Below are positions 1-64,000 of a DNA stretch of 64,000 nt, piece by piece. The stretch lies in the NCBI RefSeq assembly GCF_036700095.1, contig NZ_CP144918.1, positions 1,179,001 to 1,243,000 of the forward strand. Direction: 5' to 3'. The notes under the pieces were generated by a model that did not search any database, had not been told where the DNA came from, and saw nothing but the letters and a program-made list of their open reading frames with translations. The position numbers and the translations under genes were made by a program. The stretch comes from Pelagerythrobacter marensis. Its GTDB lineage: Bacteria; Pseudomonadota; Alphaproteobacteria; Sphingomonadales; Sphingomonadaceae. Position 1 is the stretch's first letter, and each line of letters opens with the position of its first letter.

Positions 1-538
1 AGGTGGAGCCGCCCGAAGTCGACGTCGATCCACCGGACGAGGTCGAGGTGACGACCACGCTGCCCCCGCTTCCGCCGCTGCCGCCGAAGAAACCCCCGAA
101 GAACCCGCCGCCGAAGCCGCCGAACCCGCCGCTGCCGCCGATCACCGTCACCCCGCCGCTGCTCCCGCCCGACACGGGCGGTGCCGGCGGAAGCGGCACG
201 GGCGCCATCGCCATTTGGTAGACCGGGGGGCATTCCTCGGCATAGGCGGCGGTCGGAGGGGGCGGGACGGCGCCGGGCGCCATCGCACCGGCAGGCACGC
301 ATTCGACCGTGCGGCGCACGATGCGGCGCTTGCGCTTGGTTTCCTTGGGCACCGTGCGCTTGGCGATCTTTTTGGGTGCCTGCTTGACGTAGCGCACCGG
401 TTCGGTCTTTCCCTTGGCCGACTTGTACGACGGCGTATCGGTGACGGGCTTCTCGGCCACATGGACCGCGCCGCCTGCCAGCAGCACACCGCCCGCGGCA
501 GTCGCGGACAATTTCGCCAGGGCCATTTTTACCGACAT
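1..538 (-). CDS. Glycine-rich secreted or anchored protein, truncated by window edge
   Basis: The reading frame starts at an ATG at 538 on the minus strand and stays open to base 1, so the C-terminus lies outside the window. The first 25 residues (MSVKMALAKLSATAAGG...) form a hydrophobic signal or anchor. A basic, Lys/Arg-rich stretch follows at about residues 40-75 (KKIAKRTVPKETKRKRR), then a proline-rich hinge, and from about residue 125 an almost pure Gly/Ser/Phe tract (GGFGGFGGGFFGG). The antiparallel proline-rich frame is the shadow of this tract. I recognise no catalytic domain. The composition suggests an envelope-associated, low-complexity protein, but the function is unknown. Confidence 0.6.
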   Translation of the reverse strand, partial: MSVKMALAKLSATAAGGVLLAGGAVHVAEKPVTDTPSYKSAKGKTEPVRYVKQAPKKIAKRTVPKETKRKRRIVRRTVECVPAGAMAPGAVPPPPTAAYAEECPPVYQMAMAPVPLPPAPPVSGGSSGGVTVIGGSGGFGGFGGGFFGGFFGGSGGSGGSVVVTSTSSGGSTSTSGGST

Positions 539-756
539 GGGCAAGCTCTTTCATTGCGTCTTCGGGTGGGCCGGGGCCGACGCGTTCGGCGTCCCGACCG
601 GTTCTCTCTGCCTTCAGGAAGACGCATTGGAGGTGCCAGGGCAATCGCATTAACCGTCTCGCGCCGCCGAAAGTCGCGAAAAAACGGCCCTGCGCGCGGT
701 CTCGGCCGGACTTGTCCCGCGATGGGGCGGAAACCGCGCAATTCCTTGCCGCCGCG

Positions 757-1788
757 TTAAGAGTTTTCTTCGAACAACCCCGATTGCGTGCCCTTGGGCG
801 GCGTCATTTCGAGATGTCGCCAGCCCGATTCGTTGAGGCATCGGCCCCGTGCGGTGCGCGCCACCAGCCCCAGCTGGATCAGGTAGGGTTCGACCACTTC
901 CTCCACCGTATCGCGCGGTTCGGCGAGGCCGGCGGCGAGCGTTTCCACCCCCACCGGGCCGCCGCGGTAAGTCGTGGCGATCATGGTGAGGTAGCGACGA
1001 TCCATCGCGTCGAGGCCGAGGCGGTCGATTTCCAGCCGGGTCAGGGCATCGTCCGCCACCTTGCGCGTCACCACGCCGTCGCCCGCGACATGGGCAAAGT
1101 CGCGCACCCGCCGCAGCAGCCTGCCCGCGACGCGCGGTGTGCCGCGGCTGCGCCGGGCGATCTCGCGCGCGCCCGCGGGATCGATCTCCACCCCCAGCAG
1201 CCGCGCCCCGCGGGTGACGACGAGGTCCAGTTCCTCGTGGGTGTAGAAATTGAGCCGCACGGGAATGCCGAAGCGGTCGCGCAGCGGCGTCGTCAGCAGC
1301 CCCTGCCGCGTGGTCGCGCCGACCAGCGTGAACGGCGGCAAGTCGATCCGCACGCTGCGCGCCGAAGGTCCTTCGCCGATGATCAGGTCGAGCGCGCGGT
1401 CTTCCATCGCCGGGTAGAGCACTTCCTCGACCACCGGATTGAGCCGGTGGATCTCGTCGATGAACAGCACGTCGTGCGGCTCGAGATTGGTCAGAAGAGC
1501 TGCCAGATCGCCCGCCTTGGCGATCACCGGCCCGCTGGTGGCGCGAAAGCCGACACCCAGCTCTTTCGCGACGATTTGCGCCAGCGTCGTCTTGCCGAGG
1601 CCGGGCGGGCCGAAGAACAGCACGTGATCCATCGCCTCCCCGCGCGACCGCGCGCTTTCGATGAAGACCCGCAGATTCTCGCGCGCCGCCTCCTGCCCGA
1701 TGAACTCGCCGAGCGACTTCGGACGCAGCGCGGCGTCGGGATCGTCGGGTTGGCGATCGGGGGTGTGGAGGGGGGCGGGGTCGGTCAT
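757..1788 (-). CDS. ruvB: Holliday junction branch migration ATPase RuvB
   Basis: This is the hexameric AAA+ motor of the RuvAB complex, which drives branch migration of Holliday junctions during recombination and fork repair in the cytoplasm. The 343-residue length is normal. Walker A ([11 protein letters not shown]) lies near residue 61 and Walker B (DEIHR) near residue 112. The sensor region [18 protein letters not shown] and a C-terminal winged-helix domain are present. The start is the ATG at 1788. In most proteobacteria ruvB directly follows ruvA; here a GIY-YIG nuclease cassette and repeats separate it from ruvA, so ruvB may depend on its own promoter. Confidence 0.97.
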
Positions 1789-1814
1789 GCCGGTGCAGCG
1801 CTAGACGCTAAATG

Positions 1815-1839
1815 GACCCTGAAACAAGTTCAGGGTGAC
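1815..1839 (-). repeat. REP-like palindromic unit, family A (copy 1)
   Basis: A 25 bp unit whose core reads CCTGAAACAAGTTCAGG. It matches the ends of the 89 bp element at 60873-60961 with about two differences. It lies between ruvB and the GIY-YIG gene and is followed directly by three 21 bp tandem repeats that share its GTTCAGGGTGACGG half. Confidence 0.8.
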
Positions 1840-1889
1840 GGGGAGGGAGTTCAGAGTGACGGAGGTGGAGTTCGGGGTGACGGGGAGGG
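1827..1889 (+). repeat. Three 21 bp tandem repeats derived from family A
   Basis: Three head-to-tail 21 bp copies at 1827-1847, 1848-1868 and 1869-1889, each beginning AGTTC and carrying GTGACGG followed by a purine-rich tail. The first copy overlaps the end of the family A unit, so the array looks like local amplification of a half-unit. Confidence 0.75.
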
Positions 1890-1924
1890 AAAGGGAGAAC
1901 CTGGTCGAGGCCCGACCCTTTCCC

Positions 1925-1949
1925 GTCATGCTGAACTCGTTTCAGCATC
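1925..1949 (+). repeat. REP-like unit, family A (left arm of GIY-YIG cassette 1)
   Basis: A 25 bp unit (core GCTGAACTCGTTTCAGC) in the opposite orientation to the unit at 2301-2325. Together they bracket the GIY-YIG reading frame as inverted arms. Substitutions in the two halves compensate each other, so the unit stays palindromic. Confidence 0.8.
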
Positions 1950-1972
1950 CATCCCCCGGCACCCTCCGCCCC

Positions 1973-2308
1973 ATGCCGTTCGAGCGCAACCCCTGCGTCT
2001 ACGTCCTCGCGAGCGGTCGCTACGGCACCCATTACATCGGCGTCACCAGCGATCTGATGCAGCGGCTCTGTCAACACCGCGAAGGAATCACGGGCGGATT
2101 CACGAAGCGATACCGGGTCCACCGCCTCGTTCGCTACGAAATGTTCGGCGACATGGAGGGGGCCATCTTGCGCGAGAGGCAGCTCAAACGCTGGCACCGG
2201 CAGTGGAAGATCAACCTGATCGAGCGGGACAACCCGCATTGGGCGGACCTGGCGGCAGGGCTCGGCTTCGAACCGCCGGCTTTGCGCGGGGGGCGCAATG
2301 GATCGTGA
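1973..2308 (+). CDS. GIY-YIG domain nuclease (cassette 1)
   Basis: A small protein of 111 residues made almost entirely of one GIY-YIG domain. The YVL...HYIG motif pair is near residues 9-22, followed by a conserved Arg (QRLCQHR), Glu (ERQLKRW) and a C-terminal INLIERDNPHW segment as in the YhbQ-like family. Such proteins are predicted single-strand-cutting DNA nucleases; substrates are mostly unknown. The chosen ATG at 1973 starts the domain; an upstream in-frame ATG lies inside the repeat arm. The TGA stop at 2306-2308 is supplied by the right repeat arm. The gene sits between ruvA and ruvB on the opposite strand and closely resembles the one at 25374-25673. Confidence 0.85.
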   Translation: MPFERNPCVYVLASGRYGTHYIGVTSDLMQRLCQHREGITGGFTKRYRVHRLVRYEMFGDMEGAILRERQLKRWHRQWKINLIERDNPHWADLAAGLGFEPPALRGGRNGS

Positions 2309-2325
2309 AACGCGTTCAGGATGAC
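2301..2325 (-). repeat. REP-like unit, family A (right arm of GIY-YIG cassette 1)
   Basis: Inverted partner of the unit at 1925-1949, core GTGAAACGCGTTCAGG. It contains the stop codon of the GIY-YIG gene, so the gene and repeat are physically fused. Confidence 0.8.
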
Positions 2326-2343
2326 GGGGGAGAGAGTGAAGCA

Positions 2344-2946
2344 CTATCCCGCCGCCCTCTTCAGCGCCACGCGGATCAGGTCGTTTTCGCTGGCGTCTTC
2401 GCCCAGTTCGCCCTGGGCGGCAGCGACGGCGCGGGCGGCGACGGCGGGCTTGAAGCCGAGATTCTCGAGCGCGGAGACCGCATCTGCGCTGGCACCGCCG
2501 GCGGGGGTGGCCGGCACCGCGCCCGCCACGCCGCCGCCCGGCAGTGCACCAGCCTTGTCCTTCAGCTCGTTGACGATCCGCCCGGCCAGCTTCGGCCCGA
2601 CGCCTTGCGCGCGGGCGACCATTGCCGCGTCGCCGCCCGAGCAGGCCGCCTGCAGTTCGCCCGGCGAGAGCGTGGAGAGGATCGCCAGCGCGACTTTGCT
2701 GCCCACGCCCTGCACTTGCGTCAACAGGCGGAACCAGTCGCGCTCCGCCGCCTCGGCAAAGCCGAGCAGGCGCATGTCGTTCTCGCTCACCTGCAGGTCG
2801 GTGTAGACGGTGCAGGCCTCGCCCGTCTCGCCCAGCGCCGACAGCGTCTTCGACGAACAGTGGACGAGATAGCCGACGCCCGCGACGTCGATCACCGCCC
2901 AGTCGGCGCCGGTTTCGTCGAGCAGGCCCTTGAGCTTGGCAATCAT
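2344..2946 (-). CDS. ruvA: Holliday junction DNA-binding protein RuvA
   Basis: RuvA binds the four-way junction as a tetramer and loads RuvB. The 200-residue protein begins [11 protein letters not shown] at the ATG at 2946. The N-terminal OB fold is followed by the two helix-hairpin-helix motifs ([13 protein letters not shown] and [13 protein letters not shown], about residues 75-125), a flexible Ala/Gly/Pro linker and the C-terminal RuvB-contact domain ([14 protein letters not shown]). An in-frame TTG or ATG further upstream would add an unrelated arginine-rich leader and is rejected. No ruvC is visible here. Confidence 0.96.
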
Positions 2947-3164
2947 GCTTTGTTCCTGCCCGAGTGCGCGCGGTTTGGCCAGCGCTGCGGCGCATTTGTC
3001 CGCAAATCCGCGCAATCGGGGGATATGCCTGTTGCACTGCACGTCGAAAGGGGGAGCGCCGCGACCGTCGCACGGGCCGGTGCCGGCAAGGAAAACGGTT
3101 CTTCGCGCAGCCGCAGCAAAGGTAAAGTGGACAGCTCCCGCACCATCGGACAGAAGGCATCGGC

Positions 3165-4247
3165 ATGAGCTGGAACACCTTCGGACGCGTGCTGCGTTTC
3201 ACGACCTGGGGCGAAAGCCACGGCCCCGCGCTGGGCGCGGTGGTGGACGGCTGCCCGCCGGGGCTGGAACTGACCGAGCAGGCGATTCAGCCGTTCCTCG
3301 ACGCGCGGCGGCCCGGACAATCCAAGTTCACCACCCAGCGGCAGGAGGCCGACCGGGTGAAGATCCTGTCGGGCACGTTCGAACGCCGCACCACCGGTAC
3401 GCCGATCGCCCTCATGATCGAGAACACCGATCAGCGGTCGAAAGACTATTCCGAAATCGCCAACACCTATCGCCCCGGCCATGCCGACTACGCCTATGAC
3501 GCGAAATACGGTTTTCGCGACTATCGCGGCGGCGGGCGGTCGAGCGCGCGCGAGACGGCGGCGCGGGTCGCCGCGGGGGCCGTGGCGCGCCTGGCGATCC
3601 CCGAAGTGACCATCCATGCCTATGTCGTGCAGGTCGGCGAGGACCGGATCGACCGGGCGGCGATGGACCTGGAGACGGTGGGCGCCAATCCGTTCTTCTG
3701 CCCCGATCCGCAGGCGGCGGAGCGATGGGCCGCGCTGGTGGACGCGGCGCGCAAGGACGGGTCGAGCCTCGGCGCGGTGGTCGAATGCGTCGCCTCGGGC
3801 GTTCCCGCGGGTTGGGGCGCGCCGGTCTATGCCAAGCTCGACGCCGATCTGGCCGGCGCGATGATGGGGATCAACGCGGTCAAGGGTGTCGAGATCGGCG
3901 ACGGCTTCGCCGCGGCGGCCTTGCGCGGCGAGGACAATGCCGACGCCATGCGCCCCGGCCGCGACGGGCCCGAGTTCGCGGCCAACCACGCAGGCGGGAT
4001 CGCCGGCGGCATCTCCACCGGGCAACCGGTCGTGTGCCGCGTGGCGTTCAAGCCGACCAGTTCGATCCTGACGCCGGTCGATTCGATCACGCGCCCCGAT
4101 GCCGATGGCATCTCGAAAGCGACCCAGGTGCGCACCAGGGGGCGCCACGATCCCTGCGTCGGCATACGCGGCGCGCCCGTGGTGGCGGCGATGATGGCGC
4201 TGGTGCTGGCGGACCACAAGCTGCTCCATCGCGCGCAGTGCGGATAG
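3165..4247 (+). CDS. aroC: Chorismate synthase
   Basis: Catalyses the last step of the shikimate pathway, EPSP to chorismate, using reduced FMN. The 360-residue protein starts [20 protein letters not shown] at the ATG at 3165 and carries the family signatures: GESHG near residue 17, the [12 protein letters not shown] segment near residue 45, the [19 protein letters not shown] motif near 125, and the C-terminal [14 protein letters not shown] segment. It reads divergently from ruvA; the two start codons are about 220 bp apart and share a promoter region. Confidence 0.97.
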
Positions 4248-4267
4248 CCGCGGGGAGGGGCAGCGCA

Positions 4268-4852
4268 ATGTCGAACCGGCGCCCGCTTCTCTGGGCCATA
4301 CTGGCGCTGCCGGGCGCTAGGATCCTGTGGCGCTGGTGGGCGACGCCCGAAAGCTATGGCTTCGGCCATGCGATCGGCGACAGCGGCGACTGGGCGGCGT
4401 GGCTGCTGATGGTGACGCTGGCGGTGACGCCGGTGCGGCTGTTGTTCCGCCGGCAGCGCTGGACCGCCTGGCTGATGCGGCGGCGGCGCGACCTGGGCGT
4501 GGCAAGCTTCGCCTATGCGGTCGGGCACACGGTCATCTATGTCGCGGACAGGGCTTCGCCAAGCGTGGTGATCGAGGCGGCGGGTTCGCCCGATATGCTG
4601 ACAGGGTGGCTGGCGCTGGCGCTGTTCGTTCCGCTGGCGGCGACATCCAACGATCTGGCCGTGCGCGCGCTCAAGCGGTCATGGAAGGTGCTGCACCGGC
4701 TGGTCTATCCGGCCGCGATCCTGACCTTCCTCCACTGGGTGCTGGCGGCCTTCGATCCGACCACGGCCTACATCCACATCGGGGTGCTGGCCGCCGTCGA
4801 ACTGCTGCGAATCTGGTTGCAGCGCCGCCAGAGTCGTTTGCAGCAAGGTTGA
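4268..4852 (+). CDS. Ferric reductase-like transmembrane protein (MsrQ/YedZ type)
   Basis: A 194-residue integral membrane protein with about five to six transmembrane helices, homologous in layout to the haem-binding MsrQ (YedZ) subunit that passes electrons to the periplasmic methionine sulfoxide reductase MsrP. Conserved histidines occur in AYAVGHTVIYV and in KVLHRLVYPA / LTFLHWVLAAF, which would be haem ligands. The start is the ATG at 4268, 20 bp after aroC, so it may be cotranscribed with it. No msrP neighbour is present, so the electron acceptor is not certain. Confidence 0.8.
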   Translation: MSNRRPLLWAILALPGARILWRWWATPESYGFGHAIGDSGDWAAWLLMVTLAVTPVRLLFRRQRWTAWLMRRRRDLGVASFAYAVGHTVIYVADRASPSVVIEAAGSPDMLTGWLALALFVPLAATSNDLAVRALKRSWKVLHRLVYPAAILTFLHWVLAAFDPTTAYIHIGVLAAVELLRIWLQRRQSRLQQG

Positions 4853-4854
4853 AG

Positions 4855-4927
4855 CGGCACCGGCCCGCAGCCCCCCGTCCGGCCACCCAACGGCAGGGTA
4901 TTCGAGCGGGAGTGCGGGCCGGTGCCG
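4855..4927. terminator. Long hairpin between convergent genes
   Basis: A perfect 15 bp inverted repeat (arms 4855-4869 and 4913-4927, CGGCACCGGCCCGCA) with a 43 nt loop lies between the converging ferric-reductase-like gene and the helix-hairpin-helix gene. There is no T-tract; a transcript-end function is inferred from its position. Confidence 0.5.
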
Positions 4928-4945
4928 TCTCGATGAAAACGACCC

Positions 4946-5449
4946 TTAGAGCGTGACGTAGTTGCGGAAGCGCGCGACTTCTTCCGCATCGACGTATTTG
5001 CCGATCTCGCGGTCGAATTCGGCCATGTCCTCGTAAGGGCGATATTCCTCGAACTCGTGGATCATGCGGTCGGTCATCCCCGGGACCAGCGCGATCGCCT
5101 CCTCGCTGGCGTTGTTCAGGTCGATCGGGACGAAGACCTTGACGAGGATCGCGCTCGCTTCTTCCTGCGAGACGTTTTCCAGCAACCTGGCGTGCAGGCC
5201 GGTCACGTCGGCATAGGGCTGCCCGGCAACGATCGCTTCGGCCAGTTCGGGGGAGATGCCTTCGACGCCGGCCAGCTGCGCGGCGGTGGCGGTATTGGCA
5301 TCGATCACGGCGGCGGTGGTATCGGCTGCCGTATCTTCGACCTCGGCCGCCGATTCCCCGGCGGGTGCGGCCGTATCCTCGGCGGTTTCCGAACAGGCCG
5401 CGAGGGTCATGGCCGTGCCGGTCAGAGCGGCGAGTACGATCTTGCGCAT
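4946..5449 (-). CDS. Lipoprotein with two helix-hairpin-helix motifs
   Basis: A 167-residue predicted lipoprotein: MRKIVLAALTGTAMTLAAC carries a lipobox with Cys19. An acidic Ala-rich linker follows, then two ComEA-like helix-hairpin-helix segments (DANTATAAQLAGVEGISPEL and DLNNASEEAIALVPGM, about residues 50-125). ComEA-type motifs bind DNA in competence proteins, but many related periplasmic lipoproteins have no assigned role. It is monocistronic and transcribed away from ahpC. Confidence 0.75.
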   Translation of the reverse strand: MRKIVLAALTGTAMTLAACSETAEDTAAPAGESAAEVEDTAADTTAAVIDANTATAAQLAGVEGISPELAEAIVAGQPYADVTGLHARLLENVSQEEASAILVKVFVPIDLNNASEEAIALVPGMTDRMIHEFEEYRPYEDMAEFDREIGKYVDAEEVARFRNYVTL

Positions 5450-5614
5450 TCGGAAAAATCCTTTTCGGTTGTGTGGGCGGGCACTTTAGCAGGCGCGGAG
5501 CTGTTGCGAACCCCTTGCAATAAGAAATTTTGCCGAGATGCCGCCTGCCCGCCGGGCAGGTGCGAGCCGGGAAACCAAACATCTGCCGAACTTTTCGGAA
5601 CGACCGGCCCGTTG

Positions 5615-5651
5615 ATCGAAAATTTCGATGTTAGCTATCGCACAAAAACGC
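5615..5651. promoter_or_regulatory. Candidate OxyR operator upstream of ahpC
   Basis: The sequence shows ATCG-N7-CGAT-N7-ATCG-N7-ACGC, the four-tetramer 7 bp spacing of OxyR sites (ATAG/CTAT consensus). The first three tetramers fit the two-fold symmetry. It lies about 70 bp before the ahpC start. The regulator gene itself is not in the window. Confidence 0.5.
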
Positions 5652-5719
5652 TTTTGTGCATCGCAACAGTCACTATCTGGGGCTTCGAGTTTCACACCTG
5701 AAAAAAGAGGACTTCAGAC

Positions 5720-6286
5720 ATGGGTATCATCGGAAGCACGATCAAACCGTTCACCGCCACCGCCTTCCAGAAGGGCAAGGACTTCTTCGAGGTCTCGGAG
5801 AAGGACCTCGAGGGCAAGTGGGCCGTGTTCTTCTTCTACCCGGCGGATTTCACGTTCGTCTGCCCGACCGAGCTGGAAGACCTCGGCGAGAAGTATGCCA
5901 TGCTCCGGCAGATGGGCGTTGACGTCTATGCGGTGAGCACCGACACGCATTTCAGCCACAAGGCCTGGCATGACACGTCGGAGAAGATCGGCAAGCTCGA
6001 GTTCGCTTTCCTCGGCGACCAGAACCACATCCTCGCCAACAACTTCGGCGTGCTGCGCGAAGGTGCCGGCCTGGCCGATCGCGCGACTTTCGTGGTCGAT
6101 CCCGATGGCGTGATCCAGATCATGGAAATCACCTGCGAAGGCGTGGGCCGCAATGCCAACGAATTGACCCGCAAGATCAAGGCGGCGCAGTACGTGCGCG
6201 AGAACCCGGGCCAGGTCTGCCCGGCCGCGTGGGAAGAAGGCAGCGACACGCTGGCCCCTTCGCTCGACCTCGTCGGCAAGCTTTAA
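5720..6286 (+). CDS. ahpC: Alkyl hydroperoxide reductase subunit C (peroxiredoxin)
   Basis: A typical 2-Cys peroxiredoxin of 188 residues that reduces hydrogen peroxide, organic peroxides and peroxynitrite in the cytoplasm. The peroxidatic Cys48 lies in DFTFVCPTE and the resolving Cys167 in PGQVCPAAW. The start is the ATG at 5720, preceded by an AGAGGA ribosome binding site. Its reductase AhpF is encoded 240 bp downstream, an unusually wide gap for this pair because a hairpin and a repeat element lie between them. Confidence 0.97.
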
Positions 6287-6311
6287 GCCTAGCCACCGAA
6301 CACAGGAACCC

Positions 6312-6353
6312 GGGCGGTGCCCCGGGTCACGTGGAAGGCCCGGGGCACCGCCC
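6312..6353. terminator. Strong hairpin after ahpC
   Basis: A perfect 15 bp stem (arms 6312-6326 and 6339-6353, GGGCGGTGCCCCGGG) with a 12 nt loop begins 26 bp after the ahpC stop. It lacks a U-tract, so it may act as a 3' stabiliser or partial terminator that sets the ahpC:ahpF ratio rather than as a full terminator. Confidence 0.5.
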
Positions 6354-6390
6354 CCCTCCCGCCCCGGGCCTTCATACGCCGCCTCTTCCC

Positions 6391-6502
6391 GTCATTGCGA
6401 GGAGTGCGAGCGACGAAGCAATCGATGGTCCGAACTCGCCGGCATCGCGTCGGCCGGGTCGCTCCGTGGACTGCTGCGCCGCCTTCGGCGGCTTGCAATG
6501 AC
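6391..6502. repeat. Palindromic repeat element between ahpC and ahpF
   Basis: A 112 bp element with inverted ends GTCATTGC / GCAATGAC. The inner GAGCGACGAAGCAATC segment resembles repeats common in alphaproteobacterial intergenic regions. It ends 26 bp before the ahpF start, so it lengthens the leader of ahpF. Confidence 0.65.
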
Positions 6503-6527
6503 GACTTACCGAATCAGGAGTTTCGCC

Positions 6528-8114
6528 ATGCTCGACACCGCGATGAAGCAGCAGCTTAAGCAGTACCTCGCCAACCTGCGCGAGCCGATCGAGCTTGTCG
6601 CCTCGCTCGGCGACGATGCCAAGTCGGACGAGACGCGCACGCTCCTGACCGAGATCGCCGAGCTGCACGAGCACGTTTCGGCGCAGTTCGACGGGACCGA
6701 CGAGCGTAGGCCCAGCTTCGTCATCCGCCGCGCGTCCGATGCCGAAAAGTGGGTCCGCTTCGCCGGCCTGCCGATGGGCCACGAATTCACTTCGCTGGTG
6801 CTCGCGCTGCTGTGGGCCGGCGGCCACCCGCCCAAGGCCGATCCCGAGACCATCGAGGCGATCCAGCGGCTCGAGGGCGATTACAACTTCGAGATGTATT
6901 TCTCGCTCAGCTGCCACAACTGCCCCGACGTGGTGCAGGCGCTGACGCTGATGGCGCTCACCAATCCGCGCGTGACCGCCACGCTGATCGAAGGCGGCAC
7001 GTTCAAGGACGAAGTCGATGCGCGCGACGTGATGGCGGTGCCCGCGACGTTCCTCAATGGCGAGCCGTTCTTCAACGGCAAGATGAGCCTGGAGGACGTG
7101 GTGGCGAAGCTCGACACGGGCGCCGACGAGCGCCAGGCGGCCAAGCTGGCCGAGAAGGAGCCGTTCGAGGTGCTCGTCGTCGGCGGCGGCCCGGCGGGGG
7201 CCTCGGCGGCGATCTACACCGCGCGCAAGGGCTTCGGCACCGGGATTGCGGCCGAGCGCTTCGGCGGTCAGCTCCACGACACGCTCGGGATCGAGAACCT
7301 GACCGGCACGACTTATACCGAAGGGCCCAAGCTCGCCGCGCAGCTCGAAAGCCATGTCGGCGAATACGAGATCGACCTGATGGACCGCCTGCAGGCGGAG
7401 AAGCTGATCCCCGCGACCGAGCCTGGCGCGCTGCACGAGGTCGTGTTCGCCAATGGCGCTTCGCTCAAGACGCGCGCGCTGATCCTCGCGACCGGGGCGC
7501 GCTGGCGCAATCTCGGCGTGCCGGGCGAGGCGGAATACCGCAACAAGGGCGTCGCCTATTGCCCGCACTGCGACGGCCCGCTGTTCAAGGGCAAGCGCAT
7601 CGCGGTGATCGGCGGCGGCAACTCGGGCGTCGAGGCGGCGATCGATCTCGCCAAGATCGTCGACCACGTCACCCTGATCGAGTTCGACACACAGCTGCGC
7701 GCCGACGAGGTGCTGCAGGCCAAGCTGCGCAGCATGGACAACGTCGAGGTGCTCACCAATGCGCAGACGACCGAGATCACCGGCGACGGCAGCCGTGTGA
7801 ACGGCCTCGTCTACAAGGACCGCGCGAGCGGCGCGGAGCATCGGGTGGAGCTGGCCGGCGTGTTCGTCCAGATCGGGCTGGTGCCCAACACCGAATGGCT
7901 GAAGGACAGCGGCCTTGCGCTCAGCAAGTTCGGCGAGATCGAGATCGACGGCGATGCGGCCACCAACCTGTCCGGCGTGTTCGCCGCGGGCGACTGCACG
8001 ACGGTGCCCTACAAGCAGATCGTGATCGCCATGGGTGAAGGCTCCAAGGCGGCGCTGAGCGCCTTCGACTACCTGATCCGCAACGAGCCGGTCGAGGTGG
8101 CGGAGGCGGCCTGA
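6528..8114 (+). CDS. ahpF: Alkyl hydroperoxide reductase subunit F
   Basis: An NAD(P)H-dependent flavoprotein of 528 residues that re-reduces AhpC. The order is the family's: an N-terminal double thioredoxin-fold domain with the CHNC redox centre (near residue 129), an FAD-binding motif [12 protein letters not shown] near residue 220, the thioredoxin-reductase-like CPHC centre near residue 346, the NAD(P)H-binding [12 protein letters not shown], and the C-terminal FAD motif FAAGDCT. The ATG at 6528 is chosen because it follows a clear AGGAG; an upstream ATG at 6498 lies inside the repeat. Confidence 0.97.
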
Positions 8115-8128
8115 GGGAACGATATTCC

Positions 8129-8207
8129 TGAGTCCCAGCGCAGGCTGGGGCCTCGTGCAATCTGGCGCTTCGCCAGCGGCCTGAGGCCCCTGCCTTCGCA
8201 GGGGCCC
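8129..8207. repeat. Paired palindromic repeat, family C (copy 1)
   Basis: Two palindromes, AGTCCCAGCGCAGGCTGGG and GGCCCCTGCCTTCGCAGGGG, in inverted arrangement around a short spacer, just after ahpF. The same two-palindrome layout recurs near 24.4, 27.9 and 28.5 kb. It may also act as a transcript end between ahpF and the converging Smr gene. Confidence 0.75.
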
Positions 8208-8211
8208 GCGA

Positions 8212-8778
8212 TTATCGCCGCCGCTTCAGCACCAGATAGAGCGCACCCTCGCCCCCGTGGCGGCGGTGCGCTTTTCTGATTGCGGCGATATCCGAACCGT
8301 GCGGCCCGGCGGCGAGCCAGTCGAGGATCTTCGCCCGGATAGCGCCGCGGCGGTTGCCGCGGTCGGCGGCGTCGACCGGGCGCGGTTTGCCGGCGATCAG
8401 GAGCACCACGCGCGCGCCCATCGCCTTGGCCTGGAATAGCCCGCTCTCCAGCCGTGCATGCGCCGCATCGAGCGTGTGACCGTGCAGATCGAGTGTGAAA
8501 TCGGGCGCAACGCTGCCCGCCCTGAAGCGCCGCTCCCAATGCGAGTCGAGCCCCGCATCCTCCCCCTTTGGGGGAGGGGGACCGCTCGCATCGCGAGCGG
8601 TGGAGGGGGCTGGGCGGGGTCTTGATGGCGCGCTCTGCTTCCCCCCTCCGTCAGCGCTGCGCGCTGCCACCTCCCCCAGAGGGGGAGGGGTTTTTCGGCC
8701 TGCCAGTGGCGTCACTGTCGCAGCAAGGCGTTGCCACGCCGCCTTCTCCGCTTCGCTCAGGCCGCGCGGGGCGCTCAT
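8212..8778 (-). CDS. Smr domain protein with a repeat-encoded linker
   Basis: A 188-residue protein whose C-terminal half is an Smr domain (LDLHGHT near residue 97, an HG-rich GSDIAAIRKAHRRHGGEGALY tail), found in nucleases and RNA-binding proteins related to the MutS2 C-terminus. The ATG at 8778 overlaps the mltA stop by 4 bp, so the two are translationally coupled. Residues about 30-75 (from PPPLGEVAAR to PPPPKGEDAG) are encoded by the 132 bp repeat at 8559-8690, which is inserted in frame between the N-terminal helix and the Smr domain. The linker is low-complexity and probably disordered. The function in the cell is not established. Confidence 0.8.
   Translation of the reverse strand: MSAPRGLSEAEKAAWQRLAATVTPLAGRKTPPPLGEVAARSADGGGKQSAPSRPRPAPSTARDASGPPPPKGEDAGLDSHWERRFRAGSVAPDFTLDLHGHTLDAAHARLESGLFQAKAMGARVVLLIAGKPRPVDAADRGNRRGAIRAKILDWLAAGPHGSDIAAIRKAHRRHGGEGALYLVLKRRR
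8559..8690. repeat. Palindrome-ended repeat inside the Smr coding region
   Basis: A 132 bp element with palindromic ends (CCTCCCCCTTTGGGGGAGG and CCTCCCCCAGAGGGGGAGG) and inner palindromes CGCTCGCATCGCGAGCG and AGCGCTGCGCGCTG. It keeps the reading frame open through the Smr gene. Confidence 0.8.
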
Positions 8779-9968
8779 CGCCTGTTGAGGCGCGCGACGG
8801 TTCCCCTGGGCAGCAGGATCAGCGCCCGGCCGTGCGCGCTCATGCCGCCGGCGATGGTGCGCGCATCCGCGCCCGCGCCCCAGAACGTGTCGAACCGGTT
8901 CGGCCCCTTGATCGCGCCGCCGGTGTCCTGCGCCACCCACAGGCCGTTCGCCTCGGGCCGGTCGACCTCCAGCCACACCGGTGCGCCATAGGGCACGAAG
9001 GCGGGATCGACGGCGACCGAGCTTTCGCGCCGCACCGGCACGCCGATCGAGCCCAGCGGCCCGTCGCCGGTCAGCTCGCGGAAGAACACCCAGGACTTGT
9101 TGAGCTGCATCAGCGCGCGGCCTTCTTCCGGGTTTTCGCGGATATAGGCCATGATGCCCTGCATCGATCCGGGATATTGCCCCGGCCCGTCGCCGATCAG
9201 CCCGCGTTCGCGCATGATCCGGCCGATGCCGACATATTCGCGGCCGTTCTGCCCGGCATAGCCGATCCGCATCACGCCCCCGTCGGGCAAGGCAACGCGC
9301 CCCGATCCCTGGATCTGAAGGAAGAAGAGTTCGACCGGATCGGCGGCCCAGGCGATTTCGAGCCCGCGCCCGGCCAGCGCGCCGGCCTCGATCTGGGCGC
9401 GATCGTAATAGAGCACGAAATTGCCCGCCGCGTCGTAACGGCCCAGCGGGGGGCGACCGGTCCGTTCGCTTTCGGGCACGTCCTTCGGCCAGGCGCGCAC
9501 GAGATCGGGCGGCAGGCCGTAGACGGGCACCTCGTAACCCGGGCGCCGCGTGCGGCTGCCGCGGATTTCCGGTTCGAAATAGCCGGTGGCGAAAGCCGCG
9601 CCATCGCCGACGCGCGCGGTTTCGAAAAAGCGCGCGAAGAATTCGCGGCCCCGGTTATAGGGCCAGGTTCGCGCGGCGTCGCAGGCCGGGCGCCAGTCTT
9701 CCGGGTATGTGAGCCCGCTTGCGTCGGGATGGCCGAGGAGCCGCGGACAGCTTTCCAGAAAGGCTGCGAGGGCGGTGCCGGCGTCGCTTTCCGCGATCGG
9801 GAGCGCGGCGATGTCCGGTCCTGCCGCCACGCCGGCGAAGGCGGCGCTCGCCACGCCGCTCGGCGGCACGACGCCCGGCCCCGCCGGGCGCGGAGCCTCG
9901 CCGCGCGGAACGATGGTGCAGCTTGTCAGCAGGGCCGCCAGCGCGGCCAGAAATCCCCAGCGGCGCAT
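8775..9968 (-). CDS. mltA: Membrane-bound lytic murein transglycosylase A
   Basis: Cleaves the MurNAc-GlcNAc bond of peptidoglycan with formation of 1,6-anhydroMurNAc. The 397-residue protein begins with a lipoprotein signal (LAALAALLTSC), then the MltA barrel domain (RFFETARVGDGAAFATGYFEPEI from about residue 110) and the 3D domain at the end, which carries catalytic aspartates (VAQDTGGAIKGPNRFDTFWG, near residues 345-365). It is followed by the Smr gene with a 4 bp overlap and preceded by a Tim44-like gene 23 bp upstream, so all three probably form one operon. Confidence 0.95.
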   Translation of the reverse strand: MRRWGFLAALAALLTSCTIVPRGEAPRPAGPGVVPPSGVASAAFAGVAAGPDIAALPIAESDAGTALAAFLESCPRLLGHPDASGLTYPEDWRPACDAARTWPYNRGREFFARFFETARVGDGAAFATGYFEPEIRGSRTRRPGYEVPVYGLPPDLVRAWPKDVPESERTGRPPLGRYDAAGNFVLYYDRAQIEAGALAGRGLEIAWAADPVELFFLQIQGSGRVALPDGGVMRIGYAGQNGREYVGIGRIMRERGLIGDGPGQYPGSMQGIMAYIRENPEEGRALMQLNKSWVFFRELTGDGPLGSIGVPVRRESSVAVDPAFVPYGAPVWLEVDRPEANGLWVAQDTGGAIKGPNRFDTFWGAGADARTIAGGMSAHGRALILLPRGTVARLNRR

Positions 9969-9991
9969 GCCCGTTCCCCCTCAGCGGCGTG

Positions 9992-10642
9992 TCAGCCCTC
10001 GTCGGTTTCGTCGAGCAGCCAGTTGGGATCGGACGAATCGACATTCCGGCTGAACGTCCAGACATCGCGGCTTTCGATCGCATCGTCGAGCGAGCCGGCG
10101 ACGACGTTGCCGTCCCTGTCGCGCGTCACCGCGGCGATATCGGCGACGAAACGGACGGCAATACGCGCCCGGCGTCCTTCGAGATGGGCGCTGTGGACCG
10201 TCGTATCCTCGATCCGGATAAGGCGGTTGTCGAGCGTTTCGCCCGCTTCCTCGCGCGCGGCGATCGCGGCGTCGAAGCCGGCATAGACATCGTCGTCGCA
10301 CAGTTCCCTCAACGTTTCGCGGTCGCCCTTCCAGAAAGCTTCCAGGATCATCGCATAGGCGCCCTTGGCGCCTTCGAGGAAGGCGATCAGGTCGAACGAG
10401 CGATCGGCCGCGGCAATTTCCTGCACGCCGCGATCCACCGCGGGCACGGCGCCGCCCGTGCGCGGTGCCGGAATGGCCTGCCGGCGTATGGGGATGGCCG
10501 CGGTTTCGGTATCCTGCTTGCCCTTGTCGAATCGGGTGGGAATCGGTTCTTCCTCGTGCTCGGCACGGCGGCCGAGAACCGAATAGAGCCGCATGCCCAG
10601 GAAGGCCGCGATCATGGCGAGGATGACGATTTCGTAGATCAC
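9992..10642 (-). CDS. Tim44/TimA-like domain membrane protein
   Basis: A 216-residue protein with one N-terminal transmembrane helix (IYEIVILAMIAAFLGMRLYSVLG) and a C-terminal Tim44-like domain from about residue 80 (FDLIAFLEGAKGAYAMILEAFWKGDRETL). Bacterial TimA proteins are inner-membrane relatives of the mitochondrial import subunit Tim44. I chose the GTG at 10642, which starts the membrane helix; a TTG at 10675 would add 11 residues and cannot be excluded. It reads divergently from secB, an export chaperone, and lies just upstream of mltA. Confidence 0.82.
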   Translation of the reverse strand: MIYEIVILAMIAAFLGMRLYSVLGRRAEHEEEPIPTRFDKGKQDTETAAIPIRRQAIPAPRTGGAVPAVDRGVQEIAAADRSFDLIAFLEGAKGAYAMILEAFWKGDRETLRELCDDDVYAGFDAAIAAREEAGETLDNRLIRIEDTTVHSAHLEGRRARIAVRFVADIAAVTRDRDGNVVAGSLDDAIESRDVWTFSRNVDSSDPNWLLDETDEG

Positions 10643-10867
10643 TAATTGCTGTCCGTTTGCCTGACGGGGCGGCAAGGCGCCGCGCCCGATCCAATCGTGC
10701 CCTAGATAGTGTCAAAATACAAATGAACAACGCGTGATGCCCCCGCTCCGCCCGCCCGGCGTGCGCGCCATGCGCGAGTTGCGGGCACCGGCCCGGGGTG
10801 CTAGGCGCGCCCCCGGACCCGCCCGAGTGCGGGGGCAGTATCCATTTTCGACGAAAGCGTATCCATC

Positions 10868-11392
10868 ATGGCCGACGAAGGCGACGTGCTTACCGACCTC
10901 GATCTCGATCCCGCACCCAACGGCGCGGACAACCAGCCCGCCGCGGGGATCATCACCCAGTATGTGAAGGACATGTCGGTCGAAGTGCCGAACGCGCCGG
11001 CGTCGTTCCAGTGGAAGGACGCGCCGCAGGTGGACGTGCAGTTCAATATCGCCGCTCGCCAGATCGAGGGCGAGGTGCACGAGGTCGAACTGAAGATCAA
11101 CGCGACTGCCAAGGCGGAACAGGGCAATGTCTTCCTGGTCGAGGTCGCCTATTGCGGCCTGGTCGGCATGCGCAACCTGCCCGAGGATCAGGCCCACGCG
11201 TTCCTCTATGCAGAGGCGCCGCGCCTGCTTTTCCCCTTTGCCCGCCGGATCCTGGCCGATGCCAGCCGCGACGCGGGGCAGCAGCCGCTGGTGATCGACC
11301 CGATCGACTTCAACGGCCTCTATCTCCAGCGGCTCCAGGCCAAGAAGGCGGAAGAAGCGGCCGCCGCCGGTCAGCCAGCCGGCGAAGCCTGA
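10868..11392 (+). CDS. secB: Protein-export chaperone SecB
   Basis: Tetrameric cytoplasmic chaperone that keeps preproteins unfolded and hands them to SecA. The 174-residue protein has the conserved core (ITQYVKDMSVEVPNAP near residue 30, FNIAARQIEGEVHEVELKI, and the LLFPFARRILADASRDAG region near 120). An acidic N-terminal extension and an Ala/Glu-rich tail are typical of alphaproteobacterial SecB. The ATG at 10868 is the only sensible start. Confidence 0.96.
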   Translation: MADEGDVLTDLDLDPAPNGADNQPAAGIITQYVKDMSVEVPNAPASFQWKDAPQVDVQFNIAARQIEGEVHEVELKINATAKAEQGNVFLVEVAYCGLVGMRNLPEDQAHAFLYAEAPRLLFPFARRILADASRDAGQQPLVIDPIDFNGLYLQRLQAKKAEEAAAAGQPAGEA

Positions 11393-11429
11393 GCCGGCGG
11401 CCACGGCCGGTGCCCGGGCGGACCGCGGC

Positions 11430-13001
11430 ATGAGCCTGCTCAAAAACGTCGGGACGATCGGCGGGCTGACGATGGTCAGCCGGCTGTTCGGCTTCGTGCG
11501 CGACATGCTGCTCGCGCGCGCGCTCGGCGCGGGCGGGGTGGCCGATGCCTGGCAGCTTGCCTTCCAGCTGCCCAACATCTTCCGCCGCCTGTTCGCCGAA
11601 GGCGCCTTCGCCAGCGCCTTCGTGCCGCTGTTCAACCGGCGCATGGCCGGCACCGACGATCTTTCGCAAGCGCGTCGGTTCGCCGAGGAAGTGCTTGCCT
11701 TCCTGATTCCGGTGCTGATCGTGTTCGGCGCGCTGGCGCTGATCGCGATGCCGTGGATCGCCGGCCTGTTCGCGAACGAAGGGATCGAAAGCGACCCCGA
11801 GCTGTTCGATCTCGCCGTGCTGATGGCGCGGATCGCGTTTCCCTATCTCGCCTTCATGAGCCTGGCGACGCTGTTCGCCGCGATCCTCAACTCGCTCTCG
11901 CGCTTTGCCGCCGCCGCCGCGGCGCCGATCCTGCTCAATATCTGCCTGATCGCCGCCCTGGCGACCGGCATGACCATGGGCGAGGGGGTCGAGGCGCGGC
12001 GCGCGACGGGCGAGCTGCTGGCGATCGCGGTGACGGCATCGGGCGTGCTCCAGCTCGTCTGGCTCTGGGCCTGGGCCCGGCGCTCGGGCTTTCGGATGCG
12101 GCTGCGGCGCCCGCGCGTGACGAAGGGGGTGAAGGAACTGGGCATCCTGATCCTGCCCGCGGTGTTCGGCGCGGGGGTGTACCAGATCAGCCGCTTCATC
12201 GACCTGTTCTTCCTCGCGACCCTGCCCGACGGCGCCTATACCTTCCTCGCGATGGGGGACCGGCTGAACCAGCTTCCGCTGGGCATTATCGGGATCGCGC
12301 TCGGCACCGCGATCTTGCCGGCGCTGTCGCGCCATATCGCCAGCGACGATCACGACGCGGCCCAGCGGCTGCAGTCGAACGCGATCGAGCTGGCCATGCT
12401 GCTCACCGTGCCGGCGGCCGTCGCGCTGTTCGTGACCGGCAGCGCCTTCACCCGCGCGTTCTACACCGGCGGGGCGTTCACCCTGTCCGATGCCATGGCG
12501 ACGGGCGCGGTCACATCGGCGCTGGTCGTGGGCCTGCCGGCTTACGTGCTGATCAAAGTGCTGGTCCCCAACTATTTCGCGCGCAAGGATACGCGCACCC
12601 CGGTCTATACTGCGGCTGCCGCGCTGGTGCTCAACGTCGCGCTCAATTTCCTGCTCGTGCCGCGCCTGGGCGTGGTCGGGCTGGCGCTGGCCGGATCGAT
12701 CGGGGCCTGGACCAATGTCGCGCTGCTTTATTTCCTGCTCGCGCGCAGCGACCGTTTCCGCCTGACGGCGCGCGTCGCCGGGCGAATCGCGCGGATCGTT
12801 CTGGCCGCGCTGCTGATGGGCGCCGCGCTGTGGTATGCCATGCCCTATGGCGCGGGCTATTATGCCGGGAGCGTGCTGGAACGGGTCGCGGCGATCGCCG
12901 CGCTGGTGGCGGTCGGGGCGGCGATCTATTTCGCCCTGGCGGCGGCGCTGGGCGTGCTCGACCGCGCGACGGTGCGGCGGCTGATGCGCCGCGAGGGTTG
13001 A
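11430..13001 (+). CDS. murJ: Lipid II flippase MurJ
   Basis: A 523-residue polytopic membrane protein of the MOP superfamily that moves lipid II across the inner membrane for peptidoglycan synthesis. The N-terminus (TIGGLTMVSRLFGFVRDMLLA) carries the conserved SRxxGxxRD motif, and about fourteen transmembrane helices follow, with the typical NIFRRLFAEGAFASAFVPLF segment near residue 50. It begins 37 bp after secB and may be cotranscribed with it and with trpS downstream. Confidence 0.96.
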   Translation: MSLLKNVGTIGGLTMVSRLFGFVRDMLLARALGAGGVADAWQLAFQLPNIFRRLFAEGAFASAFVPLFNRRMAGTDDLSQARRFAEEVLAFLIPVLIVFGALALIAMPWIAGLFANEGIESDPELFDLAVLMARIAFPYLAFMSLATLFAAILNSLSRFAAAAAAPILLNICLIAALATGMTMGEGVEARRATGELLAIAVTASGVLQLVWLWAWARRSGFRMRLRRPRVTKGVKELGILILPAVFGAGVYQISRFIDLFFLATLPDGAYTFLAMGDRLNQLPLGIIGIALGTAILPALSRHIASDDHDAAQRLQSNAIELAMLLTVPAAVALFVTGSAFTRAFYTGGAFTLSDAMATGAVTSALVVGLPAYVLIKVLVPNYFARKDTRTPVYTAAAALVLNVALNFLLVPRLGVVGLALAGSIGAWTNVALLYFLLARSDRFRLTARVAGRIARIVLAALLMGAALWYAMPYGAGYYAGSVLERVAAIAALVAVGAAIYFALAAALGVLDRATVRRLMRREG

Positions 13002-13076
13002 CATCGCGCGGCCGGGGCCGGAAGCGCCGGTTCCGTTCAACCCAACGGGGGCGCGGCCCCCAGCGACAGGATCGTC

Positions 13077-14093
13077 ATGCGCATCGTTTCCGGCATCCAG
13101 CCCACCGGCAATCTCCACCTCGGCAATTACCTGGGGGCGATCCGCAACTGGGTGCGCATGCAGGACGCGCTGGAAGAAGGGGACGAATGCCTGTTCTTCC
13201 TGGCGGACCTGCACGCGATTTCCATGCCGCACGATCCGGCCGCGCTGCATCGTGCGACGCTGGAAATGGTGGCGGCGCTGGTCGCCTGCGGGATCGATCC
13301 CGACCGCTCGGTCCTGTTCAACCAGGCGCAGGTTCCGGCCCATGCGGAGCTGCAATGGCTGCTGAACGGCACCGCGCGGATGGGCTGGCTGAACCGCATG
13401 ACGCAGTTCAAGGACAAGAGCGGCAAGAACCGCGAAGGCGCCAGCGTCGCGCTGTTCACTTATCCCGTGCTCCAGGCCGCCGACGTGCTGCTGTATCAGA
13501 CGACCCATGTGCCCGTGGGCGAAGACCAGAAACAGCACCTGGAGCTGGCGCGCGACGTGGCGCAGAAGTTCAACAACGACTTCGCCGCCGAAGGCGCGCC
13601 GGTGTTCACCCTGCCCGAACCGATCACCCCGCCCGAGGCGGCGCGGATCATGAGCCTGCGCGACGGCAGCGCGAAGATGAGCAAGTCCGACCCGTCGGAC
13701 ATGGCGCGCATCAACCTGACCGACGACAGCGATACGATCGTGAAGAAGGTCAAGAAGGCGAAAACCGACCCGGAGCCTCTGCCCGCCGAGGCCGGCGGCC
13801 TGGTGGGCCGGGCAGAGGCGCTGAACCTGGTCTCGATCTACGCCGCGCTGTCGGGCGAGACGGTCGATGCAGTGCTCGCGCGGTTCGGGGGGCAGGGCTT
13901 CGGCGTGTTCAAGCCCGCGCTGGCGGAGCTGATGGTCGAAACGATCGCGCCCATTACCGCGCGGTTCCGTACCCTGCGCGAAGACCGCGAAGCGCTCGAC
14001 GCGATTCTGGCCAAAGGCGCGGCGCGGGCGCGTGAACGGGCCGTGCCCACGCTCGATGCGGCCTATGCCGCGCTGGGGCTGGTGCGTGGATAG
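13077..14093 (+). CDS. trpS: Tryptophanyl-tRNA synthetase
   Basis: Class Ic aminoacyl-tRNA synthetase of 338 residues that charges tRNA-Trp. The HIGH-like motif is in SGIQPTGNLHLGNYLG (residues 5-20), the GEDQ motif is in VPVGEDQKQHLELARD, and the KMSKS loop is in SAKMSKSDPSD near residue 200. The order murJ-trpS is frequent in alphaproteobacteria. Confidence 0.97.
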   Translation: MRIVSGIQPTGNLHLGNYLGAIRNWVRMQDALEEGDECLFFLADLHAISMPHDPAALHRATLEMVAALVACGIDPDRSVLFNQAQVPAHAELQWLLNGTARMGWLNRMTQFKDKSGKNREGASVALFTYPVLQAADVLLYQTTHVPVGEDQKQHLELARDVAQKFNNDFAAEGAPVFTLPEPITPPEAARIMSLRDGSAKMSKSDPSDMARINLTDDSDTIVKKVKKAKTDPEPLPAEAGGLVGRAEALNLVSIYAALSGETVDAVLARFGGQGFGVFKPALAELMVETIAPITARFRTLREDREALDAILAKGAARARERAVPTLDAAYAALGLVRG

Positions 14094-14280
14094 CCAGTGC
14101 GGCAGGTCCCAGCCTGCGGTGCACCTGCGCACAAACGGTTGGTAAACAAACGTTTCGCGCAGCGGGCATTCAATTCCCGTTCAGCCCGCCTGCTTTACAG
14201 CACGGCCCATCGATGACAGCGTGCAACCGGTGTGAGGGACGGCCGCGCTATGCGTTTCTGTTTCCAAAGGGGAAAACACG

Positions 14281-14991
14281 ATGAACACCCGCAACCAGAG
14301 CTGGGGTCGCGCCGTCAAGCTTGCCGCCATAACGGTGCTGCTCGCCGGTCTGGCCGCCTGCGCCACGCCGTTCAAGGCCGACGTTTCGCGCTTCCAGTCG
14401 CAGCTTCCGGCGCCGCAGGGGCAGACTTTCGCGGTCGTGGCTGAGGACCCGGCGCTCGCCGGCGGTCTCGAATTCGCTCACTATGCCGATCTCGTCGCCG
14501 CGGAGATGACGCGGCTCGGCTATACCCGGGCTTCGCCCGACGATGCGACTCTGCTGGTCCGGTTCGACTACGGCGTCGACAACGGGCGCGAGCGGGTTCG
14601 CTCGACTCCCGGCTATCGCGATCCGTTCTACGATCCGTGGTACGGCTTCTCGCGCCGGCCCGTCTATGTCCGCACGCCGGATGGCTATCGCGTGGCCTAT
14701 GTCCCCTCGCGGCCGTGGGGTTACGGGTTCTACGATCCGTGGTTCGGCGGGCCGGACATTCGCAGCTATACCGTCTATACCAGCGGGATCGACCTGAAGA
14801 TCGACCGCGCCGCCGATGGCGAACGCCTGTTCGAAGGGAAGGCGGAAGCGGTCTCGACGTCCAACCGGTTGCAGTATCTCGTGCCCAACCTGGTCGAAGC
14901 CATGTTCACCGATTTCCCCGGCAATTCGGGCGAGACGGTGCGCATTTCGATCAAGCCGGAAGGCGAGAAAACGGTGCGCCCGATCGACTGA
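14281..14991 (+). CDS. DUF4136 lipoprotein
   Basis: A 236-residue predicted outer-membrane lipoprotein: signal sequence ending LLAGLAACATP with lipid-attachment Cys27, followed by a DUF4136 domain (residues about 35-225) that opens with DVSRFQSQLPAPQGQTFAVV and includes a Tyr/Arg/Pro-rich central insert (DPFYDPWYGFSRRPVYVRT) and the YTVYTSGIDLKI strand. The function of this family is unknown. It stands alone and is followed by a good rho-independent terminator. Confidence 0.82.
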   Translation: MNTRNQSWGRAVKLAAITVLLAGLAACATPFKADVSRFQSQLPAPQGQTFAVVAEDPALAGGLEFAHYADLVAAEMTRLGYTRASPDDATLLVRFDYGVDNGRERVRSTPGYRDPFYDPWYGFSRRPVYVRTPDGYRVAYVPSRPWGYGFYDPWFGGPDIRSYTVYTSGIDLKIDRAADGERLFEGKAEAVSTSNRLQYLVPNLVEAMFTDFPGNSGETVRISIKPEGEKTVRPID

Positions 14992-15019
14992 TCGGGCGAA
15001 CGCCCACCGATCGCCGAAA

Positions 15020-15053
15020 GGCGGGCCTGTGCGAGCGGGCCCGCCAATTTTTT
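15020..15053 (+). terminator. Rho-independent terminator after the DUF4136 gene
   Basis: A GC stem (GGCGGGCC / GGCCCGCC with a GCGAGC-containing loop) followed by six T at 15048-15053. The terminal-inverted-repeat element begins at the very next base. Confidence 0.8.
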
Positions 15054-15166
15054 GGCGATTATGCCCTTTGCAAATCCGGCCAGGTCGTGTGGAGGAGGCC
15101 CACGAGAAGGGAACGGAACGCCTCTTGGTCTGCCGTATGGCCGAATTTGCCAACGGTATAATCGCC
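15054..15166. mobile_element. 113 bp terminal-inverted-repeat element (empty copy)
   Basis: Ends of about 29 bp form an imperfect inverted repeat (left GGCGATTATGCCCTTTGCAA, right, read in reverse, GGCGATTATACCGTTGGCAA). The centre reads GTCGTGTGGAGGA...CGGAACGCCTCTTGGTCTGC. A second copy with the same ends is at 60818-61023. No coding capacity is seen. It behaves like a miniature inverted-repeat element placed directly after a terminator. Confidence 0.7.
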
Positions 15167-15229
15167 TTTTTTAGCGCCGCGCGCCTCTTGTCGCTGTCTT
15201 CACCAGCGCGCATCTAACGTTGCGTTGCC

Positions 15230-15586
15230 ATGACGCTGTCGCCCGCTCTCATCCGTTTCCGCTTCGTCGCCGCCGTGCTGCTGGCGGTTGCGTGCCTGCA
15301 GGCCGTGCCGACGAAAGCGGTCGCGTTCGAGCGGCGGCACGGATCGGCATTCGACATCGCGGCGGTCGAAGTGTCGACCGCGCCCTTCCAGTGCAAGGCC
15401 GAGCAGGGTCAGGTCCAGCGGATCGAGCCGCCCGTGGCGATGGCGCCCGTGCGGTCCGCGTCCGCACACGCTGCCGCGCGCACCAGCCGGTTCCTGCGTT
15501 TCGGCCGGCCCCCGCAGACCGGGCCGCCGCGTGCGCGAGACGTCGCCAGCCTCACGCACGCAGCCCGGGGGCCGCCTCTCGCCTGA
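15230..15586 (+). CDS. Hypothetical exported protein
   Basis: A 118-residue reading frame with a signal-like N-terminus (MTLSPALIRFRFVAAVLLAVACLQAVPTKAVA is Arg-flanked and hydrophobic) and strongly GC-rich third codon positions, which supports it as real. The rest is basic and Pro/Ala/Arg-rich without recognisable motifs. It precedes a small membrane protein gene by 59 bp. The opposite strand also has a long open frame, so doubt remains. Confidence 0.45.
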   Translation: MTLSPALIRFRFVAAVLLAVACLQAVPTKAVAFERRHGSAFDIAAVEVSTAPFQCKAEQGQVQRIEPPVAMAPVRSASAHAAARTSRFLRFGRPPQTGPPRARDVASLTHAARGPPLA

Positions 15587-15645
15587 ATTGCCCACCGCTC
15601 CGGCCGATGCCGGCGGCGAAACGATGGACCAATTCAGGTGATACG

Positions 15646-15945
15646 ATGCAACAGACACAGGACCGGGCCGTCTCGCCCGAAGAGCGACGGCTGGCGATCG
15701 AAGCCAGCGTCGCGCGCTACCCTGCCCTCGACGAGGCGGAACTGAAGGACGTGCTCCACTGGTTCCGCAAGGAAGCAACCGCTTACGAGGCGGCGATGTT
15801 CGCCAGCAACGAAGCGCTCGCCGAACCCTATCGGCGACTGCGCGACGAGCATCTCGACCGCCTCAGCCCGCGCGAGAAGGCGGCGGTGTGGATTGTCGGC
15901 GCACTTCTGCTCTCGGGCATCGCGGCGCTCTACATCATGTTGTGA
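15646..15945 (+). CDS. Small tail-anchored membrane protein, unknown function
   Basis: A 99-residue protein: a charged, helical N-terminal part (EERRLAIEASVARYPALDEAELKD..., residues 11-80) and one C-terminal transmembrane helix (AAVWIVGALLLSGIAALYIML), so the N-terminus is probably cytoplasmic. The ATG at 15646 follows CAGGTGATACG. I do not recognise a family; the codon use is normal for the genome. Confidence 0.6.
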   Translation: MQQTQDRAVSPEERRLAIEASVARYPALDEAELKDVLHWFRKEATAYEAAMFASNEALAEPYRRLRDEHLDRLSPREKAAVWIVGALLLSGIAALYIML

Positions 15946-15992
15946 CCGCGTGCGGGGCGGGCCTTTTCGCAGGGCCCGCCCCGCTTCGCCAA

Positions 15993-16454
15993 TCAGACGA
16001 GCGCGGCGTGCCCTCCGGTCGAGCCGAATCCCCCCGCACCGCGCACGGTTTCGTCGAGGTCGTCGACTTCGTCCCACGCCGCCCGCGTCACGGGCGCGAG
16101 CACGAGCTGCGCCACGCGGTCGCCGCGGGCGATCGCGAAAGGCTCGTCGCCGTGATTGATCAGAATGACCTTCAGCTCGCCGCGATAGTCGGAATCGATC
16201 GTCCCCGGCGCGTTGGGGGCCGAGATGCCGTGTTTCAGCGCCAGCCCCGATCGGGGGCGGACCTGAATCTCGTATCCGGCGGGGATGGCGAGGGCGAGGC
16301 CGGTCGCGACCGCGTGGCGCGCGCCGGGCGCCAGAGTCACGTCCTCCGCCGAAACGACATCCATTCCCGCGGCCCCTTGCGTAGCATAGCGCGGCAGCTC
16401 CAGCCCCTGGCCGTGGGGAAGGCGTTTGATTTGTACGGGAATGGCATCGTTCAT
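15993..16454 (-). CDS. dut: dUTP diphosphatase
   Basis: Trimeric dUTPase of 153 residues that hydrolyses dUTP to dUMP, keeping uracil out of DNA and supplying thymidylate synthesis. All five motifs are visible: [48 protein letters not shown] and the C-terminal GAGGFGSTG. The ATG at 16454 overlaps the coaBC stop by 4 bp, the common coaBC-dut arrangement. Confidence 0.96.
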
Positions 16455-17734
16455 TCGGTTTCGTCCGTCTCCAGGTATGCGGCGATCCGCGCCACCAGGG
16501 CGCGCGCCAGTTCCGTCTTCGGCATGCGCTCCAGCGTTTCGACACCGTCGGCGGTGACGATATGCGCCCGGTTGTGGTCGCTGCCCATCACGCTGTCCTT
16601 GGGCGCGCCCGAAACGTCGTTCGCGACGATCCAGTCGGCGCCCTTGCGCGCGCGCTTCGCCTTCGCGTTGTCGATCACGTTTTCGGTTTCGGCGGCAAAG
16701 CCGATCAGCAGGCCCGGCCGCGCGTCGTTCGCGGCGAGGCCGGCGAGAATGTCGGGATTTTCCGCCAGCACCAGTTCGGGCAGGCCGGACCGGGCCTTCT
16801 TCATCTTCTGCCCGGCGATATCGCGCGTGCGCCAGTCGGCCACGGCGGCGACCATCACCGCTACGTCCGCCGGCAGCGCGGCCTCGACCGCCTCGGCCAT
16901 TTCGCGAGCGGACTCGACGTCGATCCGGTCGACGCCATGCGGCGTTTCCAGCGCGACCGGGCCGGCCACCAGCGTCACGCGCGCGCCGGCGGCGGCGGCG
17001 GCCGCGGCGATGGCGAAGCCCTGCTTCCCGCTCGACCGGTTGGCGATATAGCGAACCGGATCGATCGGTTCGTGCGTCGGCCCCGCGGTCACAAGCACAT
17101 GGCGGCCATAGAGCGGGCGATGATCGGGGGCGGCATCGAAATCGGGCTGCCCCGAAAGCAGGTCCGGGCCGTCGCCAGCCTCGAGGCGTGCCACGATGGC
17201 GGCCCAGATCGCTTCCGGTTCGGGAAGGCGGCCGGGGCCGTATTCGCCGCAGGCCATCGGCCCTTCGTCGGGCTCGAGCACATCGACCCCGCTTTCGCGC
17301 AGCCAGGCGACGTTGCGCCGCGTTGCCGGGTGCTGCCACATGCGCACGTTCATCGCGGGCACGGCCATCACCGGCTTGTCCGTCGCGAGGATCAGCGTGG
17401 TCGCGAGATCGTCGGCGATCCCGGCCGCCATTTTGGCCAGCAGGTCCGCGCTTGCCGGGCAGACCACGACCAGATCGGCCTCGCGGCTGAGCTGGATGTG
17501 GCCCATCTCGGCCTCGTTCCTGAGATCCCACAGCGTGGTATAGACCGGGTTCTCCGACAGCGCGGCGAGCGTCATCGGCGTCACGAACTGCTGCCCGCCT
17601 TCGGTCACCACGCATGTCACCGATCCGCCGCCCTTGCGGATCAGGCGCACCAGTTCGCAGGCCTTGTAAGCGGCAATGCCCCCGCCGACGACGAGCAATA
17701 TCCGCGGTGCCTTGGCCCCATTGTCACCGGTCAT
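16451..17734 (-). CDS. coaBC: Bifunctional phosphopantothenoylcysteine decarboxylase/synthetase
   Basis: Two consecutive coenzyme A biosynthesis steps in one 427-residue protein. The N-terminal CoaC flavodoxin-like half shows [14 protein letters not shown] and the substrate-binding PAMNVRMW motif. The C-terminal CoaB half begins near residue 205 ([18 protein letters not shown]) with the SSGKQGFA motif and the Lys-rich [17 protein letters not shown] segment. It couples translationally to dut. Confidence 0.96.
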
Positions 17735-17879
17735 CGCAGATCGTCCTTCTTCTCACCGCGCGAACCTAGCCGCGCCGCCTGCCGCGTGCCACCCCCGTGC
17801 GGCGCGCGGCGACGAATTGTCTGGTGGTTTATGGGCGCGAACCTGTAAACACCCCGGCAAGACATATGGAGGAGGGGAC

Positions 17880-18263
17880 ATGCGGATCTTGCTGACGGCG
17901 CTCATTTTCGTGGGCGGACTGTTCTATCTGGTCACCGGGCTGGGCTTCCTGGTCGACCCGGTCAATTCGGGCGCGACATTCGGCCTCGGCGCTTCCGGCC
18001 CCGATGGCCTTGCGACGATGCGCGCGGACATGACGGCTTTCTTCCTCGTCGCCGGGGCCTGCATGCTGTTCGGGGCATGGCGGCGCAACGGCGACGTGCT
18101 GCTGGTGCCGGCGGCGCTGTTCGGCATCGCGCTGCTGGGCAGGGTCGTCAGCGTCGCGGCCGACGGGACGGAGCCGGGGTTCTGGCTGCCGATGGCGGCG
18201 GAGGCGATCACGGTGATCGTGCTGCTGGTGGCGAGCCGCATCCTGCCGCATCCGGCGACCTGA
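17880..18263 (+). CDS. DUF4345-like membrane protein
   Basis: A 127-residue protein with four predicted transmembrane helices (first MRILLTALIFVGGLFYLVTGL) and the layout of DUF4345 proteins, whose function is unknown. The ATG at 17880 is preceded by a very strong GGAGGAGGGG ribosome binding site, which fixes the start against an upstream in-frame ATG inside the coaBC promoter. Confidence 0.75.
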   Translation: MRILLTALIFVGGLFYLVTGLGFLVDPVNSGATFGLGASGPDGLATMRADMTAFFLVAGACMLFGAWRRNGDVLLVPAALFGIALLGRVVSVAADGTEPGFWLPMAAEAITVIVLLVASRILPHPAT

Positions 18264-18270
18264 GCCGCGT

Positions 18271-18729
18271 TCAGGCGAAGATATCGGTGTCGACCGCGTT
18301 CATTGCAGAGATTTTGTGGTCGACCATCCGGCGGCACATGAGCGCGCCCAGCAGGCCCAACGTTGCCACGAACGCGATGGCGACCAGAAGCGTTGCGGCA
18401 CTTTCGTAGATGGATAGGCCGAACGGGGTTCCCATAATGCCACCCACGCCGGTACCGGCGGCGGCCCATGCTTTCCACCGGGCCCAACGCGAATCGCTGG
18501 CGGCCAGGCGAACCATCGGGGTTCCTGCGATCAGCGCCGCCGGCGTGGCGACGATCAGCCCGAATGCCGCACCCATGACTAGAACGACCATCAGAATCCC
18601 GCCGCCCGTTCCGCTGTCACCTGTGGCGAGGGCTATGACGATCAGAACAAGTCCGCCGACGACGCCCAGCGCCGGCCCGGTCAGCAGCGCGGGGCCGAGC
18701 ATCGCGCGGAAGGCCTGGCCCCAGCCCAT
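18271..18729 (-). CDS. Hypothetical membrane protein
   Basis: A 152-residue protein with four predicted transmembrane segments (GPALGVVGGLVLIVIALATG, ILMVVLVMGAAFGLIVATPAAL, a Gly-rich third and [18 protein letters not shown]). No catalytic or family motif is recognised. It lies 6 bp downstream of ubiB on the same strand and is probably cotranscribed with it. Confidence 0.6.
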   Translation of the reverse strand: MGWGQAFRAMLGPALLTGPALGVVGGLVLIVIALATGDSGTGGGILMVVLVMGAAFGLIVATPAALIAGTPMVRLAASDSRWARWKAWAAAGTGVGGIMGTPFGLSIYESAATLLVAIAFVATLGLLGALMCRRMVDHKISAMNAVDTDIFA

Positions 18730-18735
18730 CGCGGC

Positions 18736-20292
18736 TCAGCCGATCCAGCCGAGCATTGTCGCGCCCCAGACCGCACCGCCGCCGGCGAGCGCGGCCAGCA
18801 GGTAGCCGGGCCAGCCGCCGCGCTTGCGCGCGCGCCGCTGCCACATCAGCTCGATCGGCGGCAGCGGCGGCAGTTCGGGCGCGCCGCCGCGGGCGGGATA
18901 GCGCTCCTCTATCCGCCGCACGAGATCGGGGATGCGCAGCAGGGTCGCGGTATCTTCGCGAATCCGGTCGGCCAGCGCCGCTTCCGGTCCCAGCTCGTCG
19001 CGGATCCAGCTTTTCACGAAGGGTGCCGAAACGTCCCACATGTTGATCTGGGGATCGAGCTGGGTCGCGATCCCTTCGACCATGACCATCGTTTTCTGCA
19101 GCAACAGCAGGTGCGGCTGGGTCTGCATGTCGAAATCGCGGGTGATGGCGAACAGCCCGTCGAGCATCTGGCCGACCGAAAGCTCGCTCACCGGCTTGCC
19201 GCGCATCGGCTCGCCCACGGCGCGCAGCGCGGTCGCGAACTCGTCGACCGAGTGATAGCTCGGCACATATTGCGCCTCGAAATGGATTTCGGCGACGCGC
19301 CGGTAATCGCCGGTCGTCAGGCCATAGAGGATCTCGGCCAGCCATTGCCGCGCGCGCCGGTCGATCCGGCCCATGATCCCGAAATCGATCGCCACGATCG
19401 TGCCGTCGGCCTGCACGAACAGGTTCCCCTGGTGCATGTCGGCGTGGAAGAACCCGGCGCTGATCGCCTGGCGCAGGAACGCGAGCACCAGCCGGCGGGC
19501 AATGTCGGGCAGATCGTGACCTGCCGCGATCAGGGCGTCGCGGTCGGAAATCTTGATCCCGTCGACCCACTCGACGGTCATCACCCGGCCATTGGTCCGG
19601 TCCCAGTCGACCGACGGGATGCAGTAGCGTTCGACGCCGTGCATCGCATCGGCCAGCTCGCTTGCCGAGGCGGCTTCGCGCCGCAAGTCCAGCTCGCGGT
19701 TGGTCCAGCGCTTGAAATTGGCGATCGTCAGCCGCGGGCGCAGCCGGGCCGCTTCGCCGCCCAGCGCCTCCAGATGCGCGGCGGCCCATTCGTACGTCTG
19801 GATGTCGCGCGCGAAACGCTCCCGTATGCCCGGCCGTAGCACTTTGACGGCGACCTGGCGCCCGTCGGCGGTCACCGCGCGGTGTACCTGTGCGATGGAG
19901 GCGGCGCCGACCGGGACCGGGTCGATTTCTGCAAACAGCGTGTCGACCGGCTGGCCGAAGCTCGCCGAAATCGCCCGCTCGATCTCGGGATAGGGCACCG
20001 GCGGCAGGTTGTCCTGCAGCGAGAGGAGGTTGTGCGCCGCCTCTTCCCCCACCAGGTCGGGCCGGGTGGCGAGCGACTGGCCCAGCTTGATCGCGGCCGG
20101 CCCGATTTCCTGGAAAGCGCCGGCATAGTCGGGCTGGCGCGGCTGGAACGTGCCGAAACGGGCCACGCGCGCCAGGCGCTTGACCGGGCCGGGGGTGTTG
20201 GGATCGTTCTCGATCCCGCGCAGCGCCCCGTGCCGGGCGAGCGTGCGGCCCCATTTCAGCAGCCGGAATATATGGGTCGCCGGCTTGGTCAT
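18736..20292 (-). CDS. ubiB: Ubiquinone biosynthesis protein UbiB (ABC1/ADCK kinase-like)
   Basis: A 518-residue atypical protein kinase-like ATPase needed for coenzyme Q synthesis. The KxGQ motif appears as AAIKLGQSLATRPD near residue 67, the Ala-rich loop as VGAASIAQVHRA near residue 127, and the kinase core as FHADMHQGNLFV and IDFGIMGRI. A C-terminal transmembrane segment (GYLLAALAGGGAVWGATMLGW) anchors it. It belongs with ubiE upstream; a repeat element lies between them. Confidence 0.95.
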   Translation of the reverse strand: MTKPATHIFRLLKWGRTLARHGALRGIENDPNTPGPVKRLARVARFGTFQPRQPDYAGAFQEIGPAAIKLGQSLATRPDLVGEEAAHNLLSLQDNLPPVPYPEIERAISASFGQPVDTLFAEIDPVPVGAASIAQVHRAVTADGRQVAVKVLRPGIRERFARDIQTYEWAAAHLEALGGEAARLRPRLTIANFKRWTNRELDLRREAASASELADAMHGVERYCIPSVDWDRTNGRVMTVEWVDGIKISDRDALIAAGHDLPDIARRLVLAFLRQAISAGFFHADMHQGNLFVQADGTIVAIDFGIMGRIDRRARQWLAEILYGLTTGDYRRVAEIHFEAQYVPSYHSVDEFATALRAVGEPMRGKPVSELSVGQMLDGLFAITRDFDMQTQPHLLLLQKTMVMVEGIATQLDPQINMWDVSAPFVKSWIRDELGPEAALADRIREDTATLLRIPDLVRRIEERYPARGGAPELPPLPPIELMWQRRARKRGGWPGYLLAALAGGGAVWGATMLGWIG

Positions 20293-20298
20293 GCGCTC

Positions 20299-20385
20299 TC
20301 CCCTCCCGCTTGCGGGAGGGGCCGGAGGTGGGCCTTGCGGCCCATGCCCACCCCTAACCCCTCCCGCAAGCGGGAGGGGGATTGC
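20299..20385. repeat. Paired palindromic repeat between ubiE and ubiB
   Basis: Two palindromes, CCCCTCCCGCTTGCGGGAGG and CCCTCCCGCAAGCGGGAGGG, flank a GGTGGGCCTTGCGGCCCATG core. It occupies almost the whole gap between the two quinone genes. Confidence 0.75.
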
Positions 20386-20395
20386 AGGGCGACGC

Positions 20396-21139
20396 TCATA
20401 CCTTCCATCCCGAATGGATCGCGACCAGCCCGCCCATGATCGGTTCGACGCGCGTATTGGCGAACCCGGCGGCGCGGATCATCGCCTCGAACTCGGGCAT
20501 CGGGGGGAAGCGGCGGATCGATTCGACCAGGTAGCGATAGCTGTCCTCGTCGCCCGCGATCGCCTTGCCGATCTGCGGCACGAGCTTGTGCGAATAGAGG
20601 TCGTAGGCTTCCTTGAAGCCGGGCCATTCGGTGGTCGAGAATTCCAGGCAGAAGAAGCGCCCGCCGTATTTGAGCACGCGGTGCGCCTCGGCCAGGGCCT
20701 TGTCGATCCGGGTCACGTTGCGGATGCCGAAAGCGATCGTATAGGCATCGAACATGCCGCGCGGATAGCCCAGCTCCTCCGCATTCTGGCACGACCATGC
20801 AAGGCCCGTCAGGCCGCGGTCGATCGCCCGTTCGATGCCGACGTCGAGCATGTCCCGGTTGATGTCGGCCACCGTCACTTCGGCGCCGCGTTCGGCCAGG
20901 CGGAAGGCGATGTCGCCGGTGCCGCCGGCCATGTCGAGGATCGCCTCGCCCGGCTGCGGCTTGACCCGGCGCACGAAGCGGTCCTTCCACAATCGGTGCA
21001 TCCCGCCCGACATGGCATCGTTCATCACGTCGTATTTCGCCGCCACGCGGGAAAAGACCGCGCCCACGCGGGCGGTCTTTTCCTCGGGGGGCACGTCTTC
21101 GTAGCCGAAGGAAACCCGCTCGCCATCCAGTTCGCTCAT
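20396..21139 (-). CDS. ubiE: Demethylmenaquinone/ubiquinone methyltransferase UbiE
   Basis: SAM-dependent C-methyltransferase of 247 residues in ubiquinone synthesis. The N-terminal VSFGYEDVPPEEKTARVGAV signature, the SAM-binding ILDMAGGTGDIAF motif near residue 72, and the IAFGIRNVTRIDKALAEAHR motif near residue 155 are all present. It reads divergently from mutM, with start codons 56 bp apart. Confidence 0.96.
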   Translation of the reverse strand: MSELDGERVSFGYEDVPPEEKTARVGAVFSRVAAKYDVMNDAMSGGMHRLWKDRFVRRVKPQPGEAILDMAGGTGDIAFRLAERGAEVTVADINRDMLDVGIERAIDRGLTGLAWSCQNAEELGYPRGMFDAYTIAFGIRNVTRIDKALAEAHRVLKYGGRFFCLEFSTTEWPGFKEAYDLYSHKLVPQIGKAIAGDEDSYRYLVESIRRFPPMPEFEAMIRAAGFANTRVEPIMGGLVAIHSGWKV

Positions 21140-21195
21140 GGCCCCGGCCTTACGGGGAATTGCCGCCCGGGCAAAGGGTGTTAGAGGCAGGGGCC

Positions 21196-22011
21196 ATGCC
21201 CGAACTGCCCGAAGTCGAAACCACCGTGCGCGGGCTGGCCCGCTACCTCGAAGGGGAGCGGATCGCGCGCGTGGCGGTCAACCGGCCCGACATGCGCCGC
21301 CCGTTCCCGGCCGAACTCGCGCAGATGCTGACCGGGGCGCGGGTGACGGGGCTGGGGCGGCGGGCGAAAGTCGGCCTGATCCACACCGACCGCGGCCAGA
21401 CCCTTCTCTTCCACCTGGGGATGAGCGGGCGCTGGCGGATCGACCCGGCCGCGCCCGACAGGCACGACCACCTCGTGCTCGAAACCGGTGCGCACCGCTT
21501 CGCGCTCAACGATGCGCGGCGGTTCGGCTGGGTGGATCTGGTCGCCACCGATTCGCTCGACCGCCTGGCTGCGTTCGCCGCGATGGGGCCGGAGCCCCTG
21601 GGGCCGGGCCTGACCGCGGGCCACCTGCACGCCGCGCTGGCGGGCCGGAAACAGGCGATCAAGCTGCTGCTGCTCGACCAGCGCATCGTTGCCGGCCTGG
21701 GCAATATCTACGTGTGCGAGGCGCTCTTCCGCGCGCGGATCGATCCGCGCAAGGCAGGGGGCAGGGTCTCGCGCGCCGCGCTGGAACGGCTGGTGCCGGC
21801 GATCCGGGACGTGCTGGAACAGTCGATCGCTGACGGCGGGTCGTCCCTGCGCGACTATGCCCGGCCCGATGGCGAACTCGGCTATTTCGCGACCCGGTTC
21901 GACGTCTACGGCCGCGAGGGGGAGCCGTGCCGGCGCTGCGACGGCGGCACCGTGCGCCGCCTGGCCCAGGGCGGGCGCAGCACATGGTTCTGCCCCCGGT
22001 GCCAGCGGTGA
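21196..22011 (+). CDS. mutM: Formamidopyrimidine-DNA glycosylase
   Basis: Bifunctional glycosylase/AP lyase that removes 8-oxoguanine. The 271-residue protein starts MPELPEVE, giving the catalytic Pro1 after Met removal and Glu2; the conserved Lys lies in LFHLGMSGRW, and the helix-two-turn-helix in VAGLGNIYVCEALFRA. The C-terminal zinc finger has CRRC and CPRC pairs. The ATG at 21196 is fixed by the need for Pro as the mature first residue. Confidence 0.97.
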   Translation: MPELPEVETTVRGLARYLEGERIARVAVNRPDMRRPFPAELAQMLTGARVTGLGRRAKVGLIHTDRGQTLLFHLGMSGRWRIDPAAPDRHDHLVLETGAHRFALNDARRFGWVDLVATDSLDRLAAFAAMGPEPLGPGLTAGHLHAALAGRKQAIKLLLLDQRIVAGLGNIYVCEALFRARIDPRKAGGRVSRAALERLVPAIRDVLEQSIADGGSSLRDYARPDGELGYFATRFDVYGREGEPCRRCDGGTVRRLAQGGRSTWFCPRCQR

Positions 22012-22211
22012 CGGGCGGGGCGAGGCCGGCCAACAGCCGGCCGCGGATCGCTGGCGTGCTTCGAACGGCCGGCCGCCTGCTGCCGGCGATGCTTGACGAT
22101 TCGCACTGCCGCCGCTAAGGCGCGCGCTTTCCGGCGGGCGAACCGCCGCTTTGCCGCAAGATTATTCGAAGGAATCCGGCTTCCGCAACGAAGCCCGAGA
22201 CAAGGACGAAC

Positions 22212-22472
22212 ATGGCCAATACGCCGCAAGCCAAAAAGCGCATCCGCCGCAACGAACGCCGCGCCCAGATCAACGGTGCGCGCATGAGCCGCATCCGCAA
22301 CTTCGTGAAGAAGGCCGAAGCCGCGATCGAAGGCGGCGACAAGAAGGCCGCGGCCGAAGCGCTCCGTGCCGCGCAGCCCGAGCTGGCCCGCGGCGTGGCC
22401 CGCGGCGTGATCCACAAGAACACGGCAGCGCGCAAGTTGTCGCGTTTGTCCAAGCGGGTCGCGGCGCTCTGA
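22212..22472 (+). CDS. rpsT: 30S ribosomal protein S20
   Basis: An 86-residue basic ribosomal protein, [20 protein letters not shown] at the N-terminus, with the conserved [10 protein letters not shown]-like helix (here [15 protein letters not shown]) and the [19 protein letters not shown] tail. It lies between mutM and dnaA as in many alphaproteobacteria and has its own terminator. Confidence 0.97.
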
Positions 22473-22956
22473 TTCGCGCGCTCCATTGCGGAGCGTGACA
22501 GTTTTGAAACGGCATGGGGGCCGGCGTGTAAAGCGCCGGCCCCTTTCCATTACAGAATGAAGACATCGGTTCGCCTGCAAACCCGCAGAAGCGCACGATT
22601 CGCGATGCCGCTTTCCAGTTTATGCCGGAGTTTCATTCACTTGAACGGACGCCTGCGGCCTTGCAGCGAGTCAACTTGTTTATTTCGGATTTTTTGCAGC
22701 GCCGCCTCTTGCGACTCACTCGAACCCCTTCAATAAGGGGAACTTCGGCACGGGGCGGGACAGCTGGTGCCTCTAAAGCATTGGTCGCATGGCACGCAGC
22801 CCGGGATGGAGGCGATTCCCGGGCGGGGAGAGGCTTTGCCCGGTGCACAGGAATATAGTGCCGGCCCCGTTCGGGGTTGGGGAGCGACGAGGCAGGATAA
22901 TGGCGAGCAAAGTCGGCGAAGCGAGCGCTCGGGCAAGGAAAGGGCAAGGCGATTCG
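22473..22956. other. rpsT-dnaA intergenic region
   Basis: A 484 bp gap. It holds the rpsT terminator (22517-22546), then a relatively AT-rich stretch (GTTTATTTCGGATTTTTTGC, about 22676-22695) that probably carries the dnaA promoter. I see no TTATCCACA-type DnaA boxes and do not call an origin. An in-frame ATG at 22900 could extend DnaA by 19 residues. Confidence 0.5.
22517..22546 (+). terminator. rpsT terminator
   Basis: Perfect 10 bp stem GGGGCCGGCG / CGCCGGCCCC with a 7 nt loop, followed by TTT, 45 bp after the rpsT stop. Confidence 0.75.
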
Positions 22957-24366
22957 ATGGAAGATCTCGAAGCGGTGAACCTGGCGGCGGATTGGTCGGA
23001 TATCAGCCAGGGCCTGCGAAAGGATCTCGGTCACCAGCTTCACAGCCAGTGGATCAAGCCGATCCAGCTCGGCGGCTTCTGCGAAGAAACCGGAACGCTC
23101 GATCTCTACCTGCCGACCGAATTTTCGGCCAACTGGGTTCAGGACCGCTTTGCCGACCGGCTTTCGCTGGCCTGGAAGATCGCGCGCAACGAAGTGCGCA
23201 ACGTGCGGATTTCGGTCCACCCCGGGCGGCGCAAGCTTCCCGACATCCACCTGGGCGGCGATAGTCACCGCGCGGCCAACGATGCCGATTCGTCGATGAT
23301 TGCGGTCGCCGCCGGCACTATCGGGGAGCAGGGCTTCACTTCGTCGGTCGGGCTCGATCCCTCGCTGACGTTCGCCGCGTTCGTCACCGGCGAATCGAAC
23401 GTGCTCGCCTGCAACGCGGCGCAGCGTATGGCGGCGAACGAGGAACCCCAGTTTTCGCCGCTCTACCTCAAGGCGGCGACCGGCCAGGGCAAGACGCACC
23501 TGCTCCATGCGATCGGCCATGCCTATCTGTCGAGCCATCCGCGCGCGCGCATCTTCTATTGCAGCGCCGAGCGCTTCATGGTCGAATTCGTCCAGGCGCT
23601 GAAGCAGAACCAGATGATCGAGTTCAAGGCGCGGCTGCGCAGTTTCGATCTGCTGCTGGTCGACGACATCCAGTTCATCATCGGCAAGGCGAGCGCGCAG
23701 GAAGAGCTTCTCTATACGATCGACGCGCTGCTGGCCGAAGGCAAGCGGCTGGTCTTCGCCGCCGACCGCGCGCCGCAGGCATTGGACGGGGTCGAACCGC
23801 GCCTGCTCTCGCGCCTGTCGATGGGCCTCGTCGCCGATATCGCCCCGGCCGATATCGAACTGCGACGCTCGATCCTCGAATCGAAGCTGACCCGGTTCGC
23901 CCCGCTCTCGGTGCCCGAGGACGTGATCGACTTTCTCGCCCGCACGATCACGCGCAACGTGCGCGAGCTGGTGGGCGGGCTCAACAAGCTGGTCGCCTAT
24001 GCCCAGCTCACCGGGCAGGAGGTTTCGCTCCAGCTGGCCGAGGAGCAGCTGACCGATATTCTTTCGGCCAATCGCCGCCGGATCACGATCGACGAGATCC
24101 AGCGCACCGTGTGCCAGTTCTACCGCATCGACCGCGCGGAGATGTCGAGCAAGCGCCGCGCGCGCGCGGTCGTGCGGCCGCGCCAGGTCGCGATGTACCT
24201 GTCGAAGGTTCTTACCCCGCGCTCCTATCCCGAGATCGGGCGCAAGTTCGGCGGCCGCGACCATTCGACCGTGATCCACGCCGTCCGCCTGATCGAGGAT
24301 CTGCGCCAGCGCGATGCCGACATGGACGGCGACGTGCGCAGCCTGCTCCGCCAGCTCGAGAGCTGA
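22957..24366 (+). CDS. dnaA: Chromosomal replication initiator DnaA
   Basis: A 469-residue AAA+ initiator that binds the origin and opens it. The N-terminal domain I (LRKDLGHQLHSQWIKPI), Walker A (GQGKTHLL) near residue 175, Walker B (LLLVDDIQF), the sensor-1 AADRAP segment and the C-terminal helix-turn-helix DNA-binding signature (GRDHSTVIHAVR) are clear. I chose the ATG at 22957 (MEDLEAVNLAADW); starts at 22900 or 22789 add non-conserved residues. Confidence 0.95.
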   Translation: MEDLEAVNLAADWSDISQGLRKDLGHQLHSQWIKPIQLGGFCEETGTLDLYLPTEFSANWVQDRFADRLSLAWKIARNEVRNVRISVHPGRRKLPDIHLGGDSHRAANDADSSMIAVAAGTIGEQGFTSSVGLDPSLTFAAFVTGESNVLACNAAQRMAANEEPQFSPLYLKAATGQGKTHLLHAIGHAYLSSHPRARIFYCSAERFMVEFVQALKQNQMIEFKARLRSFDLLLVDDIQFIIGKASAQEELLYTIDALLAEGKRLVFAADRAPQALDGVEPRLLSRLSMGLVADIAPADIELRRSILESKLTRFAPLSVPEDVIDFLARTITRNVRELVGGLNKLVAYAQLTGQEVSLQLAEEQLTDILSANRRRITIDEIQRTVCQFYRIDRAEMSSKRRARAVVRPRQVAMYLSKVLTPRSYPEIGRKFGGRDHSTVIHAVRLIEDLRQRDADMDGDVRSLLRQLES

Positions 24367-24377
24367 CCCACGGCTGC

Positions 24378-24455
24378 GAGCCCCAGCGAAAGCTGGGGCC
24401 TCGGGCAACCCGGCGCTCCGCTTGTGGCACGAGGTCCCAGCCTTCGCTGGGACTC
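24378..24455. repeat. Paired palindromic repeat, family C (copy 2)
   Basis: GAGCCCCAGCGAAAGCTGGG and GGTCCCAGCCTTCGCTGGGA form an inverted pair between dnaA and the ThiF-like gene, matching the layout at 8129-8207. Confidence 0.75.
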
Positions 24456-24500
24456 AGTCTCATATCGACAGTCCCTCCACAGCCTGCCAACAGCATTGCC

Positions 24501-25316
24501 ATGGCCCTGCCCCCCGACCGCATCGACCGCTTCGCGCGCCATATCGTCCTGCCCGAGATCGGCGGGGCGGGGCAGGTCGCGCTCGCCGGGGCGCATGTCG
24601 CGCTGGTCGGCCTGGGCGGGATCGGCAGCCCGGCGCTGCAATATCTCGCCGGTGCCGGCGTCGGGCGCTTCACCCTGATCGACGACGGGCGAGTCGAACT
24701 GTCCAACCTGCAGCGCCAGACGCTCTATGCGGAGCGGGACGTGGGGCATGGCAAGGCGGTGTCGGCGCGGCGCTGGCTCGCCAATTTCGACGGAGCGATC
24801 GCGGTCGCGCTGGTCGACCGCCGCCTGACTCGCGACAATGCCGGCGCCGCGATCGCGGGGGTCGATCTCGTGCTCGACGGGACGGACAATTTCGCCACCC
24901 GGCTTGCAGTGTCCGATGCCTGCGTGGCGTCCGGCATCCCGCTCCTCTCGGCCGCCGTCGGGCGCTTTCAGGGGCAGGTCGGCGCTTTCGCCGGGCACTT
25001 GCCGGGCGAGGCCTGCTACCGCTGCTTCGTCGGCGACGCTTTCGATGCCGACGACTGCGATACTTGCGCGGAGGACGGGATGCTCGGCGCCATGGCAGGC
25101 TGGACCGGCACCTTCGCCGCCATGCAGGCCGTGCGCGTCCTGCTCGCGGGCAAGGCCGCTTTCGGCGATCCGCAATGGGGCCGCTTGCACCTTCTCGACG
25201 GCCTCAAGGCGGAGATGCGCACGCTGCGCATCGCGAGGGACCCGGCCTGCCGCGCGTGCAGTTCTGCCGGAAAAGCGTCCGACGATGGATCCCCGCCTTC
25301 GCGCGGATGGCAATAA
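24501..25316 (+). CDS. ThiF/MoeB/HesA-family adenylyltransferase
   Basis: An E1-like enzyme of 271 residues that adenylates the C-terminal Gly-Gly of a sulfur-carrier protein (MoaD or ThiS type). The nucleotide-binding motif GLGGIGSPALQYLAGAGVG is near residue 35, the catalytic Asp in DGTDNFATR, and Cys pairs in CYRC and CRAC should hold zinc. The last residues (DDGSPPSRGWQ) are encoded by a family B palindromic repeat at 25286-25311, so the native C-terminus has been replaced or extended. MoeB or ThiF identity cannot be settled here because no carrier gene is nearby. Confidence 0.88.
   Translation: MALPPDRIDRFARHIVLPEIGGAGQVALAGAHVALVGLGGIGSPALQYLAGAGVGRFTLIDDGRVELSNLQRQTLYAERDVGHGKAVSARRWLANFDGAIAVALVDRRLTRDNAGAAIAGVDLVLDGTDNFATRLAVSDACVASGIPLLSAAVGRFQGQVGAFAGHLPGEACYRCFVGDAFDADDCDTCAEDGMLGAMAGWTGTFAAMQAVRVLLAGKAAFGDPQWGRLHLLDGLKAEMRTLRIARDPACRACSSAGKASDDGSPPSRGWQ
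25286..25311 (-). repeat. REP-like unit, family B (inside the ThiF-like gene 3' end)
   Basis: A 26 bp unit (GGATCCCCGCCTTCGCGCGG core) overlapping the final codons and ending just before the TAA of the ThiF-like gene. Confidence 0.75.
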
Positions 25317-25326
25317 GAGCAGCAGT

Positions 25327-25352
25327 GTCATTCCCGCGAACGCGGGAATCCA
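25327..25352 (+). repeat. REP-like unit, family B (left arm of GIY-YIG cassette 2)
   Basis: A 26 bp unit with a perfect TTCCCGCGAACGCGGGAA palindrome, in inverted orientation to the unit at 25678-25703. Confidence 0.8.
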
Positions 25353-25373
25353 GGGCCCGGCTTGCCCGTCGGT

Positions 25374-25673
25374 TCAGCGGTTCAGGTCGTACCAGAGATC
25401 GCGCCATTCCGGGTTGCCGCTTTCGATCAGCTCGATCTTCCATGCGCGCCGCCATTTCTTCAGCGCCTTCTCGCGCGCGATGGCCTCGTGAATATCGCCG
25501 AACGGCTCAAGATGCACCAGACGGGTCACGCGGTACTGCCTGGTGAAGCCGGGAACCTTGCCGCTGCGATGTTCGTCCATCCGCCCGGCAAGGCGGGATG
25601 TGAGACCGATATAAAGCGTGCCGCGCTTCCGGCTCGCGAGGATGTAGACCCAACAATAGGGTTCGTCGGTCAC
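25374..25673 (-). CDS. GIY-YIG domain nuclease (cassette 2)
   Basis: A 99-residue GIY-YIG protein (VYILAS...LYIGLTS near residues 9-22, then RMDEHR, EKALKKW and IELIESGNPEW). It aligns along its whole length with the protein at 1973-2308, with identical or similar residues at most positions. It starts with GTG at 25673, only 4 bp from the right repeat arm, with no clear ribosome binding site. It lies between two family B units in inverted orientation, the same architecture as cassette 1 with a different repeat family. Predicted DNA nuclease; target unknown. Confidence 0.85.
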   Translation of the reverse strand: MTDEPYCWVYILASRKRGTLYIGLTSRLAGRMDEHRSGKVPGFTRQYRVTRLVHLEPFGDIHEAIAREKALKKWRRAWKIELIESGNPEWRDLWYDLNR

Positions 25674-25677
25674 GCCG

Positions 25678-25703
25678 TGGATCCCCGCCTTCGCGGGGAT
25701 GAC
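25678..25703 (-). repeat. REP-like unit, family B (right arm of GIY-YIG cassette 2)
   Basis: A 26 bp unit (core ATCCCCGCCTTCGCGGGGAT), the inverted partner of 25327-25352 with about three substitutions, which fall symmetrically and preserve the palindrome. Confidence 0.8.
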
Positions 25704-25719
25704 AAGGGATGGCGGGATC

Positions 25720-26418
25720 TCACGCCAGCACTTCCTCCACCCATGCCGGCACCAGTTCGCTTGCCGGGCCGAGGCGGGTCTCGTCGAACCAGGCGGAGCC
25801 CTGGCTGCGCTCCAGGTTCAGCTCCAGCGTCCGCAGGCCCAGTTCGCGCGCGTCGCGCACGAAGCCTGCCGCCGGATAGACCGCGCCCGATGTTCCGATC
25901 GAGACGAACAGGTCGGCCGAACGCAGCGCGGCGTAGATCCGCTCCATCTCGTAAGGCATTTCGCCGAACCACACGACGTCGGGCCTCAGCGCGCTCTGCC
26001 CGCAGGCGGGGCAGGGCGGGCGGTCGATCAGCGGCCCGGTCCAGCGCGAGCGCACGTCGCAGGCGGTGCACCAGGCGTTGAGGTGGGTGCCGTGCATGTG
26101 CAGCACCCGCCGCGCGCCGGCGCGTTCGTGCAGGTCGTCGACGTTCTGCGTCACGATCAGCAGCTCGCCCGCCCAGTCGGCGTCGAGCCGGGCCAGCGCC
26201 GCGTGCGCCGGGTTGGGCGCTTTCTCCTGAATTGCCGCGCGCCGCATGTCGTAGAAGCGCAGGACCAGGTCGGGATCGCGGGCGAAGGCTTCGGGGGTGG
26301 CGACGTCTTCCACCCGGTGCCGTTCCCACAGCCCGCCGCCGCCGCGGAAGGTGTCGATGCCGCTCTCGGCGCTCACGCCCGCGCCTGTGAGGATGACGAT
26401 GTTGCGAATGTCTGCCAT
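25720..26418 (-). CDS. cobB: NAD-dependent protein deacylase (sirtuin, CobB type)
   Basis: A class III sirtuin of 232 residues that removes acyl groups from lysines using NAD+. Visible motifs: GAGVSAESGIDTFRG at the NAD site, TQNVDDLHERAG, the catalytic His in HMHGTHLNAWC, and the zinc ligands CTAC and CPAC. FYDMRR contains a Tyr-x-x-Arg pair, which in Sirt5-like and CobB enzymes favours succinyl and malonyl substrates. ATGs at 26418, 26427 and 26460 are possible; 26418 gives the shortest conserved start (MADIRNIV). It reads divergently from dapB. Confidence 0.9.
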   Translation of the reverse strand: MADIRNIVILTGAGVSAESGIDTFRGGGGLWERHRVEDVATPEAFARDPDLVLRFYDMRRAAIQEKAPNPAHAALARLDADWAGELLIVTQNVDDLHERAGARRVLHMHGTHLNAWCTACDVRSRWTGPLIDRPPCPACGQSALRPDVVWFGEMPYEMERIYAALRSADLFVSIGTSGAVYPAAGFVRDARELGLRTLELNLERSQGSAWFDETRLGPASELVPAWVEEVLA

Positions 26419-26453
26419 GGCGGCCATGAAGCACGCGGTTTCGGGGAAGCGCA

Positions 26454-27191
26454 ATGGCACGGATCGGCATTATCGGCAGCGAAGGGCGCATGGGGCAGGC
26501 GCTGGCGCGCGCCATCGCGGACGGGGGGCACGAACCGGCCGGCGGGATCGACCGCGGCGGCGACCCCGCCGCGCTGGCCGACCGCAGCGACGTGCTGGTC
26601 GACTTTTCCGCGCCGGTCGCGCTGGAGGCGAACATTCACGCCGCGATCGGCGCGGGCATACCGATCGTGATCGGCACGACCGGGCTGGAAGAGCGCCATC
26701 ATGTCGCGATCGACAACGCGGCGCGCCAGGTGGCCGTGCTGCAGACCGGGAACACCTCGCTCGGCATCACCCTGCTCGCGCGGCTGGTGCGCGAGGCGGC
26801 GGCCAGCCTCGGCCCCGAGTGGGATATCGAAATCGTCGAGATGCACCACCGGATGAAAGTCGATGCGCCTTCGGGCACCGCGCTGCTGCTGGGGGAGGCC
26901 GCGGCGGCCGGGCGCGGAATCGCGCTGGCCGACAATCGCGAGAGCGGGCGCGACGGCCATACCGGTGCGCGCCGGCGCGGGGCGATCGGCTTCGCCGCGC
27001 TGCGCGGCGGCACGGTGGCGGGCGAGCACAGCGTGATCGTGGCGGGGGAGGAGGAGCGGCTCATCCTGTCGCACAGCGCCGAAAACCGCATGATCTTCGC
27101 GCGCGGCGCGGTGAAGGCCGCCGCCTGGCTGATCGGTCGCGAAGCCGGCCGCTATGCGATGGACGATATTCTCGCGCCCGTGCCCGATTGA
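26454..27191 (+). CDS. dapB: 4-hydroxy-tetrahydrodipicolinate reductase
   Basis: Second committed step of the diaminopimelate/lysine pathway, using NAD(P)H. The 245-residue protein has an N-terminal Rossmann motif (IGIIGSEGRMGQALA) and the signature EMHHRMKVDAPSGTA near residue 138 with catalytic His and Lys. dapE of the same pathway lies at 28.7 kb. Confidence 0.96.
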   Translation: MARIGIIGSEGRMGQALARAIADGGHEPAGGIDRGGDPAALADRSDVLVDFSAPVALEANIHAAIGAGIPIVIGTTGLEERHHVAIDNAARQVAVLQTGNTSLGITLLARLVREAAASLGPEWDIEIVEMHHRMKVDAPSGTALLLGEAAAAGRGIALADNRESGRDGHTGARRRGAIGFAALRGGTVAGEHSVIVAGEEERLILSHSAENRMIFARGAVKAAAWLIGREAGRYAMDDILAPVPD

Positions 27192-27216
27192 TGCCCGAGA
27201 TCGCCCGATCCGCCCG

Positions 27217-27882
27217 ATGACGAAAGACCAGATCTTCGAATTCTTCCGCCGGCTCGCGGAAGACAATCCCGCGCCGGAGACCGAGCTGGAATACGGCAAT
27301 GCCTATCAGCTCGTGGTCGCGGTCGCGCTCTCGGCCCAGGCGACCGACGTCGGCGTCAACAAGGCGACCCGGCGCCTTTTCGCCGAAGTCGAGACGCCCG
27401 AACAGATGCTGGCGCTGGGCGAGGAGGGATTGAAGGAGCACATCAAGACCATCGGCCTGTTCAATTCCAAGGCGAAGAACGTGATCGCCTTGTCGCGCAT
27501 GCTGGTGGAGGAATATGGCAGCGAGGTGCCCGACAACCGGGAGGATCTGGTCCGCCTGCCCGGCGTCGGGCGCAAGACCGCCAATGTCGTGCTCAACTGC
27601 TGGTTCGGGCAGGAAACCTTCGCCGTCGACACCCATATCCTGCGCGTCGGCAACCGCACCGGGCTGGCGCGCGGGAAGACGCCGGAACAGGTCGAGACCA
27701 AGCTGGACAAGCGCGTGCCGCAGCCCTTCCGCCTGCACGCCCACCACTGGCTGATCCTGCACGGCCGCTATGTCTGCAAGGCACGCACGCCCGAATGCTG
27801 GCGGTGCCCGGTGGTGGACCTGTGCGCCTTCCGCAAGAAAGTGCTGGAACCGCCGCCAGGGCGCAAGAAGAGCGCGCGCTAG
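27217..27882 (+). CDS. nth: Endonuclease III
   Basis: DNA glycosylase/AP lyase for oxidised pyrimidines, 221 residues. The helix-hairpin-helix LVRLPGVGRKTANVVL carries the catalytic Lys, the catalytic Asp is in FAVDTHILRV, and the C-terminal [4Fe-4S] cluster ligands are spaced C-x6-C-x2-C-x5-C (CKARTPECWRCPVVDLC). It starts at the ATG at 27217, 25 bp after dapB, and is probably cotranscribed with it. Confidence 0.96.
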   Translation: MTKDQIFEFFRRLAEDNPAPETELEYGNAYQLVVAVALSAQATDVGVNKATRRLFAEVETPEQMLALGEEGLKEHIKTIGLFNSKAKNVIALSRMLVEEYGSEVPDNREDLVRLPGVGRKTANVVLNCWFGQETFAVDTHILRVGNRTGLARGKTPEQVETKLDKRVPQPFRLHAHHWLILHGRYVCKARTPECWRCPVVDLCAFRKKVLEPPPGRKKSAR

Positions 27883-27914
27883 ACCCGCCGCTGGCGCTGT
27901 GCCCGATGCCCTCC

Positions 27915-27991
27915 CGAGCCCCTGCGTAGGCAGGGGCCTCAGGCCGCTGGCGTGTCGCCTGCTAGCACGAGACCCCAGCCTGCGCTGGGGA
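27915..27991. repeat. Paired palindromic repeat, family C (copy 3)
   Basis: AGCCCCTGCGTAGGCAGGGG and GACCCCAGCCTGCGCTGGGG in inverted arrangement with a GCCGCTGGCGTGTCGCC spacer, just after nth. Confidence 0.75.
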
Positions 27992-28104
27992 TCGGTAAGG
28001 GGGAGAGGAAGGGGGAGAAGGCGATCACCCACACCCCATCATCCGCTGGCGAGTGCGGACCTTACGCCGGGCATGAAGGCAAGCGGACGGAATCGGCCGG
28101 TGCC

Positions 28105-28148
28105 GCCTGGGCATCACAGGATTGCCACCTGGGCGTCACAGGGTTGCC
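28105..28148 (+). repeat. Two 22 bp direct repeats
   Basis: Adjacent copies at 28105-28126 and 28127-28148, both reading CCTGGGCRTCACAGGRTTGCC after the first base, with three differences. Confidence 0.75.
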
Positions 28149-28149
28149 T

Positions 28150-28455
28150 TGGTAACATCGTTGCGAACGGCGAAAGGGGTTACGGCAACCTTCCGCTCGG
28201 CCCTTAAGGGCTGCGAGGCGAGATACGGCCAGGGCTCGCCGGCACCGTATCCGTCGGGGGGTATCCCCTGGCTCTGCGGCGTTGAGGCCCACCGCAGGGC
28301 GGAAAGGGACAGGTCCCCCGAAAACTCCTCGCATACCGGCAAAGGGGGCTTTCTCTGAAGGTCACTAGCCCCCCGAGGCACCGGCCGTCTGGACGAAGCG
28401 GCCTGCGTGACGCGTACACGCTCCGCCCCCGTCGCTTTTGCCAGAGTGGACTGGC
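28150..28455 (-). ncRNA. Candidate structured non-coding RNA (unidentified)
   Basis: Transcription from the promoter at 28462-28490 would start near 28455 and run leftward through about 300 bp without a plausible gene. The stretch contains several complementary segments (CTGCGG/CCGCAG, ATACGG/CCGTAT, GGTTGCC/GGCAACC). It does not show the conserved cores of RNase P RNA, tmRNA or SRP RNA that I know, and I see no T-tract terminator. The call is a suggestion from promoter plus structure potential. Confidence 0.3.
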
Positions 28456-28461
28456 TGGGCT

Positions 28462-28490
28462 CCTATAACCCAATGGGTTATAATTGTCAA
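28462..28490 (-). promoter_or_regulatory. Strong sigma70-type promoter with embedded palindromic operator
   Basis: Read leftward: TTGACA, 17 bp spacer, TATAGG. The spacer and -10 overlap a perfect 19 bp palindrome TATAACCCATTGGGTTATA (28464-28482), as expected of a repressor site. The surrounding sequence is much more AT-rich than the rest of the window. No gene follows in the direction of transcription. Confidence 0.6.
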
Positions 28491-28520
28491 GCTATTTTTG
28501 CCATAACCCGACCCCCTTCC

Positions 28521-28657
28521 CGAGTCCCAGCGCAGGCTGGGACCTCGTGCTATCGGGCGACACGCCAGCGGCCTGAGGCCCCAGCCTACGCTGGGGCTCG
28601 GGAAGGTATCGGACATAGCGCCAACGGCCCGAGGCCCCAGCCTGCGCTGGGGCTCGG
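28521..28657. repeat. Palindromic repeat cluster, family C (copy 4, three palindromes)
   Basis: AGTCCCAGCGCAGGCTGGGA, then GGCCCCAGCCTACGCTGGGG, then GGCCCCAGCCTGCGCTGGGG separated by a GCGGCCTGAG or ACGGCCCGAG motif. The last copy ends 6 bp before the dapE stop. Confidence 0.75.
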
Positions 28658-28662
28658 GAGGG

Positions 28663-29811
28663 TTAGCCTGCCGCTTGCGGGTGGAGCGCGGCCAGCGCGA
28701 TGCGGGCGTAGATGCGCGAGAGCGTGGCGAGGTCGTCGACCGCCACCGCTTCGTCGCGCTTGTGCATCGTGGCGTTGCACAGGCCGAACTCGATCACCGG
28801 GCACAGGTCCTTCAGGAACCGCGCGTCGGACGTGCCTCCGCCGGTCGAAGCTTCGGGCACGATGCCCGTTTCGGCCTCCACCGCGTCCGAAATCAGCCGC
28901 GAGAATGCGCCCGGCGGGGTCAGGAAGGGTTCGCCGGAGACGACCGGCCGCGCCGTTCCGCCGTGCCGTTGCGCGATCGCTGCGATCCTGTCGGACAGCG
29001 AGGCGCCGCTGTGCAGGTCGTTGAAACGGATCGAGATGCGCGCCGTGGCCTTTGCCGGAATGACGTTGTGCGCCGGGTTGCCGACTTCGAGATCGGTGAT
29101 CTCGATATTGGACGGCTGGAACCAGTCGGTCCCTTCGTCGAGCGTCAGGGCGTCGATCTCGGCCAGCATGGCGACCAGGCGCGGGATCGGATTGTCGGCG
29201 TTCTGCGGATAGGCGACGTGGCCCTGCGTCCCCTCGACCGCCAGCCAGATATTGACCGAGCCGCGGCGGCCGATCTTCATCGTGTCGCCCAGGCGGTTCA
29301 CGCTGGTCGGTTCGCCGACAAGGCACAGATCCGGCCGGATCGCCTGGTCGCGCATGAAGGCGATCAGCGCGCGCGTGCCGTGGATTGCGGGCCCTTCCTC
29401 GTCGCCGGTAACGATGAAGCTGATCGTTCCCGTTTCGGGCGGCACGGCGGCGACGGCGGCGACCATGGCCGCGATCGCCCCCTTCATGTCGACCGCGCCG
29501 CGCCCGTAGAGCAGCTCGCCCCCCGGCGCCGGCCGCCGCTCGGGCGCGAACGGGCCGCTGGTCCAGCCTTCGCCCGGCGGCACGACGTCGAGATGGCCGG
29601 CGAAGGCGAAGTGGCGCGAGCCGGGCGGCCCCTGCCGGATCGCGAAGAGGTTCTCCACCGGGCCATCGGGCGCTTCGCCTTCCAGAAAGCGGTGAACCGC
29701 AAAGCCGAGCGGGGCGAGCATGTTTTCCAGCACGTCGAACACCGGCCCGGTGGCGGGGGTGACGCTGGGGGCGGCGATCAGGTGCTCGGCAAGAAGGCTG
29801 GCGTCTGTCAT
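28663..29811 (-). CDS. dapE: Succinyl-diaminopimelate desuccinylase
   Basis: Dinuclear zinc hydrolase of 382 residues that releases L,L-diaminopimelate in the lysine/peptidoglycan pathway. The first metal ligand motif is FAGHLDVVPPGEGW near residue 65, the shared Asp in GRGAVDMKGAIAA, the catalytic Glu pair in TGDEEGPA, and the last His in LCNATMHKRDE. The ATG at 29811 begins MTDASLLAEHLIAAPSVTP; upstream residues in the open frame are arginine-rich shadow. Confidence 0.96.
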   Translation of the reverse strand: MTDASLLAEHLIAAPSVTPATGPVFDVLENMLAPLGFAVHRFLEGEAPDGPVENLFAIRQGPPGSRHFAFAGHLDVVPPGEGWTSGPFAPERRPAPGGELLYGRGAVDMKGAIAAMVAAVAAVPPETGTISFIVTGDEEGPAIHGTRALIAFMRDQAIRPDLCLVGEPTSVNRLGDTMKIGRRGSVNIWLAVEGTQGHVAYPQNADNPIPRLVAMLAEIDALTLDEGTDWFQPSNIEITDLEVGNPAHNVIPAKATARISIRFNDLHSGASLSDRIAAIAQRHGGTARPVVSGEPFLTPPGAFSRLISDAVEAETGIVPEASTGGGTSDARFLKDLCPVIEFGLCNATMHKRDEAVAVDDLATLSRIYARIALAALHPQAAG

Positions 29812-29864
29812 GGCAGGCGACGTAAACCACGGCGCGTTGACTGACCAGCCAGTGGAGAGCCGCC

Positions 29865-30332
29865 ATGCCCCGAATCGATCTCGATGCCATCGCCCAGACC
29901 AACGCGACCGGCTATCCCGCGCCTTACGATGCGGCGGTGGAGGGGCGCTGGTACCGCCGGCTCGCCCCGGCCTGCGGCCTGACCGCGATCGGCGCGAGCC
30001 ACGTCGTGCTGAAACCCGGGGCATGGTCGTCGCAGCGCCACTGGCACGCCGCGGAAGACGAGTTGCTCATCATGCTGGCGGGAGAGGCGGTGCTGGTGGA
30101 AGACGGCGGCGAAACCGTCCTGCGCGCAGGCGATGTCGCGGCCTGGCCGATGGGCGTGCGCGACGGCCACCACCTTCAGAACCGGGGAACGCAGGATTGC
30201 GTGTTCGTGGTGGTGAGCGCGGGCGACAGCGCTGCCGATCACGGGGAATATCCCGATATCGACATGGTCTTCGGCCCCGATGGCTATGCGCACAAGGACG
30301 GCACGCCTTACGCCGCGAAGCGCGCGCCCTAG
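29865..30332 (+). CDS. Cupin domain protein
   Basis: A 155-residue single-domain cupin. Motif 1 is visible as SQRHWHAAEDELLIMLAGEAVL (two His and one Glu, residues about 60-80) and motif 2 as AWPMGVRDGHHLQN with the last His. The family binds a metal and includes isomerases, dioxygenases and sugar-binding proteins; the substrate cannot be told. It reads divergently from dapE; the genes are 53 bp apart. Confidence 0.85.
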   Translation: MPRIDLDAIAQTNATGYPAPYDAAVEGRWYRRLAPACGLTAIGASHVVLKPGAWSSQRHWHAAEDELLIMLAGEAVLVEDGGETVLRAGDVAAWPMGVRDGHHLQNRGTQDCVFVVVSAGDSAADHGEYPDIDMVFGPDGYAHKDGTPYAAKRAP

Positions 30333-31225
30333 GGCAGGCGGTCCATCCTGCCGGGCGCGAAGGCGGCGTCGAGCAGGTCGGCGATCCGCAGGCCGGCCTG
30401 GGTCACGCGCCGCTCGGCCACGGGAAGCGCGGCGACGATATCCTCCTGCGTCAGCGCGGTTTCGCGGGGCAGATCGCCGTCGCAGGCCGGGCGGTCGAAG
30501 GCGTTGGGATAGACGAAATCGCGCGCGAGCTGCCACGATTCGCGCCCCCAGTCGGCCGGGTGCCCGCCGGCGAGGGCCTGCTTCTCCGTCGCGCTATAGC
30601 GCCGGACGAGCGGCGGATCGGCGGCGGTGATCGCCCGTTCGGCCAGCGCCGTGTCCCATATCGAATGGAGATTGAGCCCCGGCACGATGCCATAGGCGGT
30701 TTCGCGATCGTTGCCGCCGCGGTCGTCCTTGTCGCCCGAGTGGAGCGGCATGTGCACGTCGCCCGCGAAATGGACCATGAAGGCCAGCGCCTCCAGCCGC
30801 ACGTTCGCCGGCAGGCTCTCGTCCGAAAGAATGCGGAAATTGCGTTCGATCTGCGCGGTCACGCAGTTGCCGCCGGCGCAGTTGGCCTTGGCGTCATAGG
30901 GCTCGCACACCGGCGCCGTGCGATAGTGCCAGGCGGCCGTATAGCCCCAGCGCCAGTAATCGCGCCGCACGCAATCGGGCCAGGTCGCAGCGTCGGCCAG
31001 GTCGCGGATGCGGCATTCGGGCGTGCCCAGCGCGCGATCGTGCGCGACCAGCCGCGCGATCGCGGCACGCGTTTCGGGCGCGACATTGGCCAGCGCGATC
31101 TGCGCCGTGGTCCGATGGCCGAAATAGCCCCATGCCCCCGCCCCCTGCGGGATCAGCAGGCCCAGCAGCAGCGCGAGCGCGGCGGTCAGACGCGCGGCGC
31201 GGTTTCGTATTGCTCGATGATCCAT
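30329..31225 (-). CDS. Secreted S1/P1-type zinc nuclease
   Basis: A 298-residue periplasmic or secreted nuclease predicted to cleave single-stranded DNA/RNA with three zinc ions. The signal peptide ends ...LLGLLIPQGAGA, leaving Trp as the first mature residue (WGYFGHR); in P1 nuclease the N-terminal Trp is a zinc ligand, so cleavage there makes sense. Further ligands lie in HYRTAPV, FMVHFAGDVHMPLHSGDKDD and GLNLHSIWD. The ATG at 31225 lies inside the 3' end of the GST gene (40 bp overlap). The 3' end overlaps the cupin stop. Confidence 0.88.
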   Translation of the reverse strand: MDHRAIRNRAARLTAALALLLGLLIPQGAGAWGYFGHRTTAQIALANVAPETRAAIARLVAHDRALGTPECRIRDLADAATWPDCVRRDYWRWGYTAAWHYRTAPVCEPYDAKANCAGGNCVTAQIERNFRILSDESLPANVRLEALAFMVHFAGDVHMPLHSGDKDDRGGNDRETAYGIVPGLNLHSIWDTALAERAITAADPPLVRRYSATEKQALAGGHPADWGRESWQLARDFVYPNAFDRPACDGDLPRETALTQEDIVAALPVAERRVTQAGLRIADLLDAAFAPGRMDRLP

Positions 31226-31851
31226 CGCTCGTCTTCCGCCCCCGCGATCCATGCCTGCATCCATTCGTGTTCCCACACCGCCTCCATATAGGCGCGGGCG
31301 AAGCCGGGCACCGCGATGCCATAGGTGACGAAACGCGAGACGACCGGGGCATAGAATATGTCGGCCGCGCCGAACGTACCGAACAGGAACGGGCCGCCCT
31401 TGCCGAACCGGGCGCGCGCTTCGGCCCAGAGCTGGAGCACGCGGACGATGTCGTCGCGCGCGGCGTCGGTCAGCTGCACGCCGTCGAACCGCTTGCGCAC
31501 GTTCATCGGGCACTCGCTGCGCATCGCCATGTACGAACTGTGCATTTCGGCGACCATCGACAGCGCCATGCCGCGCGCGGTGTCGTCCTTCGGCCAATAG
31601 CGTTCGCGGCCGACTTTGTCGGCGAGGTAGTCCATGATCGCGAGACTGTCCCAGATCACGGTCTCGCCGTCCCACAGCACGGGGACTTTGCCCGAGGGCA
31701 TGATCTCGCCCGATTCGCGCTTCAGCGCGGCCCAGTCGTCGCCGCCGATATTGACCGTCAGCTCTTCGAACGCGAGGCCCGACTGCTTGAGCGCGAGCCA
31801 GGCCCTGAGGCTCCAGCTCGAATAGTTCTTGTTGCCGATAATCAGCTTCAT
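31186..31851 (-). CDS. Glutathione S-transferase family protein
   Basis: A 221-residue GST. The thioredoxin-like N-terminus (MKLIIGNKNYSSWSLRAWLAL) has the Ser of SSWS as catalytic candidate, the cis-Pro/substrate loop is SGKVPVLWDGETVIWDSLAIMDYLAD, and the all-alpha C-terminal domain follows. The NYSSWSLR start resembles zeta/tau-like bacterial GSTs of unknown substrate. The ATG at 31851 is the only likely start. Confidence 0.9.
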   Translation of the reverse strand: MKLIIGNKNYSSWSLRAWLALKQSGLAFEELTVNIGGDDWAALKRESGEIMPSGKVPVLWDGETVIWDSLAIMDYLADKVGRERYWPKDDTARGMALSMVAEMHSSYMAMRSECPMNVRKRFDGVQLTDAARDDIVRVLQLWAEARARFGKGGPFLFGTFGAADIFYAPVVSRFVTYGIAVPGFARAYMEAVWEHEWMQAWIAGAEDERWIIEQYETAPRV

Positions 31852-31971
31852 TGCAGGCCCACCTTGGTTGCCGGGGAACTAGGGGCTTGGCGTCGGCAAG
31901 TCGAGGGCGAAGCCGCGGTGCCGCTGCGTCCAGAGTCGATTTCATCGAGCTTCAGCCTTGCGCAAACGACT

Positions 31972-32886
31972 CTAGCTGAACTTGTCCGCCTTGCGCTTGC
32001 CGAAGCGCATGTCCCCCTCCAGCCGGGCGCGCAACTGGGCGTAGAACGCTTCCAGAAACGCCCGCTCGTCGCCGCGCCCCGGGTTCCAGCCGATCTTGCG
32101 GCAAATCGCCTCGTGCACCGATTCCAGCGTTTCGGCCTTGTTGTCGCGCAGGACGCGCTCGAGCGTCTGAAGCTCGTATTCGCCGTATATCGACAGTTCC
32201 GCATCGCCGAAGCGGTACTCCGCGCCGGTCAGCGCGCTCGCCCCTTCGCGCGCCGCCCCCTCGGCCGACAGCGCGCCAGCCAGCGCGGCGCGCGGCGCCT
32301 CGACCACCCAGGTGCCGGCGATCAGGTCGCCCGCGCGCAGCGCGTCGCGGTTGAAGAACGGGAACAGCACGAAGACGAGGAACCAGGTCGCCGCCGCGAT
32401 CCCCGCCAGGCCCATCGCCCCGCTGGACGCATTGATCAGCAACACGAGCGGCAGGAACAGCTCGATATCGCGCAGCAGGTTGCGCGCGACCACGGCTTCG
32501 GGCGTCAGGCGCCCGCCATTGCGTGCCGCGACCCGGATCCCGGCTGCGCGCTTGCCGAACGTCGCCCCGCGCGGCCCCATCTCCAGGACCATGAAATAAC
32601 CGTTCCACAGCAGGAACCAGAACAGGATCCAGAACACCGCGACGAATTCGCCCGCCCCGCTCTGTTCGGCAAAGTCGCCTTCGAACAGCCCGCCCGCGAC
32701 CCAGATGACCGTCAGCGTGACGCCGATCGCGGCCACCAGCATGATCGTGAGGTCGAGGATCAGGGCGCCGGCGCGCGCGCTGCGGCTGGCGACGGTGAAA
32801 GGCAGGGCGATTCCCTCCGGCGTCACGACGTCGCGCCGGCGCTTTGCCCGGTGGGCCAGGTGGGGGGCGGTCCGCTCGGCGCTCAC
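31972..32886 (-). CDS. RDD family membrane protein
   Basis: A 304-residue protein with an RDD domain (residues about 35-215; SRSARAGALILDLTIMLV opens the first helix, and TFGKRAAGIRV is typical) and a soluble C-terminal helix-rich tail (ERVLRDNKAETLESVHEAI). The GTG at 32886 overlaps the stop of the SpoIIM-like gene by 4 bp. It is the last gene of the six-gene MoxR operon. Function unknown. Confidence 0.85.
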   Translation of the reverse strand: MSAERTAPHLAHRAKRRRDVVTPEGIALPFTVASRSARAGALILDLTIMLVAAIGVTLTVIWVAGGLFEGDFAEQSGAGEFVAVFWILFWFLLWNGYFMVLEMGPRGATFGKRAAGIRVAARNGGRLTPEAVVARNLLRDIELFLPLVLLINASSGAMGLAGIAAATWFLVFVLFPFFNRDALRAGDLIAGTWVVEAPRAALAGALSAEGAAREGASALTGAEYRFGDAELSIYGEYELQTLERVLRDNKAETLESVHEAICRKIGWNPGRGDERAFLEAFYAQLRARLEGDMRFGKRKADKFS

Positions 32887-33977
32887 GATGCACCTGCCGC
32901 GGCATGGCCGGCGGCGTGCGGCCCGCTGTCGGGGCGGTTGCGGCCATAGGCGAAGAAATAGGCGAGCCACGCCAGAAGCATCGTCACCCCGATCAGCAGC
33001 CGGCCCTCGGTGCCGAGCAACTGGCGCGGGAAAGCCTCCAGCACGGCCGCCGCGATCAGCATGAAGACCACCCCGACCATGACCTGCGCCGCGCGCTGCC
33101 CGCTCTCGGCCGCCGCGGCCAGGATCGGGCGGTTGCCGGGAAAGGCCATCGACCGCCCGATATGAACGCCCGCCGCGCCCGCCAGCAGGATCGCGAACAG
33201 CTCGCTCGTTCCGTGAACGCTCAGCCAGGCGACGAATTCCAGCGTCAGCCCCGCGTCGTGATAGAGCCACAGCATCGCGCCGAGCAGCGCCATGTTGTGC
33301 ATCAGCAGCATCAGCGAGGGGATCCCGAAGGCAAAGCCGAGCGCAAACGCGAGGATCGCTACCCCGGCGTTGTTGCTGAACAGGTAGGCGGCGAAGGCCG
33401 ACAGCCCCTGCGCATCCTTTTCCACCTGCAGGCTTTCCAGCAAGACCTCGCGGCTGGCGCCGGGAACGCGGGTGTCGGCCAGGCCGGTGGGGACGAGGGC
33501 GTAGAACCACTCGCGCTCGCGCATCACCAGCAGCCAGCCGACGATCGTGCCGGCGACCATCACCGCCAGCGCGACGCAGATGTCCAGCCAGATCGCCCGG
33601 ATCGCGCGGCTCAGGCCGCCGCCCAGGAACTGGCGCAGCCAGGCGACGAAGCCCTGGCGCGGGCCATAGACCTGGAACCAGGCGCGCTGGACCAGCGCGT
33701 CGAGATAGTCGAGCGTTGCCGTGTCGAGCGACGTCTCGCGTGCGACCGCCAGGCTGGAGGCGGCCGTGCGGTAAAGCGCGGGCAGGGCGAGCACATCGTC
33801 GTCCGACAGCCCGCGCAACCGCCCCTGTTCCATCCGCGTGACGATCGCGTCGAGCCGGCGCCAGTCGCCCTCCCGCTCCAGCCGGAAGCGGTCGGAGCGC
33901 AGGGCCGCGGCCTCGACATCGGCGGGCGGCGCCACTTCGGCGCGGGAGAAAAGCGTTTTGAGGATCGGAGGCTTCAT
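32883..33977 (-). CDS. SpoIIM-like (stage II sporulation protein M family) membrane protein
   Basis: A 364-residue membrane protein with a soluble N-terminal helical region (about residues 1-110) and six to seven transmembrane helices. The HGTSELFAILLAGAAGVHIGRS motif near residue 265 is typical of the SpoIIM/DUF95 family, found with MoxR and DUF58 genes in non-sporulating bacteria. The ATG at 33977 overlaps the DUF58 stop by 4 bp. Role unknown; probably a channel-like or complex-forming partner. Confidence 0.87.
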   Translation of the reverse strand: MKPPILKTLFSRAEVAPPADVEAAALRSDRFRLEREGDWRRLDAIVTRMEQGRLRGLSDDDVLALPALYRTAASSLAVARETSLDTATLDYLDALVQRAWFQVYGPRQGFVAWLRQFLGGGLSRAIRAIWLDICVALAVMVAGTIVGWLLVMREREWFYALVPTGLADTRVPGASREVLLESLQVEKDAQGLSAFAAYLFSNNAGVAILAFALGFAFGIPSLMLLMHNMALLGAMLWLYHDAGLTLEFVAWLSVHGTSELFAILLAGAAGVHIGRSMAFPGNRPILAAAAESGQRAAQVMVGVVFMLIAAAVLEAFPRQLLGTEGRLLIGVTMLLAWLAYFFAYGRNRPDSGPHAAGHAAAGAS

Positions 33978-35302
33978 CCGATGGCCTCCGCCCGCTTGAT
34001 CTCGAGATAGCGGTCGATCAGCCGGTAGCCGATCCGGTCCCACGGCGCCTCGATGATATCGACGCCCATCTGCCGCAGCCGCTCCAGCACCAGCGCCCGC
34101 TGGCGCAGCAGGGTGTCGGCCGCGACGGCGGTTGCAAGCGCGTCGAGCGTATCGGGCTCGGTATCCGAAAGGCTGGCCAGATCCTCGTCCTCGATCGTCA
34201 CGAACAAGACCAGATGCCGGTCGACCAGCCGCCCGACGCTTTCGATCATCAGCTCCGCCCCGGTCGGGTCGGTGAAGTCCGAGAACAGCACCACCAGAGA
34301 GCGGCGCTGGAGGCGCGCGGCGAGCGTCGCCAGCGCGAGAGTGAAATTGGGTTCCTGCGCGTGATAGTCCAGCCCGGCGGCAGCGCGCTGGAGCCGGTGG
34401 AAATTGCGCGAATCGCCGACGAAAGGCGTCGACAGCTCCGGCCGCTGGGCGAATCCGAACAGGGCCACGCGGTCGCCGCCCTTGAGCGCGACGTAGCTGG
34501 CGGTCAGCGCGGCCGTCACCGCCCGGTCGATGCGCGGCAGGCCGCCGACCGGCTCGCACATGGCCTGTCCGCAGTCGAAGGCGAAAACGATCTGGTTGTT
34601 GCGCTCGCTCTCGTTCTCGCGCGCGTAGAGGCGCGTGTGCCGGGCGCTTGCCTTCCAGTCGATCCGGCGGCGGTCCATGCCCGGTTCGTATTCGCTCAGC
34701 GCCTCGAACTGCGTGCCTTCGCCGCGGATGCGCCGGGCGATCAGGCCGAACTGGGCATCGCGCAGGAATGCCTGCAGCGCCGGGCTGCGCACCGGTGCCA
34801 GATCGGGCCAGATGCGTACCTCGCTCTCCAGCGCATGGCTCGCCTGTCGCGCCCCCAGCCCGAGCGGGCCGGTCCAGCGCAGCCAGACCCGCTCCACCGC
34901 GGCCGTTCCCCGCCGGGAGGGCGCGACGCGCACCGTTCCCTGCCAGACCCCGGCCCCGGGCGCGAAGGGGGCGGCGAACCGCACGCTACCGGCCGGATCG
35001 AGCCGCGGATCGACCGCCAGCGCGATGTCGACCGGCGCGCGCGACGCCCGCCCGGAAATCTCCGCCATGGCCAGTACGGTCAGCGGCTCGCCCACTTCGG
35101 CATCGGCCGGAACGTGGACGCGCCAGTCGGCCATGCGGCCGGCCAGAATGCCGTCGAGCAGCACGATCGCCAGCAGCGCCGCCCCGGCCGCGGGCGCCAC
35201 GACCCACGCCTGGGGCGCAGCGGCCGCGATCACGATCGCCAGCGGCGCGGCCAGGGCCGCCAGCCAGGCGGCGCGCGCGGTGGGGACGATCGGAAACGTC
35301 AC
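33974..35302 (-). CDS. DUF58 protein (MoxR-associated, vWA-like)
   Basis: A 442-residue protein with two N-terminal transmembrane helices (residues about 12-50), an Ig/beta-rich section and the DUF58 signature [20 protein letters not shown] near residue 215, followed by a von Willebrand A-like fold whose MIDAS-like segment is [16 protein letters not shown]58 proteins are the usual partners of MoxR ATPases. It lies 31 bp after moxR. Confidence 0.9.
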
Positions 35303-35333
35303 GGCCTTGCCCGGCCCGTGGGGCGGGGCCGCG

Positions 35334-36292
<959 letters not shown>

Positions 36293-36296
<4 letters not shown>

Positions 36297-37612
36297 CGGA
36301 CCAGCTTCCTTTCGAGAGACTTCAGCGCGCGCGCCGCGCGCAGGATTTCGTGGGGTTTTTCCGCCTCGCGCAGGGCCGCGGCGAGTGTGGCAAAGGGCGG
36401 GGCGCCGGGCACGCGCCGGGCGATCGCGCGGTCGAGCGTTTCGTCGTCGGATCGGCGCAAGTGCAGGGCCGCGGCAATCCGGTGGCGCGCCGCCTCGGCA
36501 TAGGGGCCGGTCAGCAGGTGCAGTCGCCGCGTGCGCAGCGTGAAGGCGGCGCTGTTGGCGACCAGCCGCCCCTTGCCGAAGGCGATCGCGCGCGCTTCGG
36601 CATGCGGCGGGCCGAACCGGCGGAAGGCGCGCCAGGCGACCACCGCCATCGCGATCAGCAGGCACAGCGTTGCCGCGACGAAAGGCGGCGCGAAGGCGAG
36701 GGTCAGGAGGTTCCTGCTGCGGCCCAGGCCGTTGAGCGTGAGATCGAAGACGATCGGCAGATCCTGCCCTTCCATCGCGACATCGACCAGTTCGTGCGCC
36801 AGCTGCGCGCGTTCGCGATCGGCCATGGCGTAGTTGTCGAGCAGGTCGGGATCGGCGACGACCATGAGGTTCCAGCGGTCCGCGTCGAGATCCTCCGCGT
36901 CGGCCGGCGCCAGCCCCGCCGCCTCGTCGAGCACGGGATAATAGCCCCCGTCGTCGTAGTATCCGGCCAGGATATGGCCGTTGCTGGCCGTGACCAGCGG
37001 GATCATCGTCGCATTGGTGATCGTCTGGACGTTTTCGCGATCGGGCATCGCGCCGCGCCGTGCCCCCCATTCCCAGTCGAACCCGTGCCCGCCATCCAGC
37101 GCGCCGGTTTGGACTTCGGTGACATACCGCCCTTCGAACTGCGCGATCCACGCCGGCTTGCCGGTTCCCGCGAGCACGACCCACCCCTCGCCGGTGTCGA
37201 CCGGCGCCCAGTCGGGCACTTCGATGGCGTACCACTTGGGCAGGACCAGCAGCGTCGGGCCGATATAGCGCCGCTTCTCGATCAGCGCCGCGATCTCCTC
37301 CCCATCGGCGCCGTGCGGCGGGGTCAGGATCAGCAGGCTCTCGTCGTCGTGCGCCCCCTGGCTGCGCGAAAGCGCGACGTCGTGCCCCTCGCCCTCGAGC
37401 AGGTCGGCCAGCGCGGCATATCCGGTCAGCCCGCGCGAGGCGGCATGTCCGCCGCCGTCGTTCTCGCCGCGCGAGGTTTCGCCCGCGCCGATCAAATAGA
37501 GAGTCGCGACGAATGCGATCGCGCCGAACAGCAACATGCCCAGAACGACCCGCGGGTTGAACGCCGCCGGGGCCGATGCGGGGAGGGGCGCGGGCGGGGC
37601 AGCCGCCATCAT
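36293..37612 (-). CDS. DUF4350 membrane protein
   Basis: A 439-residue protein with an N-terminal transmembrane helix ([22 protein letters not shown]), a periplasmic or cytoplasmic DUF4350 domain with GIFT-like Rossmann character ([26 protein letters not shown] near residue 55), a second helix ([20 protein letters not shown] near residue 325) and a helical tail. Start ATG at 37612 overlaps the DUF4129 stop. Such proteins occur regularly in MoxR/DUF58 operons; function unknown. Confidence 0.82.
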
Positions 37613-38271
37613 GCCTTCCCCGCAAGCGGTTCGAGCGCGAAACGGGCATAGGCCTCGCGCGCGGCCTGCCAGTCGTCCTCGCCCAGGCTGCGCAGCGCGA
37701 ACAGGCTGCGCTCGACCCGCTCGGCGATCGTCGCGAAGGCCTGGCGCGCCGCGTCGGGCAGCGCGGCCAGCGCGGCCAGCTCGCGCGCGGTGCTCGACGG
37801 TTCGACCCAGCCGGGGCGGGCCGCGGCGATCTGGCCCACGCTGCGCTGGAGCAGGAGATGCGTCGCCTCGTCGTAACGCCCTTCGGCCGCGAGCCGGTCG
37901 GCGTCTTCCAGCAGCGCCAGAGCCTCGGCCCGCTCGGGCGCCCATGCGGGATCGGAACGATCCTTCTCCGCCTGCGAACGACCAGCAAGCGCAGGGGCGA
38001 GGAGACGCCAGAGGAGATATCCGAGCAGCGCGATCGCCAGCGCCAGCAAGACCCATTTGAACACCGGCCACGACATGCCGAGCGCACGGCCGACGGGCGC
38101 GAACAGGTTGGCCAGGAACTCGAAAATCGCCTGCAGCCATCCGGGGGGCGGGGCGCGTTCGGGGATGTCGACCGGGGCGAACTGGATCGTCTCGTCCGCG
38201 CGCACGCTTCCCCAAACGTCCGGCGCCGGCTGTTCGCTGGCGTTCGCGATATCCCCTGCCGCCGTGGTCAC
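37609..38271 (-). CDS. DUF4129 domain protein
   Basis: A 220-residue protein with one central transmembrane helix ([24 protein letters not shown]) and a C-terminal DUF4129 domain ([22 protein letters not shown]...). It opens the MoxR operon. I use the GTG at 38271; a TTG at 38307 would add 12 arginine-rich residues and is less likely. In related operons this protein accompanies MoxR, DUF58 and DUF4350 proteins. Confidence 0.75.
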
Positions 38272-38328
38272 ACGGCAGGTGGTGGCAGGTCGCGCCGGGG
38301 GGCGCAAGCCCGCAACCGCACCGCCGGA

Positions 38329-39237
38329 TCAGCCGCGCGCGCGGGCCTGGCGATAGCTGCCGAGCAGGCGCAATGCCTTGCAGTGGAAGGCAAGCTCTTC
38401 CAGCGCGCGATCGACCCGCGGATCGCCGGGGGCGCCCTCGATATCGGCATAGAACATCGAGGCGGCGAAACTGGTGCCCTGCTGATAGCTTTCCAGCTTG
38501 GTCATGTTCACCCCGTTGGTGGCGAAACATCCCAGCGCCTTGTAGAGCGCGGCGGGCACGTTCTTCACCTCGAACACGAAAGTGGTCATCGCGGTATTGC
38601 CGTCGAGCGCCGCGGGGTCGAGCGGTTCGCGCGACAGGACGACGAAACGCGTGGTGTTGTCGGGGGCGTCCTCCACCCGGTCCTCCACCACTTGCAGCCC
38701 GTATAGCTCCCCCGCCAGGCGCGGCGCGATCGCGGCGAGGCGCGGGTTGGCCTTCTCCGCCACGAAAGCCGCCGCGCCGGCGGTGTCGGCATGGCTCAGC
38801 GGCACGATCCCCCGCTCGCGCAGGAACAGGCGCGACTGGCCCAGGGCCTGGGGGTGGCTGTAAGCGGCCTCGAACGGGCCGAAGCCGCCGTCTTCGTTGG
38901 GCACGGCCATCAGGGCATGGGTGATGCGCATGAAATGCTCGCCCACGATCGAAAGCCCGCTGCGCGGCAGCAGGAAGTGAATGTCCGCCACGCGGCCGTG
39001 CTGGCTGTTTTCGATCGGGATGATCGCACAGCCCGCGCGGCCGTCCTTCACCGCCTCCAGCGCGTCTTCGAACCCGAAACAGGGCAGCGGCAGGTGATCG
39101 GGCGCCGCCTCGCACGCCGCGCGGTGGGAATTGGCGCCCGGGGCGCCCTGAAACGCGATTGCGCGGTCCGGGTCCTCGGCCGCGGCGGCGCGCATCCGCT
39201 CGACCATTGCGAGCGCGGGAGTGGGAAAGCTGTGCAT
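38329..39237 (-). CDS. pheA: Prephenate dehydratase
   Basis: Converts prephenate to phenylpyruvate in phenylalanine synthesis; 302 residues, monofunctional (no chorismate mutase domain). The catalytic domain shows AFQGAPGANSHRAACE, IPIENSQHGRV and the TRF motif NTTRFVVLS. A C-terminal ACT domain follows with the Phe-binding region written LESYQQGTSFAASMF rather than the classical ESRP form. The ATG at 39237 is chosen; the upstream open frame is not conserved in character. Confidence 0.94.
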   Translation of the reverse strand: MHSFPTPALAMVERMRAAAAEDPDRAIAFQGAPGANSHRAACEAAPDHLPLPCFGFEDALEAVKDGRAGCAIIPIENSQHGRVADIHFLLPRSGLSIVGEHFMRITHALMAVPNEDGGFGPFEAAYSHPQALGQSRLFLRERGIVPLSHADTAGAAAFVAEKANPRLAAIAPRLAGELYGLQVVEDRVEDAPDNTTRFVVLSREPLDPAALDGNTAMTTFVFEVKNVPAALYKALGCFATNGVNMTKLESYQQGTSFAASMFYADIEGAPGDPRVDRALEELAFHCKALRLLGSYRQARARG

Positions 39238-39359
39238 AGCGGCCAGCGCGTAGACCGCCGCCCGGGGCGCGGCAAGACATATGGCTTGCGCTCGCCGGGG
39301 GTGCCGACTAGAGCGGCGCGCGAAAACCGCCACAACCGTATTCCTCGGATTTTTGACGC

Positions 39360-40028
39360 ATGAACGACCGTTTCAACACCGCTGCCGGATGGGTGCTCTT
39401 CGCCGGGATCGTGGGCCTCGGCCTGTCGAGCGTAAGCTCGCGCTACTTCGCGGTCCATGCCCCGGAAGAGGGGGGGTATCCGATCGAAGGCGTGGCCGAG
39501 GACGGCGAAGGCGCGGAAGAGGTGCTGGATATCGGCGCGCTGCTGGCCAACGCCGATGTGACGATGGGCGAAGCGGCCGCGACCTCGCGCTGCGGCACCT
39601 GCCACACTTTCAATTCCGGCGGAGCGGACGGGCAGGGGCCCAACCTGTTTGGCATCATGGGAACGCCGATCGGCCAGCATGCGCCGGGCTTCGCCTATAG
39701 CGAGGCGCTGGCCGGCCATGGCGGTTCGTGGACGTACGACAACATGTTCGCCTGGCTCGAAAGCCCGCGCTCTTTCGCGCCGGGCACGAAGATGAGCTTC
39801 GCCGGGCTGTCCAGCCCCGAAGACCGCGCCAATATCATCCGCTTCATGTACGAAAACGGCGGCGGCCCCGCGCTGCCCGAACCGTTGCCGGAAGAAGAGG
39901 CCGCCGAAGGCGAGACCGCCGCCGAATCAGCCGAAGCCGCGGCCGTGAACGCCGTCGGCGATGCCGACACGCCCGAAGCGGGCATGGTCGTGCCGGGCGC
40001 CGATCAGACCAACCCGGTCGGCGAATAA
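39360..40028 (+). CDS. Membrane-anchored c-type cytochrome
   Basis: A 222-residue class I cytochrome c related to mitochondrial-type c552/CycM. An uncleaved N-terminal helix (WVLFAGIVGLGLSSVSS) anchors it on the periplasmic side, an acidic linker follows, and haem attaches at CGTCH (Cys78, Cys81, His82). The axial Met is in GTKMSFAGL near residue 140. The C-terminus is an unusual Glu/Ala-rich tail of about 55 residues. It probably shuttles electrons from the bc1 complex to an oxidase. It reads divergently from pheA. Confidence 0.9.
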   Translation: MNDRFNTAAGWVLFAGIVGLGLSSVSSRYFAVHAPEEGGYPIEGVAEDGEGAEEVLDIGALLANADVTMGEAAATSRCGTCHTFNSGGADGQGPNLFGIMGTPIGQHAPGFAYSEALAGHGGSWTYDNMFAWLESPRSFAPGTKMSFAGLSSPEDRANIIRFMYENGGGPALPEPLPEEEAAEGETAAESAEAAAVNAVGDADTPEAGMVVPGADQTNPVGE

Positions 40029-40063
40029 AGGCGCGCGACATTTCGCACGGGGCAAGCGCGCGG

Positions 40064-40729
40064 CTATGCGCGCCCCTTGAACCCCTGCGCCACGACGTAC
40101 CACTCGGACGAACCCTTGCGGCTCGCCGGCGGCTTCGCATGTTTGACCGTGCGGAAATGCTTCTTGAGCAGCGACAGCAGCGCGCTATCGGTGCCACCGG
40201 CCAGCACTTTGGCCACGAACGCGCCGCCTTCGGCAAGGTTCTCGACCGCGAACCAGGCCGCCGCCTCGACCAGGCCCATCGTGCGCAAGTGGTCGGTCTG
40301 CTTGTGGCCGACGGTGTTCGCGGCCATGTCCGACAGCACGAGATCGGGTTCGCCGTCCAGCGCCGCGGCCAGCGCGCCGGGCGCCTCGTCGGCCATGAAA
40401 TCCATCTGCAGGATCGCGACCCCCTCGATCGGTTCGACTTCGAGCAGGTCGATTCCCACGATCGCCGCCCTGGGCGCGCGCCGGCGCACCGTCTGGCTCC
40501 AGCCGCCCGGCGCGATGCCGAGATCGACGACGCGGCGAACGCCGCGCAGCAGCCCGAATTTCTCGTCCAGCTCGATCAGCTTGTAAGCCGCCCGGCTGCG
40601 GTACCCGTCGGCCTTCGCCTGGCGGACGTAGGGATCGTTGAGCTGGCGTTCGAGCCAGCGGGTGGACGAGGCGGTGCGCCCGCGCGCGCTCCTGACCCGT
40701 TTGTCCGGGTTGCGGCCGGAACGCGCCAT
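40064..40729 (-). CDS. rlmE: 23S rRNA 2'-O-ribose U2552 methyltransferase
   Basis: RrmJ/FtsJ family enzyme of 221 residues that methylates U2552 in the A loop of 23S rRNA. The SAM-binding motif VVDLGIAPGGWSQ is near residue 67, the catalytic tetrad residues include Lys in SRAAYKLIELDEKF, Asp in LVLSDMA, Lys in FVAKVLAGG and the Glu of SSEWYVVAQG. The N-terminal 30 residues are basic. The ATG overlaps the ppx stop by one base (TGATG). Confidence 0.95.
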   Translation of the reverse strand: MARSGRNPDKRVRSARGRTASSTRWLERQLNDPYVRQAKADGYRSRAAYKLIELDEKFGLLRGVRRVVDLGIAPGGWSQTVRRRAPRAAIVGIDLLEVEPIEGVAILQMDFMADEAPGALAAALDGEPDLVLSDMAANTVGHKQTDHLRTMGLVEAAAWFAVENLAEGGAFVAKVLAGGTDSALLSLLKKHFRTVKHAKPPASRKGSSEWYVVAQGFKGRA

Positions 40730-41904
40730 CAGCCGCGTGCCCGCCGGTCTGCCGCGGCGGAGGCGTCGGCGGCTGCCGTTTCGGAAGCCATCAGGCTGCG
40801 CAGGATCCCTTCCCGAATGCCCCGGTCGGCAATGCCCAGCCGCTCGGCCGGCCAGATGTCGAGGATCGCCTCCAGGATCGCGCAACCCGCGACGACCAGT
40901 TCGGCGCGGTCGCTGCCGATGCACGGCAGCCCGCCGCGCTCCTCCGGCGACATCGCGGCCAGCCGCGTGCTGACCGCGCGCATCGCGGTGGAGGGCACGA
41001 TAAGCCCGTCGACGGCCCGCCGGTCGTATTGCGGGAGTTCCAGATGCACGCTGGCGAGCGTGGTCACGGTGCCGCTGGTGCCCAGCAGGCGGATGTCGGT
41101 GCCGGTCGCGGCAACGGGCGCGATCCGCTCGGCAAAGGCGGCGAAGCTGTCCGCCACCACGCGGCGCATTTCGGCATAGCGGGCGCTGCGCACCGCCGGT
41201 TCGCCTTCGACGCGGCCGACCGTGTCGGTCAGCGACACCACGCCCCAGGGCACGCTCTGCCAGTCGAGGATGCGGGGCACGCGCCCGCCCGGCTCGATCA
41301 GCACAAGCTCGGTCGAGCCGCCGCCGATATCGAAGATCACCGCGGGGCCGGCCCCGTTTTCCAGCAGGACATGGCAGCCCAGGACCGCCAGGCGCGCCTC
41401 TTCCTGGGCGGAGATGATATCGAGCACGATCCCCGTTTCGCGCCGCACGCGCTCGATGAAGTGTTCGCCATTGGCTGCGCGCCGGCATGCTTCGGTCGCG
41501 ACCGAGCGGGCGAGATGGACGTTGCGCCGGCGCAGCTTGTCGGCGCAGATGTGAAGCGCGCCGAGCGCCCGGTCCATCGCCTCGTCGCTGAGCCGCCCGG
41601 ACATGGCGAGGCCTTCGCCCAGCCGGACGACGCGGCTGAAAGCGTCGATCACGGTGAAATTCTCGCCCGAGGGGCGCGCGATCAGCAAGCGGCAATTGTT
41701 GGTGCCGAGATCGAGCGCCGCGTAAGCCTGCCGGCGCGACGGCGGGCCCTGGCGGGAATCGCCACGCGGGGCCGGGCGCTTGCCGGAAGACTTCCTATCG
41801 GTTGGCGCGGGGCGCTTGTAGCGGAAATCAGCTACTTTGCCGGACGTCTTGCCCTTGTGCGCGCCTGATCTCCTGTCTTTGTCCGGCGGAGAAAGATCCG
41901 CCAT
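40729..41904 (-). CDS. Exopolyphosphatase / guanosine pentaphosphatase (Ppx/GppA family)
   Basis: An ASKHA-fold phosphatase of 391 residues acting on polyphosphate and/or pppGpp. The phosphate-1 motif AALDLGTNNCRLLIA is near residue 63, phosphate-2 FDIGGGSTELVLI near 190. It has a basic, probably disordered N-terminal extension of about 58 residues (KDRRSGAHKGKTSGK...). Pairing with rlmE is common in alphaproteobacteria. Which of the two substrates is used cannot be told from sequence. Confidence 0.9.
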   Translation of the reverse strand: MADLSPPDKDRRSGAHKGKTSGKVADFRYKRPAPTDRKSSGKRPAPRGDSRQGPPSRRQAYAALDLGTNNCRLLIARPSGENFTVIDAFSRVVRLGEGLAMSGRLSDEAMDRALGALHICADKLRRRNVHLARSVATEACRRAANGEHFIERVRRETGIVLDIISAQEEARLAVLGCHVLLENGAGPAVIFDIGGGSTELVLIEPGGRVPRILDWQSVPWGVVSLTDTVGRVEGEPAVRSARYAEMRRVVADSFAAFAERIAPVAATGTDIRLLGTSGTVTTLASVHLELPQYDRRAVDGLIVPSTAMRAVSTRLAAMSPEERGGLPCIGSDRAELVVAGCAILEAILDIWPAERLGIADRGIREGILRSLMASETAAADASAAADRRARG

Positions 41905-42084
41905 TGTCCCAATGCTTTCTTTATCCTCCCGCGCAAGATCGCGCGGGGACCTGACCCGATGCTAGCGCGCGCGCGGGGTGGGGGCAAGCGCGGCACGAAA
42001 TCATGCCCGCATGGCGGCACGCACGGGCTTGACCTGCGCAGCGGGGAAAACTAGATGCGCCCCCTCGCGACCGCACTCGCGCAA

Positions 42085-42158
42085 TGCCCCGTCGTCTAAT
42101 GGTAAGACTACGGACTCTGACTCCGTCAATTGAGGTTCGAATCCTCACGGGGCATCCA
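42085..42158 (+). tRNA. tRNA-Gln (CTG anticodon)
   Basis: Acceptor stem TGCCCCG / CGGGGCA, D arm GTCTAATGGTAAGAC, anticodon arm ACGGA-CTCTGAC-TCCGT with anticodon CTG (reads CAG), T arm TGAGG-TTCGAAT-CCTCA, discriminator T at 42155 and an encoded CCA at 42156-42158. Confidence 0.96.
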
Positions 42159-42372
42159 GTTTTTCTCCTTACCCGGGCCAAATGGCAAACCAGCCGAGGC
42201 GCGCGTCTGCGCTGCTGCCGGGGGTCGGTCCTCGCTGTCTTTCGCGGAAATGCGCGTCGACAGTTCGCCGTTCAGCCATACGCGCTTCGGCGTCTATCCC
42301 GGCGTCCCGATCTGGCGCGGGCTTTGGTCGGGGAAGCCCGGGCGGCGGGCGAAACCGCCTCCCGCCCGGCCC

Positions 42373-42468
42373 ATGGAACCGGTCGCGCTGCTGAAGGAAC
42401 AGCACGGCATGGGGCATGGCCACGCAAACGCAGTGGTGGCCTATACTCTCGCGCAGGAGCGCGAATAG
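42373..42468 (+). pseudogene. Remnant of a DUF4287-type protein
   Basis: A 31-residue frame containing LLKEQHGMGHGHANAVVA, which matches the C-terminal signature of DUF4287 proteins. The N-terminal half expected in that family (about 40 residues ending in a TGK-containing helix) is missing; the upstream frame is unrelated Arg/Pro-rich sequence. It fills the otherwise empty 334 bp between tRNA-Gln and the PepSY gene. A small functional protein is possible but less likely. Confidence 0.4.
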
Positions 42469-42493
42469 CGCGCGACGCGGCCGGCGATAGGCG

Positions 42494-43801
42494 TCAGGCG
42501 GCGGGTGCCTCTGCCAGGGGCCGGCGCCTGCCTGCGAGCGCGATCGAACCGGCGATCCAGAGGGCCAGGCCGATCCAGAAGATCGCGGCGAACGGGGCCT
42601 CGTTGCCGATAACGATGCGGGCGAGCGCGGTTGCGGCCAGGGCCACCGGCGTACCGACGATCACGCCGGTCCATGTGGCGCGCAGGCGCGGTTCGTCGAT
42701 CCCGCGGCGGCGGCGCTTGCCCAGCCAGATATAGGTGCCGGTGGCGCAGATCGCGGTCAGCGCCGCGCCCAGCACGACATAGGCGATCTTGACCCAGACC
42801 CCGCCGAAATTGCCGAAGTGCAGCTTGTAGGTCGAGGCGGCGGCCTGCTGGCCCAATGCTCCGTCGGCCATGCCGGTGGTTCCCAGGAATGCGCCGTCGC
42901 TGTCGAATGCGTAGTATTCGCCGAAGATCAGCCGCCGTTCGTGCTCGCCCACCATCTGCACGTGCTGCCCGGCGGTCAGCGGGTCGTGGACGATGGCATA
43001 CGTGAGGCGCACCTCGGGATATTCGCTCGCCATGTGGCGCAGCGCGGCGGCGACGTCGGGAACGGGTGCGGGCGCCGGGTCGGGCGCGCTTTCCGCCCCG
43101 AACACGGGACCAAAGACCGCCTCGACATCGCCGTCGTAGGCGCTTTCGGCAAGGCCGTAGGCAGTGACGGTGGCAAGCCCGATCAGCGCGCCGGTCAGCG
43201 CGATCGCGATGCCGAACGGCAGGGTCCAGACGCTGAGCCGGTTGTGCCAGTCGGTCAGGCCCACGCCCGCGTTGTTGCGCGCGCGCAGACGGAAGGCGTC
43301 GCGGAAGATCCGGGGATGCGCGATCACGCCCGAGAGCGAGAGCGCCAGCATCATCACGCCGAATATCCCGACGATCGTGATCCCGACCAGCGAGGGGAGG
43401 TTGAGCGTGTAGTGCAGATGGACGAGGAAGTCGTTCCATTCGATCATCTCGGGCATTGCAAGATTGCCCTCGGGGTCGAGATGGAACGCGTTGCTGTCGG
43501 TCGTGATCGTCGCGCGCGGCAGTTCCTCCACCGGGATATGGACATAGAGGTGGGTCGTCGCCGGCAGCCCTTCCTGCGCCTCGCGGGCGAGCACGTTCTC
43601 CACCCCGCGTTGCACGGCCTCGGGCGCGATCTCGGCCATTTCCGGCGCGTTCGGCTGTTCGAGGCGCTGCATCTCGACGTAGAAGACCGCGATAGTGCCC
43701 GTCAGGCACAGAATATAGAGGACCGCGCCGGCCAGCAGGCCGATGGCCGCATGGGCCGACAATGCGCGTTTTACCGTGCCCGGTTCGATGCTGGCGCTCA
43801 T
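42494..43801 (-). CDS. PepSY-associated transmembrane protein
   Basis: A 435-residue inner-membrane protein with four to five transmembrane helices: near residues 15-35 (AIGLLAGAVLYILCLTGTIAVFY), 150-170, 200-225 and two close to the C-terminus. The PepSY_TM signature DWHNRLSVWTLPFGIAIALTG and the periplasmic PepSY parts (EYPEVRLTYAIVHDP) are clear. Such proteins accompany TonB-dependent siderophore receptors and may be ferric-siderophore reductases; His residues in HLHYTLNL and DWHNRL could bind haem. It is third in the minus-strand iron operon. Confidence 0.88.
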   Translation of the reverse strand: MSASIEPGTVKRALSAHAAIGLLAGAVLYILCLTGTIAVFYVEMQRLEQPNAPEMAEIAPEAVQRGVENVLAREAQEGLPATTHLYVHIPVEELPRATITTDSNAFHLDPEGNLAMPEMIEWNDFLVHLHYTLNLPSLVGITIVGIFGVMMLALSLSGVIAHPRIFRDAFRLRARNNAGVGLTDWHNRLSVWTLPFGIAIALTGALIGLATVTAYGLAESAYDGDVEAVFGPVFGAESAPDPAPAPVPDVAAALRHMASEYPEVRLTYAIVHDPLTAGQHVQMVGEHERRLIFGEYYAFDSDGAFLGTTGMADGALGQQAAASTYKLHFGNFGGVWVKIAYVVLGAALTAICATGTYIWLGKRRRRGIDEPRLRATWTGVIVGTPVALAATALARIVIGNEAPFAAIFWIGLALWIAGSIALAGRRRPLAEAPAA

Positions 43802-43812
43802 CCTGCCGCTCC

Positions 43813-44376
43813 CTATAGAAATGTCGTCAGCGCCGGCGCGGCGGCCACTGCCAGAATGGCGATCTGTCGCCCCCTGCTGGCCGACATCAACAGCAGGAAG
43901 GCGACGACGGTCCAGGCAACCGGCGAGGCGAGCAGCGCGAGGACGTTGGCGTCGGCTTCCGCCGCGCCGAGCGCAGCGGCAGCCCAGCGGGTGCCGATGG
44001 CGAAGCAGACCGATGCGGCGAACCCGGCCAGAGCCACGAGTGCGAACGTCACCAGGCGGCGGCCGAGGTTGAGCGGGGCCTTGCCGTCGGGCATGACGTG
44101 GGCGCGGCGATTGGACGCGCGCTCGCGCCCCGGCGTCGAACGCCATGCCTCCCGCGCAAGGATCGCGCAGGCCGCGCCCATTGCCCACAGCGCGACGACC
44201 GCGATCCCCCAGGCGCCCGCGATCGTGCAGCCGAGCGCCAGCGCCGCGGCGGCCAGGGCCCAGCCGGCGCCGTTGAGCACGCGCGAGCGGCCGGGCCGGC
44301 CCCACGAATATCGCAGCACGATCACCGCGACGACCGCGAGCGCCGACCCCGCCGCAAGAAGCCCCCCGCTTGCCAT
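43813..44376 (-). CDS. Small membrane protein of the iron-uptake operon
   Basis: A 187-residue protein with about five transmembrane helices; the first half resembles DUF3325 and the second half DUF3649 iron-uptake proteins in layout, suggesting a fusion of the two small proteins usually found beside PepSY genes. This is inferred from hydropathy and position rather than a clear motif. The ATG at 44376 overlaps the receptor stop (TGATG), and the PepSY gene follows 11 bp later. Confidence 0.6.
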   Translation of the reverse strand: MASGGLLAAGSALAVVAVIVLRYSWGRPGRSRVLNGAGWALAAAALALGCTIAGAWGIAVVALWAMGAACAILAREAWRSTPGRERASNRRAHVMPDGKAPLNLGRRLVTFALVALAGFAASVCFAIGTRWAAAALGAAEADANVLALLASPVAWTVVAFLLLMSASRGRQIAILAVAAAPALTTFL

Positions 44377-46493
44377 CAGAACCGATAGCTCACAGTGCCG
44401 AACACGTTGCGCTCGCTGCCCATGAAGCAGTCGCCGCGCGCGAGGCAGGCGGAATAGTACCGCTTGTCGAACAGGTTGGTCGCGTTGAGCGCGAAGCTCC
44501 ACCGGTCGAAGGTCACTTCGGCGAAGGCATCGACCAGGGTGAAGGCGGGCGTCACGATGCCGTCGGGGAAGGCCCGGCCGTAGGATCGGTTCTTGCCCAC
44601 GTGCCGGACCCCGCCACCGAGCAGAAGCGAGGCGTCTTCGGACAGGGCGAAGCGCTTGGTGCTCCATAGCGAGGCGTTGAACTTGGGCACGTTGTCGAGC
44701 TGCTGGTTTGTCCCGTCGATCTCGGCTTCGTTGTAGCTCAAGTTGGCGATCAGGTTCAGATCGCCGGGCAAGGTGGCGTTGGCTTCGAACTCAGCGCCCT
44801 TGGACGTCATGCTGCCGACCTGCAATTCGCCCCTGAGCAGATTGTCGGGGTCGGTCGGGTCGGGCACGACTACCGAAACCGGACGATTGCTCTCTTCGAT
44901 GTGATAGCCGGTGACGGTGACCAGGATGGCGTCGGTCGGGTGGAACTTCAGCCCGGCCTCGAACTGGCGACCCGATTTGGGAACGAACAGCTCGCCGTAG
45001 ACATCGGTGCCGGTGATTGGTTCGAAACTCTCCGTGTAGCTGAAAAAAGGCGAGACACCGTTCAGGACTTCGGCGATCACACCGGCGCGGAAGGTCGTCG
45101 CGGCGTCTTCCTGGCGCGGGTCGTTGAAGCTGCGCGAACTGGTCCAGTCGCGCCGCGCGCCGAGCACCAGGGAAACACGGTCGAAGAAGCGGATCTGGTC
45201 CTGCAGGTAGAGGCCGATCTGGTCCTGCTTCACGTCCTCCGACGGGCCGGACGGCTGCGGCAAGCCGCCGCCGTAGTCCGACAGGGCATCGTAATCGATA
45301 TCGTAGATGTCGATTATCTCGAAGCCCATGCCGCCGGTCTTGCGCACGCGGTTCCAGCTGTAGTCGACCCCGGCGAGCAGGACGTGCTCGACATTGGCGC
45401 CGGTGTCGAAATCGAACTGCAGGTTGTTGTCGGACGAGAATATCTCCATCCGCGCGATGCTGCCGTCGGAATAGAGGCCGATGAGGCGCTGGTCCGGGTC
45501 GAGATAGGGATTGGCGGGATTGGAATAGCTGTTGGCGTAATGCGTGAGATAGGTCACGTCGCTGTCGATGTAGCGCGCCTTGAGGTTGAGCTTCGCCGCG
45601 TTGCCGAAGCGTTGCTCGAACAGGGCGGTGCCTTGCAGGAGGCGGCCGTCGTAGCGGTCCCAGCCCGGCTTGCCGACGAACAGGTCGTTGGGCAGCCGCC
45701 CGTTGGGATTCGGCAGGATCGTCCCGACGAGCGGGAGGAACTGCGAAGTCGAACCGCTATCGTCCTCCTGATAGAGGCCGATCAGCGTCAGCTCGGTATC
45801 GGGCGAAGGCGCGAACGTGACCGAGGGGGAGATCATCACCCGGTCGTCGGCAACGAAATCGGTCTGGGTGTCCGAATCGCGGACCCGCGCCACGACCCGG
45901 CCGGCGACGGTGTCGGTCAGCCCGCCGGTGAGGTCGGCAAGAACTTCCTTGCGATCGTGCGAGCCGTAGCGGACCGCGATTTCGCCCGAGGTCTCGAACT
46001 CCGGCCGTTTCGAAACCAGATTGATGATCCCGCCGAGCGAGCCCTGGCCGAACAGGACCGAGGCGGGGCCGCGCACCAGCTCCACCTGGTCGAAATTGTA
46101 GGGGTCGGACCGGATGCTGGCGTAGTAGCTGAAGATGTCGCGCATCCCGTCGCGGAACTGCAGCGCGTTGATCCCGCGCACGAAGGTGCTGTCGACGCGG
46201 CTGTCGGGGCCGTAGGGGTTGGCCGTCACGCCCGAGACGTAATTCAGCGTGTCGCTGACCGAGACGGCGCCCTGCGCAAGGTAAAGCTCGTCGTCGATCA
46301 CCGTGATCGGCTGCGGCGTCTCGATGATCGGGGTGTCGGTCTTGGTCGCGGTGCTGCTTTCCTCGCGCGCGCCGGTGACGACGATCTGCCGCGGTTCGGC
46401 GGCATCGAACGCGGTATCTTCCGCGGTTTCGGCGAGAGCGGGAGTGGACGCCAGAGCAGTGGCGCAGAGCAGCGAGAAGCGCACGATTCGCAT
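44376..46493 (-). CDS. TonB-dependent siderophore receptor
   Basis: A 705-residue outer-membrane receptor for a ferric siderophore. The signal peptide (MRIVRFSLLCATALASTPALA) is followed by a TonB-box region, a plug domain (QPITVIDDELYLAQGAVSVS... VELVRGPASVLFGQGSLGGIINLVSKRP, about residues 60-190) and a 22-strand barrel ending in the aromatic residue of VSYRF. It resembles FhuA/FpvA-type siderophore receptors and lacks the FRAP and NPNL haem motifs. First gene of the PepSY operon, behind a Fur-like site. Confidence 0.93.
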   Translation of the reverse strand: MRIVRFSLLCATALASTPALAETAEDTAFDAAEPRQIVVTGAREESSTATKTDTPIIETPQPITVIDDELYLAQGAVSVSDTLNYVSGVTANPYGPDSRVDSTFVRGINALQFRDGMRDIFSYYASIRSDPYNFDQVELVRGPASVLFGQGSLGGIINLVSKRPEFETSGEIAVRYGSHDRKEVLADLTGGLTDTVAGRVVARVRDSDTQTDFVADDRVMISPSVTFAPSPDTELTLIGLYQEDDSGSTSQFLPLVGTILPNPNGRLPNDLFVGKPGWDRYDGRLLQGTALFEQRFGNAAKLNLKARYIDSDVTYLTHYANSYSNPANPYLDPDQRLIGLYSDGSIARMEIFSSDNNLQFDFDTGANVEHVLLAGVDYSWNRVRKTGGMGFEIIDIYDIDYDALSDYGGGLPQPSGPSEDVKQDQIGLYLQDQIRFFDRVSLVLGARRDWTSSRSFNDPRQEDAATTFRAGVIAEVLNGVSPFFSYTESFEPITGTDVYGELFVPKSGRQFEAGLKFHPTDAILVTVTGYHIEESNRPVSVVVPDPTDPDNLLRGELQVGSMTSKGAEFEANATLPGDLNLIANLSYNEAEIDGTNQQLDNVPKFNASLWSTKRFALSEDASLLLGGGVRHVGKNRSYGRAFPDGIVTPAFTLVDAFAEVTFDRWSFALNATNLFDKRYYSACLARGDCFMGSERNVFGTVSYRF

Positions 46494-46530
46494 GAAAAAT
46501 CCTTGATCCAGAAGTTGGGTGCCCGGCTAA

Positions 46531-46551
46531 TGCGACGTAATCGCAATTGCA
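46531..46551. promoter_or_regulatory. Weak Fur-like site before the siderophore receptor
   Basis: A 21 bp TGC-N15-GCA inverted repeat about 40 bp before the receptor ATG. It keeps the outer bases of the site at 50065-50085 but the centre (GTAATCGC) fits the Fur consensus poorly. Confidence 0.3.
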
Positions 46552-46722
46552 AGTGCCGTTTTGCGAAACTTCGGCTTGCCGCCGTCGACGGCGCCAGAAC
46601 GAAGATCGAATGCGTAAGACCGGGGTGTGAAAGGGTGGGGGGCACGCTCCCCTATGCGTGCCGCCCCGGTTCCGCCGCCCGTCGGAATCGGCGGCGGAAC
46701 GGTTCGAGCCAGTCCTGCCGGA

Positions 46723-47709
46723 TCACCCGGTATGGGCCTCGATCAGTCCGTTCGCTTCCTCGATCGCGGCGGCCTGCGCGATTTCGCCATCGCGCAATTC
46801 GTCGGCGATCTGGAGCAGCCGCCCGCTGATCACGGTGCCGGCCTGGGCTTCTTCCTCCAGCGCGATCCCGCCCTTGCGTTCGGCGACCTCGGCCCATTTG
46901 GCGCGCACTGCGGCCCAATAGTCTTCGGTCGCCGCCCAATATGCGTCGGCGGCTGCGACGTCGTAGCCGTCGAACCGGGTATATGTGTTGAGGACATATT
47001 CCTGGACCACGGGTTCCAGCGCCTCCGCCGATCCTTCGGCAGGCTTCATCTTGGTGTTGTCCTGCCAGTGGATCCAGCCGGTGGGGGTCAGCTGGTGACG
47101 GTTGATCGCGGCATAGCGGTCGTAAACCGGGTCGCGGACCGCATCGCGCCGGGCGAGCGGGCGCCAGGTCCAGTTCGATCGCCAGCGGCGAATGCCGTGG
47201 GTGGTTTCCCACTGGCCCCACCCGGCATAGCGCGGGCTGTCGTCGACCTGATAGACGGTCTGCGACCAGCGCCCGTTGCGCATTCGCTCGGGCACGTCGA
47301 CCCACTCCCAGCGGTCCGGGCCGGTATAGGCGAGGATGCGCGCCGGTTCGTATTCCCAGTCCTGCCGCCAGTGCTTGATCACGAAGGTCTCGCCCTCATG
47401 CTCGGCGACGAGCAGGTGCTGGAGGACGATCCGCGTGCCCGTGTCCTCGATCACGCGGACCGATTCGTGGCCGCCGGAGATCTTGCGTTCGAGCGGGGTG
47501 TAGCCTTCGGTCCAGGGCGTCGATTCCTGCATGTCGAAGCGCACCTTGTAATCGCCCGCCATCGCCAGGATCGTGGCCCGATCCTGTTCGAACATCGCGG
47601 TTTCGACGGCCTCGCCGCGATCGGCGATCGGCCCGTCGGCCAGCGCGGGTGTCGCCGCCAGCGCGATGGCCAGCAGTGCCGAGCCGATGAATGTCCTGGT
47701 CGTGGTCAT
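46723..47709 (-). CDS. DUF6607 family exported protein
   Basis: A 328-residue periplasmic protein with a signal peptide (GSALLAIALAATPALA) and the Trp/Tyr-rich features of DUF6607 proteins (HWRQDWEYEPARILAY, GRWSQTVYQVDDSPRYAGWGQW). Family members lie next to TonB-dependent receptors and are supposed to take part in iron or haem uptake; the biochemical role is unknown. The ATG at 47709 lies 19 bp after the upstream receptor stop, so they form one operon. Confidence 0.82.
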   Translation of the reverse strand: MTTTRTFIGSALLAIALAATPALADGPIADRGEAVETAMFEQDRATILAMAGDYKVRFDMQESTPWTEGYTPLERKISGGHESVRVIEDTGTRIVLQHLLVAEHEGETFVIKHWRQDWEYEPARILAYTGPDRWEWVDVPERMRNGRWSQTVYQVDDSPRYAGWGQWETTHGIRRWRSNWTWRPLARRDAVRDPVYDRYAAINRHQLTPTGWIHWQDNTKMKPAEGSAEALEPVVQEYVLNTYTRFDGYDVAAADAYWAATEDYWAAVRAKWAEVAERKGGIALEEEAQAGTVISGRLLQIADELRDGEIAQAAAIEEANGLIEAHTG

Positions 47710-47728
47710 GGTAAATCCCCCTTGGTTT

Positions 47729-50047
47729 CTAGAAGCGATAGCTGAGCGACAGGCTCGCGTTGCGGCCGGGCCGCGTGTAGGCATCGACGTTCGCCGGCGG
47801 GACGAACACCGAAGGATCGTGGTCCGACTGCACGAGCGACAGCCCGCGCACGTCGCTCCAGTACGTGTGTTTCTTGTCCAGCAGGTTGAACACGCCGGCG
47901 CGCAGCTTCAGCGAATCGGTCAGGGCGACGAAGGCCGTCGCGTCGAGGATGGTGAAGGCGTCCGGGCGATAGCATCCGTCGGTGCAGAGCCCGGCGGTTT
48001 CGTCCAGCGGCTTGCGCGCGTGGTGCGATGCGATCAGCTCCGCCCCGAAACGCCCGGCGGGCTCGCGATAGCCCGCGCCGATCACGAGATTGAGCGGATC
48101 GATCGTGTCGAGCGGGCGGGGCGCCTCGCCCGGCGAAAGGATATCGCCATCGGCATAGGCGATCGCGAAGCGGCCGTAGAGACCGTTGTCCGCCCGGTAA
48201 GCCGCCCTGGCCTCGACCCCCTCGATCTCGACCCGGTCGTAATTGACGAACTGGTAGATTGCCGGGTCGGCCGGGGTGAACGACCCGCTGACGACCTGCT
48301 GGCTGATGAAGTCGTCGTAATCGGCGTGGAAGGCCGCGATCGACAGCGAGACGTGGTCGCCGGTAAAGCGAATGCCGCCTTCCCAGCTCTCGCTCCGTTC
48401 GGGGCCGAGATCGGGATTCGGCGCGGAGATATAGCCGTAGGCCAGGTTGCCGAAGAAGTTGTTGACCTGGCTGGGCGTGGGTGCGCGGAACCCTTGCGCG
48501 TAATTGGCGAACAGCAGCACGTCGTCCGCCAGCCGCGCGGTCGCGCCGAGCTTGGGCGAAAGCCGGCTGTCGCTTTGCGCCGCACCGGCAAAATCGGGCA
48601 GCAGCGGGTCGTCGGTCGGGTCGAGGTCGTAGAAGTCGAACCGCAGCGCGGGAAATATCGTCACCGCGCCATCGAACAGCGCGATCTCGTCGGCGAGGAA
48701 TACGCCGCCCAGCATGAAGTCGGTCACAGGGAACGCACGGGTGGGGAAGGTTTCGCCTGCGGGCGGTTCGGTCCCGTCGCGCAGCCCCTCCTGCCGGGTG
48801 AAGCTGATGTCGCCGCCGAAAGCGAGCGTGTGCGACAGGCCGCCGGTGGCGAATGTGCTGCGGGCCTCTGCCGCGGCGCCGTAGACGCGGTTTTCGAACG
48901 TGTTCAGGCGTTCGCGATCCGGGCGCGGCGTCGCCCCGACCGGGGATCGGTCCTCGTCGGTGAACTGGATATCCTTGCCGTCCTGGAAATAGACGGCGGC
49001 GTGAGCGTACTCGATCGCGCCCTCGGCCGAATATGTCCAGTCGAGCGAAATGCGGGTGCGCTCGCTTTCGTCGTTTGCGGTCAGGTCGTCGACGATCCAG
49101 CTCGGCATAGGGCCGAACAGGAAAGCGGGGCCTTGCCCGCTCAGGATGTCGCTGAACACCTCGGTTTCCAGATACTCGCCGGTCAGGCGCAGGCGGTGCG
49201 GGCCGCTGTCCCACACCAGCTTGCCGAGCAGGGCGTTGGATTCGCCATCCTGCGGATTGGGACGGGTGCGGCTTTCACCGATCCCGCCCACGTCGCCGCG
49301 ATTGTCGAGTTCCTTGAAATCGCGCCGGGTATAGGCCAGCAGGGCGGAGATATCCCCGGCCTTCCCGGCAATCGCGGCCGTTTCGGCGAACTCCTCGTCC
49401 TCGCTCGAATAGGATGCGCGGACGAACCCGCCGACCGCATTCCCCGCTTCGATCAGGTCCACAGGATCGCTGGTGGTAAAGCTCACTGCCCCGGCCAGGC
49501 CGTCGCTGCCGTAGAGGGCGGAGGCGGGGCCGCGAACGATCTCGACCGACTTGACCAGCGATACGTCGGTATAGCCGCCGCGTCCCGAATCCTGCGCGCC
49601 GAAGGCGAAACCCTGGGGCGTGCGGATGCCGTCGACCTGGATCAGGACGCGGTTGCCGCCGATCCCGCGAATGGCGAAATCCTCGTTCCGGGCGCGTCCG
49701 GTGGCGCCGAGCGCCGCGCCGAAGCGGGCCGGCGCGCGGCGGACCGTGACCCCGGGCTCGTAACGGACGAGATCCCTGATGTCGGTCGCGATCGTATCGG
49801 CCATCTCCTCGGCCGTGATGACCGTGACCGTTGCGGGCGCGTTCTCGATCGCGATCGGCGTGCGGGTTGCCGACACCACGATGTGGCTCTCGCCGGGACG
49901 TTCGTCGGCGGCGTCTTCGGCGAAGGCGGGGGCGCCGCCGACCGCCAGCGCCATGGCGGCGATGCCGGCCGAACAATGCAGGGCGCCCCGCTTTAGTGCG
50001 CTCCGCCTTCCGATATCGCTTCGTCCGCCGCCCAGCCGATAGACCAT
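47729..50047 (-). CDS. TonB-dependent haem/haemoglobin receptor
   Basis: A 772-residue outer-membrane receptor. An N-terminal signal (AALKRGALHC... GIAAMALAVGGAPAFA region), a TonB box (ESHIVVSATRTP), a plug with RNEDFAIRGIGGNRVLIQVDGIR and VEIVRGPASALYGSDGLAGAVSF, and a barrel with the haem-receptor-like NYAQGFRAPTPSQV motif (the FRAP box) and NPDLGPERSESWE (the NPNL-like box), ending YRF. These motifs indicate the TonB haemoglobin/transferrin/lactoferrin group. The ATG at 50047 follows the Fur-like site; a longer open frame upstream is rejected. Confidence 0.92.
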   Translation of the reverse strand: MVYRLGGGRSDIGRRSALKRGALHCSAGIAAMALAVGGAPAFAEDAADERPGESHIVVSATRTPIAIENAPATVTVITAEEMADTIATDIRDLVRYEPGVTVRRAPARFGAALGATGRARNEDFAIRGIGGNRVLIQVDGIRTPQGFAFGAQDSGRGGYTDVSLVKSVEIVRGPASALYGSDGLAGAVSFTTSDPVDLIEAGNAVGGFVRASYSSEDEEFAETAAIAGKAGDISALLAYTRRDFKELDNRGDVGGIGESRTRPNPQDGESNALLGKLVWDSGPHRLRLTGEYLETEVFSDILSGQGPAFLFGPMPSWIVDDLTANDESERTRISLDWTYSAEGAIEYAHAAVYFQDGKDIQFTDEDRSPVGATPRPDRERLNTFENRVYGAAAEARSTFATGGLSHTLAFGGDISFTRQEGLRDGTEPPAGETFPTRAFPVTDFMLGGVFLADEIALFDGAVTIFPALRFDFYDLDPTDDPLLPDFAGAAQSDSRLSPKLGATARLADDVLLFANYAQGFRAPTPSQVNNFFGNLAYGYISAPNPDLGPERSESWEGGIRFTGDHVSLSIAAFHADYDDFISQQVVSGSFTPADPAIYQFVNYDRVEIEGVEARAAYRADNGLYGRFAIAYADGDILSPGEAPRPLDTIDPLNLVIGAGYREPAGRFGAELIASHHARKPLDETAGLCTDGCYRPDAFTILDATAFVALTDSLKLRAGVFNLLDKKHTYWSDVRGLSLVQSDHDPSVFVPPANVDAYTRPGRNASLSLSYRF

Positions 50048-50064
50048 GAAAACTGCCCTGTTGT

Positions 50065-50085
50065 TGCTACTGATAATGACTCGCA
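50065..50085. promoter_or_regulatory. Fur-like operator before the haem receptor gene
   Basis: A 21 bp inverted repeat TGC-N15-GCA with the centre ACTGATAATGACTC, close to the GATAATGATAATC-type Fur consensus and to alphaproteobacterial Fur/Mur sites. It starts 18 bp upstream of the receptor ATG, where it would block transcription when iron is plentiful. Confidence 0.6.
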
Positions 50086-50284
50086 GTAGAATCAGAAGGC
50101 GGGCAACGTCAACCTCGGCCTGGCTGCAACGGTAAAGGAATCGCGCAAGCCGCGGAAATGGCCCGCGGATTTTTCCGCGATTTCGGCGCAATGGCCGGGG
50201 TCGGCCGGCCAGCACGGCGGCTCTCGTCGGTTGCGCCGCCCAAGATAGTCATCGCGGGCATTGCCGCCCCGCACCGGGGACCTT

Positions 50285-51235
50285 ATGGCGCTGGCGATGA
50301 GCGAAGAACACGAGACCAAGGGTGAACGCGATCTCGCCGATCGCAAGTTCTACCCCGCCGATCAGGAAGCCGCCTTCTCCGACGCGGCGATGCCCCACAC
50401 TCCGCAGACGCGCCACCCGGCCTATCGCCTGGCGTTTCGCGACACCGATTTCCTGCTCCGCGACGAATTGCGGCCGGTGCGGTTCCAGCTCGAGCTGCTC
50501 AAGCCGGAGATGCTGCTGGACGAGGCGGGGGTCGGCTCCACCCTCGTCATGTACGGATCCGCGCGCATTCCGCCGCCCGAAGCGGTCGACGAGGCGCTGG
50601 CCGGCGCGAAGGACCTGCCCGAAGACGAACGCCGGATCGTCGAAAATCTGGCGAAGAAAGCGAAATACTACGGCGAAGCCTACAGGCTGGCCAAGATGGT
50701 CAGCGAGAAGTCGATTATCGAATCGGGCAAGCGGCAGTTCGTGATCTGTTCGGGCGGAGGGCCCTCGATCATGGAGGCGGCCAACAAGGGGGCAAGCGAT
50801 GCCGGCGCGGAATCGATCGGGCTGAACATCGTTCTGCCGCACGAGCAGGCGCCCAATCCCTATGTCACCCCCTACCTGTCATTCCAGTTCCATTATTTCG
50901 CCCTGCGCAAGATGCACTTCCTGCTGCGCGCCAAGGCGGTCGCGGTGTTCCCCGGCGGGTTCGGCACGTTCGACGAGTTCTTCGAACTGCTCACGCTGAT
51001 TCAGACCGGCAAGATGAAGCCGATGCCGATCCTGCTGTTCGGCAAGGATTTCTGGAACCGGGTGATCGATTTCGAGGCGCTCGCCGACGAAGGGACGATC
51101 AGCCACAAGGATCTGGACCTGTTCCGCTGGTGCGAAACCGCGGACGAGGCCTGGGAAAAGATCGCGCGCTTCTATCAGCTCGACGGTTACGAGGCCGATT
51201 CTGCCGAGGCATCGCCGCCGCCCCGCACCGCCTGA
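50285..51235 (+). CDS. LOG family protein (TIGR00730-type Rossmann fold)
   Basis: A 316-residue protein whose core (residues about 85-280) has the LOG signature: YGSARIPPPE, the nucleotide-binding ICSGGGPSIMEAANKGASDAG and the PGGFGTFDEFFELLTLIQ motif with the catalytic Arg/Glu set. LOG enzymes are nucleotide 5'-monophosphate phosphoribohydrolases; this long form carries an N-terminal extension of about 80 residues and was formerly called lysine decarboxylase. The ATG at 50285 follows GGGGA; one at 50297 is also possible. Confidence 0.85.
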   Translation: MALAMSEEHETKGERDLADRKFYPADQEAAFSDAAMPHTPQTRHPAYRLAFRDTDFLLRDELRPVRFQLELLKPEMLLDEAGVGSTLVMYGSARIPPPEAVDEALAGAKDLPEDERRIVENLAKKAKYYGEAYRLAKMVSEKSIIESGKRQFVICSGGGPSIMEAANKGASDAGAESIGLNIVLPHEQAPNPYVTPYLSFQFHYFALRKMHFLLRAKAVAVFPGGFGTFDEFFELLTLIQTGKMKPMPILLFGKDFWNRVIDFEALADEGTISHKDLDLFRWCETADEAWEKIARFYQLDGYEADSAEASPPPRTA

Positions 51236-52008
51236 TGGCCGAGCGGGCCGTGGCCCGCACCGAAACCGGGCGCCTTGCGCAGCGCCTCGATCACGAACCG
51301 CCGGCCCAGCCGCACCGCGTGGTCAAGCGGCAGGCCGTGGCCGAGCAGCGTCGCGATCGCCGAAGCCAGCGTGCAGCCGGTCCCGTGGGTGTGGCGGGTG
51401 TCGATCCGCTGGTCTTCGAACGAGGCGAAATCGCCGTTTGTATAGACGAGCCGGTCGATCACCCGCTCGCCCGCGTCATGCCCTCCCTTGGCCAGCACTG
51501 CGCAGCCGTGATCCTGCGCGAGCCGGTGCGCCGCAGCGGCAATCTCGTCCGGCGTGGTGCAGGCCATTCCGGTCAGCGCGGCGAGTTCGGGCAGGTTGGG
51601 TGTCGCCAGGGTGGCACGGCGCATCAGCGCAGCGAAGGCGTCGATCGTTTCCGCGTCGGCCAGCACCGCCCCGCTGGTCGCGACCATGACCGGATCGAAC
51701 ACAACGTGCCCTTCGAAACCGGCGAGCAAATCGGCCACGGCGCGGGCCGTTTCGGGTGATCCGAGCATCCCGATCTTGATCGCGTCCGCCCCGATGTCGT
51801 CGAGGCAGGCTTGCGCCTGCGCCACGACCAGTTCGGCCGACAGCGTTTCGACCCCCTGCACGCCGGTCGTGTTCTGCACGGTGATGGCGGTGATCGCGCT
51901 CATCGCATAGCCGCCCAGCATCGTCGCGGTCTTGATGTCGGCCTGGATGCCGGCCCCGCCGGAGCTGTCGGACCCGGCGATGGCGAGAATACGGGGAGGA
52001 GTCTTCAT
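51187..52008 (-). CDS. thiD: Hydroxymethylpyrimidine/phosphomethylpyrimidine kinase
   Basis: Ribokinase-fold enzyme of 273 residues that phosphorylates HMP and HMP-P in thiamine synthesis. Motifs: AIAGSDSSGGAGIQADIKT at the substrate site, MVATSGA, NLPELAALTG and the anion-hole motif THGTGCTLASAIA near residue 210. It overlaps the 3' end of the convergent LOG gene by 49 bp and the upstream DUF1272 gene by 4 bp. Confidence 0.94.
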   Translation of the reverse strand: MKTPPRILAIAGSDSSGGAGIQADIKTATMLGGYAMSAITAITVQNTTGVQGVETLSAELVVAQAQACLDDIGADAIKIGMLGSPETARAVADLLAGFEGHVVFDPVMVATSGAVLADAETIDAFAALMRRATLATPNLPELAALTGMACTTPDEIAAAAHRLAQDHGCAVLAKGGHDAGERVIDRLVYTNGDFASFEDQRIDTRHTHGTGCTLASAIATLLGHGLPLDHAVRLGRRFVIEALRKAPGFGAGHGPLGHQAVRGGGDASAESAS

Positions 52009-52229
52009 TGACGGAACCTGCGCTCCGTGCCCGGCGGATGCCGGTCGTGCAGCGCTTTCGCCCGGGTCGGGCGGTCCATCAGCTCGCCGCCGCAGTTGGG
52101 GCAACGATCGTCGAGCGCCTCGGCGCAGGCGGCGCAGAACGTGCATTCGAAGCTGCAGATGAACGCGCCCGGCGCTTCGGCCGGAAGGTCCGTGCCGCAG
52201 CGTTCGCAGTCGGGGCGCATCTCGAGCAT
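52005..52229 (-). CDS. DUF1272 zinc-ribbon protein
   Basis: A 74-residue protein with eight cysteines arranged in pairs: CERCGTDL, CSFECTFCAAC and CPNCGG, the DUF1272 pattern of two zinc-binding knuckles. Function unknown. The ATG at 52229 and the 4 bp overlap with thiD indicate translational coupling; glmM lies 18 bp upstream on the same strand. Confidence 0.85.
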   Translation of the reverse strand: MLEMRPDCERCGTDLPAEAPGAFICSFECTFCAACAEALDDRCPNCGGELMDRPTRAKALHDRHPPGTERRFRQ

Positions 52230-52247
52230 GGGCGTCCTTCTATCCCC

Positions 52248-53585
52248 TCAGGCCGCGTCCTGCACCGCGGCGCAGATCCGGTCGACAACCTGTTCGACCT
52301 GGGCCGCATCGTCGCCTTCGGCCATCACCCGGATCACCGGCTCGGTGCCGGAGGCGCGGATGACGACGCGGCCCTTGCCGGCCAGTTCGCCTTCGGCATC
52401 GGCGATGCAGGCTTTGACGTTCGCGTCCTCCAGCGGCGCTCCGCCGGAATAGCGCACGTTCTTCAGCAGTTGCGGGACGGGCTCGAACTGATGCAGCAGC
52501 TCGCTCGCCGGCTTGCCGGAACGGACGAGACTGGCGAGGACCTGCAGCGCCGCCACCGTGCCGTCGCCGGTCGTGGCATGATCGAGCAGGATCATGTGGC
52601 CCGACTGCTCGCCCCCGACATTGAAACCGCCCTGACGCATACGTTCGAGCACGTAGCGATCGCCGACCTTGGTCCGTTCGAGCGAGAGGCCCTGGTCGGC
52701 GAGGTACCGCTCCAGCCCCAGGTTGGACATGACGGTGGCGACGATGCCGCCGCCGCGCAGCGCCTGGCGGTGGGCGAGGCGGGTCGCGATCAGCGCCATG
52801 ATCTGGTCGCCGTCGACCGTCCGCCCGCGTTCGTCGATCACGATCAGGCGGTCGGCATCGCCGTCCAGCGCGATCCCGATATCGGCGTTCTCGCGCACGA
52901 CAGCGGCGCGCACCGCCTCCAGCGCGGTCGAGCCGACGCCGTCGTTGATGTTGGTTCCGTCGGGCTCGACGCCCAGCGTGACCACGTCCGCGCCCAGCTC
53001 CCAGATGGCCGAGGGCGTGACCTGATAGGCCGCGCCATGCGCGCAATCGACCACGACCTTGAGATCGTCGAACCGGATCTCGTCCGACACCGATTGCTTG
53101 ACCGCGTGGATGTAGCGCCCGCGTGCATCGTCGATCCGGCGCGCCCGCCCGACCATCGGCGCGGCCACCAGCGGCGGCTCGCATTCGAGCAACGCCTCGA
53201 TCGCCAGTTCGTCTTCGTCCGATAGTTTGAACCCGTCGGGGCCGAACAGCTTGATCCCGTTGTCTTCGAACAGGTTGTGACTGGCCGAGATCATCACGCC
53301 CAGGTCGGCGCGCATCTCGCGCGTCAGCAGCGCGATCGCCGGGGTCGGGAGCGGCCCGGTCATGATCACGTCCATCCCCACGCTGGTGAAGCCGGCGACC
53401 AGCGCGCTTTCCATCATATAGCCGGAAAGGCGGGTGTCCTTGCCGATCACCACCCGGTGGCGATGGTCGCCGCGCAGGAAATGCCGCCCCGCAGCCTGGC
53501 CCACCCGCATCGCCGTCGCCGCCGTCATCACGCCGTCGTTCGTGCGCCCGCGAATTCCGTCGGTACCGAAAAACTTGCGTGTCAT
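52248..53585 (-). CDS. glmM: Phosphoglucosamine mutase
   Basis: Interconverts glucosamine-6-phosphate and glucosamine-1-phosphate for UDP-GlcNAc synthesis. The 445-residue protein has the phosphoserine loop [14 protein letters not shown] near residue 101, the metal loop [13 protein letters not shown] near residue 240, the sugar-binding GGEQSGHMI and the phosphate-binding [13 protein letters not shown]. First gene of the glmM-DUF1272-thiD operon. Confidence 0.96.
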
Positions 53586-53664
53586 GTTCGAATTCTATCT
53601 CCGGGCGATTTGCCAGGCGCTTCTGGCGCGGTTAGGCGGCAAAGAAAAGGGGACCCGCAAACGG

Positions 53665-54924
53665 ATGGTCGTCGAAAAGGCAGACTCTAACGAACTCCTG
53701 GCGATCCGGCTGCCCGTCTGGTGGACGTTCGGCGGTCTCGTCGCGGGTCTGCTGGCCGGGCTGGTCCTGTCGGGGACGGCGGCGCTGGAGCCTGTCCTGG
53801 CGGTGACCGAGCCGGCGGGCGCGCTGTGGCTGCGCGCCTTGCAGATGACGATCATCCCGCTCGTTTCCGCCCTGCTGGTGATCGGGATCGCGCAGATGGT
53901 GCAGGCCGCGCGGGCCGGGCGCGCGGCGCGGCGAATGCTCGGCTGGGTCTTCGCGGTCCTGCTGTTTTCCGGCGTCACGGCGGCCCTGTTCATGCCCCTG
54001 CTGCTGAATCTCTTTCCGATCCCGCCTTCGGCCGGAACGCTGCTGGAAACCGGCGACATCGCGCCCCAGCAGGTGCCCGGACTGGCCGAATTCGTCACTT
54101 CGCTGATCGCACCCAACGTGATCGCCGCCGCGGCGGAAACGACGATGCTGCCGCTGACCATCTTCTTCGCGCTGTTCGCCGTTGCCGTCGCGCGCCTGCC
54201 GGACAGCCAGCGCGACACCCTGCTCCGCGTGTTTCGCGCGCTGGCCAACGCGATGCTGACGATCATCGGCTGGGTCCTGTGGATCGCGCCGCTCGGCGTC
54301 TTTGCGCTCGCGCTGGGGGTCGCCTCGCGCGCGGGGGGCGGGGCCTTCGCCACCCTCGTCCATTACATCCTCGTCGTTTCCGCGATGGGCGGGATCGTCC
54401 TTGTCGCCGGCTATGCCCTCGCCTGGTTCGGCGGCGGAATCGCGCCTTTGCGCTTTGCCCGGGCGATGATCCCGGCGCAGGCGGTGGCGGTTTCGACGCA
54501 AAGCTCGCTCGCCAGCCTGCCCGCCATGCTCGCGGTCGCCCGGCGGCTGGGCATTCGCGAGAGCACGGCCGATTTCGTCCTGCCGCTGGCGGTGGCGATC
54601 TTCCGCGCGACCAGCCCGGCGATGAACCTGGCGGTGGCGATCTATGTCGCCACGCTGGCCGGGGTCGAGCTGACCCCGGCCACGCTGGCCGCCGGGATCG
54701 CGGTGGCGCTGGTCATTTCGGTGGGATCGGTCAGCCTGCCCGGATCGATCAGTTTCGTCATTTCGATCGGCCCGATCGCCCTGGCAATGGGCGTGCCGAT
54801 CGAACCGCTGGCGCTGCTGGTCGCGGTGGAAATGTTGCCCGACATCATGCGAACCCTCGCCAATGTCACCCTGGATGTGGCAGTAGCGGCGGCGACCGAT
54901 CGCCCGGAAGAGGAATCCGTCTAG
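53665..54924 (+). CDS. Dicarboxylate/amino acid:cation symporter (DAACS)
   Basis: A 419-residue secondary transporter of the GltP/DctA family. The conserved features are eight helices with ALQMTIIPLVSALLVIGIAQ (helix 3), the Ser-rich re-entrant loop QAVAVSTQSSLASLPAMLAVA and the substrate/cation motif AIFRATSPAMNLAVAIYVA, plus the second re-entrant loop SVSLPGSISFV. The ATG at 53665 follows AAGGGGAC; the open frame further upstream runs into the glmM promoter. Substrate (glutamate, aspartate or dicarboxylate) cannot be fixed. Confidence 0.88.
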   Translation: MVVEKADSNELLAIRLPVWWTFGGLVAGLLAGLVLSGTAALEPVLAVTEPAGALWLRALQMTIIPLVSALLVIGIAQMVQAARAGRAARRMLGWVFAVLLFSGVTAALFMPLLLNLFPIPPSAGTLLETGDIAPQQVPGLAEFVTSLIAPNVIAAAAETTMLPLTIFFALFAVAVARLPDSQRDTLLRVFRALANAMLTIIGWVLWIAPLGVFALALGVASRAGGGAFATLVHYILVVSAMGGIVLVAGYALAWFGGGIAPLRFARAMIPAQAVAVSTQSSLASLPAMLAVARRLGIRESTADFVLPLAVAIFRATSPAMNLAVAIYVATLAGVELTPATLAAGIAVALVISVGSVSLPGSISFVISIGPIALAMGVPIEPLALLVAVEMLPDIMRTLANVTLDVAVAAATDRPEEESV

Positions 54925-55004
54925 AACATGCAACCCATGGCCCGCCCGCGCGTTGGTCGGGCAAGCCCGAGAATTTCAACACTGGACATTAGGGGAACCA
55001 ATCC

Positions 55005-55616
55005 ATGGCCTTCAAACTGATCGACCTGCCTTACGCCAGCGACGCCCTCGCGCCCGCCGTTTCGGCCGAGACGCTGAGCTATCACCACGGCAAGCACCAC
55101 CAGGCCTATATCGACAAGACCAACGCCGCGATCGAAGGCACCGACCTTGCCGGCAAGTCGCTGGAAGAGGTCGTCGCTGCGGCGCGCGGCAGCAACCAGG
55201 GTTTGTTCAACAATGCCGCGCAAAGCTGGAACCACGGGTTCTACTGGCATTCGATGGCGCCCGAAGGCGGTTCGCCGTCGGACGAGCTGGGCGCGCTGAT
55301 CGACGAGGCTTTCGGCTCGCTCGACGATCTCAAAACCAAGCTGGCCGAGCGCGGTGCCGGGCACTTCGCAAGCGGCTGGGTCTGGCTGGCGGAAAAGGGC
55401 GGCAAGCTCTCGATCGAGGAAACGCACGACGGCGACACCCTGGCCGACCAGGATTTCAACCCGCTGCTGACGATCGACGTGTGGGAGCACGCCTATTACC
55501 TCGATCATCAGAACAAGCGGCCCGAATATCTCGATCAGGTGATCAAGAGCAAGCTCAACTGGGGCTTCGCTTCGGAGAACCTCGCGCGCGGGGAAACCTG
55601 GAAATACCCCGCCTGA
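55005..55616 (+). CDS. sodB: Superoxide dismutase (Fe type)
   Basis: A 203-residue cytoplasmic superoxide dismutase. Metal ligands lie in SYHHGKHHQAYIDK (His near 27), FNNAAQSWNHGFYWHSM (His near 74) and DVWEHAYYLDHQNKRPEYL (Asp and His near 160). The AQSWNHGFYW form and the AGHFASGWVWL segment are those of iron-using enzymes. It starts at the ATG at 55005 with an AGGGG site upstream and ends in a strong terminator. Confidence 0.96.
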   Translation: MAFKLIDLPYASDALAPAVSAETLSYHHGKHHQAYIDKTNAAIEGTDLAGKSLEEVVAAARGSNQGLFNNAAQSWNHGFYWHSMAPEGGSPSDELGALIDEAFGSLDDLKTKLAERGAGHFASGWVWLAEKGGKLSIEETHDGDTLADQDFNPLLTIDVWEHAYYLDHQNKRPEYLDQVIKSKLNWGFASENLARGETWKYPA

Positions 55617-55639
55617 TCCTGCGCCGGATCGCAAAAGGA

Positions 55640-55680
55640 AAGCCCGCCTCGCATTCGTGCGGGGCGGGCTTTTCCCTTTT
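55640..55680 (+). terminator. sodB terminator (bidirectional)
   Basis: AAGCCCGCC ... GGGCGGGCTT hairpin followed by TTTTCCCTTTT; an A-rich run (AAAAGGAAA) on the other side would serve the convergent permease gene. Confidence 0.8.
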
Positions 55681-55686
55681 CGCGGA

Positions 55687-56862
55687 TCAGGTCGGTTCCT
55701 CTTCCTGGCCCAGTTCCATGAAGTTGGTCGCGAACAGCGGTTCGCCGAATATGAAGCCGACCAGATTGGGGCGCCCCACATGGTCGAAGAACGCGGTCAG
55801 CATCAGCAGGATCGGCACCGACAGCAATGCGCCGAACACCCCCCAGATCCACGAGAAATAGCTGAGCGCGATGAGGATCATCACCGGGTTCATCGTGAAC
55901 CGCGCGCCCAGGATCGACGGGGTGACGATGTTCGATTCGACCGTGTGCAACGCCAGATAGGCCGCCGCCGGTATGATGCCGAGCAGCACGGTATCGCCGG
56001 TCCCGATCCCGAACAGGGCGAGCAGCGCGGTCATCGCCAGCGGCCCGATATAGGGCAGGAAGTTGAGGAGCGCGGCCAGCCCGCCCCACATCACCGGCGC
56101 CTCCACCCCCAGCGCCCATGCACCCAGGGCGACGATGACGCCGACCCCCGCGTTGATCCACGACACGGTGAGGATATAGGCCGCCACCCGGTCCTGCACC
56201 TCGCGCAGGACCCGCGCGGCCTTGATGCTGGTGCCGAAACTGGCGCGATCGAACAGCAGGTGGCGGCGCAGCCGCACCCGCGCCTCGATCATGAAGAACG
56301 TCATCAGGAAGGTCAGCAGCACTTCCAGAACCACGCTGGGCGTGGCGAAGGCGAGCTGTTCGATCACCGAAGGGCTGGCGAGCACGACTTCGCGCGTGGT
56401 CGAGCGGCCCATCAGGTCGGCCAGGCGCTCGTTCGCCATCGCCACCCAGGCGAACTGGTCGCGCAGTTCGCCGAAGCGGTGCACGACCTGGTCGGCCATC
56501 GCCGGAAGACTGTCGAACAGCGCGATCGCGGGTTGGAGGATAAGGGCGAGCGCCAGCATCAGCACGCCGAAGAACGCGCCGAGAGCGACGAGCGAGGCGA
56601 GGACGTTGGGCAGGCCCCAGCCGGCGAGCTTGTCGGCCAGCGGGGAGAGAATGATGGTCAGCACCAGCGCCGTCACCAGCGGCAGGAAGACGACCGAGCC
56701 GATCGAAAGCACGAAAGGCAGCGCGAGGAACAGGCCGAGGCCGATCAGCAGGACCAGCGCGGAAATCAGGCGCAGCTCCTGCTCTGCAAAGGCGGCGCGC
56801 GTCCTTCGCCGCGCGGTGCGCCCTTCCGTGCTGCCACGCGATGCAGATGGACTGTCGGTCAT
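55687..56862 (-). CDS. AI-2E family transporter (PerM-like)
   Basis: A 391-residue membrane protein with about eight transmembrane helices of the UPF0118/AI-2E transporter family. Family features are the LLNFLPYIGPLAM motif near residue 270 and ESNIVTPSILGARFTMNPVMILIALSY near residue 310. Members include sodium/proton antiporters and the proposed AI-2 exporter; the substrate here is unknown. It lies 66 bp downstream of ecfG on the same strand. Confidence 0.88.
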   Translation of the reverse strand: MTDSPSASRGSTEGRTARRRTRAAFAEQELRLISALVLLIGLGLFLALPFVLSIGSVVFLPLVTALVLTIILSPLADKLAGWGLPNVLASLVALGAFFGVLMLALALILQPAIALFDSLPAMADQVVHRFGELRDQFAWVAMANERLADLMGRSTTREVVLASPSVIEQLAFATPSVVLEVLLTFLMTFFMIEARVRLRRHLLFDRASFGTSIKAARVLREVQDRVAAYILTVSWINAGVGVIVALGAWALGVEAPVMWGGLAALLNFLPYIGPLAMTALLALFGIGTGDTVLLGIIPAAAYLALHTVESNIVTPSILGARFTMNPVMILIALSYFSWIWGVFGALLSVPILLMLTAFFDHVGRPNLVGFIFGEPLFATNFMELGQEEEPT

Positions 56863-56928
56863 GCGGCTGTCGGATCCTGTCTGCGGGGGCAGCCGGCATA
56901 GCGGGCCGGCATATGCGCTAGCAAGCGG

Positions 56929-57540
56929 CTAGCGGGTCGGGGAGGACTCGCCGCGGCCGGCTGCAACATCGTCCAACTCTTCCAGAATCGCGCGATGCGC
57001 GCCGTCGTCGCCGATCGCGCGTCGCGGTATCGAACCGTCCTGAAGCATGGCATTGAGCGACGCACGGGCGCGGCCCACGCGGCTTTTGATCGTGCCCACC
57101 GCGCAGCCGCAGATGGTCGCCGCCTCTTCGTAGGAAAAGCCGCCGGCGCCGACCAGCAAGAGCGCCTCGCGCCGCTCGGGCGGCAGGGTCAGCAGCGCGC
57201 GGTGCATGTCCGACAGATGGATCGGCTCTTCCTGCCCGGCGGGCTGGGTCAGCAAGCGTTCGGCAACGTTCTCGTCGTATTCGCCGCGGAAGCGGTTGCG
57301 GCGCATGTCGGTGAGGTAGGCGTTGCGCAGGATCACGAAGGTCCAGGCGCGCATGCTGGTGCCGGGTTCGAACCGTTCCTGCGCGGCCCAGGCTTTCAGC
57401 AGGGTTTCCTGCACCAGGTCGTCGGCCATGTCGGGCCGCCCGCACAGTCCGCGGGCGAATGCGCGCAGATGCGGGACGACTTCGGTCAGCTCGCGCTTGA
57501 AATCGGCCTTTTCGGAGGCCGTCCGTTCGGGGCGGGTCAT
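56929..57540 (-). CDS. ecfG: ECF sigma factor EcfG (general stress response)
   Basis: A 203-residue extracytoplasmic-function sigma factor of the ECF15 group. Region 2 (LRAFARGLCGRPDMADDLVQETLLKAW, then TWAFVILRNAYLTDMRRNR-type 2.4, written WTFVILRNAYLTDMRRNR) and region 4 (LPPERREALLLVGAGGFSYEEAATICGCAVGTIKSRVGRAR) are complete. It recognises GGAAC-N16/17-CGTT promoters and is held by NepR until PhyR is phosphorylated. The ATG overlaps the nepR stop by one base. Confidence 0.95.
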   Translation of the reverse strand: MTRPERTASEKADFKRELTEVVPHLRAFARGLCGRPDMADDLVQETLLKAWAAQERFEPGTSMRAWTFVILRNAYLTDMRRNRFRGEYDENVAERLLTQPAGQEEPIHLSDMHRALLTLPPERREALLLVGAGGFSYEEAATICGCAVGTIKSRVGRARASLNAMLQDGSIPRRAIGDDGAHRAILEELDDVAAGRGESSPTR

Positions 57541-57716
57541 CAGGATTTTTCATCCAGCTTCGACAGAAGCTCCTTGAAGCTGTCGGGAAGCGGTTCCTCG
57601 ACAACCGAGTCGTAAAGCTGGCGCAGGCCGTCGGCCCATCCTGGATTATCGCGTTTTCCGATCTTTGACTCGCCTTTTCCGGTTTCCCCCGCGCGCCGAT
57701 CCCCGTCAATATGCAT
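57540..57716 (-). CDS. nepR: Anti-sigma factor NepR
   Basis: A 58-residue anti-sigma factor. The conserved two-helix core is WADGLRQLYDSVVEEPLPDSFKELLSKLD (residues about 28-56), which binds EcfG or the sigma-like domain of phosphorylated PhyR. I use the ATG at 57716; a TTG at 57728 could add MRAY. It is cotranscribed with ecfG from the EcfG-type promoter at 57818-57842, giving autoregulation. Confidence 0.93.
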   Translation of the reverse strand: MHIDGDRRAGETGKGESKIGKRDNPGWADGLRQLYDSVVEEPLPDSFKELLSKLDEKS

Positions 57717-57815
57717 GTACGCTCGCAATCCTTCGAAATATACGTAGAACCCCGGCGGGAGCCCTAGAACCCACGCGGAGGCTTTTCCAGTTTTCCAACT
57801 CGTGGTCTCCGCGAG

Positions 57816-57842
57816 GGAACGAAGGCGCCCCTGCTTGGTTCC
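57816..57842. promoter_or_regulatory. Overlapping divergent EcfG-type promoter
   Basis: A near-palindrome. Leftward: GGAAC (57842-57838), 16 bp, CGTT (57821-57818), a perfect EcfG promoter for nepR-ecfG. Rightward: GGAAC (57816-57820), 16 bp, GGTT (57837-57840), one mismatch, about 65 bp before the kinase ATG. The -35 box of each direction covers the -10 box of the other. Confidence 0.8.
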
Positions 57843-57906
57843 CGGAACTAAGCGGGGTGCCCGCCAGTGTAGTGTTGGATCTGTCGGTGGAGTGCGGCGC
57901 AGCCTG

Positions 57907-59709
57907 ATGCCAGTTCAAGCGTCTCGACGGGGGAAAAGTCGCCGCTGGCTGGTCGAATATCCGCGCGCCGCGCCGGTGGCCATCTTCCTGCTGATCGCCG
58001 CAATCACCGCGCTCAGCGTGTTCGCGATCGAACGGGGGGAGGCGCAGCGCGAAGCCGCCCGGCTGAGCGATCGCGCGCGCGCCGTCGCATCGGCGCTGGA
58101 GCGGCGCGCCAGCGCCAATACCGCCTATCTGCGCGCGGGAGCCGCCATGTTCGCGGCGGTCGACCGCGTGGACGAGGCCCTGTTCGACCGCTTCGTGGCG
58201 GAGCTTCAGCTCGACTTCGACTATCGCGGAACCGAAGGGATCGGCTGGGCGCAGAGCCTGCGCCCCTACGAACTCGACCAGTTCCGCATCGGCGCCAACG
58301 ATGCCGGGCCCGATGCCGATGCGGCCGATGCCGATGCGGCCGGCCGCGGCGATTCGTCGGCGGAGGGGCAGGACCCTGCCGCGGCGGGCCGCCAGGCCGA
58401 TCCGCCGGAACCCGCCGGCCAGGCGCCGGCGGCATTGCCCGATCCGATCAGAATCTGGCCGGCTCCGACCACGATGACCGGCCGGGTGGTCCCGGTCACG
58501 TTCCTGCGGCCCGCGAACGATCGCAACCGCCAGATGCTCGGATACGACATGTTCTCCGACCCGGCGCGGCGGGCGGCGATGGAGGAGGCCGAAGCCACGG
58601 CCCAGCCGACCGCCAGCGGCAAAGTCCAGCTCGCCTATCCCGATCCCGACAGCGCGCCCGGGTTCATCGTCTATATGCCGGTGTTCCGGGGGGAGGCGGG
58701 GCGCCGGGTGCGCGGATTCATCTACAGCCCGTTCAACGCGGAAAACTTCCTCGCCTCCGCGCTCGACCTGGCCGACGCGGGGGATCGGGGGGTCAAGCTC
58801 TACGACGGCGAAGCGACACCGGACCGGCTGCTCGCGCAGATCGCGCCGGCTTCGGGCGCGGGCAAGGCGGTTCAGCAGCGGATCATGGTCGCCAACCGGC
58901 CGATGGTGGTCGAAGTCGCGTCGCCGGCGTCCTACTCGCTTTCCGCGCTGTCGATGGTTACCCTGTTGTTCGGGCTGCTCGTGGCCAGCCTCCTGCTGGT
59001 GGTGGCCCGCCTCGTGACGCAGCAGACGCGCGAGGACCAGCTCAAGCTCGACTGGCTGGAGGAGCAGGATTCGATCCGCAATTCGCTCACGCGCGAGCTT
59101 AATCACAGGGTCAAGAACACGCTGGCGAACATCCTGTCGATCGTCGCGCTGACTCGCCGGCGTTCCGACTCGCTGGAAGAATTCGCCGACGGGCTGGACG
59201 GGCGGATTCGCGCGATCTCCGCGACGCACGACCTGCTGACCCAGTCGGAGTGGGGCACGACCCCGGTGCGCGCGGTGGTCGAGGCCGAAATGGCGCCGCA
59301 TGCCCACGATTCGGGGGCGGACTTCACGATCGAGGGGCCCGATGTCGAACTCGCCCCCGGCGATGCCCTGACGCTGGGGCTGGCCATTCACGAGCTGGCG
59401 ACGAACGCTTCCAAATATGGCGCGCTGAGCGTGCCGGAGGGGCGCGTTTCGGTGACCTGGGAACTCGAAGGCAAGAACGTGGTGCGGATGGAATGGGCCG
59501 AATCCGGCGGGCCGCGCCTGTCCGGCCGCCCGGAATGGCGCGGTTTCGGTCTCGACCTGATCGAAAAGATCGTCGCCCACGAACTCAACGAGAAAGTGGA
59601 ACTGGAATTCCCGCCCGAAGGGGTGCGCTGCACCCTGCGCGTCCCGGTCCGGCGGCCGAGCGAATTCGCGATCCGCGCGGCGCAGCGCAGGGAACAGGCC
59701 GCGCGCTGA
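57907..59709 (+). CDS. CHASE-domain HWE/HisKA_2 sensor histidine kinase of the stress cluster
   Basis: A 600-residue membrane sensor kinase, divergent from nepR-ecfG and likely to phosphorylate PhyR. A first transmembrane helix (PVAIFLLIAAITALSVFAI), a periplasmic CHASE domain (about residues 45-330, with TEGIGWAQSL and FRPANDRNRQMLGYD-type motifs) and a second helix (ALSMVTLLFGLLVASLLLVVARL) precede the kinase core: phosphoacceptor His in ELNHRVKNTLANIL and an ATPase domain with HELATNASKYGAL and GFGLDLIEKIVAHEL. The periplasmic domain holds an Ala/Asp/Gly-rich insert. The ATG at 57907 lies downstream of the mapped promoter. Confidence 0.9.
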   Translation: MPVQASRRGKSRRWLVEYPRAAPVAIFLLIAAITALSVFAIERGEAQREAARLSDRARAVASALERRASANTAYLRAGAAMFAAVDRVDEALFDRFVAELQLDFDYRGTEGIGWAQSLRPYELDQFRIGANDAGPDADAADADAAGRGDSSAEGQDPAAAGRQADPPEPAGQAPAALPDPIRIWPAPTTMTGRVVPVTFLRPANDRNRQMLGYDMFSDPARRAAMEEAEATAQPTASGKVQLAYPDPDSAPGFIVYMPVFRGEAGRRVRGFIYSPFNAENFLASALDLADAGDRGVKLYDGEATPDRLLAQIAPASGAGKAVQQRIMVANRPMVVEVASPASYSLSALSMVTLLFGLLVASLLLVVARLVTQQTREDQLKLDWLEEQDSIRNSLTRELNHRVKNTLANILSIVALTRRRSDSLEEFADGLDGRIRAISATHDLLTQSEWGTTPVRAVVEAEMAPHAHDSGADFTIEGPDVELAPGDALTLGLAIHELATNASKYGALSVPEGRVSVTWELEGKNVVRMEWAESGGPRLSGRPEWRGFGLDLIEKIVAHELNEKVELEFPPEGVRCTLRVPVRRPSEFAIRAAQRREQAAR

Positions 59710-59746
59710 AGAGCACGCGGCCTCTCGGTCGCCGCCGGATTGCCGG

Positions 59747-60541
59747 TCAGCCCAGCGGCTGGCTGGAATTGAAGAACAGCGCCTGGCTGATCGCGGTGCG
59801 CACCGTGGCTTCCTTGAACGGCTTGGTCACCAGATAAGTCGGCTCGGGCCGGTCGCCGGTGAGCAGGCGTTCGGGGTAGGCGGTGATGAAGATCACCGGC
59901 ACGCTGTCGAGCGCGAGAATATCGTCCACCGCGTCGAGGCCGGAGGACCCGTCGGCAAGCTGGATGTCGGCCAGCACGAGGCCCGGCGTGCGTTCGGCGA
60001 CCACTTCCTGCGCTTGCGTGCGCGTGGCGGCCGTGCCGCAGATTTCGTGGCCGAGCGAAGTCACGAGGTCTTCGAGCTGCATCGATATCAGCGGCTCGTC
60101 CTCGATAATGAGTACGCTCGTGCTCGATTCGCGGTCGATTTCCTCGATCGCTTCCTGGACCAGCTTTTCCACCGAATCGCTGTCGAGATCCATGATCTCG
60201 GCCGTCTGGTCGATGGTGAAATCTTCCAGCGTCGTCAGCAGCAGGGCCTGGCGGTTGAGCGGGGTGATCGCGCTGAGCCGGTCGTGCGCGGCGCTTTCGT
60301 GGGCACCGGTTTCCGGTGCGTCTCCGGCCGTTTCCAGATAGGCGCTGGACCAGACCTTGTTGAATGCGCGGTAGAGCGGCACGCGCCCGTCGGCGAGCGA
60401 TGCCTTCAGCTCGTCGTCGGCCAGCGCCGCTTCGAGTGTCTGGCGAACGAACGCGTCGCCGGTCGACTGCGATCCGGTCAACGCGCGGGCATAACGACGA
60501 AGGTACGGCAGATTGTTGGCTACCTGTTCTCCAAGCGGCAT
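59747..60541 (-). CDS. phyR: General stress response regulator PhyR
   Basis: A 264-residue response regulator with an N-terminal sigma-factor-like domain (residues 1-135; VANNLPYLRRYARALTGSQ and LTTLEDFTIDQTAEIMDL) and a C-terminal receiver (SVLIIEDEPLISMQL, phosphoacceptor Asp192 in VLADIQLADG, Thr/Ala in FITAYPERL, Lys in VTKPFKE). When phosphorylated it binds NepR and frees EcfG. It is preceded by a perfect EcfG-type promoter, so the system is positively autoregulated. Confidence 0.96.
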   Translation of the reverse strand: MPLGEQVANNLPYLRRYARALTGSQSTGDAFVRQTLEAALADDELKASLADGRVPLYRAFNKVWSSAYLETAGDAPETGAHESAAHDRLSAITPLNRQALLLTTLEDFTIDQTAEIMDLDSDSVEKLVQEAIEEIDRESSTSVLIIEDEPLISMQLEDLVTSLGHEICGTAATRTQAQEVVAERTPGLVLADIQLADGSSGLDAVDDILALDSVPVIFITAYPERLLTGDRPEPTYLVTKPFKEATVRTAISQALFFNSSQPLG

Positions 60542-60571
60542 GTATTCCCTTCCCTAGAATGGCGTCGCTAG

Positions 60572-60596
60572 AACGCGCGCGCGTAGCATTGGTTCC
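60572..60596 (-). promoter_or_regulatory. EcfG-type promoter of phyR
   Basis: GGAAC (60596-60592), 16 bp spacer, CGTT (60575-60572), 31 bp before the phyR ATG. It matches the EcfG consensus at every position. Confidence 0.8.
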
Positions 60597-60694
60597 AAAG
60601 GCGCGCTGGTGAACGACAAGTGCTTGTCGTGCAAGCATTCGGAGGCCTTTCGGCGGCGTCCGATCGGGGCCGCAAAAAAATTTGCGCCGGTGCG

Positions 60695-60719
60695 GGAACC
60701 AGGTTTTGGGTCGAACATT
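60695..60719 (+). promoter_or_regulatory. EcfG-like promoter of the candidate small RNA
   Basis: GGAAC (60695-60699), 16 bp spacer, CATT (60716-60719): one mismatch to the EcfG -10 box. Confidence 0.4.
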
Positions 60720-60724
60720 ATCCC

Positions 60725-60813
60725 AATGTCACCGCCGAGACCCCCCTCCCGTCCAAGCGGCAGGTGATACGATCCCGAAGGGCCTCCGCTCAATGCGAGC
60801 GGAGGCCTTTTTT
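60725..60813 (+). ncRNA. Candidate stress-regulated small RNA
   Basis: About 89 nt would be made from the EcfG-like promoter to the terminator at 60781-60813. It contains a C-rich single-stranded-looking stretch (GAGACCCCCCTCCCGTCC) that could pair with ribosome binding sites. It has no reading frame of note. No known RNA family is recognised. Confidence 0.35.
60781..60813 (+). terminator. Rho-independent terminator
   Basis: Perfect 10 bp stem GGCCTCCGCT / AGCGGAGGCC with a 7 nt loop, then six T. The terminal-inverted-repeat element starts 5 bp later. Confidence 0.85.
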
Positions 60814-60817
60814 CTTT

Positions 60818-61023
60818 GGCGACTATGCCGTTGGCAAATCCGGCCAGGTCGTGTGGAGGAAGCCCATCCCTTGTCATCCTGAACTTGTTTCAGGATCCAT
60901 TCTTCAAATCGCGCCGTCCTTGCTGGTGGCACGATAGATCCTGAAACAAGTTCAGGATGACGAAAAGGGGCCGGAGCGCCTCTTTGTCTACCGTATGGCC
61001 GGATTTGCAAAGGGCATAATCGC
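60818..61023. mobile_element. Terminal-inverted-repeat element, copy carrying a nested insertion
   Basis: Same ends as the 113 bp element at 15054-15166 (left GGCGACTATGCCGTTGGCAA, right in reverse GGCGATTATGCCCTTTGCAA) and the same inner GTCGTGTGGAGGA and GCGCCTCTTTGTCTACC. It is 206 bp because the 89 bp family A element lies in its centre. Confidence 0.7.
60873..60961. mobile_element. 89 bp family A element with perfect 25 bp inverted ends
   Basis: The two ends (60873-60897 and 60937-60961) are exact inverted copies whose core is CCTGAACTTGTTTCAGG. The 39 bp centre is unrelated. The ends match the arms of GIY-YIG cassette 1, so this looks like a nuclease-free derivative. Confidence 0.8.
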
Positions 61024-61071
61024 CTTTCCTTTGCCGTTGCAACTTCGTCTTCGGCGGGCGGCGGGAAGGGG

Positions 61072-61503
61072 TCACCCGGCGGGCTTGCGCAGTCGGGCGA
61101 GCAGCCCGCGCCGCGGCGGGGCGCAAATGGCCTGCACGAGATCGCGCGGGTCGTAAGGCTTTTCCAGGATCGCGCCGAGTTCGGCCACGCGGGGCGGAAT
61201 CCGGTCCGGCGCGCCGGTGGAAAAGACGATCCGCGGCGCTTGCGGCCCGATGCTGCTGACCAGTTCGGCGATGGCCCAGCCGTCGTCGCGGTCGGCGAGC
61301 TGCACGTCGAGCACGATCACATCGGGGCGCGCGCGTCGCAGGGCCTCCAGCGCAGCATCGGTCGTATGGCAGATCTCGACCTGCCGGGCACCGGCGTCGA
61401 GCAGTTGCGCCTCTATCGCCAGCGAGAGGATCGCATCGTCTTCGACCACCAGCACGTGGTCCGGAACGCGCGGCGACGATCTTGTCCTGGGTGGCTTGTT
61501 CAT
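61072..61503 (-). CDS. Single-domain response regulator
   Basis: A 143-residue receiver without output domain. Acidic pocket in VLVVEDDAILSLAIEAQLL, phosphoacceptor Asp in VIVLDVQLADRDDG near residue 70, Thr in IVFSTGAPDRI and Lys in ILEKPYDPRDL. It may act like SdrG-type regulators, which modulate PhyR phosphorylation in sphingomonads, but the FATGUY motif of that group appears here as VFSTGAPD. The ATG at 61503 is chosen over a GTG at 61521. An EcfG-type promoter lies just upstream. Confidence 0.88.
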   Translation of the reverse strand: MNKPPRTRSSPRVPDHVLVVEDDAILSLAIEAQLLDAGARQVEICHTTDAALEALRRARPDVIVLDVQLADRDDGWAIAELVSSIGPQAPRIVFSTGAPDRIPPRVAELGAILEKPYDPRDLVQAICAPPRRGLLARLRKPAG

Positions 61504-61544
61504 GCTCACTTCAATCGACACGGGCGCCTCTGCCCCTGTCGCGA

Positions 61545-61570
61545 AACGGCGGGCATATTGCGCCAGTTCC
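61545..61570 (-). promoter_or_regulatory. EcfG-type promoter of the single-domain regulator
   Basis: GGAAC (61570-61566), 17 bp spacer, CGTT (61548-61545), about 42 bp before the ATG. Spacers of 16 or 17 bp are both known for EcfG. Confidence 0.65.
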
Positions 61571-61656
61571 CGCCGCCGGTCGGTTCTCCCGCACGGTGGC
61601 GCGCGCGCAACAGTTCGGTGCCGTTGCCGGGGCGTTACGGCGAAGGGGGCGAAGGG

Positions 61657-62814
61657 TCAGAGGGGCTTGCGATAGATCGCGTATTCGCGGTTGATCTCGC
61701 TCTCGATCGCATCGGCGATCGCGACCATGCCCTGGTTGTCTTCCAGGATCCAGCCGATCTCTCCGCGCTGCGTTCCGTTCGCGCGGGTCGTATCCTCGCG
61801 AATCGCGCTGATCATCATGAAGGCGAGCTGGCTGGCGAGCCGGGAATTGTGAAATTCCTTCAGCACCCCCATCAGCGGCACGCGGGCCACGCGCGCGCGC
61901 GGCTTGCGCAGCCAGCGCAGCATCGTCAGCCAGCCGAAGGGAAACAGCTTCCCCCCGATCCGGGCAAGCGGCTCGTTCGCGTTGGGCAGGGCCAGCATGA
62001 AGGCGACCGGCTTGCCGTCGAGTTCGGCGATGCGCGTCAGTTCCTCGCGCACCAGCGGGCGCAGCTTCTTCGCGCCATAGGCGATCTCGCGCTCGGTGAA
62101 GGGGACGAAGCCCCAGTTCTTCGACCAGGCATCGTTGAGGATATGCAGCACGGTGCGCACGTCCTGCGTATAGTTGGCATGATCCACCGGGCGAATCCTG
62201 ATCCGCGGATTGCGCTGCCCCGACTTGACGATCCGGCGCACGAGCGGGGGGAAGTCCTCGGTGACGTCGAGCGCGTAAGTGAACAGCCGCTTGGCCACCT
62301 CGTACCCCGCGCCTTCGATATATTCGCGATAGCGGGCCGGGTGGTGGCCCATCAGCACGGTGGGCGGCTGATCGTGCCCGGCGATCAGCAGGCCCGGCTC
62401 TTCCCACATCGACAGCGAGATGGGGCCGAGCACGCGGGTCATCCCCCGCTCGCGCAGCCAGCGTTCGGCTTCGGCCAGCAGGGCGCGTGCCGCGGGCTCG
62501 TCGTCGGCGTCGAAGTAACCGAAGATGCCGGTGCCGGGGCCGAAGCCCTGTTCCGGTGGCATGTCCAGCATCAGCCGGTCGATGCAGGCGGCGATCCGCC
62601 CGACCGCCCGACCGCCCCGGCGCGCGATGAACAGCTGCACTTCGGCATGGTCGAACAGCGGGTTCTTCTTCGGGTCGAGCAGTTCCATCTGCTCGCCGCG
62701 CAACTGGGGCACGGCATGGGGCGTTTCGGCGGAAAAGCGGCGGCCCAGGTCGACGAACGCCGCACGCCCCGACTTGCCGTCAACCGGTTCGATCACTATT
62801 TCGGCGTCTGTCAC
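61657..62814 (-). CDS. GNAT-like acyltransferase family protein (YghO-like)
   Basis: A 385-residue protein with an N-terminal half resembling GNAT folds (FIARRGGRAVGRIAACIDRL near residue 65, IFGYFDADDEPAARALLAEAERWLRERGMTRVLGPIS) and a second GNAT-like half around PVAFMLALPNANEPLARIGGKLFP near 275. Proteins of this type are often annotated as uncharacterised N-acetyltransferases, sometimes wrongly as dATP pyrophosphohydrolases. Substrate unknown. It is monocistronic and transcribed away from the desaturase gene. Confidence 0.75.
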   Translation of the reverse strand: MTDAEIVIEPVDGKSGRAAFVDLGRRFSAETPHAVPQLRGEQMELLDPKKNPLFDHAEVQLFIARRGGRAVGRIAACIDRLMLDMPPEQGFGPGTGIFGYFDADDEPAARALLAEAERWLRERGMTRVLGPISLSMWEEPGLLIAGHDQPPTVLMGHHPARYREYIEGAGYEVAKRLFTYALDVTEDFPPLVRRIVKSGQRNPRIRIRPVDHANYTQDVRTVLHILNDAWSKNWGFVPFTEREIAYGAKKLRPLVREELTRIAELDGKPVAFMLALPNANEPLARIGGKLFPFGWLTMLRWLRKPRARVARVPLMGVLKEFHNSRLASQLAFMMISAIREDTTRANGTQRGEIGWILEDNQGMVAIADAIESEINREYAIYRKPL

Positions 62815-62955
62815 GGGCCATCCTGTTCAGTTTGGGTTAGCCCTGTGTGTGCTTGCTGCGGCTTGTCAAGCGACAGCGATATTCGCGCCCCGTGCCGGCG
62901 ATTGTTCCGTCGGCGGCGTTTTTGCTGTAGACGCGGCTTTCCGGGAAACACGACC

Positions 62956-64000
62956 ATGAACCTGCATCAGACGATCGATCCTGCCGATATCGCGGCTCCG
63001 CCGCCTGCGGCGCGCGTGGCGGGCAAGGCTGCGATCGCGGACGACAAGGCGATGCTGCGCGCCGCGCGCGACCTGACGAAGGATCTCGCCGCCGCGCGGC
63101 CCGCGATTTACTGGACCGACACGCTGCTATCGGCGGGCCTCGGCTATGGCGCGCTCGCGGGTGCGATCCTGGTGGAAAGCGTTCCGCTGGCGATCGCGCT
63201 GGGCGTGGTCGCCGCGCTGGCGCTCTATCGCGCGCTGCTGTTCATCCACGAGCTGTCGCATATCCACCGCGACGCGCTGCCCGGTTATCGCCTGGCGTGG
63301 AACCTGCTGGTCGGCATTCCGGTGCTGACCCCGTCGTTCATGTACGAAGGGGTGCACACGCTGCATCACGCGCGCACCCGGTATGGCACGGTGGAGGACC
63401 CGGAGTACCTGCCGCTTGCGCTGATGAAGCCGTGGAGCCTGCCGCTGTTCGTCGCCGTGGCGCTGCTGGCGCCGCCCGCGCTGCTGTTCCGCTTTGCCGT
63501 TCTGGTGCCACTGGGCGCGGTCTTTCCCGCGGTGCGCAAGCTGGTGTGGGAGCGGTTCTCCGCGCTGTCGATCAACCCCGAATTCCGCCGCCGCCCGCCC
63601 GAAGGCGAGTTGCGCAAGCGGGTTTTCTGGCAGGAGCTGGGCGGCAGCCTGTGGGCGATCGCGCTGATCGCCAGCACGTTCGCGATCGGCTGGCGCCCGC
63701 TGCTGATTGCGCTGGCGGTGCTGTCGCTCACCGCGGTGCTCAACCAGCTGCGCACACTGGTCGCGCATTTGTGGGAGAACGACGGCGAACCGATGACGGT
63801 AACCGCGCAGTTCCTCGATTCGGTCAACGTGCCCCCGCCGGGCTGGATGGCGGAGATCTGGGCGCCGGTCGGCCTGCGCTATCACGCGCTGCATCACCTG
63901 CTGCCGAGTATGCCCTATCACTCGCTGGGCGAGGCGCATCGCCGGCTCGCCGCGCACCTGGGGACCGATTCGACTTATGCCGGGGCGAACCATCCGGGCA
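62956..64000 (+). CDS. Fatty acid desaturase, truncated by window edge
   Basis: The frame opens at the ATG at 62956 and stays open for 348 residues to the window end. It is an integral membrane di-iron enzyme: histidine boxes HELSHIH (near residue 102), HTLHHART (near residue 136) and HALHHLLPSMPYH (near residue 315) are in the expected order, with transmembrane pairs between them. The probable substrate is a membrane acyl chain or carotenoid/sphingolipid precursor; this cannot be narrowed from the sequence. The missing C-terminus should be short. Confidence 0.88.
   Translation, partial: MNLHQTIDPADIAAPPPAARVAGKAAIADDKAMLRAARDLTKDLAAARPAIYWTDTLLSAGLGYGALAGAILVESVPLAIALGVVAALALYRALLFIHELSHIHRDALPGYRLAWNLLVGIPVLTPSFMYEGVHTLHHARTRYGTVEDPEYLPLALMKPWSLPLFVAVALLAPPALLFRFAVLVPLGAVFPAVRKLVWERFSALSINPEFRRRPPEGELRKRVFWQELGGSLWAIALIASTFAIGWRPLLIALAVLSLTAVLNQLRTLVAHLWENDGEPMTVTAQFLDSVNVPPPGWMAEIWAPVGLRYHALHHLLPSMPYHSLGEAHRRLAAHLGTDSTYAGANHPG

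Follow-up and report, generated by a model that had tools for sequence, protein, structure and literature searches.

The closest described counterpart of the locus reported here is the system of RAYTs (REP-associated tyrosine transposases, IS200/IS605-like) and GTAG-tagged REPs or REPINs, in which a nuclease gene lies between REPs, gene-less REP dimers occur in the same genome and the REP carries a foot tetranucleotide (described in part in the accessible text of PMC3733652). CGTC-tagged REPs are, according to the accessible text of Di Nocera et al. 2013 (PMC3733652), hairpins with a CGTC or TGTC foot, a stem of 8-9 bp, a loop of 4-5 nt and a CCA tail, which occur mostly as HH dimers, mainly in alpha-Proteobacteria, make up families 1-4 (including Neisseria dRS3 and Rickettsia RPE-4/RPE-6) and are mostly intergenic, often close to stop codons. 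That text states that they are 'apparently' without 'a dedicated transposase' and contains no occurrence of GIY-YIG. Full-text searches of a largely open-access literature, in which listed papers were judged by title and opening of the abstract, showed no link between GIY-YIG proteins and CGTC REPs, nor did the accessible text of PMC12306157, and prior notice is possible.

The window analysed here, the whole 64-kb stretch of DNA, contains a small GIY-YIG nuclease gene at 25374-25673 on the minus strand (99 aa, GTG start, PF01541 at 58.7 bits, above the cut-off) that is framed by two B-type CGTC-REP units. One, GTCATCCCCGCGAAGGCGGGGATCCA, lies on the 5' side of the gene at 25678-25703 (minus strand), 4 nt before the GTG start; the other, GTCATTCCCGCGAACGCGGGAATCCA, lies inverted on the 3' side at 25327-25352 (plus strand). 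Both units are 26 nt long and exact, with GTC, an 8-bp stem, a 4-nt loop and a CCA tail, and for each of them only 1 of 200 shuffled sequences folded equally well. Based on the layout in relatives and on conservation that stops at the foot, we propose an element spanning 25327-25703 and consisting of a REP, the nuclease gene and an inverted REP, with the GTC feet outermost. A third B-type unit outside the element, at 25286-25311 (minus strand), is decayed: it retains 24 of 26 positions, with two mismatches, and its fold is less remarkable (10 of 200 shuffles equally good). Scanned on both strands with one 26-nt B unit and a tolerance of 6 mismatches, the window yields no B-type unit besides these three. 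Within a dimer or element (L226-L265 and the window element), one unit often departs from its partner at a single compensated stem pair, TCCCGC against CCCCGC for instance, as though full identity were being avoided.

An earlier note on this DNA had described the framing of the gene by two inverted B units, and its coordinates proved exact; the further unit that it reported at 25286-25311 is present but degenerate. The order unit (-), unit (+), gene, unit (-) that it gave for two loci in the window holds at both, the downstream A unit of the second being degenerate. This second locus (L004) comprises a small GIY-YIG gene at 1973-2308 (plus strand), an A-type unit upstream at 1925-1951 (plus strand), a degenerate A-type unit downstream at about 2299-2325 (minus strand) and an outer A-type unit at 1816-1839 (minus strand). 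Across the organism's own genome (G000), PF01541 matches six places. Five are small GIY-YIG genes and all five stand between two inverted hairpins: B type at the window gene, a B variant at L003, A type (CTGAAC) at L004, D type (CCCCGG) at L006 and CCCAGC hairpins with a GAG foot at L001. The sixth place, L005, within a 666-aa open frame that we take to be UvrC-like, has no such hairpin flanks. The Pfam matches of the five small proteins are GIY-YIG, one of the five also matching T5orf172, and no NCBIfam model scored above its cut-off. The genome-wide count of units proposed in the earlier note gave, under strict patterns, 18 A and 14 B units, along with 13 D units, and no match to reversed control patterns. 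Six strict CCCAGC hairpins with GAG feet, the type that flanks L001, also occur in the window (8130-8154, 24378-24455 and 28522-28655), together with one more CCCAGC hairpin (27974) and two of CCCTGC type (8188 and 27920).

The flanking hairpins match the description of CGTC-tagged REPs in the accessible text of Di Nocera et al. 2013 (PMC3733652). Both window units carry a TGTC foot, and in classes A-D the base preceding GTC is mostly C or T (0.61-1.46 bits); stem, loop and tail of the window units (8 bp, 4 nt, CCA) have the published shape; and the units form repeated families with outward-facing dimers (14 B, 18 A and 13 D units in the own genome). In a set of 40 dimers from relatives and the own genome, chosen from listed pairs, the gene-less dimers share identical outer feet and orientation with the gene-bearing elements. 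Nucleases at L152, L153 and L159 have GAAGCAATCC/ATTGCTTC-type repeats nearby, which presumably resemble the CGTC-4 (RPE-4) family.

With a RAYT the locus shares the architecture of a gene flanked by genome-repeated REPs, not homology. The enzyme here has a GIY-YIG fold and about 100 aa whereas a RAYT is an HUH tyrosine transposase, and the repeats are CGTC-tagged whereas those of RAYTs are GTAG-tagged. Instead of an HUH motif, a catalytic tyrosine and IS200/IS605 homology, both the Pfam matches and the nearest folds are GIY-YIG. The window nuclease belongs to a different enzyme family and is therefore no RAYT, although it would work like a RAYT/REP system. By contrast with the published CGTC REPs, for which the accessible text of PMC3733652 reports no associated enzyme, we propose a dedicated one: at a probability of roughly 0.7, the small GIY-YIG protein is the nuclease of the CGTC-tagged REPs, in a partnership resembling that of RAYTs and REPs with an unrelated enzyme.

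The association between gene and flanks is real and general. A search with an alignment of the nuclease (A1) at E<=1e-10 matched 38 of 59 related genomes, and a scan of genome contigs, in which 80 of 507 confirmed loci were kept among the matches listed, gave matches, among those listed, in Proteobacteria, Zixibacteria, Planctomycetes, Dehalococcoidia and other taxa. When the left flank was aligned with the reverse-complemented right flank (113 of 116 loci used), a score of at least 15 was reached at 88 of 113 loci, compared with 54 of 332 pairs when flanks were swapped and 2 of 97 when distal flanks were used. We labelled 166 loci, 60 added regions and a few duplicate entries such as L003 and L007 among them and the weakest A1 matches left out, according to the hairpin closest to the gene, up to about 130-150 bp away, requiring neither foot nor orientation. 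A classified hairpin was present on both sides at 109 loci, on one side at 32 and on neither at 25, several of the last carrying other hairpins, and 105 of the 109 two-sided loci had the same class on both sides (shuffle mean 26.4, maximum 42). Eight weak matches from the same genomes, L169-L176, which we regard as other GIY-YIG proteins, all lacked a neighbouring GTC-tagged unit (0/8). In a 464-kb sample of the own genome that includes the window, random 290-bp placements met a hairpin on either side in 814 of 20,000 cases and the same class on both sides in 8 of 20,000, which bears out the claim of the earlier note that chance association is unlikely; the random, distal, swapped and other-GIY-YIG controls together rule out chance proximity. 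Among five opened records, relatives of the nuclease stand beside CGTC-type hairpins in four (Azospirillum lipoferum, Sinorhizobium meliloti, Novosphingobium aromaticivorans and Neisseria gonorrhoeae), and the relative in the fifth, from Planktothrix, has no adjoining CGTC-type hairpin. Phage records gave only three weak matches to the nuclease. Two records (H5 and H7; NZ_CP119142.1 and NZ_CP119140.1) are Neisseria gonorrhoeae 'plasmid' entries of about 2.17 Mb, chromosome-like in size.

Which hairpin class a gene carries follows its protein type. Tree and neighbour tests covered 157 distinct proteins (at least 90 bits over at least 75 positions), 128 of which have one class. On the tree of the 157 proteins, a comparison with flanking units that the earlier note had suggested, the five main hairpin classes require 29 changes against a shuffled mean of 69.7, with none of 200 shuffles as low; the tree itself is weakly resolved, 95 of its 154 inner branches being open. 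For 103 of the 128 proteins with one class, the closest relative from another genome carries that class too (shuffle mean 29, maximum 49), and when labels are shuffled only within genomes, agreement is 52 of 60 against a mean of 18.1 and a maximum of 36 in 5,000 shuffles. The correlation of nuclease clade with palindrome family across genomes, on which the earlier note had staked its argument, is therefore present. With neighbours capped at 75% identity, agreement is 102/128 and, in the within-genome test, 51/60; capped at 65%, it is 83/128 and 34/60, the shuffle maxima being 47 and 32. Cross-genome pairs at 70% identity or more share a class in 165 of 166 cases, and those at 40-45% identity in 259 of 1,924. 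Shared ancestry of hairpin class and protein forms part of the pattern. Close vertical descent alone is ruled out, since capped neighbours (65-80%) and within-genome shuffles still agree far above the shuffled expectation.

When protein columns were ranked by their information on hairpin class, residue 73 (z 26) and residue 75 (z 15.8) led, followed by the next column at 8.0; the third stem pair, counted from the loop, varies among families B, C, T and G. With C at this stem position residue 73 is K in 42 of 42 rows; with A it is A in 17 of 17, one further row having a deletion there; with T it is K in seven rows and R in the eighth; and in the single row with G it is D. Residue 75 is K in 7 of 8 rows with T stems and R (25), N (11), K (3), H (2) or A (1) with C stems, and loci with one C and one T unit have K73 and K75 in four of four cases; the window protein has K73 and R75. 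The L001 site, syntenic in G000, G002, G003 and G006, has mainly CCCAGC stems (one CCCTGC) and A73 in G000, and CCCCGC stems and K73 in the other three, so that residue and stem base change together; related genes in G008, G021 and G031 also combine CCCCGC stems with K73. GAG-footed matches number 17 with A, 3 with T and 0 with C in 464 kb of G000 (one hairpin may match on both strands), and one each with A, T and C in the G006 sample; the latter are too few for comparison and therefore cannot show that the family differs from that of G000, and a genome-wide switch of the GAG-footed family was set aside. Seven pairs that are independent on the tree contrast A with not-A stems; the three on supported branches agree (sign test p 0.25).

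A fresh set was assembled from 58 viral-contig and plasmid-collection loci, giving 48 distinct proteins once 8 low scores and 2 duplicates were left out, and in 30 of the 48 the strict search detected at least one flanking GTC-tagged hairpin. Residue 73 in this set was K in 16 and H in 2 of 18 rows with C stems, and with A stems it was Thr twice rather than Ala, one row being unreadable. The covariation is consistent with a fair rule by which residue 73 would be K for C and a small residue for A. Residues 64-68 read ARxFE at 6 of 8 GAG-footed loci and AIxRE at 99 of 112 GTC-scored loci, and may form a second recognition module matched to the foot (GTC or GAG), although the ARxFE proteins are probably one clade. 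The co-evolution of protein and target palindrome put forward in the earlier note is supported by nearest-neighbour class together with residues 73 and 75, and we consider it very likely that the nuclease and its REPs form one functional, co-evolving unit.

Positions Y10, Y21, R31, H35, E68 and N87, which we take, by their I-TevI roles, to be catalytic, are present in the window protein and conserved in at least 90% of 80 rows. Its structure model (pLDDT 92.2) has UPF0213 and Slx1 as nearest folds (best Foldseek E 0.002), and UPF0213 (BH0048, EF2693) and Slx1 are its closest solved sequences and folds; the entry title of Slx1 describes it as a branched-DNA nuclease. The small GIY-YIG protein showed no strand-joining domain. 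We consider that the protein probably cuts its REPs and, with less confidence, that it mobilises them. It would recognise its own REP partly through residues 73-75, reading the third stem pair from the loop as the covariation suggests, and, with intact GIY-YIG positions and these nearest folds, would nick or cut at or near the foot or hairpin of a unit made of REP, gene and inverted REP with GTC feet outermost. Given the lack of a strand-joining domain, host replication and repair would copy or reinsert the palindrome-bounded DNA, and gene-less dimers in the same orientation would be non-autonomous copies.

Evidence on mobility comes from element boundaries, related sites and repeat numbers. 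In classes A-D conservation drops to background just beyond the foot (the foot is part of the search pattern, the preceding base is not). Two unrelated, non-syntenic sites, one occupied in G000, G005 and G006 and the other (site 1) in G003 and G004, share about 417 bp of homologous A element, whose ends lie 14 and 2 bp beyond the hairpins when G000 is aligned with G003. Site 1 is also empty in G001, and in G002 only 3 bp, without a REP, separate the flank matches that enclose about 546 bp in G003; the gain is therefore larger than the element, and its ends are not clean. At site 2, that of G000, G005 and G006, the gap in G004 holds other sequence, and it therefore offers no clean empty site. 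Matches in relatives to the D nuclease site leave gaps of widely differing length. Inserts at D-dimer sites are larger than the dimer; at one of these sites G002 and G004 show a 5-bp overlap of the flank matches, possibly a short duplication or microhomology, and no consistent duplication was established. D-type dimers at L266 and L267 lie inside larger inserts, and the orthologous sites in relatives are without the insert; the L267 dimer is enclosed by an outer inverted repeat with GTCGGTTTG, of which L266 has a looser version. An imperfect palindromic repeat occurs in the window at 15048-15169 and 60812-61027, and the second copy holds near its centre a gene-less A-type REP dimer (60873-60961), a proposed non-autonomous form, that the first is without, making an empty/occupied pair inside the window. 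Further copies of the 60812-61027 palindrome amount to one short fragment in the own genome and none in six congeners; with an A dimer in another palindrome's centre met once, and copies few, no targeting rule is claimed.

Repeat numbers were compared by Fisher tests on genomes that are not independent, scoring at least three units beyond the gene's own flanks. This level was reached for A units in 16/17 genomes with an A nuclease and 6/42 without (1e-8), for B units in 14/23 and 11/36 (0.03), for D units in 6/13 and 2/46 (8e-4) and for C units in 5/9 and 4/50 (2e-3). The only two strict C' units of G006 and the only two strict A units of G030 each frame the nuclease of their genome. Orphan repeats without a matching nuclease number, for example, 68 B in G007, 54 B in G043, 49 C' in G016, 36 D in G033 and 19 C' in G001, and G043 and G001 have no nuclease match whatsoever at E<=1e-10.

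Some GIY-YIG enzymes are homing endonucleases, and the freestanding ones share with the present case a GIY-YIG domain and a mobile gene. Such an enzyme might cut REPs that spread by other means, its gene being copied into cut REP dimers by recombination; elements and gene-less dimers agree in outer feet and orientation, and therefore the gene could have entered a dimer spacer. We regard this origin as unlikely: the gene here, unlike that of freestanding homing endonucleases, lies between two inverted hairpins that belong to its own repeat family; relatives without the gene at site 1, including the one well resolved empty site (G002), show no REP, which disfavours homing into an existing dimer there; and the count of units other than those flanking the gene tracks the matching nuclease class. 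A shade less probable still is a domesticated host factor for opening or trimming the hairpins or cruciforms that REPs form, with its gene merely near its targets. The nearest folds, UPF0213 and Slx1, would suit such a role, as would the genes that several relatives have in common at one site, but genomes hold up to five strong copies, some with stops or partial, the A unit of about 417 bp lies at different sites, and the repeat class around most copies corresponds to the type of protein that the copy encodes. That the REPs are simply common intergenic hairpins lying near these genes by chance, a view that their published location between genes and near stop codons would favour (PMC3733652, accessible text), is extremely improbable given the random, distal and other-GIY-YIG controls and the covariation of class and residue.

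Taking the small GIY-YIG protein as the dedicated nuclease of the CGTC-tagged REPs, we lean slightly towards a still wider view, in which a nuclease of about 100 aa and two inverted hairpins, with no strand-joining enzyme, would constitute a minimal, widespread and previously unrecognised class of mobile element. This class would have created, and would still maintain, the CGTC-REP superfamily, including dRS3 and RPE, with its target specified by a short code of amino acids (residues 73 and 75 for the third stem pair and possibly 64-68 for the foot). CGTC REPs occur in many bacteria, and a specific enzyme candidate makes their origin testable at the bench. The nuclease would be a second, unrelated enzyme in a REP/RAYT-like architecture and would provide a naturally occurring series of hairpin-associated nucleases in which a few residues appear to determine the target. 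This protein may be the enzyme that had been missing for a common family of DNA repeats in bacteria.
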